NCBI GenBank assembly: GCA_020832415.1
Contig: JAFIES010000002.1
Coordinates: 1 to 47,330, forward strand
DNA from: Balneolaceae bacterium
Lineage (GTDB): Bacteria; Bacteroidota; Rhodothermia; Balneolales; Balneolaceae
Direction: 5' to 3'
Length of the DNA stretch: 47,330 nt
Numbering within the stretch: position 1 is the stretch's first letter; each line of letters starts with the position of its first letter. Under the pieces are notes generated by a model. That model was given only the letters and a program-made list of their open reading frames with translations. It was not told where the DNA came from and did no database searches. Below are positions 1 to 47,330 of the stretch, piece by piece. The position numbers and the translations under genes are program-made.

Positions 1-1781
1 TGTTATTTGTATCCGATCAAAATGGTATTCCAAATATCTATGAATATGATTTGGACAGCCGTTCTGTGTACCCTATTACTGATTTACAATCCGGAGTAAT
101 GCAAATATCTGTATCGAGTGATGGAACCCGCCTTGCATTTAATGCTCTGAACAGAGGCCTGCCTGATGTGTACCTGATGCGATCACCATTCAGCATGCGC
201 AGGGATTCACCGCTTCGTCCAAATCAGTGGGCACAGGAACGTGAACGTCTCAGCCCGGGAGAACGAGTGCCTGCAGTTCGCTACGCTCAGGAGATGATTG
301 CAGCGCGGCAGCAAGGCAACTTAATTTCATCAAGGCTCCTTGTACCACCTGTTGTAGAAGATGAGGAAGAAACTGAAACAATAGAACGAAGGGAGCAGGA
401 TTCAGGAAGAATCGATTTCAGAAACTATCAGTTCGGTGAATCTGTGATTCGTGATACAACAATAACCCTTCGCGATGATCCCCGAAATTTTGAACCGGAA
501 GGTAACTTAACTGAAGATGGTTACTACCAGCCAAAAGAGTACAGGCTGCAGTTTTCTCCGGATTTCAGCTACGCCGCTGGTCAACTGAGCACCTACTATG
601 GCACATCTGCTTTTGCATTTGTTACATTAACAGATCTGTTTGGTGATCATCAGGTATCCTTCGGCTCTAACCTGGTTTTCGACCTCAGAAACAGTGATTA
701 CACATTCCAGTACGGATACCTGAGAAACCGAACCAACTTTTTTGCTTCATTCTTCCATCAGGCAAGAAACTATCAAACCTTCTTTGGTGAGCTTTTGCGA
801 TTCAGAACATTTGGCGGTACTATCGATTTTCAGTATCCACTGAACCGCTATCAGCGATTTGATTATGGTATATCAGCTATTGGTGTAGCCAGAGATTTCA
901 GCACCGTTCAAGGTCTGGGCGGCAGAAATGTAAGCAATGAAAATGCGTGGTTCCTCTATCCGCAGGTTACATTCACAGGTGATTATACTGTTCCGGGATT
1001 CATCACTCCGCGAGGTGGTAACCGTTACTCCATCCGTCTGGCTGCGAGTCCGCCTGTGGGTTCAGAGACACCTCAATTTGCAACTCTGCTTGGTGATTAT
1101 CGTCAGTATGTTGATTTGGGAGCCGGCTACTCGCTCGCACTGCGGGGATCCGGGGCTGTTTCATACGGACGTGATTCGCAAACATTTTTTATGGGTGGTA
1201 TGCTTGGCTGGATAAATCAGCGATGGTCGGATGCAGAAATTCCATTTGAACGCCTGGCTGATACATTTTTCACATTGCCGGCAACACCGCTTCGCGGGCA
1301 TGAATTCAATACCATTTTTGGTGATAAGTTCTCTTTGATTAATGCAGAATTCAGATTCCCGCTCTTTGCGGCCATTTTACCGGGACCGGTACCCATCCTG
1401 CCATTATACAATATAACCGGTGTAGCCTTTGTTGATGTTGGAGCTGCATGGGGTTTTGACATCCCATATTCACGCTTCATCGATTCTCAAACCGGCGAGC
1501 CAATAGTCTATTTTGAGAACCCTGCACGGCTTGACTGGAAAGTGGGTACGAAGCAACAAGGATTTATTAACCCAAACACGGGCCTGTTGCGCGACGGGCC
1601 TCCCGTTGATGGTGATATTCCAACCAGCTTTGTTGATGGAGACATTCTCATCGGGGCTGGATTTGGCCTTCGCACCATACTTCTTGGTTTACCATTCCGA
1701 TATGATGTTGGCTGGCCTTACGGACGTGGGGGTTTCCAGGGCAGCCCAATCCACTACTTCTCGATTGGGATAGATTTCTAA
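1..1781 (+). CDS. TolB/WD40-like propeller plus outer-membrane beta-barrel protein (5' partial)
   Basis: The reading frame is open from the left edge (first full codon at base 3), so the N terminus lies outside the window. The TTG at 51 is not a credible start because the codons before it read as one more propeller blade (SDQNGIPNIYEYDLDS). About the first 75 residues are TolB/WD40-like repeats with the S.DG.RLAF pattern. A charged linker rich in Glu and Arg follows. The remainder is rich in alternating aromatic and polar residues typical of a surface-antigen (Omp85/BamA-like) barrel, and the chain ends in Phe (FSIGIDF), as outer-membrane barrels do. This architecture is common in Bacteroidetes and relatives. 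Substrate and role are unknown. A good hairpin terminator follows directly. Confidence 0.8.
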   Translation, partial: LFVSDQNGIPNIYEYDLDSRSVYPITDLQSGVMQISVSSDGTRLAFNALNRGLPDVYLMRSPFSMRRDSPLRPNQWAQERERLSPGERVPAVRYAQEMIAARQQGNLISSRLLVPPVVEDEEETETIERREQDSGRIDFRNYQFGESVIRDTTITLRDDPRNFEPEGNLTEDGYYQPKEYRLQFSPDFSYAAGQLSTYYGTSAFAFVTLTDLFGDHQVSFGSNLVFDLRNSDYTFQYGYLRNRTNFFASFFHQARNYQTFFGELLRFRTFGGTIDFQYPLNRYQRFDYGISAIGVARDFSTVQGLGGRNVSNENAWFLYPQVTFTGDYTVPGFITPRGGNRYSIRLAASPPVGSETPQFATLLGDYRQYVDLGAGYSLALRGSGAVSYGRDSQTFFMGGMLGWINQRWSDAEIPFERLADTFFTLPATPLRGHEFNTIFGDKFSLINAEFRFPLFAAILPGPVPILPLYNITGVAFVDVGAAWGFDIPYSRFIDSQTGEPIVYFENPARLDWKVGTKQQGFINPNTGLLRDGPPVDGDIPTSFVDGDILIGAGFGLRTILLGLPFRYDVGWPYGRGGFQGSPIHYFSIGIDF

Positions 1782-1801
1782 GATTTCCTCAAACGGTTTA
1801 C

Positions 1802-1837
1802 AAGGGGTGCTGAACTATCTCAGCATCCCTTTTTTTA
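1802..1837 (+). terminator. Rho-independent terminator after the barrel gene
   Basis: The arms AAGGGGTGCTGA (1802-1813) and TCAGCATCCCTT (1820-1831) form a 12-bp stem with one G-U pair, followed by a run of T. The T run is only on the plus strand, so it ends the barrel-gene transcript. It sits in the gap between two convergent genes. Confidence 0.85.
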
Positions 1838-1839
1838 TC

Positions 1840-3672
1840 TCAAAACTGAATGAAAAAATCTGTTTTCTGATGAACATACTGTAACCATTCCACAGTCAAC
1901 GTTCGGGATTCAGAATCATATTCCCACATATTTTCGCCAGTACCCCGTTCGATCATCTCTTCCTCCGCTGTAATAAATTCAGGTTCATCAATATGTCTGA
2001 AAAGCAGTGTTAAATCTTTCACATCGGTCTGCTTCTCAAGATGCCTGAACTTTCTGCCAATCGTGAAGGTGGCATAATCATCGTGTTCAAAGTATCGAAA
2101 TGCTGTTGTTGTAAAACCACCATGTAAATAGGCATTTGTGAGACCATCATCTTCATAAAGCCGGAACGTACCCGTTCCGCCTGCGTAGATTTCAATGGTA
2201 AGCTCATCAAATATTCCGGATTGAACTTTTTGATTTGTTTGATACGGAATAATCGATCCCGCTTTTACGAATACGGGCAGGTCGTTCAAGCCGCTTTCAA
2301 AGAACCAGCTTTGTCCTCCCTCAAATTCACTGCCATCATCATATCGATACCATAGTCCATCAGGCAGATATACCGTTCTCTCCTGCATACCCTCCTCATA
2401 GATCGGAGCAACCAATAACGCATTTCCCAATCTGAATTGCATCGGATGCTGTGAAAACCCTCGTAAGGGCTTCACTCCGGTTGCCCTTATTAAATGGGCA
2501 AGGCTATAGATGTACGGATATAGTTGGTGCCGGAGTTCAATCAGCCCGGTAATCTGCTGAAATGTTTCATCCGAAATATGTTCTCTGATAGATTCAGGAT
2601 GATCAACCGGCAGGTACATCACGGTGTGAAAAGTTGAAAATTGAAGCCATCTCAGCAACTGCTCCTCAGAAAAATGATCGGAATAGGGATTGAAGATCTC
2701 TTCAGCAGCGCCGATTAAAAATGGAATCTCATAAGTTGATCTCCTTGGATTGGCAACCATCTCAATCTGTTCACGAAAATCTGCTCTCTCTTGCAGCTTC
2801 CACCTGGTTGGAAATCGTTTAAATTCCGGATTTTGCAAATATCGGGGTGGCGTAAACATTAATCCTCTGTCATTTTCAAACATGTTGGTGAACAGGCTTT
2901 CCATCTGCATCGGGTTTTGCAAAAATTCATCCATATCAGCTATCTCTGCAGTTTTGATGTTCACTTCTAAACACCCGCTATTCGCAACAGAAGATGAGAC
3001 GTTTGCAGTATAGACAGCATCATAATCATCAGGCAATGATGCACAAAAGGGTTTAAATAGCCAGCCCGGTGGAAGTGCAACCCTTTGATCTCTTTTTGAA
3101 AGAACAGGATCAACACCCGGGCTGATGGTCTCCGGGTAACCAAACCCAACAGGGGGATTTTGGTTGCCGAGAGTAAGGTGTAATTTATCAATTACAAAAC
3201 CTTCAGTACCACCCGATTTAAACTGAACGCGGTAGTGCCCGGGAGTATCAAAATAGATTTGAATCAAATCGCCTGATTCGAGATCACGATTTTTCCAGGT
3301 AAGCTTTTTCGTTTGCTCAATACCCAGGCGGTATCTATCCAGCAAAAAACCTTCCTCATCCATTACACTCACAGAGATTGATTTTTCAGGAACTTGATCA
3401 TTCTCGGCGGCTGAAAGAACCCAGACTGTGTACATGCCCGGCTGGCGAACGTAAAAAGGAAATGTGAGCGTGCCGGCAGACTGATTTGATTCTCCGGAAA
3501 TTTTGGATACTGATGTTTGAAATGTTGTATCAATCCAACCATCAACAGAACCGAGAGATGTGGCTTCTATAGAAACTATACCGTCTACCTCATAGAATGG
3601 CGAGTCCGGAAGCCGGGTGCAAGCAGCGAGCAGAATAGCAAAAAATAAGGCGCAGATACGAAGTTTATTCAT
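1840..3672 (-). CDS. Lipoprotein with an incomplete GH31-like (alpha-glucosidase family) domain
   Basis: The 610-residue protein starts with a lipoprotein signal (hydrophobic stretch then LLAAC, lipid Cys at 18). Residues about 25-170 look like a beta-rich carbohydrate-binding or galactose-binding-like domain. From about residue 310 it matches the C-terminal half of GH31 enzymes: the IPF..GA stretch, the R.QLYPYIYSLAHL helix near 380, F.LGNALLVAPI near 410, the WY.Y.DG segment, PVFVKAGSIIP near 465-475, and a C-terminal beta domain. The first half of the GH31 barrel, which carries the catalytic Asp nucleophile (usually in a DMNE-type motif), is not recognisable, and no D-N acid/base motif is seen. 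It may be a non-catalytic glucan-binding protein or a strongly diverged enzyme. The family relation is fairly certain; activity is doubtful. Confidence 0.75.
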   Translation of the reverse strand: MNKLRICALFFAILLAACTRLPDSPFYEVDGIVSIEATSLGSVDGWIDTTFQTSVSKISGESNQSAGTLTFPFYVRQPGMYTVWVLSAAENDQVPEKSISVSVMDEEGFLLDRYRLGIEQTKKLTWKNRDLESGDLIQIYFDTPGHYRVQFKSGGTEGFVIDKLHLTLGNQNPPVGFGYPETISPGVDPVLSKRDQRVALPPGWLFKPFCASLPDDYDAVYTANVSSSVANSGCLEVNIKTAEIADMDEFLQNPMQMESLFTNMFENDRGLMFTPPRYLQNPEFKRFPTRWKLQERADFREQIEMVANPRRSTYEIPFLIGAAEEIFNPYSDHFSEEQLLRWLQFSTFHTVMYLPVDHPESIREHISDETFQQITGLIELRHQLYPYIYSLAHLIRATGVKPLRGFSQHPMQFRLGNALLVAPIYEEGMQERTVYLPDGLWYRYDDGSEFEGGQSWFFESGLNDLPVFVKAGSIIPYQTNQKVQSGIFDELTIEIYAGGTGTFRLYEDDGLTNAYLHGGFTTTAFRYFEHDDYATFTIGRKFRHLEKQTDVKDLTLLFRHIDEPEFITAEEEMIERGTGENMWEYDSESRTLTVEWLQYVHQKTDFFIQF

Positions 3673-3674
3673 GG

Positions 3675-3729
3675 GATAAAATTACAGCTCAAGAAACAGT
3701 ATTAAGATACTGAATTCTTAGAGCTGTAA
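3675..3729 (-). terminator. Hairpin terminator downstream of the HU gene
   Basis: TTACAGCTC (3682-3690) and GAGCTGTAA (3721-3729) are a perfect 9-bp inverted repeat, with further pairing inside (AGTAT with ATACT). Read on the minus strand the stem is followed by TTTTAT, so it fits a terminator for the HU gene that also insulates the lipoprotein gene downstream. Confidence 0.65.
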
Positions 3730-3772
3730 AAGAACAACGCCAACGTAGTTTTTGGGATATTAAATAAACTAT

Positions 3773-4057
3773 TTAGCTGTTTGCTTCATTTACAGCTTTC
3801 TTAAAATCCTTAGAAATTTTCAGCATTGGCACATACTGTTCGGGGACGATTACTTCTTCGTTTGTTTTTGGGTTTCTGGCAACACGCTGAGCTCGTTTCA
3901 CAACTTTAAAACTTCCAAAGCCCCTGAGCTCGATGGTTTCGCCTCGTTTCATTGCATCGATTACTGTATCCAAAAAACCCTTTACAACCGCTTCTGTCTC
4001 AACTTTAGTGAGGCCGGTGGATGATGAGATGATGTCTACTATGTCAGCTTTTGTCAT
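3773..4057 (-). CDS. HU/IHF-family DNA-binding protein
   Basis: The 94-residue protein has the full HU/IHF fold length. It shows the N-terminal helical pair (TKADIVDIISSSTGL), the RGFGSF turn before the beta arms, and the ARNPKT(N/G)E arm-tip motif with the intercalating Pro. These proteins bend DNA and organise the nucleoid as dimers. It is a single gene with its own terminator, divergent from the AGCS symporter gene across a 135-bp gap that must hold both promoters. HU and IHF subtypes cannot be separated from sequence alone here. Confidence 0.95.
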   Translation of the reverse strand: MTKADIVDIISSSTGLTKVETEAVVKGFLDTVIDAMKRGETIELRGFGSFKVVKRAQRVARNPKTNEEVIVPEQYVPMLKISKDFKKAVNEANS

Positions 4058-4192
4058 AATGTTAACTATTTGCTACTGTTAGCTTTTTAGTGTTGAAATA
4101 ATATTGCAACCATTTGCAATACATTAGTTTGAAAGTAAAAGTACATGTTAATCGTTCACTGAATCCCAAATTTTATACAAAAATTTAGCTAA

Positions 4193-5893
4193 ATGTTTTA
4201 TACATTCGTAGCTGCTGTAAACTTGAAAGACTTAAAGTTATTTATGGAAACGTTTGAACGTATCATCTTCACTCTCGAAAACCTTGTATGGAGCTTCCCT
4301 GAAAGTATTTTCGGGTACCAGTCTTTACCACTGCTTGTTCTTGTAATTCTTGGATTTGGCATTTTTATCACGGTTCGTCTCGGGTTCATTCAAATTTTTC
4401 AATTTAAAGAAGCGTTCAAAGTACTTTCAGGAAAGTACGATGATCCGAAAGATGTTGGGGACATCAACCACTTTCAGGCTCTCAGCACGGCACTCTCAGC
4501 AACGGTGGGTGTAGGTAATATTGCCGGTGTTGCACTTGCCATCCACGTTGGCGGCCCCGGTGCACTTTTCTGGATGTGGGTAACTGCCGTTTTTGGGATG
4601 GCAATTAAATTTACAGAGTGTACTCTGGGTGCACATTACAGAACAGAAAACAAAGATGGTACCGTATCCGGCGGACCTATGTATTATATCGAAAAAGGAT
4701 TGGGAGCCAATTGGAAATGGCTCGCAATCTTATTTGCAATTTCCGGCTCCATCTGTGCACTTCTTACCGGAAATGCCATACAGGCAAACACACTCGCCGA
4801 TGTAATGAACTCTGAATTCAACATACCTCTTTATATTACAGGCCTGATTACCGCAAGTCTTGTTGCCGCTGTAATTTTGGGTGGTATTAAAAGAATAGGT
4901 GCTGTAACTGCGCGCCTTGTACCGTTTATGGCAATACTTTATGTATTGGGTGGTCTTATTATACTCTTGATCCACTACGATCAGGTAATACCAGGCTTTG
5001 TAACCATTATTTCAAATGCTTTTAACCCGCAAGCCGGTGTACTTGGGGTTGGCTCAGGGGCGCTGATTTTCACACTCAGTTATGGTGTGCAAAGAGGTCT
5101 GTTCTCGAATGAAGCAGGGCAGGGATCATCGCCAATTGCAATGGCTGCCACAAAAACAAAAGAACCTGTACACGCCGGTCTGGTCGGCCTTATCGGCCCT
5201 TTTATTGACACACTGGTAGTTTGTACCATTACCGGTCTTGTGATTGTAGTAACCGGTGCCTGGGACAGTTATCACAAAACTACGGTAAACCCTGCCGGAC
5301 CAAATATTGCGTATGTGATGGATAACCCCATGGAAACTCAGATACAGTTCGAAAATGGCATTCCCTTGAATGGCCAGATGATGCGATACAACATCCCGGT
5401 AGATACCATGTTTGTTGATACCGATTATTCCATTCCTTTCAGCGGATCCATCGATCTTACCGCGGCTCCAACAGCCATTTCAGATGATGGCACAACACTT
5501 GGTCAGCTTTATGGGGGTGTGGTTGAAAACGTGGCAAGTTTAACAGCTGCCGCTTTCTCCATTGGGCTTGCACCACTCATGCCGGGTGGGCAGTATCTTG
5601 TAACCATTGCTGTGTTCTTCTTCGTGATCTCCACCTCCATCAGCTGGAGTTACTATGGTGAGAGGTCCATCCACTACCTGCTTGGCCCGCGATCCATTTT
5701 TACTTACAGAATGGTATTTGTTGCCATGCACTTTTTGGGAGCTATCGTTTCTGTAAGTGTGGTATGGTCGTTCGGGGATGTAATGCTCGGAATTATGGCA
5801 CTTACAAACATTATCGGTTTGATTGCACTCTCAGCAATTATATATAAGATTACACAGACCTATCTAAATAAACAGAAAGGAAAAGGTTCATAA
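4193..5893 (+). CDS. AGCS-family sodium:alanine/glycine symporter
   Basis: This polytopic membrane protein (566 residues from the first ATG) is of the alanine/glycine:cation symporter family. The signature ALSATVGVGNIAGVA lies near residue 100, and GLFSNEAGQGSSPIA marks the other conserved loop. A segment of about 85 residues at roughly 353-440, rich in Asp, Pro and Thr (GAWDSYHKT to GQLYGGVVEN), is inserted between two transmembrane segments and makes the protein longer than typical members (about 450-500). It is probably exposed on the periplasmic side. The ATG at 4244 (METFERIIF) gives a more usual N terminus, so the true start may be there. The gene is followed after 11 bp by upp. Confidence 0.92.
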   Translation: MFYTFVAAVNLKDLKLFMETFERIIFTLENLVWSFPESIFGYQSLPLLVLVILGFGIFITVRLGFIQIFQFKEAFKVLSGKYDDPKDVGDINHFQALSTALSATVGVGNIAGVALAIHVGGPGALFWMWVTAVFGMAIKFTECTLGAHYRTENKDGTVSGGPMYYIEKGLGANWKWLAILFAISGSICALLTGNAIQANTLADVMNSEFNIPLYITGLITASLVAAVILGGIKRIGAVTARLVPFMAILYVLGGLIILLIHYDQVIPGFVTIISNAFNPQAGVLGVGSGALIFTLSYGVQRGLFSNEAGQGSSPIAMAATKTKEPVHAGLVGLIGPFIDTLVVCTITGLVIVVTGAWDSYHKTTVNPAGPNIAYVMDNPMETQIQFENGIPLNGQMMRYNIPVDTMFVDTDYSIPFSGSIDLTAAPTAISDDGTTLGQLYGGVVENVASLTAAAFSIGLAPLMPGGQYLVTIAVFFFVISTSISWSYYGERSIHYLLGPRSIFTYRMVFVAMHFLGAIVSVSVVWSFGDVMLGIMALTNIIGLIALSAIIYKITQTYLNKQKGKGS

Positions 5894-5904
5894 ACGGAGC
5901 CTCA

Positions 5905-6537
5905 ATGCAACAAAATCAAATAACGGTCATTGAACATCCAATCATTGCGCGGGATTTATCCATTCTGCGCAATGTGAACACCCGTACAGCTGAATTCAGA
6001 TCGGCACTCGAGCGTATTGCCACAATTCTTGCATACTCTGCGCTGAAAGATCTGCCACTGCTCGAAAAAGAAATTCAGACTCCAATCACCACGGCAAAAG
6101 GGTACGATATTGATACTGAAATTATTGTGGTACCTATACTTCGTGCCGGTTTAAGCCTCACAGGTGCAATCATCAATTTTGTGCCCGATGCAAAAGTAGG
6201 CCATTTGGGTATGTATAGAGACGAAACCACACACGAACCCGTTGACTACTATTCGAACCTTCCGGATAATCTGGAAAACTCACTCGTACTGCTGGTCGAT
6301 CCAATGCTTGCAACCGGCGGCAGTGCAGATGATGCCATAGGGTTTCTGAAAAAACAAGGTGCTAAACATATTCGATTTATATCCTTAATTTCAGCACCGG
6401 AAGGCTTAGAGCGAATTCAAAAAAAATATCCGGATGTTTCGATCATTACAGCAGCGGTTGATGAAAAACTTAACAGTGATGCATTCATTGTTCCGGGCCT
6501 CGGAGATGCGGGAGACCGATATTTTGGTACGGATTAA
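5905..6537 (+). CDS. upp: Uracil phosphoribosyltransferase
   Basis: The enzyme converts uracil and PRPP to UMP in pyrimidine salvage, in the cytoplasm. The PRPP-binding loop VDPMLATGGSADD is at residues about 131-143, the RAGLSL segment near 75-80, and the C terminus has the conserved GLGDAGDRYFGT. At 210 residues it is the normal family length. It lies 11 bp after the symporter gene, and its 3' end overlaps the likely start of lptC, so the three genes are probably transcribed together. Confidence 0.97.
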   Translation: MQQNQITVIEHPIIARDLSILRNVNTRTAEFRSALERIATILAYSALKDLPLLEKEIQTPITTAKGYDIDTEIIVVPILRAGLSLTGAIINFVPDAKVGHLGMYRDETTHEPVDYYSNLPDNLENSLVLLVDPMLATGGSADDAIGFLKKQGAKHIRFISLISAPEGLERIQKKYPDVSIITAAVDEKLNSDAFIVPGLGDAGDRYFGTD

Positions 6538-7078
6538 ACTCCTTCCTTTCATTCTTCTGTTCACACCTCTGTTTATCTCCTGCACTGAACTTTCCGAGTA
6601 CGACTCAAGCCAGGTTCGCTCTTCACTAAATGATTCTCTCATTGTAACCACCGAAAGCTGGGATGTAGAGATGATACTCATGCAAGATGGCAAAAACAGG
6701 CTGCTCATTGAAGGTTCCTACGCCATCAATTATCAAGCATCAGGCAGAAAACAAACCGAAATTGAGGGGCCTGTCTATGTACAAATTTACGATACTTTAG
6801 GTGCCGTTGAGACCGAAGCGTGGAGCAAAAGGGCCATTTATCTCGAAGAACGAGCTGAGTTCGAGCTCTTTGATTCCGTAAGGGTTGAAACAATCACCGG
6901 AAACCGTCTCTATTCAGAATACCTGAAATGGACTCAGGATTCCGACCGAATTACTTCACCCTATTTTGTTACCATCATCACAGCTACCGATAGCATCTCC
7001 GGAAGTGGTTTTGATGGCACCACCGATCTTGAAGATTATGTGATTGAAAGGCCAAGCGGCAGAATGATGGTGGATTGA
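6506..7078 (+). CDS. lptC: LPS export ABC transporter periplasmic protein LptC (lipoprotein form)
   Basis: LptC connects the inner-membrane LptB2FG ATPase to the periplasmic LptA bridge in lipopolysaccharide export. The protein begins with a lipoprotein-type signal (KLLPFILLFTPLFISC, Cys at 26 from this start). It has the single beta-jellyroll LptC domain and ends with the family's diagnostic SGSGFDGTTDLEDYVIERP. ATG 6506 lies inside upp. A TTG at 6524 has a well-placed GGGAG (6510-6514) and gives a shorter n-region, so it is an equally good start. Either way the gene overlaps the end of upp, which suggests translational coupling. It is followed after 2 bp by the LptA/OstA-like gene, as expected for Lpt partners. 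Confidence 0.88.
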   Translation: MRETDILVRIKLLPFILLFTPLFISCTELSEYDSSQVRSSLNDSLIVTTESWDVEMILMQDGKNRLLIEGSYAINYQASGRKQTEIEGPVYVQIYDTLGAVETEAWSKRAIYLEERAEFELFDSVRVETITGNRLYSEYLKWTQDSDRITSPYFVTIITATDSISGSGFDGTTDLEDYVIERPSGRMMVD

Positions 7079-7080
7079 TC

Positions 7081-8499
7081 ATGAAAAAATCCTTTTTGAT
7101 TGCTTCACTCTTTTTGATTTCCACTTTGATATTATCAATCCCGGAAGATCTCCATTCACAAAGCAGAGTAAATATAATTCAGGCCGATCGTGCCGTTGGC
7201 GGTATAATAGATGGTCAGAATGTTCGTAAAATTCTTGGCAATGTTATTCTGCAGACAGACAAAATGCTGATGGAAACCGACAGTGTCTACCAATTTGTAG
7301 ACAGAAATCTGCTGATGTCGTTTAATAATCAGATCGAAACTGAAAATGAAATGATCTGGGCTGACACACTGCTCCACAATACCCGCACAGACTTCAGCCG
7401 GTTGCGTGGCCGGGTGATCATCCAGTCTGAGCAGAACATCGTTTTCAGCGATTCGATTGATGTAGACCAGCAGCTGGATCTTGCCATTTTTAATGTACCT
7501 GTGCGGTTTGAGGATGAGCGCGGAACCCTGATTGCTGAGAGCGGGCTCTACTATCAGGCTGTGGATAGTGCCGTATTTCGGGGCAATGTGCAGCTCGCAG
7601 ACAGCACGCAGTATCTCGAAGCCGATTCGCTTTTCATGAACCGTTCTGCAGACCTTTATGAACTTTTTGGGCGGGTCTATGCTGATGATTTTGAAGATAA
7701 TGTCCGCTTTGCGGGAGATTATCTGTATGCCGATTCACTAGGCTACCGCCTGCTAACCGGTGATGCCTGGCTGATGGAAGTGAACGAAGCAGAAACAGAT
7801 ACCACACATCTGTTTGCCGAAATCATTGAGCTTTTAGAGACTGATACAACCTCCTACATGGATGCTTTTGAAAATGTGAGAATCTGGTCGCCCAAATTTG
7901 CAGCCGTTGCAGACACGGCAAACTATCGGGATGATCTGGACCAATTCATCCTTCGGTCGAACCCCGTTTTGTGGCAAAAAAAGATGCAACTTACCGGTCC
8001 ATACATCGAAGCTCAGCTGGAAAATGATGAGATAAAATTTCTCCGATCCTTTACCCAGCCTATCGTAGTAATGGAGGACTCCACCACAGGCCGTCTTCAT
8101 CAGATGACCGGAGACACATTGCATGCGTATTTTGATGATGGTAATATCGAACGAATACGCGTTTTTGATAACAATGAGAGTATTTTCCATAACAAAGACG
8201 AAAACGATGAACCGGATGGATTGATCGAAATGATTTCGGCGGGATCACTCATTATGTACTTTACAGATGGTGATATCGATTCTCTTGTGGCTAAACGAAA
8301 TATTGATGGTTCTTTTTTACCGGAAGAACCACGAAATATTGAACGGCGACTTGATAACTTTCAGTGGAGTCCTGAATTGAAGCCTGAAAAACCGGAACTT
8401 CGAACTCCGAGACTGCCGGCTATACCGGAAGATCGCCCGTTTGAAATGCCACCCCGATATCTCAGATACCTGCAATCCATTATAGTTGAAGGAAATTAG
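7081..8499 (+). CDS. OstA/LptA-like periplasmic LPS-transport protein
   Basis: This 472-residue protein begins with a clear signal peptide (MKKSFLIASLFLISTLILS) and carries OstA/LptA-type beta repeats. These alternate short strands with patterns such as ADSLF, GNVILQTDK and RGNVQLADSTQYLEAD. Such proteins form the periplasmic bridge that carries LPS from LptC to LptD. It is longer than E. coli LptA (about 185 residues), as is usual for the OstA-like proteins of Bacteroidetes and relatives. I chose ATG 7081, two bases after the lptC stop, over the TTG at 7075. The C terminus is Pro-rich (PELRTPRLPAIPEDRPF). Confidence 0.85.
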   Translation: MKKSFLIASLFLISTLILSIPEDLHSQSRVNIIQADRAVGGIIDGQNVRKILGNVILQTDKMLMETDSVYQFVDRNLLMSFNNQIETENEMIWADTLLHNTRTDFSRLRGRVIIQSEQNIVFSDSIDVDQQLDLAIFNVPVRFEDERGTLIAESGLYYQAVDSAVFRGNVQLADSTQYLEADSLFMNRSADLYELFGRVYADDFEDNVRFAGDYLYADSLGYRLLTGDAWLMEVNEAETDTTHLFAEIIELLETDTTSYMDAFENVRIWSPKFAAVADTANYRDDLDQFILRSNPVLWQKKMQLTGPYIEAQLENDEIKFLRSFTQPIVVMEDSTTGRLHQMTGDTLHAYFDDGNIERIRVFDNNESIFHNKDENDEPDGLIEMISAGSLIMYFTDGDIDSLVAKRNIDGSFLPEEPRNIERRLDNFQWSPELKPEKPELRTPRLPAIPEDRPFEMPPRYLRYLQSIIVEGN

Positions 8500-8583
8500 T
8501 TACTTTTGACACCATATAAATCTCATCATCTTGAGCAGTTGAACGAAACCAATATAAGATTGATAGAAGAAGGATTTTAAATC

Positions 8584-9801
8584 ATGCCAAACACCAGATC
8601 TGCCTACATCATCGATGCCGTTCGAACACCAATCGGAAATTTTCGTGGCGCCCTCTCTCCTGTTCGTACCGACGATTTAGCGGCTCACGTGATTAAAGAG
8701 CTCATGCAGCGTAACAGCTCAATTGATCCCACTTTGATAGACGATGTAATTTTTGGATGTGCAAATCAGGCCGGTGAAGATAACAGAAATGTTGCCCGAA
8801 TGGCTCTTCTTCTGGCCGGACTGCCCCATACCGTTCCCGGTGAAACTGTAAACCGGCTTTGTGCTTCAAGTATGTCGGCTGCAATCCATGCAAACAGAGC
8901 CATTAAGGCCGGTGATGGCGAGCTCTTTATCACAGGCGGAGTTGAGCATATGACGCGAGGCCCCTGGGTTGTGTCAAAATCATCAAAACCGTTTGGGAAT
9001 GATGCAGAGATGCACGATTCCAGTTTTGGCTGGCGATTTATAAATCCAAAACTTGATAAGCAGTACGGAACCGATGGAATGGGTATAACCGCAGAAAATC
9101 TGGTGGATCAATATGGCATCAACCGCGAAGATCAGGATGCTTTTGCAGCGTGGTCTCAGCAAAAAGCGGGAAAAGCACAAAGTTCCGGCCGATTGGCTGA
9201 AGAGATCGTACCAGTTGAAATTCCAAGAAGAAAACAGGATCCTCTTATTTTGAGCGATGACGAATTTATCAAGCCCACAACCACTGAAGAAATTCTTTCA
9301 AAACTGAGGCCTGCATTCAAAAAAGATGGCACCGTTACTGCCGGCAATGCATCCGGGCTTAACGATGGGGCCGCTGCCATGCTAATCGCATCGGAAAATT
9401 CAGTAAAAAAACATAATCTGCAGCCGTTGGCTCGAATAGTATCATCAGGCGTGGCCGGAGTTGAACCAAGAATCATGGGAATTGGGCCTGTTTTTGCCTC
9501 AGAAATAGCCCTGAAACGTGCCGGTCTGTCACTTAATGAGATGGACATCATTGAGTTAAACGAGGCATTTTCAGCGCAGGTTCTTGCCTGTACACGTAAA
9601 TTGGGCCTCGAAGATGATGATCCACGTATAAACCCGAATGGCGGAGCCATTGCGCTGGGGCATCCCCTCGGAATGAGTGGTGCACGAATTCTGCAAACCG
9701 CTGCCATTGAACTCCAAAAGCAGAACAAAAAATATGCCCTTGTAACCATGTGTATTGGTGTTGGGCAGGGTTATGCGGTTATCTTAGAAAGAACCAAATG
9801 A
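8584..9801 (+). CDS. Acyl-CoA thiolase, 3-oxoadipyl-CoA thiolase type (PcaF/PaaJ-like)
   Basis: This 405-residue thiolase would cleave a 3-oxoacyl-CoA with CoA to release acetyl-CoA. The nucleophile is Cys93 (NRLCASSM), the His is at 360 (GHPLG) and the second Cys is at 390 (CIGVGQG). The stretch GCANQAGEDNRNVARMA is characteristic of the PcaF/PaaJ group, and length matches. The residue after the Cys93 motif is Ser where many thiolases have Gly (CASG). Its stop codon overlaps the start of the paaY-like gene (ATGA), and paaZ follows, so a role in the phenylacetate pathway is likely. A general fatty-acid thiolase remains possible. Confidence 0.9.
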   Translation: MPNTRSAYIIDAVRTPIGNFRGALSPVRTDDLAAHVIKELMQRNSSIDPTLIDDVIFGCANQAGEDNRNVARMALLLAGLPHTVPGETVNRLCASSMSAAIHANRAIKAGDGELFITGGVEHMTRGPWVVSKSSKPFGNDAEMHDSSFGWRFINPKLDKQYGTDGMGITAENLVDQYGINREDQDAFAAWSQQKAGKAQSSGRLAEEIVPVEIPRRKQDPLILSDDEFIKPTTTEEILSKLRPAFKKDGTVTAGNASGLNDGAAAMLIASENSVKKHNLQPLARIVSSGVAGVEPRIMGIGPVFASEIALKRAGLSLNEMDIIELNEAFSAQVLACTRKLGLEDDDPRINPNGGAIALGHPLGMSGARILQTAAIELQKQNKKYALVTMCIGVGQGYAVILERTK

Positions 9802-10391
9802 TTTACGAATTCAACGGATATAAACCAGTGATTGATGATTCCGCATTTATTCATCCGCTGGCTGCTGTTACCGGAAATGTGATTATTGGCAAGGATGTTT
9901 ATATCGGCCCCGGGGCAGCAATCCGAGGAGATTGGGGGAAAATTGTGATCAAAGACGGATGCAATGTTCAGGAGAACTGTACCATTCATATGTTCCCGGG
10001 AATAACCATTACCCTCCATGAAGCCGCACATATTGGGCACGGAGCTATTATTCACGGAGCAACAGTAGGCAAAAACTGCCTCATTGGTATGAATGCCGTA
10101 ATAATGGATCGGGTAGTTATTGGTGATGAGTCCATCATAGGTGCGCTTGCATTCGTACCCGAAGGTATGCAAATTCCGAACCGAAAAGTTGTGGTTGGGA
10201 ATCCCGCTAAAATTGTAAAAGATGTTTCTGATGAGATGGCCGCCTGGAAATCGGAAGGAACAAAATGGTATCAGTGTCTGCCAAAAGAGATGAAAGAGAC
10301 ATGGAAAGAGTGTGAGCCATTGAGAAAGATTCCTGATGAGAGAGCGGATCAAACCGGTGAGTATAAAACCTGGGGAGAGAGAAAGAAGTGA
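9798..10391 (+). CDS. paaY: PaaY-like hexapeptide-repeat (gamma-carbonic-anhydrase fold) protein
   Basis: This is a left-handed beta-helix protein of 197 residues with hexapeptide repeats (V.GNVIIG.DVYIGPGA...). It has the metal-binding His pattern of the gamma-carbonic anhydrase family (TIHMFPG, HIGHGAIIHG). The C-terminal helix with WKSEGTKWYQ matches PaaY proteins, which are described as thioesterases that rescue CoA trapped in dead-end phenylacetate intermediates. The ATG at 9798 overlaps the thiolase stop codon (ATGA), showing translational coupling, so the start is secure. Confidence 0.9.
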   Translation: MIYEFNGYKPVIDDSAFIHPLAAVTGNVIIGKDVYIGPGAAIRGDWGKIVIKDGCNVQENCTIHMFPGITITLHEAAHIGHGAIIHGATVGKNCLIGMNAVIMDRVVIGDESIIGALAFVPEGMQIPNRKVVVGNPAKIVKDVSDEMAAWKSEGTKWYQCLPKEMKETWKECEPLRKIPDERADQTGEYKTWGERKK

Positions 10392-10440
10392 AGTCAGGAG
10401 GCATGGAATTATTTTTTTGTAAGGAAATTCTCAAAATGTG

Positions 10441-10482
10441 TTCATACAATAAATAATAATAACCACATTGATATTGTATGAA
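10441..10482. promoter_or_regulatory. 10-bp inverted repeat straddling the start codon of the four-helix-bundle gene
   Basis: TTCATACAAT (10441-10450) and ATTGTATGAA (10473-10482) are perfect inverted repeats with a 22-nt loop. The right arm contains the ATG at 10478-10480. In RNA the hairpin would bury the start codon; in DNA it could be an operator. Either is an inference. Confidence 0.5.
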
Positions 10483-10843
10483 AAAGCCATCTAAGACATT
10501 CCAAGAATTAATCGTTTGGAGAAAAGCACATCAGTTCGTTCTAAACGTATATTCTTTAACTTCAAACTTTCCAAAACACGAAATTTATGGCCTTACTTCC
10601 CAATTTCGAAGAGCCTCAATTTCTATTGCCGCAAATATTGCTGAGGGTTATAAAAAGCAGGGTACTGCCGATAAAGCAAGATATTTAAATATTGCTCACG
10701 GTTCACTTGAAGAGTGTCGCTACTACATCATCCTGACAAAAGATTTAGAATATGGTAATGTAGATGCCTTACATAATTCCATCGAAGAAGTGAGTAAGTT
10801 ACTTTACTCTTACCGCAAAGCCATTCTAAATAACAGCTCCTGA
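10478..10843 (+). CDS. Four-helix bundle protein (S23 / 23S rRNA intervening-sequence family)
   Basis: This 121-residue helical protein has the family hallmarks: an FQELIVWRKAH start, a LTSQFRRASISIAANIAEG middle and a SLEECRYYIIL third helix. Members are small pentameric helix bundles. Some are encoded inside intervening sequences of 23S rRNA genes, and many, as here, stand alone. Function is unknown. It sits between paaY and paaZ with no metabolic link to them, and the 3' flank is a low-complexity run of CTG(T/C)ATTCTG-like repeats, so it looks like a later insertion. Its start codon lies in a perfect inverted repeat. Confidence 0.9.
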   Translation: MKKPSKTFQELIVWRKAHQFVLNVYSLTSNFPKHEIYGLTSQFRRASISIAANIAEGYKKQGTADKARYLNIAHGSLEECRYYIILTKDLEYGNVDALHNSIEEVSKLLYSYRKAILNNSS

Positions 10844-10925
10844 ATTCTGCATTCTGTTTCCTGTATTCTGAATCCTATTCCCTATATTTCAAATCACAAA
10901 TCTAAACACATGTTGATTATTCATT

Positions 10926-12962
10926 ATGATTCGAGTTACGTCCTACTTACAGGGAAATTGGGTTGATTCAGGGAACTACTCCGAACTGATTAGTGCAGTA
11001 ACCGGAGAACCAGTAGCTGTTTTTCACGAAGCTGAGTTAGATTACGGAGCCACCTGTCGGTACGCCAAAGAGGTTGGTGGACCTGTTATCAGGAATTTGA
11101 CCATCCATGAGCGTGCGTTCAAAATCAAATTTCTTGCGCAGTATCTGCTTGAGAGAAAAGAGAAGTACTATGAAATATCCACCCATACCGGGGCAACCCG
11201 TCGCGACTCCTGGATTGACATAGAGGGCGGAATACTTACAGCATTTGGTATATCGAGCCAGGCAAGGCGTAATCTCTCCGATCTCCCCTGGCATGTGGAA
11301 GGCCCGGAAGTAACCCTTTCGAGAAAGGGTACATTTACCGGTCAGCATATTTGCGTGCCACGCCGCGGAGTATCTGTTCAAATCAACGCGTTTAATTTTC
11401 CGGTTTGGGGAATGCTTGAGAAACTTGCACCGGCTTTTATTGCCGGCCTCCCTTCCATCATCAAACCATCTCCGCTCGGCTCTTATTTAGCTTTCGAGGT
11501 TTTTCGTGATATCGTTGAATCAAAAATTTTACCGGAGGGCTCTGTTCAGTTCATCGCAGCGAATGTTCCCGGAGATCTGTTTGATCATCTCACAAGCCAG
11601 GATAGTGTGGCATTTACAGGATCAGCGGCAACCGGAAGTAAACTGAAGGCTCATCCTTCAATCATAAAAAATAATGTCCACTTTAATCTTGAGGCCGACT
11701 CATTGAACTGCTCCATTCTTGGTGAGGATGTTACACCGGATATGGAAGAGTTCGATCTCTTTATTAAAGAAGTAGCCAATGAAATGACGGTGAAAACCGG
11801 CCAAAAATGTACGGCCATTCGGCGGACCATTGTACCTAAAAACTGCCTTGATGAGGTAATTGATGCATTGAAAAACCGCCTCGAAAAAAATGTAACCGGT
11901 GATCCCTCTCTTAAAGAGACCCGAATGGGCCCGCTTGCAAGTATTGAACAAGCAGATCGGTTTGAGGAGCAATTCCAAAAACTCAGTGAAATAACAGAGT
12001 CGGTTTATGCTGCTTCTAATCTGAACGGTGCATATTCAGGAGCACGCCTGCTTGTTTGCCACAAACCTGTTGAGTTGGATGAAGTCCACATAATTGAAGC
12101 TTTCGGGCCGCTTACAACCATCATGCCATACAATAGCGTTGATGAAGCCATCGAAATTGCCAATATGGCTGATGGCTCACTTGTGGGTTCTCTGTTCACC
12201 GCTGATGATACCATCGCAGCAAAAGTTGTTATGAATTGCGCCCCCTATCACGGGCGATTTATGGTGATTAACAGACATTCCGCAGCCGAATCAACCGGGC
12301 ATGGTTCACCTATTGCATCACTGGTACATGGCGGGCCGGGACGCGCGGGAGCGGGCGAAGAGCTGGGTGGCTACAGGGCTGTTTTGCATAACATGCAAAG
12401 AGTGGCACTTCAAGGCTCGCCAACAACTCTTCGAAATATCACAAAACAGCATATCAAAGGTGCAGAGACGGAAGAATCAGCCATTCATCCCTTCAAAAAA
12501 TATTATGAAGATATTCGAATTGGCGAAGCGCTGACAACCGGAAAACGAACCGTAACAGAAAAGGATGTTGAAGATTTTGCCGGCTTAACCGGTGATCATT
12601 TTTATGCGCATACAGATCCCGATGCAGCTGCACGATCCATTTTCGGAAAAATAGTTGCTCACGGATACTTTGTACTTTCGGCAACAGCCGGGTTGTTTGT
12701 CCATCCGGACGAAGGCCCAGTTTTGTTGAATTATGGTCTTGAAGATTTGAGATTTACAGCCCCGGTTTTTCCCGGAGATACCATTCAGGCAAAATTGATT
12801 GTAAAGCGAAAAACGCGCCGCCAGCAACGCGAAACCGACAAGCACCCCTACGGAATGGTTTGGTTTGCCGTTGAAGTGACCAACCAGGAGAATACTCTCG
12901 TGGCAGAGTACACAATTCTTACACTTGTAAAGAGAAAAGAAAAACTTGAGATCGACCGGTAA
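10926..12962 (+). CDS. paaZ: Bifunctional PaaZ: oxepin-CoA hydrolase / 3-oxo-5,6-dehydrosuberyl-CoA semialdehyde dehydrogenase
   Basis: PaaZ opens the oxepin-CoA ring and oxidises the resulting aldehyde in phenylacetate catabolism. Residues 1-520 are an aldehyde dehydrogenase with Glu256 (NLEADS) and the nucleophile Cys295 (GQKCTAIRR). These fall on the same numbers as the catalytic residues reported for E. coli PaaZ. Residues about 530-678 are a MaoC-type hydratase with Asp557 and His562 in GDHFYAH, four residues offset from E. coli. The length of 678 is normal for full bifunctional PaaZ. The ring-activating paaABCE, paaG and paaK genes are not in this window and would have to lie elsewhere. 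Confidence 0.96.
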   Translation: MIRVTSYLQGNWVDSGNYSELISAVTGEPVAVFHEAELDYGATCRYAKEVGGPVIRNLTIHERAFKIKFLAQYLLERKEKYYEISTHTGATRRDSWIDIEGGILTAFGISSQARRNLSDLPWHVEGPEVTLSRKGTFTGQHICVPRRGVSVQINAFNFPVWGMLEKLAPAFIAGLPSIIKPSPLGSYLAFEVFRDIVESKILPEGSVQFIAANVPGDLFDHLTSQDSVAFTGSAATGSKLKAHPSIIKNNVHFNLEADSLNCSILGEDVTPDMEEFDLFIKEVANEMTVKTGQKCTAIRRTIVPKNCLDEVIDALKNRLEKNVTGDPSLKETRMGPLASIEQADRFEEQFQKLSEITESVYAASNLNGAYSGARLLVCHKPVELDEVHIIEAFGPLTTIMPYNSVDEAIEIANMADGSLVGSLFTADDTIAAKVVMNCAPYHGRFMVINRHSAAESTGHGSPIASLVHGGPGRAGAGEELGGYRAVLHNMQRVALQGSPTTLRNITKQHIKGAETEESAIHPFKKYYEDIRIGEALTTGKRTVTEKDVEDFAGLTGDHFYAHTDPDAAARSIFGKIVAHGYFVLSATAGLFVHPDEGPVLLNYGLEDLRFTAPVFPGDTIQAKLIVKRKTRRQQRETDKHPYGMVWFAVEVTNQENTLVAEYTILTLVKRKEKLEIDR

Positions 12963-13014
12963 TTTGTTGAAAAAAGCCTATTTTTGAGCCGCTATTATCT
13001 CTTAAATTTATTTT

Positions 13015-14208
13015 ATGACAAATACCGCCGAGCTGATTGACCATTCAGAACAATTAGAACAATGTGTAAAGGGATTACAAAAATCTGAACAAATTGCCAT
13101 TGATCTGGAGTTTGATAAAAACTTCCACCGATATGGCTTTAACCTTTGTCTTGTTCAAATTTTTGATGGTAACTCCTGCTATCTGATTGATCCACTGAGT
13201 ACAAACCTGAACATTGAACTGCTCTTCCCTCTACTCGAAGACAACTCCGTGCAAAAAGTATGCTTTTCGTTCGATGAAGATTTGAGGCTGCTGCATTCTA
13301 TCGGCTGTTTCCCGAAAAACCTGTACGATCTCGATATTGCATCGCGGATGCTCAATTATCCGGCAATGTCGCTAACCAACCTGGTCGAAGAAGTTCTTGA
13401 TGTTGAATTGGTTTCATCATCACAAAAAAGTAATTGGTATAAAAGACCACTCACTGAAAAACAGCTTGCCTATGCCGCTGATGATGTTCTCCATCTTCTC
13501 AAGCTGAAAGAGTTGTTTGATGGAAAAATCTCCTCAGAAAAAGTTTCAGACTGGATCAATGAAGAAAATGAGTCTCTGAACAAACTGAATTACAGCAACA
13601 TCAACCATAATGAAATTGTAAAAGAGAAAGACAAAAATCATTTCAGTGAATTTGAGTGGCACATCTACAAAAAACTTCTCTACTGGCGTGATGAGCTTGC
13701 GGAAAAGTACAACAAGCCTCCCTTTCAGATAGTGGACAATAACCTCATCAAAACACTTGCTAAGAATCCATCCGACAGAATCCACTGGCTGAACCGGCGC
13801 GGTGTTTATAAGAGACTAAAAACCAAAGAGGTATCCGACGAGATCATCCAATTGCTCTCGGATGCGCAGGCTGAAGCGGATGAAATGGGCCTGTCACGCG
13901 AAAAACCGGCAAAAAAACAGCTTAATTCAGAAGAGTATAAAGAGATGATGACTGAAAAAAGAAGGGTAAACCTTCTGAAGAGCACCTTCTTCAAGCCGGT
14001 AAAAGAGCGAGTAGAAGAGGTATACGGATCAGAATTTGCCAACTACATTTTAAGCAACCGCATCATTTCTGATATTATTACAGGCAGCAATGGCCAGATC
14101 AAATCGTACAAACTTGAGCTGATTGAACAGGTTGCAGATGATTTAAACCTCGACACACAGCCGCTTAAAGAGTGTATCCGCCTGAATGGGAATGGAACTT
14201 CGAAGTGA
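13015..14208 (+). CDS. rnd: Ribonuclease D
   Basis: This 3'-5' exoribonuclease acts in tRNA 3'-end maturation. The DEDDy motifs are visible: Exo I IDLEF near residue 28-32, Exo II with CFSFDEDL near 84-91, and Exo III YAADD near 150. An HRDC domain follows (FEWHIYKKLLYWRDELAEKYNKPP onward) and a second helical domain fills the C terminus. The length of 397 residues is slightly longer than E. coli RNase D (375). It lies 52 bp after paaZ and ends 11 bp from the convergent GMC gene. Confidence 0.93.
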   Translation: MTNTAELIDHSEQLEQCVKGLQKSEQIAIDLEFDKNFHRYGFNLCLVQIFDGNSCYLIDPLSTNLNIELLFPLLEDNSVQKVCFSFDEDLRLLHSIGCFPKNLYDLDIASRMLNYPAMSLTNLVEEVLDVELVSSSQKSNWYKRPLTEKQLAYAADDVLHLLKLKELFDGKISSEKVSDWINEENESLNKLNYSNINHNEIVKEKDKNHFSEFEWHIYKKLLYWRDELAEKYNKPPFQIVDNNLIKTLAKNPSDRIHWLNRRGVYKRLKTKEVSDEIIQLLSDAQAEADEMGLSREKPAKKQLNSEEYKEMMTEKRRVNLLKSTFFKPVKERVEEVYGSEFANYILSNRIISDIITGSNGQIKSYKLELIEQVADDLNLDTQPLKECIRLNGNGTSK

Positions 14209-14219
14209 TTTAAAATTCT

Positions 14220-15938
14220 TTAAAGATTCCCTTTTTGCATCTCATCAGCGGCATAATTTGCAGCACGTGCTGTTAATGCCATAAATGTTAATGAAGGATT
14301 TTGAATAGCCACGGAGCTGAATGCTGCGCCATCGGTCACAAATACATTCTTACAGCCGTGTACCTGGTTCCATTCATTCAATATTGACGTTTCGGGATCT
14401 TTACCCATTCTTGCACCTCCCACTTCATGGATATCCAGTCCCGGTGCCTGTCTTGTATCGGTGGTGCGAATATTTTTAGCCCCGGCAAGATCAAGCATTT
14501 CAGCGCCTTGTGTGAGAAAATCCTGCAGAAGTTTTTCGTCATTATCTGTGTAATCTACCGATGTGATGAGCTGAGGTATTCCCCACGGATCGGTTTCCGT
14601 TTCGCTTAAACGAACATGATTTTCGTACCTCGGAACGGTTTCGCCCTGCATCATCATAAACACACCCCAGCTGCCCGGTGACGCCATTTCCTGTTTTAAA
14701 CCGGCGCCGATATGCTCTTGCCGAACTCCACGCTGCCAGCCCTGCCTTGCTGCTCCGAATGCAATCAGATATTTACCCTGAAAATCTGCATCGCTATCCT
14801 GCCCGTATACATTTCGGAATGAGGGCATAATAGCCTGAGTTGGCCTCCGGCCGTAATAGTATTGATCTTCAAATCCTTCCATCTCGGCCGAAAGTGAGCC
14901 GCGATAATTGTGAAAAGTAATGTATCGCCCAAGCAGGCCATTATCATTTCCGAGTCCCTCAGGAAAACGGTTTGATTTACTGTTCAACAGAATCAAATTT
15001 GAATTGAGGCATGCGGCATTCACAAAAATAATTCTGGCGTAATACTCTTCAGCCTCTTTTGTATTGGCATCGATAACCCTCACACCGGTTGCTTTGCCCG
15101 AATTCTCATCATATATAATCGACTCAACAACAGCATGGGTTCGTTTAGTGAGATTGCCAGTATTTTCTGCCCATGGCAAAGTAGCAGAATTGGAGCTGAA
15201 GTAGGCACCGTAGGGACAGCCACGATAGCAGAGATTCCTCGCCATGCACATTCCACGGTTCTGCTGCAGATGAATTTGGCGCAACTCCGTTAAATGAGCA
15301 CATCGTCCATGCAGTACATGCCGGTTGCTGTAAGCGGCTTCAACTTTCTCTTTGATCTCTTTCTCAACACAGTTCAGTTCAAAGGGGGGTAAAAATTCGC
15401 CATCCGGCAGATGGTCCAGTCCATCTTTATTCCCACTCCAGCCTACAAAATGCTCCACATGGCTGTACCAAGGGGCAATCTCATCGTAAGTGATGGGCCA
15501 CTCAATACCATAACCATCGCGGGCGGGCCCTTCAAAATCGTACCTGCTCCAGCGCTGTCCCTGTCGTGCCCAAATCAGGCTTTTCCCCCCTTCCTGGTAA
15601 CCTCGTATCCAGTCGAATGGCTTTTCCTGCTGATAGGGATGCTCCTCATCCTTCACAAAAAAGTGCTCGGTGGTTTCATCGTACGCGTAACAACGTGCTA
15701 CAATGGGATTTTTCTCGAGCTCATCATGAGGCAGACGTCCCCTGAAGTTAAACTCCCAGGGGTCTTTGGTGTCTGTGGGATAATCATCCCGGTGTTTTAC
15801 CGGACGGCCGCGCTCCAAAACAAGTGTTTTCAGCCCTCGTTCACAAAGTTCTTTAGCAGCCCAACCGCCGCTTATACCGGACCCGATAACAATTGCATCA
15901 TAGGTGCGGTTATCTCTGGATTTACCTACAAATTCCAT
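14220..15938 (-). CDS. GMC-family FAD-dependent oxidoreductase
   Basis: This 572-residue flavoprotein has the N-terminal dinucleotide-binding motif GSGISGG (residues 19-25) followed by LVLERG. It has the GMC C-terminal active-site pair, with His in DIHEVGGARMG and Asn in IQNPSLT. It resembles the gluconate/2-keto-gluconate dehydrogenase and glucose-methanol-choline group that oxidises sugar or polyol hydroxyls. No gluconate dehydrogenase subunit 3 or cytochrome partner is beside it, and there is no clear Tat or Sec signal, so the substrate and electron acceptor are unknown. The gap upstream carries a terminator and an unusual triple repeat. Confidence 0.9.
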   Translation of the reverse strand: MEFVGKSRDNRTYDAIVIGSGISGGWAAKELCERGLKTLVLERGRPVKHRDDYPTDTKDPWEFNFRGRLPHDELEKNPIVARCYAYDETTEHFFVKDEEHPYQQEKPFDWIRGYQEGGKSLIWARQGQRWSRYDFEGPARDGYGIEWPITYDEIAPWYSHVEHFVGWSGNKDGLDHLPDGEFLPPFELNCVEKEIKEKVEAAYSNRHVLHGRCAHLTELRQIHLQQNRGMCMARNLCYRGCPYGAYFSSNSATLPWAENTGNLTKRTHAVVESIIYDENSGKATGVRVIDANTKEAEEYYARIIFVNAACLNSNLILLNSKSNRFPEGLGNDNGLLGRYITFHNYRGSLSAEMEGFEDQYYYGRRPTQAIMPSFRNVYGQDSDADFQGKYLIAFGAARQGWQRGVRQEHIGAGLKQEMASPGSWGVFMMMQGETVPRYENHVRLSETETDPWGIPQLITSVDYTDNDEKLLQDFLTQGAEMLDLAGAKNIRTTDTRQAPGLDIHEVGGARMGKDPETSILNEWNQVHGCKNVFVTDGAAFSSVAIQNPSLTFMALTARAANYAADEMQKGNL

Positions 15939-16040
15939 AGCAGAGTTTTTAATATTACAGATAGATGATGGCAGTTAAGTAACTCAATTTTCACCTGCTC
16001 CACAACTCAATTTTAGGTAAGGATGTAACGAATTGTTAAC

Positions 16041-16077
16041 AAAAAAATAAGGGAACCGATACTATCGATTCCCTTTT
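16041..16077 (-). terminator. Strong hairpin terminator downstream of the DUF2892 gene
   Basis: AAGGGAACCGATA (16049-16061) and TATCGATTCCCTT (16063-16075) pair over 13 positions with one mismatch-type wobble. On the minus strand the stem is followed by A then seven T (complement of 16041-16047), a classic intrinsic terminator for transcripts from the DUF2892 gene. It also separates that gene from the GMC oxidoreductase. Confidence 0.85.
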
Positions 16078-16081
16078 CATA

Positions 16082-16151
16082 TTTTCTCTCTTTGACAGGA
16101 CTCTTTTCTCTCTTTTATAAGACTCCTGATTTCACATTAGTTTTCTCTCTT
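16082..16151. repeat. Three copies of an 11-bp repeat (TTTTCTCTCTT)
   Basis: TTTTCTCTCTT occurs at 16082-16092, 16104-16114 and 16141-16151. The first two copies are also followed by similar sequence (ACAGGACTC and ATAAGACTC). They lie between the DUF2892 stop and the terminator, so on the minus strand they read AAGAGAGAAAA in the 3' untranslated region. Purpose unknown. Confidence 0.6.
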
Positions 16152-16169
16152 GTTCCGTATTTGTACCCT

Positions 16170-16376
16170 TTAATTTTCCCTTTCAAGGTTCGGATCCATC
16201 GTACTCATTCTTAGTACCCTGTATATCGGGCAGAATGAAATGGCACCCGAAATTACGGGGATTAACCCGATAAAGCCCCAGTAGCTGTCGAAGTACAAGC
16301 CAAACGCAACAATTAGTGTACCTAAAATTACGCGTATAATGGAATCCATGTAACCAACATTTTTCTTTAAAATCAT
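16170..16376 (-). CDS. Small DUF2892 (YgaP-type) inner-membrane protein
   Basis: This 68-residue protein has the DUF2892 layout: N-terminal KKNVGYMDSIIRVILGT, two transmembrane segments, and a conserved C-P-x-Y in the second (FCPIYRVL). In other bacteria this domain is found alone or attached to rhodanese domains (YgaP). The function of stand-alone copies is not established. The gene is monocistronic, divergent from mtnA and closed by its own strong terminator. Confidence 0.85.
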   Translation of the reverse strand: MILKKNVGYMDSIIRVILGTLIVAFGLYFDSYWGFIGLIPVISGAISFCPIYRVLRMSTMDPNLEREN

Positions 16377-16524
16377 AACCTTACCTCATCTCTGTTTTTT
16401 TGTAGTTTCAGATCATTTACGTTTTTCAATTTATTTGATCCCGTTTCTGATCCTTTCCTTAATGCTGCTATATGATATCTAATTCTGTAGCTGACTATGA
16501 AGAGTGTAAACCTGATTGTGTATT

Positions 16525-16560
16525 AGGGAAGCTTCTTAAGAGGGCATCAGGGGTTTCCCT
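16525..16560. promoter_or_regulatory. Inverted-repeat element upstream of mtnA
   Basis: The 252-bp gap between DUF2892 and mtnA holds AGGGAA (16525-16530) pairing with TTCCCT (16555-16560). The overlapping AGGG-N4-CCCT palindrome (16549-16560) looks like a half-site pair for a dimeric regulator. I do not recognise a SAM riboswitch here. An operator or leader hairpin is possible but unproven. Confidence 0.3.
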
Positions 16561-16628
16561 ACCACTTGAAGGGGAAAGTTGTTTATATCCTCTTATGATA
16601 TGCCTATTTTGTAAATAAATGATGAACT

Positions 16629-17681
16629 ATGACTGATTCTGATACCTCTTTTCAATCCATAAGCTGGAACGACGGACACCTGCGCATTATCGATCAAACG
16701 TTTTTGCCCAAAAGGGAAGTCTACAGTGACCTCACCACGGTTGGGCAGGTTTGGGATGCCATTAAAAAGCTGCGGGTTCGCGGAGCTCCCGCAATTGGTA
16801 TAGCCGGTGCCTATGGGCTCTATCTTGGAATAAAAGATTTTTCCATGAAGAGCTTCGATATGTTCTATTCCGAATCGCAGCGGATTGGTGAGTATTTAAA
16901 CTCTTCCCGACCCACTGCTGTAAATCTCTCGTGGGCCATCAACCGAATTCTGAAAACCATTTATGCCCACAAAGATTCATCCATTGATGAATTGAAGGAG
17001 ATTGTGCTCAACACAGCGATCACCATTCATGAAGAAGATAGGCGCTTGTGTAAAGAAATTGGCTTGAATGGAGCTGAACTGATTCCAAAAAATGCCCGGA
17101 TTCTTACGCATTGCAACACAGGCGGACTTGCTACCGGTGAATTTGGCACCGCGTTTTCCATTATTCTGCATGCACATCAGGCTGGTAAGGTTGATATGGT
17201 ATGGGTTGATGAAACCCGCCCGCTGCTACAGGGTGCACGGCTTACTACCTGGGAACTCCAAAAATCGGGGATTCCGCACACGCTAAATATCGATTCGGCC
17301 GCAGCATTTTTGATGCAACAGGGGAAAGTTGACCTGATTGTAACCGGGGCAGATCGTATCACAAAAAACGGAGATACAGCCAACAAGATTGGAACCTATA
17401 TGCTGGCTGTTTTGGCAAAAGCTCACGACATCCCATTTTATGTAGCCGCTCCCTACTCCACAATTGATATGGAGCTTGGTAGCGGAGATCTCATAGAAAT
17501 TGAGGAACGAGATGATGACGAAGTTACTGCTTTTGCCGGTAAACAAACGGCCCCTAAAAAAACCCACGTATATAATCCCGCATTCGATGTTACGCCCAAC
17601 CATCTTATTACAGCTATCATTACAGAGAAAGGTGTAATCAAACCGAATTACAACGAGAATTTTGAAAAATTATTCAGTTAG
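16629..17681 (+). CDS. mtnA: S-methyl-5-thioribose-1-phosphate isomerase
   Basis: MtnA isomerises methylthioribose-1-phosphate to methylthioribulose-1-phosphate in methionine salvage. The protein has the conserved RGAPAIGIAGAYG loop, the catalytic Cys in THCNTGGLATGEFGTA, and the catalytic Asp in TGADRITKNGD. Length 350 is typical. It stands alone, without other mtn genes nearby, and its 3' end overlaps the convergent ytxJ-like gene by eight bases. Confidence 0.96.
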   Translation: MTDSDTSFQSISWNDGHLRIIDQTFLPKREVYSDLTTVGQVWDAIKKLRVRGAPAIGIAGAYGLYLGIKDFSMKSFDMFYSESQRIGEYLNSSRPTAVNLSWAINRILKTIYAHKDSSIDELKEIVLNTAITIHEEDRRLCKEIGLNGAELIPKNARILTHCNTGGLATGEFGTAFSIILHAHQAGKVDMVWVDETRPLLQGARLTTWELQKSGIPHTLNIDSAAAFLMQQGKVDLIVTGADRITKNGDTANKIGTYMLAVLAKAHDIPFYVAAPYSTIDMELGSGDLIEIEERDDDEVTAFAGKQTAPKKTHVYNPAFDVTPNHLITAIITEKGVIKPNYNENFEKLFS

Positions 17682-18078
17682 AGGCCGGTAACGTTTCAAG
17701 TGCCTTTTCGATGCTGGCATCTGTAATAGAGCCATGCGATGCGTGCCAGATCACATTACCATCATGAATCAAGAAGGCTTGCGGGGATTCATGGCGAATC
17801 CCCGTCTGGCTCTCAATAAAATTGGAGATATCTCTGTTCTGGCGCACCTCCACAAAGTGATATGTAATTGAATCGGGCCGATTTTTCATCACAGTTTCAA
17901 CACTTTTCTTTGAAAAAAAGCAGACTCCGCAGCTATTGCTGTGTTTATAAAGTAAGTGCACGCCAGAGTCCGGTGCGAAAACAAACTGTATATCATCTGG
18001 TTTCTCCGGATAGGTCCAGTTATAATCGCCCGGAACCGGGCCGCTGAACACTCCTCTTAGTCCATTTAAAAAACTCAT
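17674..18078 (-). CDS. YtxJ-family thioredoxin-fold protein (bacillithiol-system redoxin)
   Basis: This 134-residue protein has a thioredoxin-like fold with the redox site SNSCGVCFFSKKS after the first strand (LLYKHS), and the cis-Pro loop HESPQAFLI. The YtxJ (BrxC) family acts with bacillithiol, reducing bacillithiolated or oxidised proteins. Most members have a single Cys at the second position, whereas this one has CxxC. It lies 9 bp after the YciO-like gene and is probably cotranscribed with it. Presence of a bacillithiol pathway in the organism is inferred from this family only. Confidence 0.85.
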   Translation of the reverse strand: MSFLNGLRGVFSGPVPGDYNWTYPEKPDDIQFVFAPDSGVHLLYKHSNSCGVCFFSKKSVETVMKNRPDSITYHFVEVRQNRDISNFIESQTGIRHESPQAFLIHDGNVIWHASHGSITDASIEKALETLPASN

Positions 18079-18087
18079 ATCTTGTAT

Positions 18088-18765
18088 TTATGTTGTTACG
18101 GGTTCATCCAGATCCATCCCCTGCAATGCCAGTGCCTCCATCAAACGCTCCATACCAAGTCCTTCCCTGAGAATTACAGGATTTTCACTCGTTAAATCGA
18201 GAACAGTTGTTTCAAGTGCCTCCAATGGCTCTTGATTATCAATCGTTACATCAACAATATTATCGAAGCGGCTTAAAAACAATTCACGATCTCCATCGCC
18301 TGGATGGCCATGCTCAACTCCGGGAAGTTTGGCCGTAATGGCAATAACCGGCCTGTCGAGCTCTTTCACCATTTCAAGACAAATGGGATAATCGGGCACT
18401 CTGATGCCCACTGTGCGCTTTTTAGGGTGCGTAAGCAATCGCGGTACCTCTCGTGTTGCCGGCAATATAAATGTGTACGGACCCGGAATAAGGCGCTTGA
18501 TCAGCTTAAAATTATCATCCGATAACAAACCAAATGTTGATGCATGCTCAAGGCTATAGCACATAACCGTTAAATGGTCGCGCTTACCAAGCTGCCTGAT
18601 TTGGCGAATACGATCAATCCCTTTCTTATTTTTATAGTCACACACTAGTGCATACTGGCTGTCGGTTGGTACAAGTGCTACCCCGCTGTTTATCAATTCG
18701 TCAGTTAGCTCGAAAATCTTTTTTTTGTGAGGATTGTCAGGATGGATCTTGATTCGGTTTGTCAT
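18088..18765 (-). CDS. YciO-type Sua5/YrdC-domain protein
   Basis: This 225-residue YrdC-fold protein has the ATP/threonylcarbamoyl-adenylate-site features VPTDSQYALVCD, IRQIRQLGKR and PGPYTFIL, then RTVGIRVPD. Details match YciO more than TsaC: RQIRQL followed by LTVMC, and the C-terminal TTVLDLT and ILREG motifs. YrdC/Sua5 proteins make threonylcarbamoyl-AMP for the t6A modification of tRNA. YciO proteins are weaker or different in function, so a true t6A role is not certain. The gene is first in a two-gene unit with the YtxJ-like gene. Confidence 0.88.
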   Translation of the reverse strand: MTNRIKIHPDNPHKKKIFELTDELINSGVALVPTDSQYALVCDYKNKKGIDRIRQIRQLGKRDHLTVMCYSLEHASTFGLLSDDNFKLIKRLIPGPYTFILPATREVPRLLTHPKKRTVGIRVPDYPICLEMVKELDRPVIAITAKLPGVEHGHPGDGDRELFLSRFDNIVDVTIDNQEPLEALETTVLDLTSENPVILREGLGMERLMEALALQGMDLDEPVTT

Positions 18766-18991
18766 AGAAATATATTTTTAAGTTTCTTGTTCCAGTTATT
18801 TTTTACTGTCTTGATTGTGATGTAGTTGTTGTCCTGTTGTTTCAATGTAATCAGCTAAATACCAATATTCATTATATAAGTAAACTAATTTGTGATCCAA
18901 ATTATTCCCGGCAGTATCTGTTATCCAACGAATTAAATAAGCTTTTTGTTTATATATCATAATGCTAACTCTAACCAAATAGAAATCAGTG

Positions 18992-19696
18992 ATGGAAACT
19001 AAAATTAAAGCTTGGTGGCTGGGTCATTCAGCATTTCGCATTGAATCTCAATCCGGTAAAGTAATCTATATCGATCCGTTCTTGTCAGGAAATCCAACAA
19101 CTCCCGATGAATTCAAAAACCCGGACGATGTTGACTATATACTGCTAACCCACGGTCATGAAGACCATGTAGGTGATACGCTCGATATTGCAGAGAAAAC
19201 CGGATGCACTGTGGTTGCACAGGTAGAGCTCTCTCATCTGCTCAAAAAGAACGGATTGAAAGAGGAGCAGCGAATTGAGTTTAACAAGGGTGGTACTGTA
19301 GATTTTGACGATTTTTCTGTAACACTCGTAAATGCTAATCACAGCTCATCTTTTGGCGGCGAGTATGCAGGGGAAGCAGGTGGACTGATTCTCTCTTTTG
19401 AGGATGATATCTGTTTCTACCACATGGGAGACACAAACATATTCTCAGATCTGGAGCTTTACCGCGATCTCTACGTTCCGCATGTGGTAGCAGTGCCCAT
19501 TGGCGACCACTACACAATGGGGCCCGAAGAGGCAGCACTCTGTTGTGAAATGCTCGATCCTGAAGTTGCCATACCTATTCATTACGGAACGTTTCCGGTT
19601 CTTACAGGCACACCGGAAGAGTTCAAAGAATTTACTTCAGAAGTATCGGATGCCGAAGTATTGATACCCAAACCGGGTGAGAAGTTTTTGGGTTGA
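18992..19696 (+). CDS. UPF0173 metal-dependent hydrolase (MBL fold)
   Basis: This 234-residue beta-lactamase-fold hydrolase has the zinc motif THGHEDHVGD near residue 52-61, NANHSSSFGG as a second ligand stretch, and HMGDTN and PIHYGTFP further on. These are the features of the UPF0173 (YtkL-like) family, whose substrate is not established. I chose ATG 18992 rather than the GTG one codon earlier. The upstream 220 bp is AT-rich with no supported gene. A clear terminator follows. Confidence 0.92.
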   Translation: METKIKAWWLGHSAFRIESQSGKVIYIDPFLSGNPTTPDEFKNPDDVDYILLTHGHEDHVGDTLDIAEKTGCTVVAQVELSHLLKKNGLKEEQRIEFNKGGTVDFDDFSVTLVNANHSSSFGGEYAGEAGGLILSFEDDICFYHMGDTNIFSDLELYRDLYVPHVVAVPIGDHYTMGPEEAALCCEMLDPEVAIPIHYGTFPVLTGTPEEFKEFTSEVSDAEVLIPKPGEKFLG

Positions 19697-19725
19697 AATA
19701 AATTTGTTTATTCACAAATATCAGG

Positions 19726-19758
19726 GGCTCACAGGAATTTTTCTTGTGAGCCTTTTTT
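19726..19758 (+). terminator. Rho-independent terminator after the UPF0173 gene
   Basis: GGCTCACA (19726-19733) pairs with TGTGAGCC (19745-19752), followed by six T. It ends the hydrolase transcript just before the convergent DUF420 gene. Confidence 0.9.
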
Positions 19759-19767
19759 ATCTCTGTT

Positions 19768-20349
19768 CTAAGAGACGTACGCATTCAAAATGAAAAAAAT
19801 CACCACACCGGTAATAGATACGTAGAGCCAGATTGGGAAGGTCCACTTTGAAACTTTTCGGTGCGTCTTGAACTTCCCGGCAAAAGCAAAATAGTAGCTG
19901 GTAAGAACAAGTGGCACTACAAATGCTGATAAGATTATGTGCGATATCAAAATAGTGAAATAGACCGGACGAATAGCACCTTCACCCGGAAATGGAGTGT
20001 GCCCCACAAAATTGTGATAGAGCAGGTAGCTGATCAGAAATAAACTTGATGTTACAAAGGCCGTAAGCATCAGCTTCATATGCGTTACAAATTTTCTCTG
20101 CTTGATAGCCCAAAAACCGGCCAGAATTAACACGGTGCTTACGCTGTTCAGAAGCGCATTTAAAGCCGGCAGCTGATTCACCCAGGATGCAGTTTCTTCG
20201 GCTGTTTCCCGAAAGTAGAGCAGATAGATTAAAAACAGAAAGGCTAAAGTGCTAATGATTAAGATCACCGCGAGGGCCTTCTTAACACTTATCTCTTTTA
20301 AAAATTGTACCGTTAACTGTTCATTTAAAGATTGGTCCATTTTATTCAA
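19768..20349 (-). CDS. DUF420 (CtaM-like) integral membrane protein
   Basis: This 193-residue protein has about five transmembrane segments and the conserved His pattern of DUF420: KLMLTAFVTSSLFLISYLLYH, then ILISHIILS, and KTHRKVSKWTFPIWLYVS. CtaM, a DUF420 protein of Staphylococcus aureus, is needed for an active aa3-type oxidase. Its place here, divergent from and immediately upstream of the act-cox operon, supports a role in assembling the caa3 oxidase. The specific step is unknown. Confidence 0.85.
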   Translation of the reverse strand: MNKMDQSLNEQLTVQFLKEISVKKALAVILIISTLAFLFLIYLLYFRETAEETASWVNQLPALNALLNSVSTVLILAGFWAIKQRKFVTHMKLMLTAFVTSSLFLISYLLYHNFVGHTPFPGEGAIRPVYFTILISHIILSAFVVPLVLTSYYFAFAGKFKTHRKVSKWTFPIWLYVSITGVVIFFILNAYVS

Positions 20350-20779
20350 AACTTAATAATTGCTGATTATATGCTCAAAAATAGTGTTTTTTGAAGATTT
20401 AATTTTATCTGATTCGTTCCGTTTTTGCTTTTTTTATGATCAATTCCTCACTAAAAACTACCCTGCTGTACCTGTGCGGAAAGATCTAACCTTCTATCAT
20501 CCAAACCCTTTCATTTACAACTTTTTTCGAATTGTACAACTCTATATGAGCCGGTTTCATTCGAAAAAAATTCCCACCGATTTTCAAGCAATTTTCTAAT
20601 CTGTGCCATATCTTATTTCACAATTCGAAAAAGCCTGACAGGTACGGAGTGCCTGCAATTTAGAATCATTTTAAATATAGTTGTTCGGTGATTTTGTACT
20701 GTTTGAATATGTCTATATTCGGTACCTTTTCAGGCTGATAGCCGCGCAACAGCATATTAATAGGTAAACGATATTATTT
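20350..20779. other. Divergent intergenic region between DUF420 gene and act operon
   Basis: These 430 bases hold no gene that I can support; one short open frame at 20360-20599 is rich in Phe and Ser and has no family features. The region must contain promoters for both DUF420 and the long act-cox operon. The sequence near 20681-20704 (TTG, then a TACTGTTTG stretch) is loosely like a Bacteroidetes-type promoter, but spacing is off, so I do not call it. Confidence 0.6.
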
Positions 20780-21424
20780 ATGGCTCAGATTTTTCCGAAG
20801 TGGACAAATGAAGCACCACGCCGAATTCTTGTTGGTTCCATTATATTGTTAAATGCCATCGTTTTTGCAGTATGGTATTTTGCTTCACCAGAATTTCTCG
20901 ATGTTGGATATGCCCCGGAACAACCCGTTCCTTTCAGCCACCAGGTGCATGTTGGTCAGCTTGGTATGGACTGTCAATATTGCCACACTCAGGTAACTGA
21001 ATCCAGGTATGCTAACATTCCCGCCACCCAAACCTGCATGAACTGCCACAGCCAGATCAAAACAGATAGTGAAGATCTCGCATTGGTACGTGAGAGCTGG
21101 GAAAGCGGAAAGCCTATCGAATGGGTTAAAGTGCACATGCTTCCCGACTATGCCTATTTCAATCACGCTGCACACGTAAATGTAGGCGTTGGCTGTGAAT
21201 CTTGCCACGGACGTGTAGACAGAATGGAAATTGTTTACCAGGCAATGCCTTTAAGTATGGGATGGTGCCTCGATTGTCACCGCGAACCGGAAAAACATGT
21301 ACGTCCGGTCTCCGAAGTAACTACTATGGGATATGTAGCAGAAAATCAGCTTGAATTGGGAAGAGAGCTTGTTGCGAAACACAACATCAACGCTCCCACA
21401 TACTGCCAAAGCTGCCATTTTTAA
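20780..21424 (+). CDS. actA: ActA: pentahaem cytochrome c subunit of Alternative Complex III
   Basis: ActA carries haems c that pass electrons from the Act complex towards cytochrome c or the oxidase. Five CxxCH motifs are present at residues 65-69 (CQYCH), 86-90 (CMNCH), 139-143 (CESCH), 163-167 (CLDCH) and 209-213 (CQSCH, one residue before the C terminus), matching the pentahaem ActA of Rhodothermus. An N-terminal transmembrane anchor (ILVGSIILLNAIVFAVWYF) holds it at the periplasmic face. It is the first gene of the operon and is followed by actB after 61 bp. Confidence 0.96.
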   Translation: MAQIFPKWTNEAPRRILVGSIILLNAIVFAVWYFASPEFLDVGYAPEQPVPFSHQVHVGQLGMDCQYCHTQVTESRYANIPATQTCMNCHSQIKTDSEDLALVRESWESGKPIEWVKVHMLPDYAYFNHAAHVNVGVGCESCHGRVDRMEIVYQAMPLSMGWCLDCHREPEKHVRPVSEVTTMGYVAENQLELGRELVAKHNINAPTYCQSCHF

Positions 21425-21485
21425 TTCTATACCCTGTGCACACGGCTGCACAAACACGATTTTAAAATAAAACAACCTCTAAGAA

Positions 21486-24400
21486 ATGAGTGATCAGTCG
21501 AATCAAACTACTTACTGGAAAAGCTTAAATGAGCTCGCTCAAAATGAAGAGTATAAAAAATATGCTGAGCGCGAATTTCCGGAAAATGCTACAGAACTGA
21601 CCGACCAGGTTTCCCGGAGAAGCTTTCTTCGGGTTATGGGTGCATCTATCGCACTTGCAGGATTTGCATCATGCCGTAAACCGGTACAAAAAATTCTCCC
21701 TTACTCCCGGCAGCCGGAAAACATGGTTCTTGGTGAGCCGCTGTTTTACGCAACAAGCATGCCGTTTCAGGATAGTGTAACCGGGCTTCTTATTACCAAT
21801 AATGAAGGACGCCCTTCAAAAATTGAGGGCAATCCGGACCATCCGGCAAGTGGCGGCCGTACAAATATCTATCACCAGGCAAGTGTTTTAGGGATGTACG
21901 ATCCCGACCGATCACGTTCACCGCGTCACGATGGTGAAAAAGTATCCAAAGAGGAGTTTTACGCATTTGCACAAGAGCACTTTTCCGATAATTCCCGAAG
22001 AGTTCTCTTTATTGATGAAGCCTCTTCATCACCCACCTATCACAGAATTAAACGCGATGTACTGAATACATTTGCTAATGCCGAGTGGGTAACCTACGAA
22101 CCTTTTTCTGAGAACAATGCTATCGAGGGCACACAAATTGCCTTCGGCCAGCGGCTACGAGCTGTAAATCATTTCGATCAGGCAGATGTAGTTGTTGCAT
22201 TGGATGATGATTTCATGAATCCTCAATCCGGTAAAAACAGTGTAGAAAATGCACTTAAGATTACCTCCAGACGAAAAGTAGACTCTGTTGAAGATTCAAT
22301 GTCCCGTGTTTACAGTATTGAGAATGCATTTACCAATACCGGATCGTACGCCGACCACAGGCTGAGATTGAAAACATCACAAATTGCACCATTTACATTT
22401 GCTCTTGCAGCAAAACTTTCAGAGTCAGTAAATGGTCTGGATGCTTTCAGCGGAGTTTCGAACGATTTTTCAAATCACGACTGGATTGAAAAGCTGGCAG
22501 CAGAATTGTTGAATGCTCAGGGCAGCTCAATCCTTACTGCAGGTGCAGAACATTCAGCCGAAACACATGCAGCCGTGGCTGCAATGAATCTGGCACTTGG
22601 CAACAGCGGAAATACCGTTACTTACCACCAGTTGCCATATCGTGAGAACAGAAATGAACATGAAGCATTTCTGAATGCAGTAAACGAATTGAAAGCCGGT
22701 GCTTATGATACAGTTGTACTGGTAGGCGGAAACATTGCTTATAACGCCCCTGCTGATCTCGATTTGGCTCAAGCACTTGGCAATGTGGATACCGCCATTC
22801 ATCTGTCTGACTATTATGATGAAACGTCCAGGGTTTGTAACTGGCACATAAACAGGGCTCACTATCTGGAAGCCTGGGGTGATGGACTCTCATTCACGGG
22901 ACAAAGCTCAATTATTCAGCCACAAATCCTGCCTCTTTTTGATGGATTGAGTGAAATTGAATTCATTAACACAATTCTTACCGGCGAAGTGAGCACAGGT
23001 TATGATCTGGTTCAGGAAACCTGGAGTTCTGAGATCGCCTCTGACTTTAACCGCAGATGGGAAGAAATTCTCCACGAAGGTTTAGATACTGAAACCGGTT
23101 TTGGTACAGAAACTGTATCACTTTCGGGCAACTTTTCATCATCCTTGCAAGATGCGCTCTCTCAGCAAGCCATTGATGGTATAGAAATCGCCATCAAACC
23201 GGATGTGAGACTATTTGACGGTCGTTTTGCAAATATTGGCTGGTTGCAAGAGCTTCCTGAGCCGATGACCAAAATTACCTGGGATAACGTAGCACTTATG
23301 AGTGCTTCAACTGCAGAGAAGATTGGAATTAATCCACGCAGAAGTTTCAGAAACAATGATGTGCCGAAAGTGAGAATTTCTGCCGGCGATTCCACTATTG
23401 AAATTGCCGCCTGGGTTGAACCCGGCCATGCTGACGATTCTATTACACTAACTGTAGGTTACGGACGCGAGAATATTGGTCGTGTAGCCGATGGTGTTGG
23501 TGTGGATACCTATCCGCTGAGAACAACTGAAAACATGTTTGTTCAGGCTGCTTCAGTTGAACCAACAGGTACAACCTACGAAGTTGCATCTGTTCAGGAT
23601 CATCACACACTCGAAGGACGCGATATGATTCGCACAGCTACTCTCGATGAGTACAAGGAAAAGCCTGATTTCGCTACATTTGAAAGCTTCCACGGTTTTG
23701 AAGTGCCCGGCATGAAAGAGGCTGAAGCCCGCGGAACTGCCGATCAGGGCCCGGTATCACTCTTTACTGAACAGTATGGCCCTGAACATCAGCCGCAATG
23801 GGGAATGACCATCGACCTCAACTCCTGTTTCGGTTGTGGAGTATGTACCATTGCCTGCCAGGCTGAGAACAACATTCCGGTAATTGGCAAGCGGGAAGTT
23901 GGCCGCAGAAGAGCGATGCACTGGATCAGAACAGACCGATATTATGAAGGTGATGTTGACAATCCAACGGCATATCATCAGCCGGTACCATGTATGCACT
24001 GCGAACTTGCGCCTTGCGAGCAGGTTTGTCCGGTAGCAGCCACTACACATAGTGAAGATGGCATCAACCAGATGACCTACAACAGATGTATCGGTACTCG
24101 CTACTGTGCCAACAACTGCCCCTTCAAAGTGAGAAGATTCAATTTCTTCAACTATACAAAAGAGTATCTAACCACCGGCGACGATCCCGAGATCATTCAA
24201 ATGGCTATGAATCCGGAAGTTACCGTCAGGTTCCGTGGTGTTATTGAGAAGTGTACGTACTGTGTGCAGAGAGTAAATCGCGGAAAAATCAAAGCGAAAA
24301 TTGCTACCGGTTCCAGAAAACCTGAAGATGGTGCAGTAAAAACAGCTTGCCAGCAGGCCTGCCCGGCAAATGCAATTTCTTTTGGTGATCTAACTGACTC

Positions 24401-24524
24401 GAACAGTGAAGTATCCATCCAAAAGAGAAACGACAGAAATTACGTAATGCTTGAAGAGATGAATGTTCGGCCAAGAACATCGTATCTGGCAAAACTAACT
24501 AATAAAAACCCTGAATTAACATAA
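21486..24524 (+). CDS. actB: ActB: iron-sulphur subunit of Alternative Complex III (molybdopterin-oxidoreductase-like)
   Basis: This 1012-residue protein is the large peripheral subunit. A twin-arginine signal (RRSFLRVMG, Arg44-Arg45) sends it to the periplasm. Residues about 60-740 resemble a molybdopterin oxidoreductase, a domain that in known ActB has no Mo cofactor. Residues about 781-960 are a ferredoxin module with CFGCGVCTIAC, CMHCELAPCEQVCP, CIGTRYCANNCP, CTYCVQR and CQQACP, consistent with three [4Fe-4S] and one [3Fe-4S] cluster as in other ActB proteins. It relays electrons from the quinol sites in ActC and ActF. Confidence 0.96.
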   Translation: MSDQSNQTTYWKSLNELAQNEEYKKYAEREFPENATELTDQVSRRSFLRVMGASIALAGFASCRKPVQKILPYSRQPENMVLGEPLFYATSMPFQDSVTGLLITNNEGRPSKIEGNPDHPASGGRTNIYHQASVLGMYDPDRSRSPRHDGEKVSKEEFYAFAQEHFSDNSRRVLFIDEASSSPTYHRIKRDVLNTFANAEWVTYEPFSENNAIEGTQIAFGQRLRAVNHFDQADVVVALDDDFMNPQSGKNSVENALKITSRRKVDSVEDSMSRVYSIENAFTNTGSYADHRLRLKTSQIAPFTFALAAKLSESVNGLDAFSGVSNDFSNHDWIEKLAAELLNAQGSSILTAGAEHSAETHAAVAAMNLALGNSGNTVTYHQLPYRENRNEHEAFLNAVNELKAGAYDTVVLVGGNIAYNAPADLDLAQALGNVDTAIHLSDYYDETSRVCNWHINRAHYLEAWGDGLSFTGQSSIIQPQILPLFDGLSEIEFINTILTGEVSTGYDLVQETWSSEIASDFNRRWEEILHEGLDTETGFGTETVSLSGNFSSSLQDALSQQAIDGIEIAIKPDVRLFDGRFANIGWLQELPEPMTKITWDNVALMSASTAEKIGINPRRSFRNNDVPKVRISAGDSTIEIAAWVEPGHADDSITLTVGYGRENIGRVADGVGVDTYPLRTTENMFVQAASVEPTGTTYEVASVQDHHTLEGRDMIRTATLDEYKEKPDFATFESFHGFEVPGMKEAEARGTADQGPVSLFTEQYGPEHQPQWGMTIDLNSCFGCGVCTIACQAENNIPVIGKREVGRRRAMHWIRTDRYYEGDVDNPTAYHQPVPCMHCELAPCEQVCPVAATTHSEDGINQMTYNRCIGTRYCANNCPFKVRRFNFFNYTKEYLTTGDDPEIIQMAMNPEVTVRFRGVIEKCTYCVQRVNRGKIKAKIATGSRKPEDGAVKTACQQACPANAISFGDLTDSNSEVSIQKRNDRNYVMLEEMNVRPRTSYLAKLTNKNPELT

Positions 24525-24558
24525 TTCATAAAGGATATATAATCGCAACTGACTGAAC

Positions 24559-25986
24559 ATGAGTAAAACGTACGAATACGTTCCGGAGCCCGCTCTTGTA
24601 AAGGGTAATCACGATTTCAAAGATATCACGGCAATGGTTACCGATATCAATATGAGGCCAACTCCAACGGCCTGGTACATTGCATTCGGTATTTCGAATA
24701 TACTGTTACTTCTTTTGCTGGTTTCCATCGCTTATCTCTTTTGGGAAGGAACAGGAATCTGGGGATTGAATCAGCCTGTTGGATGGGGCTGGGCTATTAT
24801 TAACTTTGTATGGTGGGTAGGTATTGGCCACGCCGGTACCTTGATTTCTGCTATTCTTTTCCTGTTCCGGCAGGGATGGAGAACGGCCATTAACCGTTTT
24901 GCCGAGGCCATGACCATTTTTGCGGTGATGTGTGCAGGTATTTTCCCTGCTATTCACGTTGGTAGAATCTGGGTTATTTACTGGGTATTCCCTATTCCAA
25001 ATTCAATGGCCATGTGGCCCAACTTTAACAGTCCGCTGTTGTGGGACGTATTTGCTGTATCAACCTATTTCACAGTATCATTCCTGTTCTGGTATGTAGG
25101 CTTGATTCCTGATCTTGCTACACTTAGAGACAGAATAAAAAGCAAATTCGGAAAGTTAATCTACGGAACTTTTGCGCTTGGATGGAGAGGCAGTAACCGC
25201 CACTGGTGGAATTACGAAAAATCGTACATGCTTCTTGCAGGCCTTGCCACTCCTCTGGTACTTTCCGTACACACAATTGTATCTTTTGACTTCGCAGTTT
25301 CTCTGATACCCGGCTGGCATACAACAATTTTCCCTCCATACTTCGTGGCAGGTGCTGTTTTCTCCGGCTTTGCCATGGTACTTACCCTCATGATTATCGT
25401 GCGTAAGATCTACAAACTCGAGGATATCATGACGGTGGACCACATCGAGAAGATGAATATCATTATCCTTGTTACCGGCTCTATGGTGGGTTTTGCCTAT
25501 GCCATGGAGTTCTTTATTGCATGGTACGGCGGTGTAGAATATGAGAAAGCGATATTTATCATCCGGGCAACCGGGCCATATGCCTGGGCATACTGGATTA
25601 TGATTGCCTGTAATGTGTTATCTCCACAGTTTTTCTGGTCCAAGAAATTACGAAGACATGTTGCTTTTACCTTTGTTATCTCAATAGTGGTTAATATTGG
25701 TATGTGGTTTGAGAGATTTGTAATTACAGTAACATCACTCTCTACCGACTTTTTACCATCATCATGGGGTTACTACTCCCCCACTTTCTGGGATGTGGTT
25801 ACCTACATTGGTACTTTCGGCCTCTTTTTCACCTTCTTCCTGCTCTTCCTGAGATTTTTACCAATGGTTGCAGTAGCAGAGCTGAAAGGTGTAATGCCGC
25901 AAGCCGATCCGCATAATTATGATAATGACGGCAATTACGTTCCGCCAAAGGTTGAGATACCGGAACCAACACGTAAATCTGTTTAA
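24559..25986 (+). CDS. actC: ActC: NrfD/PsrC-type quinol-binding membrane subunit
   Basis: This integral membrane protein of 475 residues has about ten hydrophobic segments and the NrfD/PsrC-family character ([20 protein letters not shown], then FPAIHVGR). It has conserved His and aromatic residues at the quinol site. ActC binds menaquinol and passes electrons to the Fe-S clusters of ActB, and proton translocation has been proposed for this subunit. It follows actB after 34 bp and precedes actD by 11 bp. Confidence 0.95.
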
Positions 25987-25997
25987 ACTATTTTCCG

Positions 25998-26549
25998 ATG
26001 AAAAAAGAAACTTCAGATAATAAACTCTACGGTATACTTGCCGAGTTCAGAAATCCAAAAGAACTGATTGATGCTGCAAAGCTGATCAACGATAATGGAT
26101 ATCGAAATTACGACACCTTCAGTCCCTTCCCAATCCACGGGATGGATAAGGCAATGAGCCTGAAGAAATCGAAGCTGGGATGGATTGTAGCCGTACATGG
26201 CCTTGCCGGATTAACCGGTGCATTTGCCATGATCTATTATATGTCGGTTTATGATTATCCATTAAACATCAGTGGTAAAACATTGATGAACATACCGGCC
26301 TGGATACCCGTAGTTTTTGAATTGACTATACTTTTATCAGCTTTTGGGGCTGTATTTGGAATGTTCTTCCTGAACGGCCTCCCTAAATTGAACCATCCGC
26401 TGTTCAATTCAGAAAACTTTAAGAAAGTAACCGACAACGGATTCTTTGTTTGCATTGAAACAGAAGATCCTCAGTTTGATGATGAAAAAGTGCAAAAGCT
26501 TCTCGAAGGAGCAGGTGCAACCAATATTGAAAGGATATTCGATGAGTAA
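25998..26549 (+). CDS. actD: ActD: DUF3341 membrane subunit of Alternative Complex III
   Basis: This 183-residue protein matches ActD. The N-terminal soluble domain begins YGILAEFRNPKELIDAA, the NYDTFSPFPIHGMD motif is typical, and two transmembrane segments follow (about 55-80 and 95-120). The C-terminal domain ends with GATNIERIFDE. ActD carries no cofactor and supports the complex. The gene lies in the standard place between actC and actE. Confidence 0.95.
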   Translation: MKKETSDNKLYGILAEFRNPKELIDAAKLINDNGYRNYDTFSPFPIHGMDKAMSLKKSKLGWIVAVHGLAGLTGAFAMIYYMSVYDYPLNISGKTLMNIPAWIPVVFELTILLSAFGAVFGMFFLNGLPKLNHPLFNSENFKKVTDNGFFVCIETEDPQFDDEKVQKLLEGAGATNIERIFDE

Positions 26550-26588
26550 TTCATCGCCACATTTAATTTCTCAAGATCGATTCAACGT

Positions 26589-27569
26589 ATGAAATTGGCC
26601 TTAAAACTATTAGCGCTTCTATTGGTTTCTGTTGTGATGATGTCATGCAGGGGCCAGAAAACGGATAAACCTCCTATCCGCCACCATTTTAATATGAATT
26701 TTCAGGAAAGGTTTAATGCACAGCAGGAGAACCAATTCTTTGAAGATGGCATGGCGATGAGAATGCCTGTTGAAGGCACCGTTGCACGAGGAATGCTCCG
26801 CCATGACACCGTACTCTTTGAAGGAGTGGATGATTCCGGAGAGTATGTGGATGAAATCCCTTTTGAACTTACACGTGAATTTCTGAACAGAGGCCGTGAA
26901 CGTTACGATGTGTATTGCCAAATGTGCCATGGTGGTACAGGCGATGGCCAGGGAATTATTATGACCGGCGGATACGGATATGTACCTGCACCTACATTCC
27001 ACAGTGAGAGCAGCCGTAACATGCCCGATGGTGAATTTTACTCAGCCATTGCAAATGGTATTCGTAATATGCCAGCTTATGCAACACAGATTAATGTAGA
27101 AGACCGGTGGGCTATTGTAGCTTATGTTCGCGCATTGCAAGCCAGCCAGAATGTGCGTGAGATTGACATGGACAGATATGATGTTGATCTGGCAGAGCTT
27201 AGAGACCTGTACGAACAGGAACAAGCACGCCTCGAAGCTATTGCGGCTGCAAGATCTTCCGGAGCAAGTGATGAAGTAACTGCTGAAAGAGGCGAGCGAC
27301 TGTATATACAGAATGCCTGCCAAGCTTGCCATTCATTGGATGGCAGAGACGGTGTCGGGCCAACATTTGCCGGCCTCTATGGAGCTGAAAGAAACTTCAC
27401 CGATGGTACCTCTGCTATTGCAGACGAAGATTACCTCATAGAGTCAATTTTAGAACCTGAAGTACTTATTGTTGAAGGTTATGACAACGTGATGGTACCA
27501 TACACTCATTTAAATGAAAGCGAACTTCAATCTCTGGTTGAATTTATCAGATCATTATCAGACGAATAA
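26589..27569 (+). CDS. actE: ActE: cytochrome c subunit with two haem domains
   Basis: The 326-residue lipoprotein (lipobox VVMMSC, Cys20) has an ActE-type monohaem cytochrome domain with CQMCH at residues 110-114. After a helical linker of about residues 195-230 comes a second cytochrome domain with CQACH at 244-248. The second domain closely resembles the cytochrome domain at the end of CoxB in the same operon (shared GERL, NAC..CHS.DG, GPTF.GL, ESILEP, GYD.VM). Rhodothermus ActE is monohaem, so the extra domain is notable and may serve to hand electrons directly to CoxB. Confidence 0.93.
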   Translation: MKLALKLLALLLVSVVMMSCRGQKTDKPPIRHHFNMNFQERFNAQQENQFFEDGMAMRMPVEGTVARGMLRHDTVLFEGVDDSGEYVDEIPFELTREFLNRGRERYDVYCQMCHGGTGDGQGIIMTGGYGYVPAPTFHSESSRNMPDGEFYSAIANGIRNMPAYATQINVEDRWAIVAYVRALQASQNVREIDMDRYDVDLAELRDLYEQEQARLEAIAAARSSGASDEVTAERGERLYIQNACQACHSLDGRDGVGPTFAGLYGAERNFTDGTSAIADEDYLIESILEPEVLIVEGYDNVMVPYTHLNESELQSLVEFIRSLSDE

Positions 27570-27593
27570 AATTCGAGAAATAAAGGTAATTAC

Positions 27594-28793
27594 ATGGCTT
27601 CAACAAGTCCCAAACTAACTGATTCTGTTCAATTCCCGTCGAACCTCGATGTTGCTAAGACATTTTACGGTTTTGGTGTTGTAGGATTAATTGCCAGTTT
27701 AGTTGGTTTTTTCCTCAATTCTGAGCAGTTCTTCTTCTCATATTTAACCAGTTTTACATTTTTCACAAGTATAGCACTGGCTTCCCTCATTTTGGTGATG
27801 ATTCATCATATCACAAAATCATCCTGGGGAACGGTTATCCGAAGAATCCCGGAAGCTTTTATGTCTAACCTGGGTATCTGGGCAATCTTCATGATTCCCG
27901 TGATTCTCGGAATGAGCAGCCTCTACAGCTGGACTAATACTGCCTATGTAGCAGATGACCCGATTATGCTCGGAAAAGTGCCTTACCTGAATACACCATT
28001 TTTTGTTATCCGTCAGTTTATCTACTTCGGAATTTGGGGCTACCTTGGCTATCGCCTGCACAAGGTGTCTGTAGAGATGGACGAAACCAATGACTGGGGC
28101 CTTACAAAAGTATTACAAAATCTAAGCGCACCCGGTATCCTGATATTTTCACTCACCGTAGCCTTTGCAAGTTTCGACTGGCTGATGTCGCTCGATGCAC
28201 ACTGGTTCTCAACAATGTTTGGTGTTTATTTCTTCGCGATGAGCTTCCAGGTAATATTCCCCATCCTCATTTTGATGGTATTCTGGTTCAGAAAAAAAGG
28301 CATTCTTGAAAATACAGTTGGTAAAGCACACATTTACGATCTTGGAGCCTGGTTCTTTGGCTTCACGGTTTTCTATGCCTATATCGCTTTCAGCCAGTTT
28401 CTGCTTATCTACTATGCCAACATCCCGGAAGAGACACTCTGGTTTTATCACAGGCTGGAAGGCAGTTGGTCATTTGTAACCTATTCGCTGCTTATTTGCA
28501 GATTTATCATACCGTTTGTACTTCTCCTGAACAGAGACACCAAACACAACAACAAACTGCTTATATTTACATCCGTTTTAGTTATCGTGATGCACATTGT
28601 TGAATTACACTGGATTGTAATGCCGGTACTCAGCCATAGTGGTGTATCACTCAGCTGGCTAGATTTTGCCACATTCATCGGCCTTGGAGGTATATTTATG
28701 GGCCTCTTCTTCCAGCGATTAAGCAAGCACAATCTTGTGCCCGTAAACGATCCTAAACTGGGTGATTCTCTCAGCAAACATTACCATCAATAA
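27594..28793 (+). CDS. actF: ActF: second NrfD-like quinol-binding subunit
   Basis: This 399-residue integral membrane protein has about ten transmembrane segments and is related to ActC. The GFGVVGLIASLVGFFLNS start, FASFDWLMSLDAHWFSTMFG and VVELHWIV-type motifs are those of ActF. It forms the second membrane pillar of Alternative Complex III. It lies 24 bp after actE and ends the act part of the operon. Confidence 0.94.
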   Translation: MASTSPKLTDSVQFPSNLDVAKTFYGFGVVGLIASLVGFFLNSEQFFFSYLTSFTFFTSIALASLILVMIHHITKSSWGTVIRRIPEAFMSNLGIWAIFMIPVILGMSSLYSWTNTAYVADDPIMLGKVPYLNTPFFVIRQFIYFGIWGYLGYRLHKVSVEMDETNDWGLTKVLQNLSAPGILIFSLTVAFASFDWLMSLDAHWFSTMFGVYFFAMSFQVIFPILILMVFWFRKKGILENTVGKAHIYDLGAWFFGFTVFYAYIAFSQFLLIYYANIPEETLWFYHRLEGSWSFVTYSLLICRFIIPFVLLLNRDTKHNNKLLIFTSVLVIVMHIVELHWIVMPVLSHSGVSLSWLDFATFIGLGGIFMGLFFQRLSKHNLVPVNDPKLGDSLSKHYHQ

Positions 28794-28818
28794 TTGAGAC
28801 TGTAACGATTTAACAGCT

Positions 28819-29319
28819 ATGAGTAAAAAGAAGACATTTACCGAAGAAGAAAAAGCTGCTATTGCAAAACAGGCCGCTTCCGGTGGTGATGAAACCATTA
28901 AAGAGTCTGCCGAGAAACATGGTGTTTCAATTGAACAAATTAAACTTTGGATACGCGAAAGTAACGCGGCCGACGTTGACTATGCGGAAGATGAAGTATC
29001 TTTAGAGGCAACCGATGACTTTGAAATATCAGTAACTTACGGTGCCACATTCGATAAGCTCAATTACAGGCGTTTAACGTTCTGGTCGGCTTTTGGTACA
29101 ATTACGATTGTACTGTTCATTGTGGCGATTATTTACATACATGATTATACGCAAAGTTCTGTTTCGCAGGACAGAGCAGAGCAAAGTCTATTCTATAATA
29201 TTGAAGAAATTCAACAAAGGGATCGGGCACAGCTCGAATCATTTGGAGTGGTTGATCCCGAAGAAGGTATTTACAGGATTCCAATTGACAGTGCTATAAC
29301 AATTATTGCAACCGATTAG
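28819..29319 (+). CDS. HTH-like domain joined to a membrane anchor and a caa3-associated tail
   Basis: This 166-residue protein sits between actF and sco. Residues about 5-46 (FTEEEKAAIAKQAA... to VSIEQIKLWIRES) look like the helix-turn-helix of IS3/transposase-type or homeodomain-like proteins. An acidic stretch follows, then one transmembrane helix at 87-107. The tail (LESFGVVDPEEGIYRIPIDSA, residues 139-159) resembles a motif that recurs in uncharacterised small proteins of many cox/SCO clusters, where the form is roughly YG.vD...G..RIPID.AM. I read it as a membrane-anchored oxidase-associated subunit or assembly factor that has gained a DNA-binding-like head. Both the topology and the role of the head are inferences. 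Confidence 0.75.
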   Translation: MSKKKTFTEEEKAAIAKQAASGGDETIKESAEKHGVSIEQIKLWIRESNAADVDYAEDEVSLEATDDFEISVTYGATFDKLNYRRLTFWSAFGTITIVLFIVAIIYIHDYTQSSVSQDRAEQSLFYNIEEIQQRDRAQLESFGVVDPEEGIYRIPIDSAITIIATD

Positions 29320-29334
29320 AATCAAATTAATCCT

Positions 29335-30168
29335 ATGAAACACACACTGAAAATCATACTGACGATTTCGGTGTTTTTCCTGTTCAATACGGCAAATGCC
29401 CAGTTAAATCAAAACAAACCAGCCATACTTGAAGAAGTTGGGGTTGATGAAAAACTGGGAGATACAATTCCATTAGATCTCGAATTTGTAGACTCTTATG
29501 GTAACACCGTTCGCCTTGGCGACCTCATTGAAGAAGGAAAACCTGTATTGTTAAACCCGCTTTATTATGAGTGCCCCATTCTTTGCGGGCTCGTACTTGA
29601 TGCGGTCTTTAAAGTAGTAAACGAACTTGTCTGGTCACCCGGCAGTGACTACACTATTATTTCATTCAGTATCGATCCGGAAGAAACGCCGGAACATGCA
29701 GCAGCTTCAAAAGAACGATACCTGAGCGATTTAAACAGGCCCGGTGCCGAAGATGGATGGCATTTTCTTACCGGCCCTGAAGAGTCGATTGTTGCCTTAA
29801 CAGATGCTGTTGGTTTCCGTTACAAATACGATGAACGTACCGGTGAGTATATCCATTTGGCAAGTATAATGATGTTAAGCCCCCGTGGCGTAATTACAAG
29901 GTACCTTTATGGTGCCACATTCCGTGAGTTTGATTTAAGAAATGCGCTGTTCGAATCAGCCGAAGGAACCATTGGTTCAACGCTCGACAGAGTACTTTTT
30001 TACTGCTTTACTTACGATCCGTCCTCGCAAAGTTATGTACCCGTAGCAATGAACATTATGAAGCTCGGTGGCTTGGCTACCGTTATAATTCTGGGTATAT
30101 TTCTTGGCGTTTTTTGGAGACGCGAACGAGGTTCTTCACAACCACCAAAATTTGAATTTGATAGATGA
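29335..30168 (+). CDS. SCO1/SenC-family copper chaperone
   Basis: SCO proteins deliver copper to the CuA site of CoxB. This 277-residue protein has an N-terminal signal peptide (MKHTLKIILTISVFFLF), the copper-binding CPILC with Cys80 and Cys84, the distal His in YIHLASIMML, and a C-terminal transmembrane helix (LATVIILGIFLGVF). The stop codon overlaps the ATG of coxB (ATGA), so the chaperone and its target are translationally coupled. Confidence 0.94.
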   Translation: MKHTLKIILTISVFFLFNTANAQLNQNKPAILEEVGVDEKLGDTIPLDLEFVDSYGNTVRLGDLIEEGKPVLLNPLYYECPILCGLVLDAVFKVVNELVWSPGSDYTIISFSIDPEETPEHAAASKERYLSDLNRPGAEDGWHFLTGPEESIVALTDAVGFRYKYDERTGEYIHLASIMMLSPRGVITRYLYGATFREFDLRNALFESAEGTIGSTLDRVLFYCFTYDPSSQSYVPVAMNIMKLGGLATVIILGIFLGVFWRRERGSSQPPKFEFDR

Positions 30169-31106
30169 ACAGATTAAGTGAATTTATGCTCCCACCGGCT
30201 AAAAGCACTACAGCTGAAGCCACGGATGCACTATTCCATTTTATAAACGTAACAAGTGTAATTCTGCTGGTTGGCATTACCATAGCTATACTCTATTTCT
30301 CCTGGAAATACCGCAGGCGATCTGATGATGATGTTACCCCGGTTATTGCACACAACAGCAAGTTGGAAATTACATGGTCGGTTATTCCGCTTATTCTCGT
30401 TCTCATAGTTTTTGGCTGGGGATTTTCCGGTTATCTGAACCTTATTACTCCGCCGGACGACGCTTATGAAATTCGGGTTGTTGGCAAAAGCTGGCTCTGG
30501 GAGTTTCACTATGAAACCGGCCACGTAAGTGTAAATGAACTTCATGTTCCGGTTAACAGGCCTGTTAAACTTATTATGAGCTCCGATGATGTATTACACT
30601 CACTCTACATACCGGATTACAGAGTAAAAATGGATGTCTTGCCTAACCGTTATACATCCCTCTGGTTTGAGGCAACCGAGATAGGCGAATCAATAATTTT
30701 CTGTACCGAATATTGCGGTACTGCACACTCTAATATGCTTGCAACAGCATATGTTCATTCCGCCGAAGATTTTGAAACCTGGCTTGAAACTGCCGGTTCT
30801 GCTGATGATGATATGGATCCGGTTGAACTTGGTGAGCGGCTTGTTACAAGGAATGCCTGTAATACCTGCCACTCGGCTGATGGAAGCAGACTTACCGGCC
30901 CAACATTCCAGGGACTATGGATGTCAGAAAGAACCATGGAAGATGGTGAAGTTGTAACTGCGGATGAAAACTATATCCGTGAAAGTATTTTAGAGCCAAA
31001 TGCACGCATCAACCAGGGATATGATCCTGTTATGCCATCTTATGCCGGCTCTCTGAATGATCGCCAGATCGACGCAATTATAGAGTATATTAAAACCTTA
31101 CAGTAA
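30165..31106 (+). CDS. coxB: Cytochrome c oxidase subunit II with fused cytochrome c (caa3 type)
   Basis: This 313-residue protein has two transmembrane helices at the N terminus and the CuA cupredoxin domain. The Cu ligands are His in DDVLHSLY and Cys180, Cys184, His188 and Met191 in CTEYCGTAHSNM. A C-terminal monohaem cytochrome c domain follows, with CNTCH at 232-236. It receives electrons from Alternative Complex III and passes them through CuA to CoxA. The ATG overlaps the sco stop codon. The haem domain is close to the second domain of ActE. Confidence 0.96.
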   Translation: MNRLSEFMLPPAKSTTAEATDALFHFINVTSVILLVGITIAILYFSWKYRRRSDDDVTPVIAHNSKLEITWSVIPLILVLIVFGWGFSGYLNLITPPDDAYEIRVVGKSWLWEFHYETGHVSVNELHVPVNRPVKLIMSSDDVLHSLYIPDYRVKMDVLPNRYTSLWFEATEIGESIIFCTEYCGTAHSNMLATAYVHSAEDFETWLETAGSADDDMDPVELGERLVTRNACNTCHSADGSRLTGPTFQGLWMSERTMEDGEVVTADENYIRESILEPNARINQGYDPVMPSYAGSLNDRQIDAIIEYIKTLQ

Positions 31107-31110
31107 GTAA

Positions 31111-32850
31111 ATGGCTACAAACGATTCAACTACGAATGTAAAACGACTGCAGGTACGCCGGTACAAACCGGAAGAGAATCCTGAAACTCATTATCTCAAT
31201 CAGGAAAAAGGTCTTTGGGCATGGTTAACAACGGTTGACCATAAGAAGATCGGGCTGATGTACCTTGGCTCAATAGCCTTCTTCTTCTTTATTGGTGGTG
31301 TTTTAGCGCTGCTTCTTCGAACAGAATTGTTAACACCGGCACGTAGCTTCATGGATGCCGATGTGTACAATCAGGTATTTACGCTTCATGGGGCTATCAT
31401 GATCTTCTTCTTCCTGATACCTGCAGGCCCTGCTGTATTAGGTAACTTTATACTGCCGCTTCAGCTTGGTGCTAAAGATGTAGCATTTCCAAGATTGAAC
31501 CTTGCCAGTTTTTATATCTATGTAATTGGAGCACTATTTACGCTATTTGCTATAGTTACCGGCGGCGTTGATACAGGCTGGACATTCTATACACCATACA
31601 GTGCCACAACTGGCGGTAATGTGATGGCAATGACGTTAGGGATCTTTATACTTGGTTTCTCATCGATTTTAACGGGTTTGAACTTTATTGTAACCATCCA
31701 CAAGATGCGGGCACCGGGTATCACCTGGAATAAATTGCCACTCAACATGTGGGGTCTTTATGCAACCAGTATTATACAGATACTTGCTACACCGGTTTTG
31801 GCCATTACCCTCTTGCTGCTTACAATGGAAAGAGCACTGGGTATAGGCATATTTGATCCAGCACTTGGAGGCGATCCGGTTCTTTATCAGCACTTTTTCT
31901 GGTTCTACTCCCACCCTGCTGTATATATCATGATTGTACCGGGTTTTGGAATTATTTCTGAAGTTATTTCAACCTTCTCAAGAAAAATTATTTTTGGATA
32001 CTGGGCGATTGCTCTCTCATCTCTGGCGATTGCTTTTATCGGATTCCTGGTATGGGGACACCACATGTTCACAGCCGGTCAGTCATCACTGGCAAACATG
32101 GTATTCTCGTTCCTTACATTCCTTGTAGGTATTCCAACAGGTATTAAAATATTTAACTGGCTGGCTACCATGTACAGAGGCTCAATTGATATGAAAACGC
32201 CTATGGTATATGCGATGGTGTTTTTGTTCCTCTTTACCATTGGCGGTTTCACCGGTATCATGCTTGGAGCGCTCTCAGTGGATATTCACCTGCACGATAC
32301 TTACTACGTAGTTGCCCACTTCCATTATGTAATGATGGGTGGTATGGTAATGGCGTTTCTCGCAGGCCTGCACTACTGGTGGCCAAAAATGTTCGGAAAA
32401 ATGTATAGTGAGTTTTGGGCAAAAGTTTCACTTGCACTGCTCTTTGTAGGATTTAACATGACCTTCCTCCCTCAATTCGTTATGGGCTCTCAGGGAATGC
32501 CGAGAAGATATTTCAACTATATTGATCAGTTCCAGTCTTTCCACCAGTTTTCAACAATTGGTGCATATATAATGGGCGTGGCATTTCTATTGATGGCAGG
32601 TTACATGCTGCATTCACTGCTTAGAGGAAAACCTGCAAGCTCTAACCCCTGGGGAAGCCGTGCGCTTGAATGGCAAACAGCATCACCACCGGATCTGCAC
32701 AACTTCCATCACACACCGGTTGTAATCAATGGTCCATACGATTATCACAAACCTATGTCTGAATTTCAGCTTGGGATTGCAACATCACACAACGGACACC
32801 ATGCAGGGGAAGCGGTGGACGTATCAAAAACAGAAAAAGAACAAGCGTAA
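31111..32850 (+). CDS. coxA: Cytochrome c oxidase subunit I, A2-type haem-copper oxidase
   Basis: This 579-residue subunit holds haem a and the haem a3-CuB site, where O2 is reduced to water. Visible are the haem a ligand His in FTLHGAIM, the CuB His and cross-linked Tyr in YSHPAVY, the CuB pair in WGHHMF, and the haem ligands in [14 protein letters not shown]. The YSHP form, without the Glu of the A1 proton channel, places it in the A2 group, as in the Rhodothermus caa3. The C-terminal tail of about 60 residues is rich in His. Gap to coxB is 4 bp. Confidence 0.97.
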
Positions 32851-32865
32851 TTTAACGAATCGATC

Positions 32866-33522
32866 ATGTCTCAAACTTCTTCAACTGAGGAAAAGTTAGA
32901 CCACCTGAAACATTATTTTGTTGACAGCGACCAGCAGTTCGAAGCATCAAAAATGGGGATGTGGGTCTTTCTTGTTACTGAAATTCTCTTTTTTGGTGGA
33001 CTATTTGTCGCTTACATCGTTTACAGATCATGGTATCCGGAATTGTATCTGCTCGCATCCGAAGAGCTCGATACATTCTGGGGTGCTGTAAACACTGCCG
33101 TTTTGATTGGAAGCTCGCTTACCGTTGCTATGGCAATACGTTCTGCACAGCTTAATCAAATAAAAGGCCTCATCATTAACCTTTGGATTACCATCGGCCT
33201 TGCATGTACCTTTATGGTGATTAAGTACTTCGAATATTCAGAAAAGTTTGCCAAAGGAATCCTTCCCGGCTCTGCATACAGCTATGATGGCGTTGAGCAT
33301 GAGAAGGCAAATATCTTCTTCAGTATCTACTACATGATGACCGGCCTGCACGGTATTCACGTACTGATTGGTATCGGTTTAATGATATGGCTGGTATTCA
33401 AAGCAAAGAAAAAAGTGTTCCACAGTGGATATTACACACCGGTTGAAATTACAGGGCTCTATTGGCACCTTGTTGATGTGATCTGGATCTTCCTTTTCCC
33501 ACTACTCTACTTAATCGACTAA
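32866..33522 (+). CDS. coxC: Cytochrome c oxidase subunit III
   Basis: This 218-residue membrane protein has about five transmembrane helices. Typical segments are KMGMWVFLVTEILFFGGLFVAYIVYR, SSLTVAMAIRSAQ, TGLHGIHVLIGIGLM and GLYWHLVDVIWIFLFPLLYL. Subunit III stabilises the oxidase and is part of the standard cox order. It follows coxA after 15 bp. Confidence 0.96.
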   Translation: MSQTSSTEEKLDHLKHYFVDSDQQFEASKMGMWVFLVTEILFFGGLFVAYIVYRSWYPELYLLASEELDTFWGAVNTAVLIGSSLTVAMAIRSAQLNQIKGLIINLWITIGLACTFMVIKYFEYSEKFAKGILPGSAYSYDGVEHEKANIFFSIYYMMTGLHGIHVLIGIGLMIWLVFKAKKKVFHSGYYTPVEITGLYWHLVDVIWIFLFPLLYLID

Positions 33523-33538
33523 CTGAAATATTTTACCA

Positions 33539-33841
33539 ATGAGCGGACATCATATATCATCAGCTAAATTTTTATGGGGAGTAGCAATTGCGCTGTTTAT
33601 ACTCACATTTATAACTGTAGCCGTAACCTGGATACATATACCCAGCCCGTGGAATGTTGTTGTAGCGATAGCTATTGCCGTGGTTAAGGCATTGATTGTA
33701 TCGGCATTTTTCATGAATCTCTACTGGGATTCAAAATTCAATGTTCTGCTGTTTGTTATGTCGGTTGCATTTTTCCTCTTAATGATCGGCATTACACTGC
33801 TAGATACACTTTACAGAACAGATCCAATCCCCTCTTTTTAA
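33539..33841 (+). CDS. ctaF: Cytochrome c oxidase subunit IV family protein
   Basis: This 100-residue protein has three transmembrane helices (about 8-30, 37-60 and 66-90). The second helix carries the conserved VVKALIVSAFFMNLYWDSK pattern of subunit IV (prokaryotic COX4, CtaF). It ends the long act-sco-cox operon and a clear terminator follows 24 bp later. Confidence 0.9.
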   Translation: MSGHHISSAKFLWGVAIALFILTFITVAVTWIHIPSPWNVVVAIAIAVVKALIVSAFFMNLYWDSKFNVLLFVMSVAFFLLMIGITLLDTLYRTDPIPSF

Positions 33842-33864
33842 AGGATTCTTTTTATACCTTTTAT

Positions 33865-33896
33865 AAGCCGGTTTCTTACGAGACCGGCTTTTTTTG
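33865..33896 (+). terminator. Terminator of the act-cox operon
   Basis: AAGCCGGTTTC (33865-33875) pairs with GAGACCGGCTT (33880-33890), with one G-U pair, and is followed by six T. It would end the 13-kb transcript from actA. Confidence 0.9.
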
Positions 33897-34272
33897 TTTA
33901 TTTTACCCCACAATCAATTTGAATTTGAAATATTGAGTATTGCATGATTAAGTAACGTTAAGTCTGCCAGGCAGGATCAATTGGACGTTTTCAATCATAA
34001 AACAGAATTATTTAACGTGAGTTCGATTTAAAAATGAACAATATTACTGAACCCGTCATATTGAGCGCATCCCGATGCAGTTCAATCGGGAGAAGTCGCT
34101 CATCTGTTGCACGCGTAGCGATATATGAGTTTTCACTTCGTGTTCAGAAAATGAGCGACTTCGTCCCTCCTGAAAAACGTCGGGACTACGCTCTAACTGA
34201 CGATTCTTATAAATGTTATATCGAACTAACATTGTCCCTGAAATTGTAACAAACTATAGATCAAACAAATAC
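33897..34272. other. Intergenic region without a supported gene
   Basis: Apart from the repeat element at 34055-34201, this region has a short palindrome CTGCCAGGCAG (33964-33974). A 71-codon open frame crossing the repeat (34034-34249) is rejected because it only translates repeat DNA. The promoter for the MBL hydrolase is presumably in its right part. Confidence 0.6.
34055..34201. repeat. Nested inverted-repeat intergenic element
   Basis: The element is bounded by GTCATATTGAGCG (34055-34067) and an imperfect reverse complement CGCTCTAACTGAC (34189-34201). Inside are a perfect 12-bp inverted pair, GAAGTCGCTCAT (34092-34103) and ATGAGCGACTTC (34151-34162), and two small hairpins: TCCCGAT/ATCGGGA (34070-34091) and GTCCC/GGGAC (34163-34186). 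This would fold as a long arm with side hairpins. The ATTGAGCG-type ends are reminiscent of dispersed intergenic repeats seen in Bacteroidetes-related genomes. A single copy is present in the window. Confidence 0.75.
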
Positions 34273-35154
34273 ATGCCGCAAAACGAACCATTTCATTTTG
34301 GAAGCTTTGAACTTACCGCTATAGAAACAGGACGCTTTATGCTTGATGGCGGTGCCATGTTTGGCGTAGTACCCAAAACGCTCTGGAGCCGACAGATTCC
34401 GGCTGATGATAAAAACAGGATACGGATGGCCATGCGCTGCCTGCTCATCAAATCTGCAACTACCGGGAAAACATATCTGATAGATACCGGCACCGGAGAT
34501 AAGTTTGATGAAAAGATATCGGCCATCTACGGGCTCGACTACGACCACAGTACACTATTGGGTTCATTAAAAAATGCAGGGGTAAAACCGGAAGAGATTA
34601 CAGATATCATCTTTTCACATCTTCACTTCGATCATTGCGGAGGAACAACCACGTACAATGAAAAGGGAGAACTGGTTGAAGTTTTCACGAATGCTATCTA
34701 TCACGTAAACAATCGTCACTGGGAAACCGCAATCAACCCAAATGCCCGAGAAAAAGCCAGTTTTTTTGCGGAAAACCTGGATCCCATAAAAAACAGCGGC
34801 CGCTTACATCTTGTTGAGGATAATCACATTTTTGAACCCGGACTTTCTGTGATATCCGTTAATGGCCACACAATCGGGCAGCAGCTTCCTGTAATCAAAC
34901 AAGAAGATAAGACCATTGTTTTTGCAGCCGATCTGTTTCCGGCCGCTGCCCATATTCCCCTCCCGTGGATTATGGGATATGATATGGAGCCAAAAGTAAC
35001 ATTGGCTGAGAAAGTAGAGATCTTACATAAAGCTGTAAATGAGCAGTGGTTTTTCTTTATGGAGCACGATGCCAGCAACGAAGTGGTTACCATTAAAGAA
35101 GAAAATGGCAAATTCTCCATGGATCGGTCATTAACTTTACACGCTATCTCATAA
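34273..35154 (+). CDS. MBL-fold metallo-hydrolase (YtnP / lactonase-like)
   Basis: This 293-residue metallo-beta-lactamase-fold enzyme has the dinuclear zinc motif SHLHFDHCGG, the GHTIGQ loop His and the AADLFP Asp. The N-terminal pattern (LDGGAMFGVVPKTLW... NRIRMAMRCLLI) is typical of the group that contains YtnP and AHL-lactonase-like quorum-quenching enzymes. Substrate is not proven. No signal peptide, so it is cytoplasmic. The ATG at 34273 (MPQNEPFHFG) is preferred over an upstream ATG at 34213, which would start within repeat-flanking DNA. Confidence 0.9.
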   Translation: MPQNEPFHFGSFELTAIETGRFMLDGGAMFGVVPKTLWSRQIPADDKNRIRMAMRCLLIKSATTGKTYLIDTGTGDKFDEKISAIYGLDYDHSTLLGSLKNAGVKPEEITDIIFSHLHFDHCGGTTTYNEKGELVEVFTNAIYHVNNRHWETAINPNAREKASFFAENLDPIKNSGRLHLVEDNHIFEPGLSVISVNGHTIGQQLPVIKQEDKTIVFAADLFPAAAHIPLPWIMGYDMEPKVTLAEKVEILHKAVNEQWFFFMEHDASNEVVTIKEENGKFSMDRSLTLHAIS

Positions 35155-35204
35155 ACTGCCTTAAGATTCGTTATCGTATGGCAGTAAAATAGTTTAAAAC
35201 AAGA

Positions 35205-38200
35205 ATGCAGCAGACTGAACAACCAGAAACACAAGCCGCTCAGATAGTTGATACCCTGAAACAGGGATACAAAAATCTAAAGCAAAGAAATACCACTGCG
35301 GTAGCTCTTATTTCAGCGGCCATTCTTTTGGGCGGATTTGTGATACTTATCCTTCTGGAACGGTCACTTTTCTTATCCGGTGGGATAAAAATTACTCTGC
35401 TGTCGTTACTGCTGATCGGTTCATTTATTACGGGATATCTGATCTTCATAAAATCTTCCATCCCGAATTTCAGAACCTTTTTTGAAGAGTTTTTTACATC
35501 AAACAATTTAAAAGAGGCCCTCAGCGCAACAGATCTCTATCTCGATGATACCCAAAAAAGATCCAAATTTTACAGTGCTGCACTTCAAGCCAATTTAAAA
35601 GCCGTTGATACTAAGAATCTGCAGGGACAGATCAATCAGTTCGTCTCTGATTCGAAAATCAGCCATCGTTACAGGGCCAGCCTTTACTCATTTGCTGCCA
35701 CACTACTTGCACTCTTTGTTGTAATCATCACAATGCCGGCAGAAATGCTTCGAACAGCCCACTTTTGGGAAGGGTATGTTCAGCCAAATCCATATACATT
35801 CAGTGTGGCACCGGGAGACACTACCGCAGAGCATGGATCATCCCTTCCGGTTCAAATTGTATTCAGTGAAGACAATCTGCCCGACCAGGTTATCCTTCTG
35901 TTCAAAACAGATGTTGAAGAGAGCTTCCGTGATCGCCAAATGAGTTTTACAGGCAGTGGTGAGTTTGCATCATCTGCAATTGATCTGACCAATTCCATCA
36001 CTTACAGGGTGAACATGGATGGTTTTTTAAGTGAAGAGTTCAGCATCAATGTTCAGCTGCAGCCACGCTTTGATGAACTCATTGTTACAGTGGTTCCCCC
36101 CGCTTACACAGGTTTATCGCAACGTGAGCTTGAGTATCCTTTTTCTCAAATAAGTGTGTATCCGGGTTCGCAATTAACCTTCAGCGGTACTACAAATAAG
36201 CCGTTAGACACTATTACATTGAATGCCGATGGAGAGCCACAGGCAATGGATTCTGATGATGAACATCAAACGAAATTCCTAAAAACCCTGAATCCAGAAC
36301 GAACGGATACACTTTTCTTCTCGATGACAGACCGGGACGGACTGAAAAACAGGAATCCGTACAGAACCGTTGTCAATCTGCGCGAAGATCAATACCCAAC
36401 CGTGGTGATACAGGAACCAACCGGCACTCTGATGAAGACCGATCCGGGTGAAATCGACATCTTCTACCAGGCAACGGACGATTTTGGATTAACAAGAGCT
36501 GAGCTAAGATGGTCTCAGCAGAGAGCCTTTGTTGAAGAGGCTGCTACCGGTTCTGTACCTCTCGACAGACCACGAAACGGACGCACCGAACAGGTCAGCT
36601 GGGATCTCAGTGAATTTGAACTGCGGCCACGCGATGAACTCCGGTTCAGAATACGAGTATGGGATAACGATGAAATATCAGGTTATAAATGGAGTGAATC
36701 GCAGGATGTGGTAATTCAGGTACCATCTCTCACTGAATATTTTGAAGATCTTGACAACCGCGAGCGTGAAACACAATCCAATCTGGATGAAATATCCGAG
36801 CAGTTCAGAACCATGGATCAGGAGTATCAGGAGTTTTTGGAAAGATTACGCCAGAATCCTGATGGCGGTTTTGAGGAGGAGCAAATTCTGGAGGAGATCC
36901 GGGAGCGCCAGCGAAATATGGATGACGCAGTTCAGCAGCTGAATGAAAGATTCGATGAAATGCGACGGGAAATTGAACAGAACGACAATGTATCTGAAGA
37001 GACCCGCCGGGCATACCGGGAGTTACAGCAACTGATGCAGGAGCTGGATGACCCCGATCTGCGCGAAGCACTGGAAGAACTACAGCGTGCCCTCGAAGGC
37101 TTATCACAACAGGAACTTGAACGTGCACTCGAGAATGTAAATTTCAATGAAAATTTATACCGTGAGCGGCTTGAACGAACCGTTGAACTGTTTAAGCGCC
37201 TCAAAATGAACAGCGATCTCGATAAACTTGCAAGGCAGTACGAAGAGATGGCTGAACGGCTGATGCAGCAAAATGAAGAGAGTACGAACGAACAGTTATC
37301 GAGAGAACTGGAAACCATTCAGCAGGACCTCGAGAGTGTGGCCGATCAGCTTGATCAACTGGACAGCAATCCGCCTAAACGATCAGAAGAGATGCTCAGG
37401 GATTTAAAAGAGAGTGCTCAGCAAGAACTTCAGAATATCAGTGAACAGCTCGAACAGCTGATGCAGGATGCACAACAAAGTGGTGAAGAGAATGGTGGCA
37501 ATGGTGAAAATGGCGAAAGCCCTTCAGAACAGATTCAGCAACAGCAGCAACAACTTGGGCAGCAAATGCAGCAGGAATCAGAGAGGTTCAGAAGCTCGAT
37601 AGAGCAGATGGCAGGCCAGCAGCTTCAGGTAAATATCCTTGCACTTCAGCAGTCTCTCTACACACTTCTCGAGCTCTCTAATATGCAGGAATATCTCACA
37701 CAAACTGCATCCGAAACCCGAAACCGGAACCAGGGTTTTGTAGATCTTGCACGAATCCAGAATAATGTGAGCAACCAGTTTTCAAACGTAGCGGATACAC
37801 TCTTCCAGGTTTCGTCTGAGCTTCCGGGCGTGCCTAACCAGATCAACCGGAAAAAAGCAGAAGTTGAGAGAACCATCAGCAGCGCCATAGACCAGATGGT
37901 GGAACGTAACCAGCGCGGATCGTCCATATCAACCCGCGAAAGCCTGGGTGGCATTAATGACCTCACCTCTATGATCGCTTCCCTGATTGATCAGCTTATG
38001 GATCAGCAGAATGGAGGAGGTGGCGGCGGAAGCATGAGTATGCAACAGATGATTGAACAACTCCAGAACATGTCGGGCGATCAGCAGCAATTGAATCAGC
38101 AGCTGCAGGATATGATTAATGATGCCCAGGGAGACAGACTTTCACAAGATCAGCAGGAGAGGCTCGATCAGCTTGCACGCCAGCAGAATGAAATGCGCCG

Positions 38201-38591
38201 GCAGCTTCAAGAACTGCAACGAAGTGGCGCTTTGAACCAGGGAGACCGATTGCTCAGCGAAATGCAGCGAATGATTGAAGATATGGAAGACTCCATCAAC
38301 GAAATGCGAGGCGGAATAACTGATCCACTTATGGTTCAGCGGCAGCAGAATATCCTCTCACGAATGCTCAGTGCGGAACAATCCCTGCAGCAGCGCGGTG
38401 AAGACGAAGAACGCGAAGGAACAGACCCCACACAGTATGAAAGAGTGCTCCCTCCGGATATGACACTGGAAGAGCTCCAGCAGGAGATCCGCGCCCGAAT
38501 GCAGGACCCTAATTACACTCCATTCTCAGAACGCTATCAGCGAATTATTGAAATGTACTTTGAGCGACTTCGGCTTTTAGAAGAAGTTTAA
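35205..38591 (+). CDS. DUF4175-family large coiled-coil membrane protein
   Basis: This 1128-residue protein has two N-terminal transmembrane helices (about 30-52 and 55-75) and a third near 160-180. A beta-rich periplasmic domain follows at roughly 195-510, and a long Gln/Glu-rich coiled coil from about 515. The coil contains NGGNGENGE and GGGGGS breaks and QQQQQ runs. This arrangement is the DUF4175 family of Bacteroidetes and relatives, with no assigned function. The coiled coil could span the periplasm. It starts 50 bp after the MBL hydrolase gene. A short stem-loop at 38593-38606 may end the transcript. Confidence 0.85.
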   Translation: MQQTEQPETQAAQIVDTLKQGYKNLKQRNTTAVALISAAILLGGFVILILLERSLFLSGGIKITLLSLLLIGSFITGYLIFIKSSIPNFRTFFEEFFTSNNLKEALSATDLYLDDTQKRSKFYSAALQANLKAVDTKNLQGQINQFVSDSKISHRYRASLYSFAATLLALFVVIITMPAEMLRTAHFWEGYVQPNPYTFSVAPGDTTAEHGSSLPVQIVFSEDNLPDQVILLFKTDVEESFRDRQMSFTGSGEFASSAIDLTNSITYRVNMDGFLSEEFSINVQLQPRFDELIVTVVPPAYTGLSQRELEYPFSQISVYPGSQLTFSGTTNKPLDTITLNADGEPQAMDSDDEHQTKFLKTLNPERTDTLFFSMTDRDGLKNRNPYRTVVNLREDQYPTVVIQEPTGTLMKTDPGEIDIFYQATDDFGLTRAELRWSQQRAFVEEAATGSVPLDRPRNGRTEQVSWDLSEFELRPRDELRFRIRVWDNDEISGYKWSESQDVVIQVPSLTEYFEDLDNRERETQSNLDEISEQFRTMDQEYQEFLERLRQNPDGGFEEEQILEEIRERQRNMDDAVQQLNERFDEMRREIEQNDNVSEETRRAYRELQQLMQELDDPDLREALEELQRALEGLSQQELERALENVNFNENLYRERLERTVELFKRLKMNSDLDKLARQYEEMAERLMQQNEESTNEQLSRELETIQQDLESVADQLDQLDSNPPKRSEEMLRDLKESAQQELQNISEQLEQLMQDAQQSGEENGGNGENGESPSEQIQQQQQQLGQQMQQESERFRSSIEQMAGQQLQVNILALQQSLYTLLELSNMQEYLTQTASETRNRNQGFVDLARIQNNVSNQFSNVADTLFQVSSELPGVPNQINRKKAEVERTISSAIDQMVERNQRGSSISTRESLGGINDLTSMIASLIDQLMDQQNGGGGGGSMSMQQMIEQLQNMSGDQQQLNQQLQDMINDAQGDRLSQDQQERLDQLARQQNEMRRQLQELQRSGALNQGDRLLSEMQRMIEDMEDSINEMRGGITDPLMVQRQQNILSRMLSAEQSLQQRGEDEEREGTDPTQYERVLPPDMTLEELQQEIRARMQDPNYTPFSERYQRIIEMYFERLRLLEEV

Positions 38592-38592
38592 T

Positions 38593-38610
38593 AACCCCTC
38601 TGGGTTTATT
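38593..38610 (+). terminator. Weak stem-loop after the DUF4175 gene
   Basis: AACCC (38593-38597) and GGGTT (38602-38606) form a 5-bp stem with a 4-nt loop, followed by TATT. It is a plausible but weak terminator. Confidence 0.35.
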
Positions 38611-38690
38611 TAAAAGGTTGTAACCACACTACTTTTTAAGGGCTTTTCTTGCCATATTCACATCTCTAACTATTAACCATACATAAGATT

Positions 38691-40301
38691 ATGAGACAAA
38701 CACTACCACTACTATTTATACTATTTCTATTCTTACAAATTCCCGCAATATCTCAATCTGTTGATCATCCATCGGTGGATATGGATGTGGTTGAAAGGAT
38801 TGCCGAAGAGGGGCTTGAGCGTTCAGGGGTTATGAATTTTGCAAGCTGGCTTACCGATGTATATGGCCCGCGCCTTACCAACTCTCCCCAGATGGCCAAT
38901 GCACTCAACTACACCAAAGAACAGTTCGAAGCTATGGGCCTCGAAAATGCTCACCTTCACCAGTGGGGACCGTTTGGTAAAGGTTGGGAACTGAACCGTT
39001 TTGCCATGCATGCAACAACACCTTACAGCTATTTTCCTATTACAGCATATCCAAAGGCCTGGTCACCGGGACATGACGGACCGGTACAGGGTGAAGTGGT
39101 TTTTATGCATGTTGAGAGCGTTGAAGATCTCGAGCGATATCGCGGAGAAATTTCTGACAAATTTGTAATGCTTGATCTTCCACAAGAGCCCGAACCGCAA
39201 TGGAATGCCATTGCCAGCCGTGTAAGTGATGAGCGTCTGCTTGATCTCGCAAATGCATCTGCCCCGATTACAACCCAGCAATCAGGTGGAGGCGGTGGGG
39301 GCAGTTCTGCTGCTGCAGAGCGCGCTCAGCTTCGATATGAAATTCTCACATTTCTGCAGGAAGAGAAACCACTTGCACTGCTTGACTACGGTTACCGTGG
39401 CTGGTACGGCCAGATTGCGATCTCTGCAGCTGTAATGCCGCGTGAGCCTGGAACTTCATGGGCAGATGCTGTACGGGCACATGAAGCAGATATAGATGAT
39501 ATCATTCCTCAGGTTTCCCTGAAAAGAGAGCATTATGGCAGAATTTTCCGGATGCTTGAAAAAGATGTGCCGGTTGAAATTGAAATGGACCTAAGAGTAA
39601 CCTTCCAGGAAGATGATCTCTACGGATACAACTCAATAGCTGAAATTCCCGGAACAGACCCCGACCTGAAAGATGAAGTGGTAATGCTTGGTGCCCACCT
39701 CGATTCGTGGCATGCCGCTACCGGTGCTACTGATAACGCCGCCGGCTCTGCGGTTATGATGGAAGTTATGCGCATTCTGAAAGCCATCGGCGTTGAACCC
39801 AGAAGAACTATTCGTATAGGACTCTGGGACGGAGAAGAGCAGGGACTTCACGGATCACGTCATTACGTATCTGACCATTTTGCTGAAGCAAGCGGCGGCT
39901 GGGGAGCGTCCGCTGAGATAGAGTACAAAGATGATTACGATAATTTCTCTGCTTACTACAACATCGACAACGGAACCGGACAGGTTCGTGGAATCTACCT
40001 GCAGGAGAACGAAAATCTTCGCTTACTTTTCAGAGAGTGGCTGCAGCCTTTTGCAGACTGGGATGCAACTACCGTAACCTACGGTAATACCGGCTCAACC
40101 GATCATGTATCCTTCGACCGTGTGGGGCTTCCCGGTTTCCAGTTCATTCAGGATCCTATCGAGTACTTCACGATGACTCACCACTCAAACATGGACTATT
40201 ATGAGCGACTGGTTGAACAGGATCTGCAGCGGACAGCTGTTATTGTGGCAACATTTGTTTATCACACTGCAATGCTGGATGAAAAACTTCCCAGGAAATA
40301 G
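38691..40301 (+). CDS. Exported M28-family zinc aminopeptidase
   Basis: This 536-residue protein has an N-terminal signal peptide (MRQTLPLLFILFLFLQIPAIS). A protease-associated-type domain lies at about 90-300, interrupted by a low-complexity stretch of glycines and serines near residues 197-206. The M28 catalytic domain follows. The zinc ligands and catalytic residues are seen in LGAHLDSWHAATGATDNAAG, LWDGEEQGLHGS, YYNIDNGTG and STDHVSFD. M28 enzymes remove N-terminal residues or act like carboxypeptidase Q. It is secreted or periplasmic. A strong terminator follows. Confidence 0.93.
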   Translation: MRQTLPLLFILFLFLQIPAISQSVDHPSVDMDVVERIAEEGLERSGVMNFASWLTDVYGPRLTNSPQMANALNYTKEQFEAMGLENAHLHQWGPFGKGWELNRFAMHATTPYSYFPITAYPKAWSPGHDGPVQGEVVFMHVESVEDLERYRGEISDKFVMLDLPQEPEPQWNAIASRVSDERLLDLANASAPITTQQSGGGGGGSSAAAERAQLRYEILTFLQEEKPLALLDYGYRGWYGQIAISAAVMPREPGTSWADAVRAHEADIDDIIPQVSLKREHYGRIFRMLEKDVPVEIEMDLRVTFQEDDLYGYNSIAEIPGTDPDLKDEVVMLGAHLDSWHAATGATDNAAGSAVMMEVMRILKAIGVEPRRTIRIGLWDGEEQGLHGSRHYVSDHFAEASGGWGASAEIEYKDDYDNFSAYYNIDNGTGQVRGIYLQENENLRLLFREWLQPFADWDATTVTYGNTGSTDHVSFDRVGLPGFQFIQDPIEYFTMTHHSNMDYYERLVEQDLQRTAVIVATFVYHTAMLDEKLPRK

Positions 40302-40338
40302 ACTCTTCCAAACCAGCTGAAACTTTTAAGCTTTTAAC

Positions 40339-40391
40339 ATGCTGCAGAGGTATAAATGATAATCCATTTTTGAACCTCTACAGCATTTTTT
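40339..40391 (+). terminator. Long-stem terminator after the M28 peptidase gene
   Basis: ATGCTGCAGAGGT (40339-40351) pairs with ACCTCTACAGCAT (40374-40386) over 13 bp with a single G-U pair, followed by six T. Confidence 0.85.
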
Positions 40392-40475
40392 ATTGAGCCT
40401 CCCTCCTTTCCAATTGCCCAATTGCTTATACTTTTGCATTTTCAGCGTAATTATAAATCAAACCTGTTTTTTACT

Positions 40476-42023
40476 ATGAGACGCATCTTCCACAATATTT
40501 TTACCGGTTTACTTCTTTTTATCATTATCCCGGCCGTTCATGCTCAATCCGTTCTGCCTGAAGATTTTGATGAGTGGATTGAAACCTCTATGCAGCAGTG
40601 GGATATACCGGGGATGTCGGTTGCAGTGGTTAAAGATGGTGAGATCATTCTTACAGAAGGTTATGGGGTTCTGAAACTGGGCGAGGAACAACAGGTTGAC
40701 CATCACACACAATTTGGAATAGCCTCGGTTAGTAAACATATGACGGCATCCTCACTCGCAATTCTTGTAGATGAGGGTAAAATCAGCTGGAATGACAAAG
40801 TCATCAAACATATTCCTTGGTTTGAGCTGAGTGATCCATGGGTTACCGCCAATGTAACCATTCACGATTTGCTTACCCATCAGGTTGGGGTTGGCAGAAT
40901 GCTGGGTAACCGCCTTCAGTTTATGACCGATCGGTCCCGCGACGAGCTGCTATACCGTATGCGTTATCTCGATTTTGAACAGCCATTCCGCTCTGATTAT
41001 GTGTACAGCAATGTGATGTACACCCTTGCCGGTGAAATTGTAACAGCCGTTAGCGGACAAACCTGGGATGAGTTTATGGCCGAACGGTTTTTCAAGCCAA
41101 TGGGGATGAGCCGAAGCAATACATCCATCAATGATCTCCACAGTGATGGAAATGCCGCACATCCACATCAATATATCAACGGCGAAGTGGTAACGATCCC
41201 CATTCGAAACTGGGATGTGGCTTCCCCCGCCGGTGGTGTAAATTCCACAGCGTATGACATGGCCAAATGGATGCTTCTGCAGCTAAACTCAGGGAGCTTT
41301 GAAGATGATCAATACATTTCAGCGAGATCACTTCAGGCTATACAGACCCCTCAAGTATCACTCGGGGCTTCCGGCGTGGATGCATCTCAACGAAGTTATG
41401 GGTATGGATACAACATCACCGATTACCGGGGTTACCGGTTACTCTCGCATGGCGGAGCAACTGATGGAATGAACACTACCTACATCCTGCTTCCGGAAGA
41501 GAATCTGGGAATCATTGTGATGACCAACGTTTTCAACACATTTCGGGAAGCCGTTGCCCGCACCATTATCGATCACGTTCTGGATGTGACCGACCAAGAC
41601 TGGAATGAGCTCTACCTGAATTCCTATAAAAATCAGTACGAAGTAGTAAAAGCAGAGCGCGAGGCATTTGAGGCCACCCGAATTTCCGGTACAACAACCA
41701 CACACTCCCTTGATGCTTACGCCGGCCGTTTTTACAGCAGTTTGTACGAATATGCTGAAGTTAATTATGAAAACGGCGAACTGGTTCTCACAATTTTTGA
41801 TGATGAAAACCTTACGGCAGATCTTGAACACTGGCACCATAACACATTCCGAATAAATTGGCGTAATCCTGCACAACGGGAGGAGTTTCTTCAGTTCCGG
41901 ATGAACATCGAGGGAGAAATCGATGGTGTGGAAATTCAATACACATTACGTCCCAGACTGCTACAGGTTGGTGCTTATCCAACCAACTATTACCGAAACG
42001 TACTCTATACACGAACCCAATAA
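40476..42023 (+). CDS. Exported serine hydrolase of the class C beta-lactamase family
   Basis: This 515-residue protein has a signal peptide ending around VHAQS. The SxxK nucleophile motif is S84-V-S-K87 and the YxN motif is Y177-S-N179, followed by an HGG-type motif (LLSHGGATDG). The C-terminal 120 residues form a DUF3471-like beta domain. Such proteins include esterases and D-Ala peptide hydrolases as well as true beta-lactamases, so resistance cannot be inferred. ATG 40476 is chosen over 40422 because it gives a clean signal peptide. Confidence 0.92.
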   Translation: MRRIFHNIFTGLLLFIIIPAVHAQSVLPEDFDEWIETSMQQWDIPGMSVAVVKDGEIILTEGYGVLKLGEEQQVDHHTQFGIASVSKHMTASSLAILVDEGKISWNDKVIKHIPWFELSDPWVTANVTIHDLLTHQVGVGRMLGNRLQFMTDRSRDELLYRMRYLDFEQPFRSDYVYSNVMYTLAGEIVTAVSGQTWDEFMAERFFKPMGMSRSNTSINDLHSDGNAAHPHQYINGEVVTIPIRNWDVASPAGGVNSTAYDMAKWMLLQLNSGSFEDDQYISARSLQAIQTPQVSLGASGVDASQRSYGYGYNITDYRGYRLLSHGGATDGMNTTYILLPEENLGIIVMTNVFNTFREAVARTIIDHVLDVTDQDWNELYLNSYKNQYEVVKAEREAFEATRISGTTTTHSLDAYAGRFYSSLYEYAEVNYENGELVLTIFDDENLTADLEHWHHNTFRINWRNPAQREEFLQFRMNIEGEIDGVEIQYTLRPRLLQVGAYPTNYYRNVLYTRTQ

Positions 42024-42032
42024 GGTCTATTT

Positions 42033-42815
42033 ATGAGTGATTCACACAGAACACTGTATGATGAAATCAAAGATTTCCTGGAAGCTGAGCGGCAGGTGTA
42101 TGGTGAATTTTCCGTACCCGAACTGAAAGAAATTCATGATGAGGAAGCCACAGTAGTGACCCCTGATGTGGCCGAGGAAGAAAATGTACGGTACGAAGTC
42201 TCCTCCTTAGAACCTGAAGTTGAAAAAACAACGGAAGAGAAAATAGGCTCCTGCAATACACTTGAAGAGCTTCGGGAATTGTGTGGCCAAGCTGAAGAGC
42301 TCAAAACAGATCTTGAAAATACAAATCTTGTATTTGGTGTAGGAAACCCCAAAGCCGATCTGATGCTGATTGGTGAAGCACCCGGAGAGCAGGAAGATAT
42401 CCGGGGAGAACCGTTTGTTGGAGCCGCCGGAAGATTACTCAATAAAATACTTGCTGCGATCAGGTTTGAAAGAAGTGATATCTATATAGCCAATATCCTG
42501 AAACACCGCCCGCCCGGAAACAGAAACCCAAATCCGGAAGAGTGCAAAAACAGTCTGCCCTATCTCTATCGCCAAATAGAACTTATTGACCCAAAAATTA
42601 TCTTATGTCTTGGAAAAATTTCAGGGAATACGATGCTGGGCGGCGAAAATACTCTTAAAAGTATGAGGAGCAAAAAGCACAACTTTAGGGGAATTGAACT
42701 CTATGTGACCTATCACCCTGCGGCGCTGCTTCGAAATCCCCAGTGGAAACGGCCCACCTGGGAAGATGTTCAACTGGTACGTAAACGGTATGATGAGCTT
42801 GGCGGAAAGCCTTAA
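42033..42815 (+). CDS. Uracil-DNA glycosylase family 4-like protein, apparently without the Fe-S cluster
   Basis: This 260-residue protein removes uracil from DNA, if active. It has the family 4 motifs GEAPGEQED and PFVGAAGRLLNKIL, ILKHRPPGNRNP, and YHPAALLRNP near the end. Family 4 enzymes bind [4Fe-4S] by four Cys: CxxC before the first motif, the Cys in K-C-RPP, and one more before the next helix. Here the first pair is C84-G-Q-A87, the third position is His158 (KHRPP), and the fourth is displaced (C171 a few residues early). So the cluster is probably lost. An acidic N-terminal extension of about 75 residues precedes it. It ends 1 bp from the convergent GH17 gene. Confidence 0.88.
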   Translation: MSDSHRTLYDEIKDFLEAERQVYGEFSVPELKEIHDEEATVVTPDVAEEENVRYEVSSLEPEVEKTTEEKIGSCNTLEELRELCGQAEELKTDLENTNLVFGVGNPKADLMLIGEAPGEQEDIRGEPFVGAAGRLLNKILAAIRFERSDIYIANILKHRPPGNRNPNPEECKNSLPYLYRQIELIDPKIILCLGKISGNTMLGGENTLKSMRSKKHNFRGIELYVTYHPAALLRNPQWKRPTWEDVQLVRKRYDELGGKP

Positions 42816-42816
42816 A

Positions 42817-43746
42817 TCAAACTTTTTGATACTTTCGCATCACAAGCTTCGGGGTTCTGTCAACCTTATAAATTCCCCAGTGTTTTTCCGGCTCAAGAGG
42901 TTCGGTCGACCCTTTCCACGGTTCATCAAACGCTTCAAAGAAAAATGTGAGGATATTTTCTTCTTCCACCCAGGCCATCAGCTTTTCAAAATAGATTTTT
43001 TGATAGAGTTCATTCACATTTTCCGGGTTGATACCCCGCCCGTTCGAGTTGGTAGCCCAACCTGCTTCCGTAATAATCACCGGCTTGTTGGGATATTTAT
43101 CACCAACGGAATAGTAGTTCTCTTTGGTGTATTCAAGGGCCTCATCAATATGTTTGTACTCCCAAACCGGATAGGTATGCACAGAGATAAAATCGAGCTC
43201 GTGAGCTAAATTCTCCAGTTTAAAATGCCAGGGTTCATAGTTCTCACAAAAGGTTACCGGCTGATTTGCTTCTGCCTTCACCTGGTTTGCATACTCAATC
43301 ACTTTGTTTTCGTGAACATAATGATCTGTCCACCCCACACAGGCTTCATTTCCAACAGAGAGAGAAAAGATGATATCCGAATATCTATTGGCAAGTTCAA
43401 TCAGTTTTTTAATCTTATTCCGATTCAGTTCGGTGTTTTTTTCAAGATCATCTTCTGAATAAACACCTCCCCAGGGACAATTGAAATTGTTCATCTCTGC
43501 TTCAATAAATGCTCCCAGCATGATCTTAAAGTCCAGATTTTCATTCTCAATCACATCAAGAGTGGTGATTGTATGCAAGTCACAATCGTACATCCTCAGA
43601 TATTTGAAATCCGGCCTTAAGATCATAAGATCTTCTTTTACTTCTTCATACGAGGGATAATTTTCACCCGGAACCTGCCCTTCTCTGAAGCCGGAGTAGC
43701 AAATTGCCCTGCCAGGCTCAATCCCTAAAGTTTTGAATGTATCCAT
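42817..43746 (-). CDS. GH17-family beta-1,3-glucanase-like protein (cytoplasmic)
   Basis: This 309-residue TIM-barrel glycosidase has the GH17 acid/base Glu in SLSVGNEACVG and the nucleophile Glu in IITEAGWATN. GH17 enzymes hydrolyse or transfer beta-1,3-glucan chains such as laminarin. There is no signal peptide, so it should act in the cytoplasm on imported oligosaccharides. It is only distantly similar to the upstream GH17. Its ATG overlaps the stop codon of that gene by one base (TAATG), so the two are coupled. Confidence 0.88.
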   Translation of the reverse strand: MDTFKTLGIEPGRAICYSGFREGQVPGENYPSYEEVKEDLMILRPDFKYLRMYDCDLHTITTLDVIENENLDFKIMLGAFIEAEMNNFNCPWGGVYSEDDLEKNTELNRNKIKKLIELANRYSDIIFSLSVGNEACVGWTDHYVHENKVIEYANQVKAEANQPVTFCENYEPWHFKLENLAHELDFISVHTYPVWEYKHIDEALEYTKENYYSVGDKYPNKPVIITEAGWATNSNGRGINPENVNELYQKIYFEKLMAWVEEENILTFFFEAFDEPWKGSTEPLEPEKHWGIYKVDRTPKLVMRKYQKV

Positions 43747-44654
43747 TACCCAAACTTCAGTTTACCTTTACTATCCCATACGCCCCAGTATGCACCTACT
43801 TCACCTTCTGCATCCACTTTCCAGGCTTCATCGAACGATGAGAAATAGAAGGTTTCAATATTATTCTCTACAGCCCACAGATGCGTATTTATAAAATATT
43901 TCTTTGCATTTTTGTAAGAAGGATTTGCACCTCCCAAACCTTCGCCTTTGCTTGGCCATCCGGTTTCAGTAATTACAACACGCTTGCCTTTACCCGCATC
44001 AATACCGAGCTGATACATATGACGCATGTGGTCAAACGAATATTCGAACGGAGTACCTTCCCAATAAGGGTAGCAATTACATAGAATTAAATCACATAAA
44101 TCAGATAATTGTGGTCGCTGAACAAACTCATAATAGGCATCCACGTAACCTACGGGGATATCCGGCAATTGTGTTTTTACTTCTTCAATGTATTTAAGCA
44201 ATTGATCTTCTGTAAGATCATCTCTGTATAGTACTTCATTCCCAACTGCAGCAATATCTACAAATCCTTTATCTGCAAGTTTAATAAGGCCATCAATCTC
44301 TTCACGATTTTTTTCAAGGTCATCACTTAACCACGCGCCAACCAACGTTTTCATGCCAAACTGTTTGGCAACTTTGGGAATCCATTCGTTCCCTTCTGTA
44401 CATGAAAATGAGCGAATCCATTTCGTGTGAGGTGCCAAAATCTCCATTCTTCGGCGAATCTGCTCTTCTGATATGATATCACCCGGCTGCTGCCCCTCTT
44501 CATACAGACTGAAACAAAATCCATGTACGCCTCTGTTTAATACGTCAAGAAAAATACTCTTGAGTTCATCTTCGGACATACTTTTTAGCGAATTGATCTG
44601 TTCCGGTGTATTTGTCCCCTTATAGCTTAAAAATTTTTCTGATCTGAAAGACAT
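43746..44654 (-). CDS. GH17-family beta-1,3-glucanase-like protein (cytoplasmic), paralogue of the fusion's GH17 domain
   Basis: This 302-residue protein has the acid/base Glu in AVGNEVLYR and the nucleophile Glu in VVITETGWPSKGEG. Across its length it is close to the GH17 domain of the transporter fusion (shared HGFCFS, EGQ, APxTKWIRSFSCT, GNEWIP, LKTLVGAW-type strings). No signal peptide is seen. A local duplication is likely. The terminator of the lipoprotein gene lies just upstream, so this gene pair has its own promoter in the 44655-44730 stretch. Confidence 0.88.
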   Translation of the reverse strand: MSFRSEKFLSYKGTNTPEQINSLKSMSEDELKSIFLDVLNRGVHGFCFSLYEEGQQPGDIISEEQIRRRMEILAPHTKWIRSFSCTEGNEWIPKVAKQFGMKTLVGAWLSDDLEKNREEIDGLIKLADKGFVDIAAVGNEVLYRDDLTEDQLLKYIEEVKTQLPDIPVGYVDAYYEFVQRPQLSDLCDLILCNCYPYWEGTPFEYSFDHMRHMYQLGIDAGKGKRVVITETGWPSKGEGLGGANPSYKNAKKYFINTHLWAVENNIETFYFSSFDEAWKVDAEGEVGAYWGVWDSKGKLKFG

Positions 44655-44729
44655 TCCCTATCTCTTTATTTAATGTGCGCTTTATCAATAGAATACTTTT
44701 AAAAATTCTGAACTAAGAATTCTATTTTA

Positions 44730-44768
44730 TAAAAACAGAACCGGCCATTTAGACCGGTCCTTGTTTTT
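44730..44768 (-). terminator. Terminator after the lipoprotein gene
   Basis: GAACCGG (44738-44744) and CCGGTCC (44754-44760) pair with one mismatch. On the minus strand the stem is followed by TGTTTTT. It separates the lipoprotein gene from the downstream GH17 pair. Confidence 0.7.
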
Positions 44769-44821
44769 GAACACCAAAAATATTTTGGCTTATATTAAGT
44801 CGGTAATTTTACTACCAACTG

Positions 44822-45436
44822 TTACTGCTTGATAAATCTGAAGTACCAGGTTGCTTCGTCTACATCAGGATTCCATCCATCGATTCTGATCTCAAGTGTT
44901 TCATCGTTATCAGACAGCTCATAGGTATATGTGATGCGATTATTGGCAGGATTTCCATCTTCACCACCATTATGTACTTTGGGTAGTCCCAAAAATACGC
45001 CTTCACCTTCAATAGTTACTGAATTATTTAACGTTGACCAATCTCCAACAGTGCTTCCATCATGCGGAGCAACAGGTGCACCACAGCCTTCTGCATCAAC
45101 TCCTTGCCATTCTTCTAACCAGGTTTCCTCACCTAATACGTTTTGGAATGATCCATCATCGCCAAACACGTATTGATCTTCGTATAAGCAAGCTCTGTTT
45201 TCTACGTCACCTGAACTAATTGACCACCAGGACAGATCTGTAGCTGTAGGACCTACTGCAAGTGAACCTGCGGTTGGATCAAGAACCCAGGTGCCTACCA
45301 GTGCAGGATCTAGTTCTTCTGTTGGATCTGGATCCGGATCGGGGTCTGGATCTATGATAGATACACTATCATCACTACACGCACTAAGCGCGAACATTAT
45401 ACTCACTAATATGAGTAAGAATTTATTTGTTTTCAT
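44822..45436 (-). CDS. Lipoprotein of the beta-glucan locus
   Basis: This 204-residue protein has a lipoprotein signal (lipobox LSACS), then a Asp-Pro repeat linker (DPDPDPDPDP), then a beta-rich domain of about 160 residues with LVGTWVLDP, SWWS, RACLYEDQYVF and ETWLEEWQGV. Similar domains occur as stand-alone lipoproteins or as C-terminal parts in polysaccharide loci of marine Bacteroidetes, so glucan binding at the cell surface is a reasonable guess. It is placed between the cytoplasmic GH17 genes and the transporter fusion, as expected for a capture protein. Confidence 0.78.
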   Translation of the reverse strand: MKTNKFLLILVSIMFALSACSDDSVSIIDPDPDPDPDPTEELDPALVGTWVLDPTAGSLAVGPTATDLSWWSISSGDVENRACLYEDQYVFGDDGSFQNVLGEETWLEEWQGVDAEGCGAPVAPHDGSTVGDWSTLNNSVTIEGEGVFLGLPKVHNGGEDGNPANNRITYTYELSDNDETLEIRIDGWNPDVDEATWYFRFIKQ

Positions 45437-45623
45437 GATTTTATCTTTGTTTTTGTTTTGGGTTTTATTTATTAGTTAAGAAACTGTATTTATTATTTTT
45501 ACAATTTCTTTGCTTCTCATAACTCACCTCTTCGGCGAACAAGTTCTTTTTGAATTTCTTCTGATTCTTGGGACAGTATCAGACTTTTGAAAATTGGAAA
45601 GTTGTTCTTTTCTAAAAGACATT
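45437..45623. other. Gap between the lipoprotein and transporter-GH17 genes
   Basis: A 187-bp gap with no supported gene. It must hold the promoter of the lipoprotein gene on the minus strand or link it to the transporter fusion. No clear terminator hairpin is seen after the fusion gene, so readthrough from the fusion into the lipoprotein gene is possible. Confidence 0.4.
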
Positions 45624-47330
45624 TTAATTCACTTTTAGTTGTTCATTTTTATTCCAAAGACCCCATCTGGCACCAACATCACCTTCATGGCGGGCTTTCC
45701 AGGATTCGTCAAATGATGCGAAGTAGAAAACTTCAACTTCTTCTTGCTCACTCCATTTTTTCAATCGAATGAAATACTTCATCATATTTTCAACGGAAGG
45801 TTCGGCCTGATCAACGCTTCTACCATAGGTTGGCCAGCCGGTTTCTGCGATGATCACTTTCTTGTCACCAGCAAAATTATTTATCACCTCATACATCTTT
45901 GCCAAATAGAGGGATGAATGTTCGGCATCGTAGCCTTCCCAAAATGGATAACAATTGGCAAGTACAACATCACATGCTTTAATCACTTTTGGGCTGAGAT
46001 GGAGTTGATAATATGTATCCACGTAACTAACCATTACTCCGGGTAACGCCTCTTTTACCTGTTGGATGTACGCAACGATCTCATCCTCACTCAGTTCATT
46101 TCTGAGCAGACATTCGTTACCAACGGTGACGATATCTGCATGACCTGCTTTGGCTACCTTAATTAGATTTTTAATCTCTGTTTCATTTGCTTCCAGGTTG
46201 TTATCAATCCAGGCTCCAACCAAGGTTTTTAATCCCATTTGTTTGGCAATTTCGGGGATCCACTCATTACCATCTGTACAGGAGAATGAACGGATCCATT
46301 TAGTATACGGAGCCACCACCTTCATTCTTTTCTCTATTTGTTTTCTTGAAAGCTGATCTCCCAGGTTTTGGCCTTCCAGGTAAGGACTGAAACAGAAGCC
46401 ATGAATACCGCTGTTCAGCGACTCTTTAAAGCTTCTTTTTAATTTACTATTGCTGAGTTTGTTGATTTCAGATGCGATAACTTCCACTTCGGAATCGACA
46501 GAGGTCATAGAGAGCAAACGGTCTTTTTGGTAAGAATAAGGTACAGCAACTGCATCTTTTTCTGCTTTTCGGGCATCTAAGATCACCCGGACATCATTCG
46601 CTTTCTCTTCGGTTACGTCATAGTCTCGCATTACCCAAAGTGCCACCAATGTTCCAAACATGGGTAAAGCCGAGAAGAATAATCTCAATCCCGTGATTGC
46701 CCCTTCAGGCTGAACAGACAGATTACCATCAAAACCCACTACGGTAAGAATGACCCCGCTTAATCCACCGGCTATCGCAAAACCAAACTTCACCATATAC
46801 CAGTAAATCGCACCGAATATTCCCTCCCTCCGTTTTCCGTAATTGAGTTCATCTATATCAATTACATCAGCTGTCATCGACATCATCAACACAAACAGAC
46901 TGCCGATCCCGAATGAGTGAAATGGTAAGGCCAGCAAGAACATCCATGGTTTTCCGGGAACAAAAAGGAACCACAAACTCGCATACCCAAACAGTGCTAT
47001 TGTTTGAGCTATCATGAATGCTCTTTTCTTGCCAAGTACTCTTGACATACGAGCTACAATAGGGATTACCAAAAATGTGGTCACCAGTGCACCGACGCTA
47101 CCAAAGAGAGGGATCCAAATGCCTGCTTCGCCTGCGTCTCCGCCAAACATATACCATACAACAATGAAGAAAACAAACCCGGCAACGGTGTTAAAGGCAT
47201 TAAAAATGAAAAAGGTAGCAATACAGAGCTTTCTGAATGGGGTTAACGATAATGCCTCCTTGAACCCTCTGACGATTTCTTTGAGGCTCCGCTTAACGTT
47301 GTTCAGTGTCAGCGATTCATAATCTTCATT
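45624..47330 (-). CDS. GPH/MelB-type sugar transporter fused to GH17 beta-1,3-glucanase (5' partial)
   Basis: The frame is open to the right edge, so the N terminus is outside the window. From the edge inward it reads a soluble loop, then transmembrane segments (IATFFIFNAFNTVAGFVFFIV and others), with sugar-transporter strings such as MSMTADVIDIDELNYGKRREGIFGA and RDYDVTE, which are typical of the GPH (MelB-like) family. A linker of about 60 residues leads to a complete GH17 domain, with acid/base Glu in TVGNECLLR and nucleophile Glu in IIAETGWPT. The transporter's C terminus normally faces the cytoplasm, so the GH17 domain would too. It likely imports and cuts beta-1,3-gluco-oligosaccharides. 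The stated frame keeps no stop between the parts, so this is not an assembly split. Confidence 0.9.
   Translation of the reverse strand, partial: NEDYESLTLNNVKRSLKEIVRGFKEALSLTPFRKLCIATFFIFNAFNTVAGFVFFIVVWYMFGGDAGEAGIWIPLFGSVGALVTTFLVIPIVARMSRVLGKKRAFMIAQTIALFGYASLWFLFVPGKPWMFLLALPFHSFGIGSLFVLMMSMTADVIDIDELNYGKRREGIFGAIYWYMVKFGFAIAGGLSGVILTVVGFDGNLSVQPEGAITGLRLFFSALPMFGTLVALWVMRDYDVTEEKANDVRVILDARKAEKDAVAVPYSYQKDRLLSMTSVDSEVEVIASEINKLSNSKLKRSFKESLNSGIHGFCFSPYLEGQNLGDQLSRKQIEKRMKVVAPYTKWIRSFSCTDGNEWIPEIAKQMGLKTLVGAWIDNNLEANETEIKNLIKVAKAGHADIVTVGNECLLRNELSEDEIVAYIQQVKEALPGVMVSYVDTYYQLHLSPKVIKACDVVLANCYPFWEGYDAEHSSLYLAKMYEVINNFAGDKKVIIAETGWPTYGRSVDQAEPSVENMMKYFIRLKKWSEQEEVEVFYFASFDESWKARHEGDVGARWGLWNKNEQLKVN

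Follow-up and report, generated by a model that had tools for sequence, protein, structure and literature searches.

Organization of the locus

The window, meaning the whole stretch of 47,330 nucleotides that was analysed, is contig C145 of its genome. At its right-hand end lies the 3' part of a gene that joins a GPH-type transporter to a GH17 domain, and further GH17 genes lie behind it. The features are as follows.

45624..47330, reverse strand: 3' portion of the GPH transporter-GH17 fusion gene, 568 codons out of 783, truncated by the contig end
46629..47330, reverse strand: GPH (MFS_2) transporter, C-terminal half: central cytoplasmic loop and TM7-TM12 (PF13347; helices from homologues)
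46413..46628, reverse strand: C-terminal helix and variable linker, TM12 to the GH17 barrel (limits approximate)
45627..46412, reverse strand: catalytic GH17 domain (residues 522-783 in full-length numbering; boundary approximate)
46113..46115, reverse strand: codon of the acid/base Glu (E621; Glu133 in MlGH17B numbering)
46104..46106, reverse strand: Leu codon at the place of MlGH17B Tyr136 (acceptor platform)
45843..45845, reverse strand: codon of the nucleophile Glu (E711)
44822..45436, reverse strand: lipoprotein-like ORF, 204 aa, located between fusion and stand-alone GH17 and containing an Asp-Pro repeat
43746..44654, reverse strand: stand-alone GH17, 302 aa, Pro50/Tyr136 signature (MlGH17B type), no signal peptide by eye
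42817..43746, reverse strand: third, distant GH17, 309 aa (Pfam 26.9, just under the cut-off of 28.2), no signal peptide by eye

The frame at 45624-47330 encodes 568 amino acids without an internal stop and is open at the contig edge. The transporter comes first and GH17 last in one polypeptide, which is the domain order of FbGH17B. A transporter running without a stop into GH17 was the central claim of the preliminary description, and it was confirmed by this open frame and by the whole gene, a single frame of 783-785 aa, in eight other congeneric genomes (28 genomes searched, including the window's own). The window portion begins at residue 216 of 783, so half of the transporter is absent from the window. 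Reading the gene beyond the right edge recovered its start on a second contig of this genome, again at the contig end (G000:C46:3-641); its translation is 100% identical to residues 1-213 of a full-length homologue in genome G021. About two codons (214-215) fall outside both contigs. Because the fusion gene is broken across C46 and C145, we infer that the two contigs adjoin. The best match of the fusion protein in named genomes is from a Balneolaceae MAG (L005, 93% identity), and 4/5 next-best matches are also labelled Balneolaceae, which makes a Balneolaceae genome probable. The transporter-GH17 fusion is thus genuine, and proteins of this kind have been described before. Other frames, about 790-1121 aa long and listed with stops or, in five genomes (G472, G481, G487, G522 and G565), without them, resembled split fusions or three-domain proteins; they were rejected when the ORFs showed separate neighbouring genes.

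Gene neighbourhood

In the direction of transcription C46 carries a GH149 β-1,3-glucan phosphorylase (NF058639, 1730.7 bits, cut-off 1150), a 429 aa GH17 with a lipoprotein-like start by eye, and the start of the fusion. C145 carries the rest of the fusion, the lipoprotein-like ORF, the stand-alone GH17 and the third GH17, in that order. GH30 is absent between the GH17 lipoprotein and the fusion in this genome. The stand-alone GH17 at 43746-44654 possesses Pro50, Tyr136, Trp191 and Glu192. No Pfam or NCBIfam match was obtained for the 204 aa ORF, which is a tentative member of the locus. Among 80 homologous loci, counted with score limits set in this analysis and with near-copies still included, GH149 occurs in 65 and the GH17 lipoprotein in 71; 74 have a stand-alone GH17 and 44 a GH30. 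GH17_3 (13 loci) and a regulator (3 loci) were left out of the argument. The corresponding numbers for the 48 loci longer than 17 kb are 46 (GH149), 47 (GH17 lipoprotein), 45 (stand-alone GH17) and 27 (GH30). Clusters in which GH149 is accompanied by a GH17 in the cytoplasm and a pfam13347 transporter in the inner membrane are reported, mainly from Alteromonadales (PMC5827456). The gene neighbourhood is of the laminarin type, with stand-alone GH17 genes next door and GH149 on C46.

The spacing of these genes differs between genomes. The fusion and the stand-alone GH17 are one base apart in G001 (L096), whereas in the window the 204 aa ORF intervenes. Right behind the fusion stop the window has an ATG and a frame of 32 codons (45524-45622, reverse strand) that is similar to the beginning of G001's stand-alone GH17 but is cut short; the window's intact stand-alone GH17 gene begins about 870 bases past it. 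On the opposite strand a family 4 uracil-DNA glycosylase (42033-42815, forward) adjoins the locus.

Domain composition and predicted topology

Pfam MFS_2 (PF13347) matched residues 17-241 of the window fragment with 115.9 bits (cut-off 27) and the full homologue in L096 with 221.6 bits. Glyco_hydro_17 (PF00332) matched residues 489-566 of the fragment with 45.9 bits (cut-off 28.2). The assignment to MFS/GPH and GH17 made from the sequence therefore stood for these two profiles, but the curated GPH cut-off of TIGR00792 (231.35) was reached neither by the fragment (103.5) nor by L133 (180.8). The domain had also been called complete, with both catalytic Glu residues in place. Both residues are present in the window, as in 106/106 fused domains, but the Pfam match is confined to the end of the profile (positions 223-301 of 306). 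The barrel is called complete because residues 520-783 of an AlphaFold model of the close homologue L006 align with the Rhizomucor GH17 4wtp (252 residues, rmsd 2.0, Z 30.7).

The L006 model has a mean pLDDT of 86.2 and a pTM of 0.60, with unreliable mutual placement of the domains. It has 12 long membrane helices in the first 450 residues, and its transporter part aligns with inward-facing MelB (Z 36.0) and MFSD2A (Z 36.6). The model was computed with an alignment of 52 fused homologues, chosen from 74 at <90% identity, all of which align across the junction. Asp62 and Asp66, which we take to be positions with a role in MelB, are invariant in the 52 homologues, and the linker between transporter and GH17 is variable. 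The transporter part is GPH-type (MFS_2, 12 helices), and cation-coupled sugar transport is predicted for it.

Loop charges were counted in the same homologues, with helix limits set by hand from hydropathy and the family pattern. Inner loops hold 25-35 Lys and Arg residues and outer loops 1-5, in 52/52 homologues. The helix number is even and the N terminus is charged and of the cytoplasmic type. The loop charges lead to the prediction that the fused GH17 lies on the cytoplasmic side, and the cytoplasmic glucanase of the preliminary description thus holds as a prediction.

Fused and stand-alone GH17 domains

Loci gathered by similarity to the window's protein yielded 360 GH17 domains that passed limits set here, repeats from overlapping loci included. 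Removal of domains identical over the last 250 residues left 263, of which 106 are fused and 157 stand-alone. Both catalytic Glu residues are present in all 263. Pro50 and Tyr136 (MlGH17B numbering) are both lost in 98/106 fused domains versus 0/157 stand-alone domains, counts that do not represent independent events. Pro50 is kept in 156/157 stand-alone and 8/106 fused domains, Tyr136 in 145/157 and 6/106, and both residues in 6/106 fused domains. Tyr136 was found in 0/85, 0/80 unique and 2/91 of the fused domains nearest the query, and wider sampling gave the 6/106. Trp191 and Glu192 are kept in 106/106 fused domains. Three stand-alone proteins of 294-295 aa (L040, L074 and L052) have all 21 quoted MlGH17B residues at the same numbering. 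Most of the 21 also occur in fused domains; the diagnostic ones are Pro50 and Tyr136. The fused domain of the window, with Leu at position 136, no Pro50, and Trp191 and Glu192 kept, lacks the full MlGH17B-type set (Tyr136, Trp191 and Glu192) that the stand-alone GH17 next door possesses. The two are 47% identical and belong to the same subfamily.

A GH17 tree of 165 rows (the 263 domains thinned at 80% identity, sampled without FbGH17B and MlGH17B) was built by a quick search that left 63/162 inner branches open. It requires two changes between fused and stand-alone. A branch with 99% SH-aLRT support places 90 stand-alone rows and one fused row (L125) on one side and 74 fused rows on the other. 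For the domains sampled, the fused domain is shown by residues and tree to be of another GH17 lineage than the MlGH17B-type enzyme next door, and the result suggests that the attached GH17 forms a separate lineage. Six fused rows that retain Pro50, five of them carrying Tyr136 and one Phe, group apart from the rest (99%), and this separate grouping suggests that the residue change may postdate the fusion.

A few rows are less settled. L151 falls beside the stand-alone clade in one tree and within the Pro50 fused group in the 165-row tree, and the branch of L229 is very long. L125 is the gene also seen as L133:5381-7843, and it was found in one genome. This 820 aa ORF on the reverse strand combines a clade A transporter with a Tyr136-type GH17 that has its own Met behind a linker of about 44 residues. 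Translation may start internally at this Met. The ORF is possibly an independent fusion, or else two genes read as one.

Transporters and distribution of the fusion

Among 173 unique transporter sequences, clade A was delimited by a score limit set here and is supported as a clade in the tree; it comprises 106 fused and 29 unfused members. Clade B has 3 fused and 35 unfused members, one of the 35 a distant outlier. A 56-row transporter tree (LG+G4) requires 11 changes between fused and unfused states, and a 76-row mixture-model tree requires 9, of which starred branches force at least 8; long-branch warnings apply to both trees. That the fused GH17 lineage stays fused while transporters vary fits exchange or loss at the junction. 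Stand-alone GH17 lies within 300 bases of 18/29 unfused clade A genes, and none was found within this distance of the other 11/29, for which short stretches were available.

Other arrangements also occur. Fusions of 815-855 aa on a clade B transporter occur in L157, L158 and L229, the first two with about 45-50 extra residues between helices 9 and 10. Two clade B GPH transporters lie near one such locus with separate GH17 genes in L099. One clade A and one clade B GPH transporter, again with separate GH17 genes, are found in each of L218, L221 and L222.

The fused gene is present in 16/92 genomes of the window's family, a count that takes in the window's own broken gene and the doubtful genome G058. 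It is present in 15/249 genomes of family f28 (two of these on a clade B transporter, one truncated at a contig edge) and in 11/98 genomes of family f36 (one cut); genomes without a fetched locus were judged from match tables. The preliminary description mentioned similar fusions from the literature, correctly, and considered them rare. These counts do not support rarity, nor does the published statement that the same architecture, seen in Formosa (FbGH17B), is common among marine Flavobacteriia (Unfried et al. 2018, PMC6246565). A search of a limited literature collection produced no further fitting fusion of a transporter and a glycoside hydrolase in one polypeptide, and the words 'fusion' and 'fused' are absent from the available text of PMC6298971 and PMC11345257.

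A proposed role for the fusion

Laminarin represents a large store of carbon, and carrying an enzyme on the importer itself is an unusual way to use it. Taken together, the analyses make it quite probable that the window protein is a relative of the FbGH17B-type fusion that imports laminari-oligosaccharides and trims them in the cytoplasm. The GH17 lipoprotein would cut β-1,3-glucan to oligosaccharides outside the inner membrane, and the 12-helix GPH symporter, judging from its family, would carry them through that membrane. The GH17 domain, predicted on the cytoplasmic side, would trim them as they emerge, probably by exo-type hydrolysis releasing glucose, as reported for FbGH17B. The GH149 phosphorylase and the stand-alone GH17 enzymes would process the remainder in the cytoplasm. 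The substrate, the direction of transport, hydrolysis rather than transfer, and the coupling of import to hydrolysis are all parts of this scheme that we infer.

It is possible, though somewhat doubtful, that the fusion merely anchors the enzyme or fixes a 1:1 ratio while transport and cleavage are kinetically uncoupled. Transporters of the same clade also occur without the domain (29 unfused versus 106 fused unique sequences), most of them (18/29) with a stand-alone GH17 within 300 bases, and the linker is variable. Against this, the fused GH17 lineage was not found unfused in the 165-row tree apart from its two changes, the basal split and one added fusion. This result suggests that the linkage is important to the enzyme. 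What the fusion does could be tested directly on fused and unfused transporters that occur naturally within one clade.

A second alternative, which we regard as unlikely, is that the fused GH17 acts as a β-1,3-glucanosyltransglycosylase, as MlGH17B does, and remodels the oligosaccharides after import instead of hydrolysing them. It shares a subfamily and 47% identity with the stand-alone GH17 next door, two of the three transfer residues (Trp191 and Glu192) are kept in 106/106 fused domains, and PMC11005184 leaves room for an undetected transfer activity of FbGH17B. However, the third position, 136, is Leu in the window and other than Tyr in 100/106 fused domains, and the Tyr102Ala change in a fungal enzyme abolished transfer (Qin et al. 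2015, cited in PMC11005184). FbGH17B itself is reported to make glucose from oligosaccharides, in assays with debranched laminarin and FbGH17A products (PMC6246565).

The wording of Unfried et al. raises the question of whether GH17 might instead be periplasmic and release glucose there for uptake by the transporter. They write of 'product uptake', a wording closer to hydrolysis preceding transport, and the available text does not name the membrane side of GH17 (PMC6246565). A periplasmic GH17 is very improbable given the loop charges in 52/52 homologues, the even helix count and the charged N terminus of cytoplasmic type. The related stand-alone GH17 has no leader by eye, and MlGH17B is predicted to be cytoplasmic by its authors (PMC13188888).

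Loss of a stop between two genes in assembly or sequencing has practically no chance of being the explanation: the gene ends at a contig edge, and in several relatives separate neighbouring genes would look like a single one once stops are disregarded, but the eight congeneric fused genes and the 52 homologues aligned across the junction rule it out.

Are FbGH17B and MlGH17B paralogues?

FbGH17B and the transglycosylase MlGH17B are 53% identical and occupy the same locus position, yet they give different products (PMC11005184, PMC13188888). Tyr136, Trp191 and Glu192 of MlGH17B are named as needed for transfer (PMC11005184). The residue split between fused and stand-alone domains, together with two changes in the GH17 tree versus 9 and 11 in the transporter trees, indicates that fused FbGH17B and MlGH17B are probably paralogues. 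On balance we lean towards a fuller version of this reading, in which the fusion GH17 would be a lineage existing only as the cytoplasmic tail of an importer, would have lost Pro50 and Tyr136 with or after fusion, and would have become joined to two GPH clades, FbGH17B and MlGH17B being paralogues. In the limited collection of literature available the two are nowhere called paralogues and are compared as homologues at the same locus position. If true, paralogy would explain their differing products, and it offers a testable answer to the puzzle in PMC11005184 and PMC13188888 that FbGH17B frees glucose while MlGH17B transfers chains. Loci with both GH17 types side by side, like that of the window, allow direct tests of the enzymes' roles.

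Comparison with known systems

The window fusion extends the known fusions of marine laminarin eaters to another bacterial family. FbGH17B and MlGH17B were compared with it through quoted residues and descriptions. FbGH17B (FORMB_24740 of Formosa sp. Hel1_33_131) likewise has a 12-helix MFS transporter at the N terminus and GH17 at the C terminus, in a laminarin locus with another GH17 (PMC6246565). Tyr136 is replaced in both, by Met in FbGH17B (PMC11005184) and by Leu in the window fusion. The relatives of the window fusion are Balneolaceae (phylum Balneolota in the NCBI taxonomy), and not Flavobacteriia. Unlike at the FbGH17B locus, GH30 is missing from the interval separating the GH17 lipoprotein and the fusion, and stand-alone GH17 genes follow.

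MlGH17B of Muricauda lutaonensis, with Pro50, Tyr136, Trp191, Glu192 and no signal peptide, resembles the stand-alone GH17 at 43746-44654. It is a transglycosylase encoded by a separate gene, (PMC11005184), whereas in the window's fused domain both Pro50 and Tyr136 are missing. MelB and MFSD2A share the transporter fold of the fusion but have no enzyme domain and carry other substrates. RmBgt17A of Rhizomucor miehei (PDB 4WTP) has the same GH17 barrel, but it is an unfused transglycosylase from a fungus and has Tyr where the window fusion has Leu.
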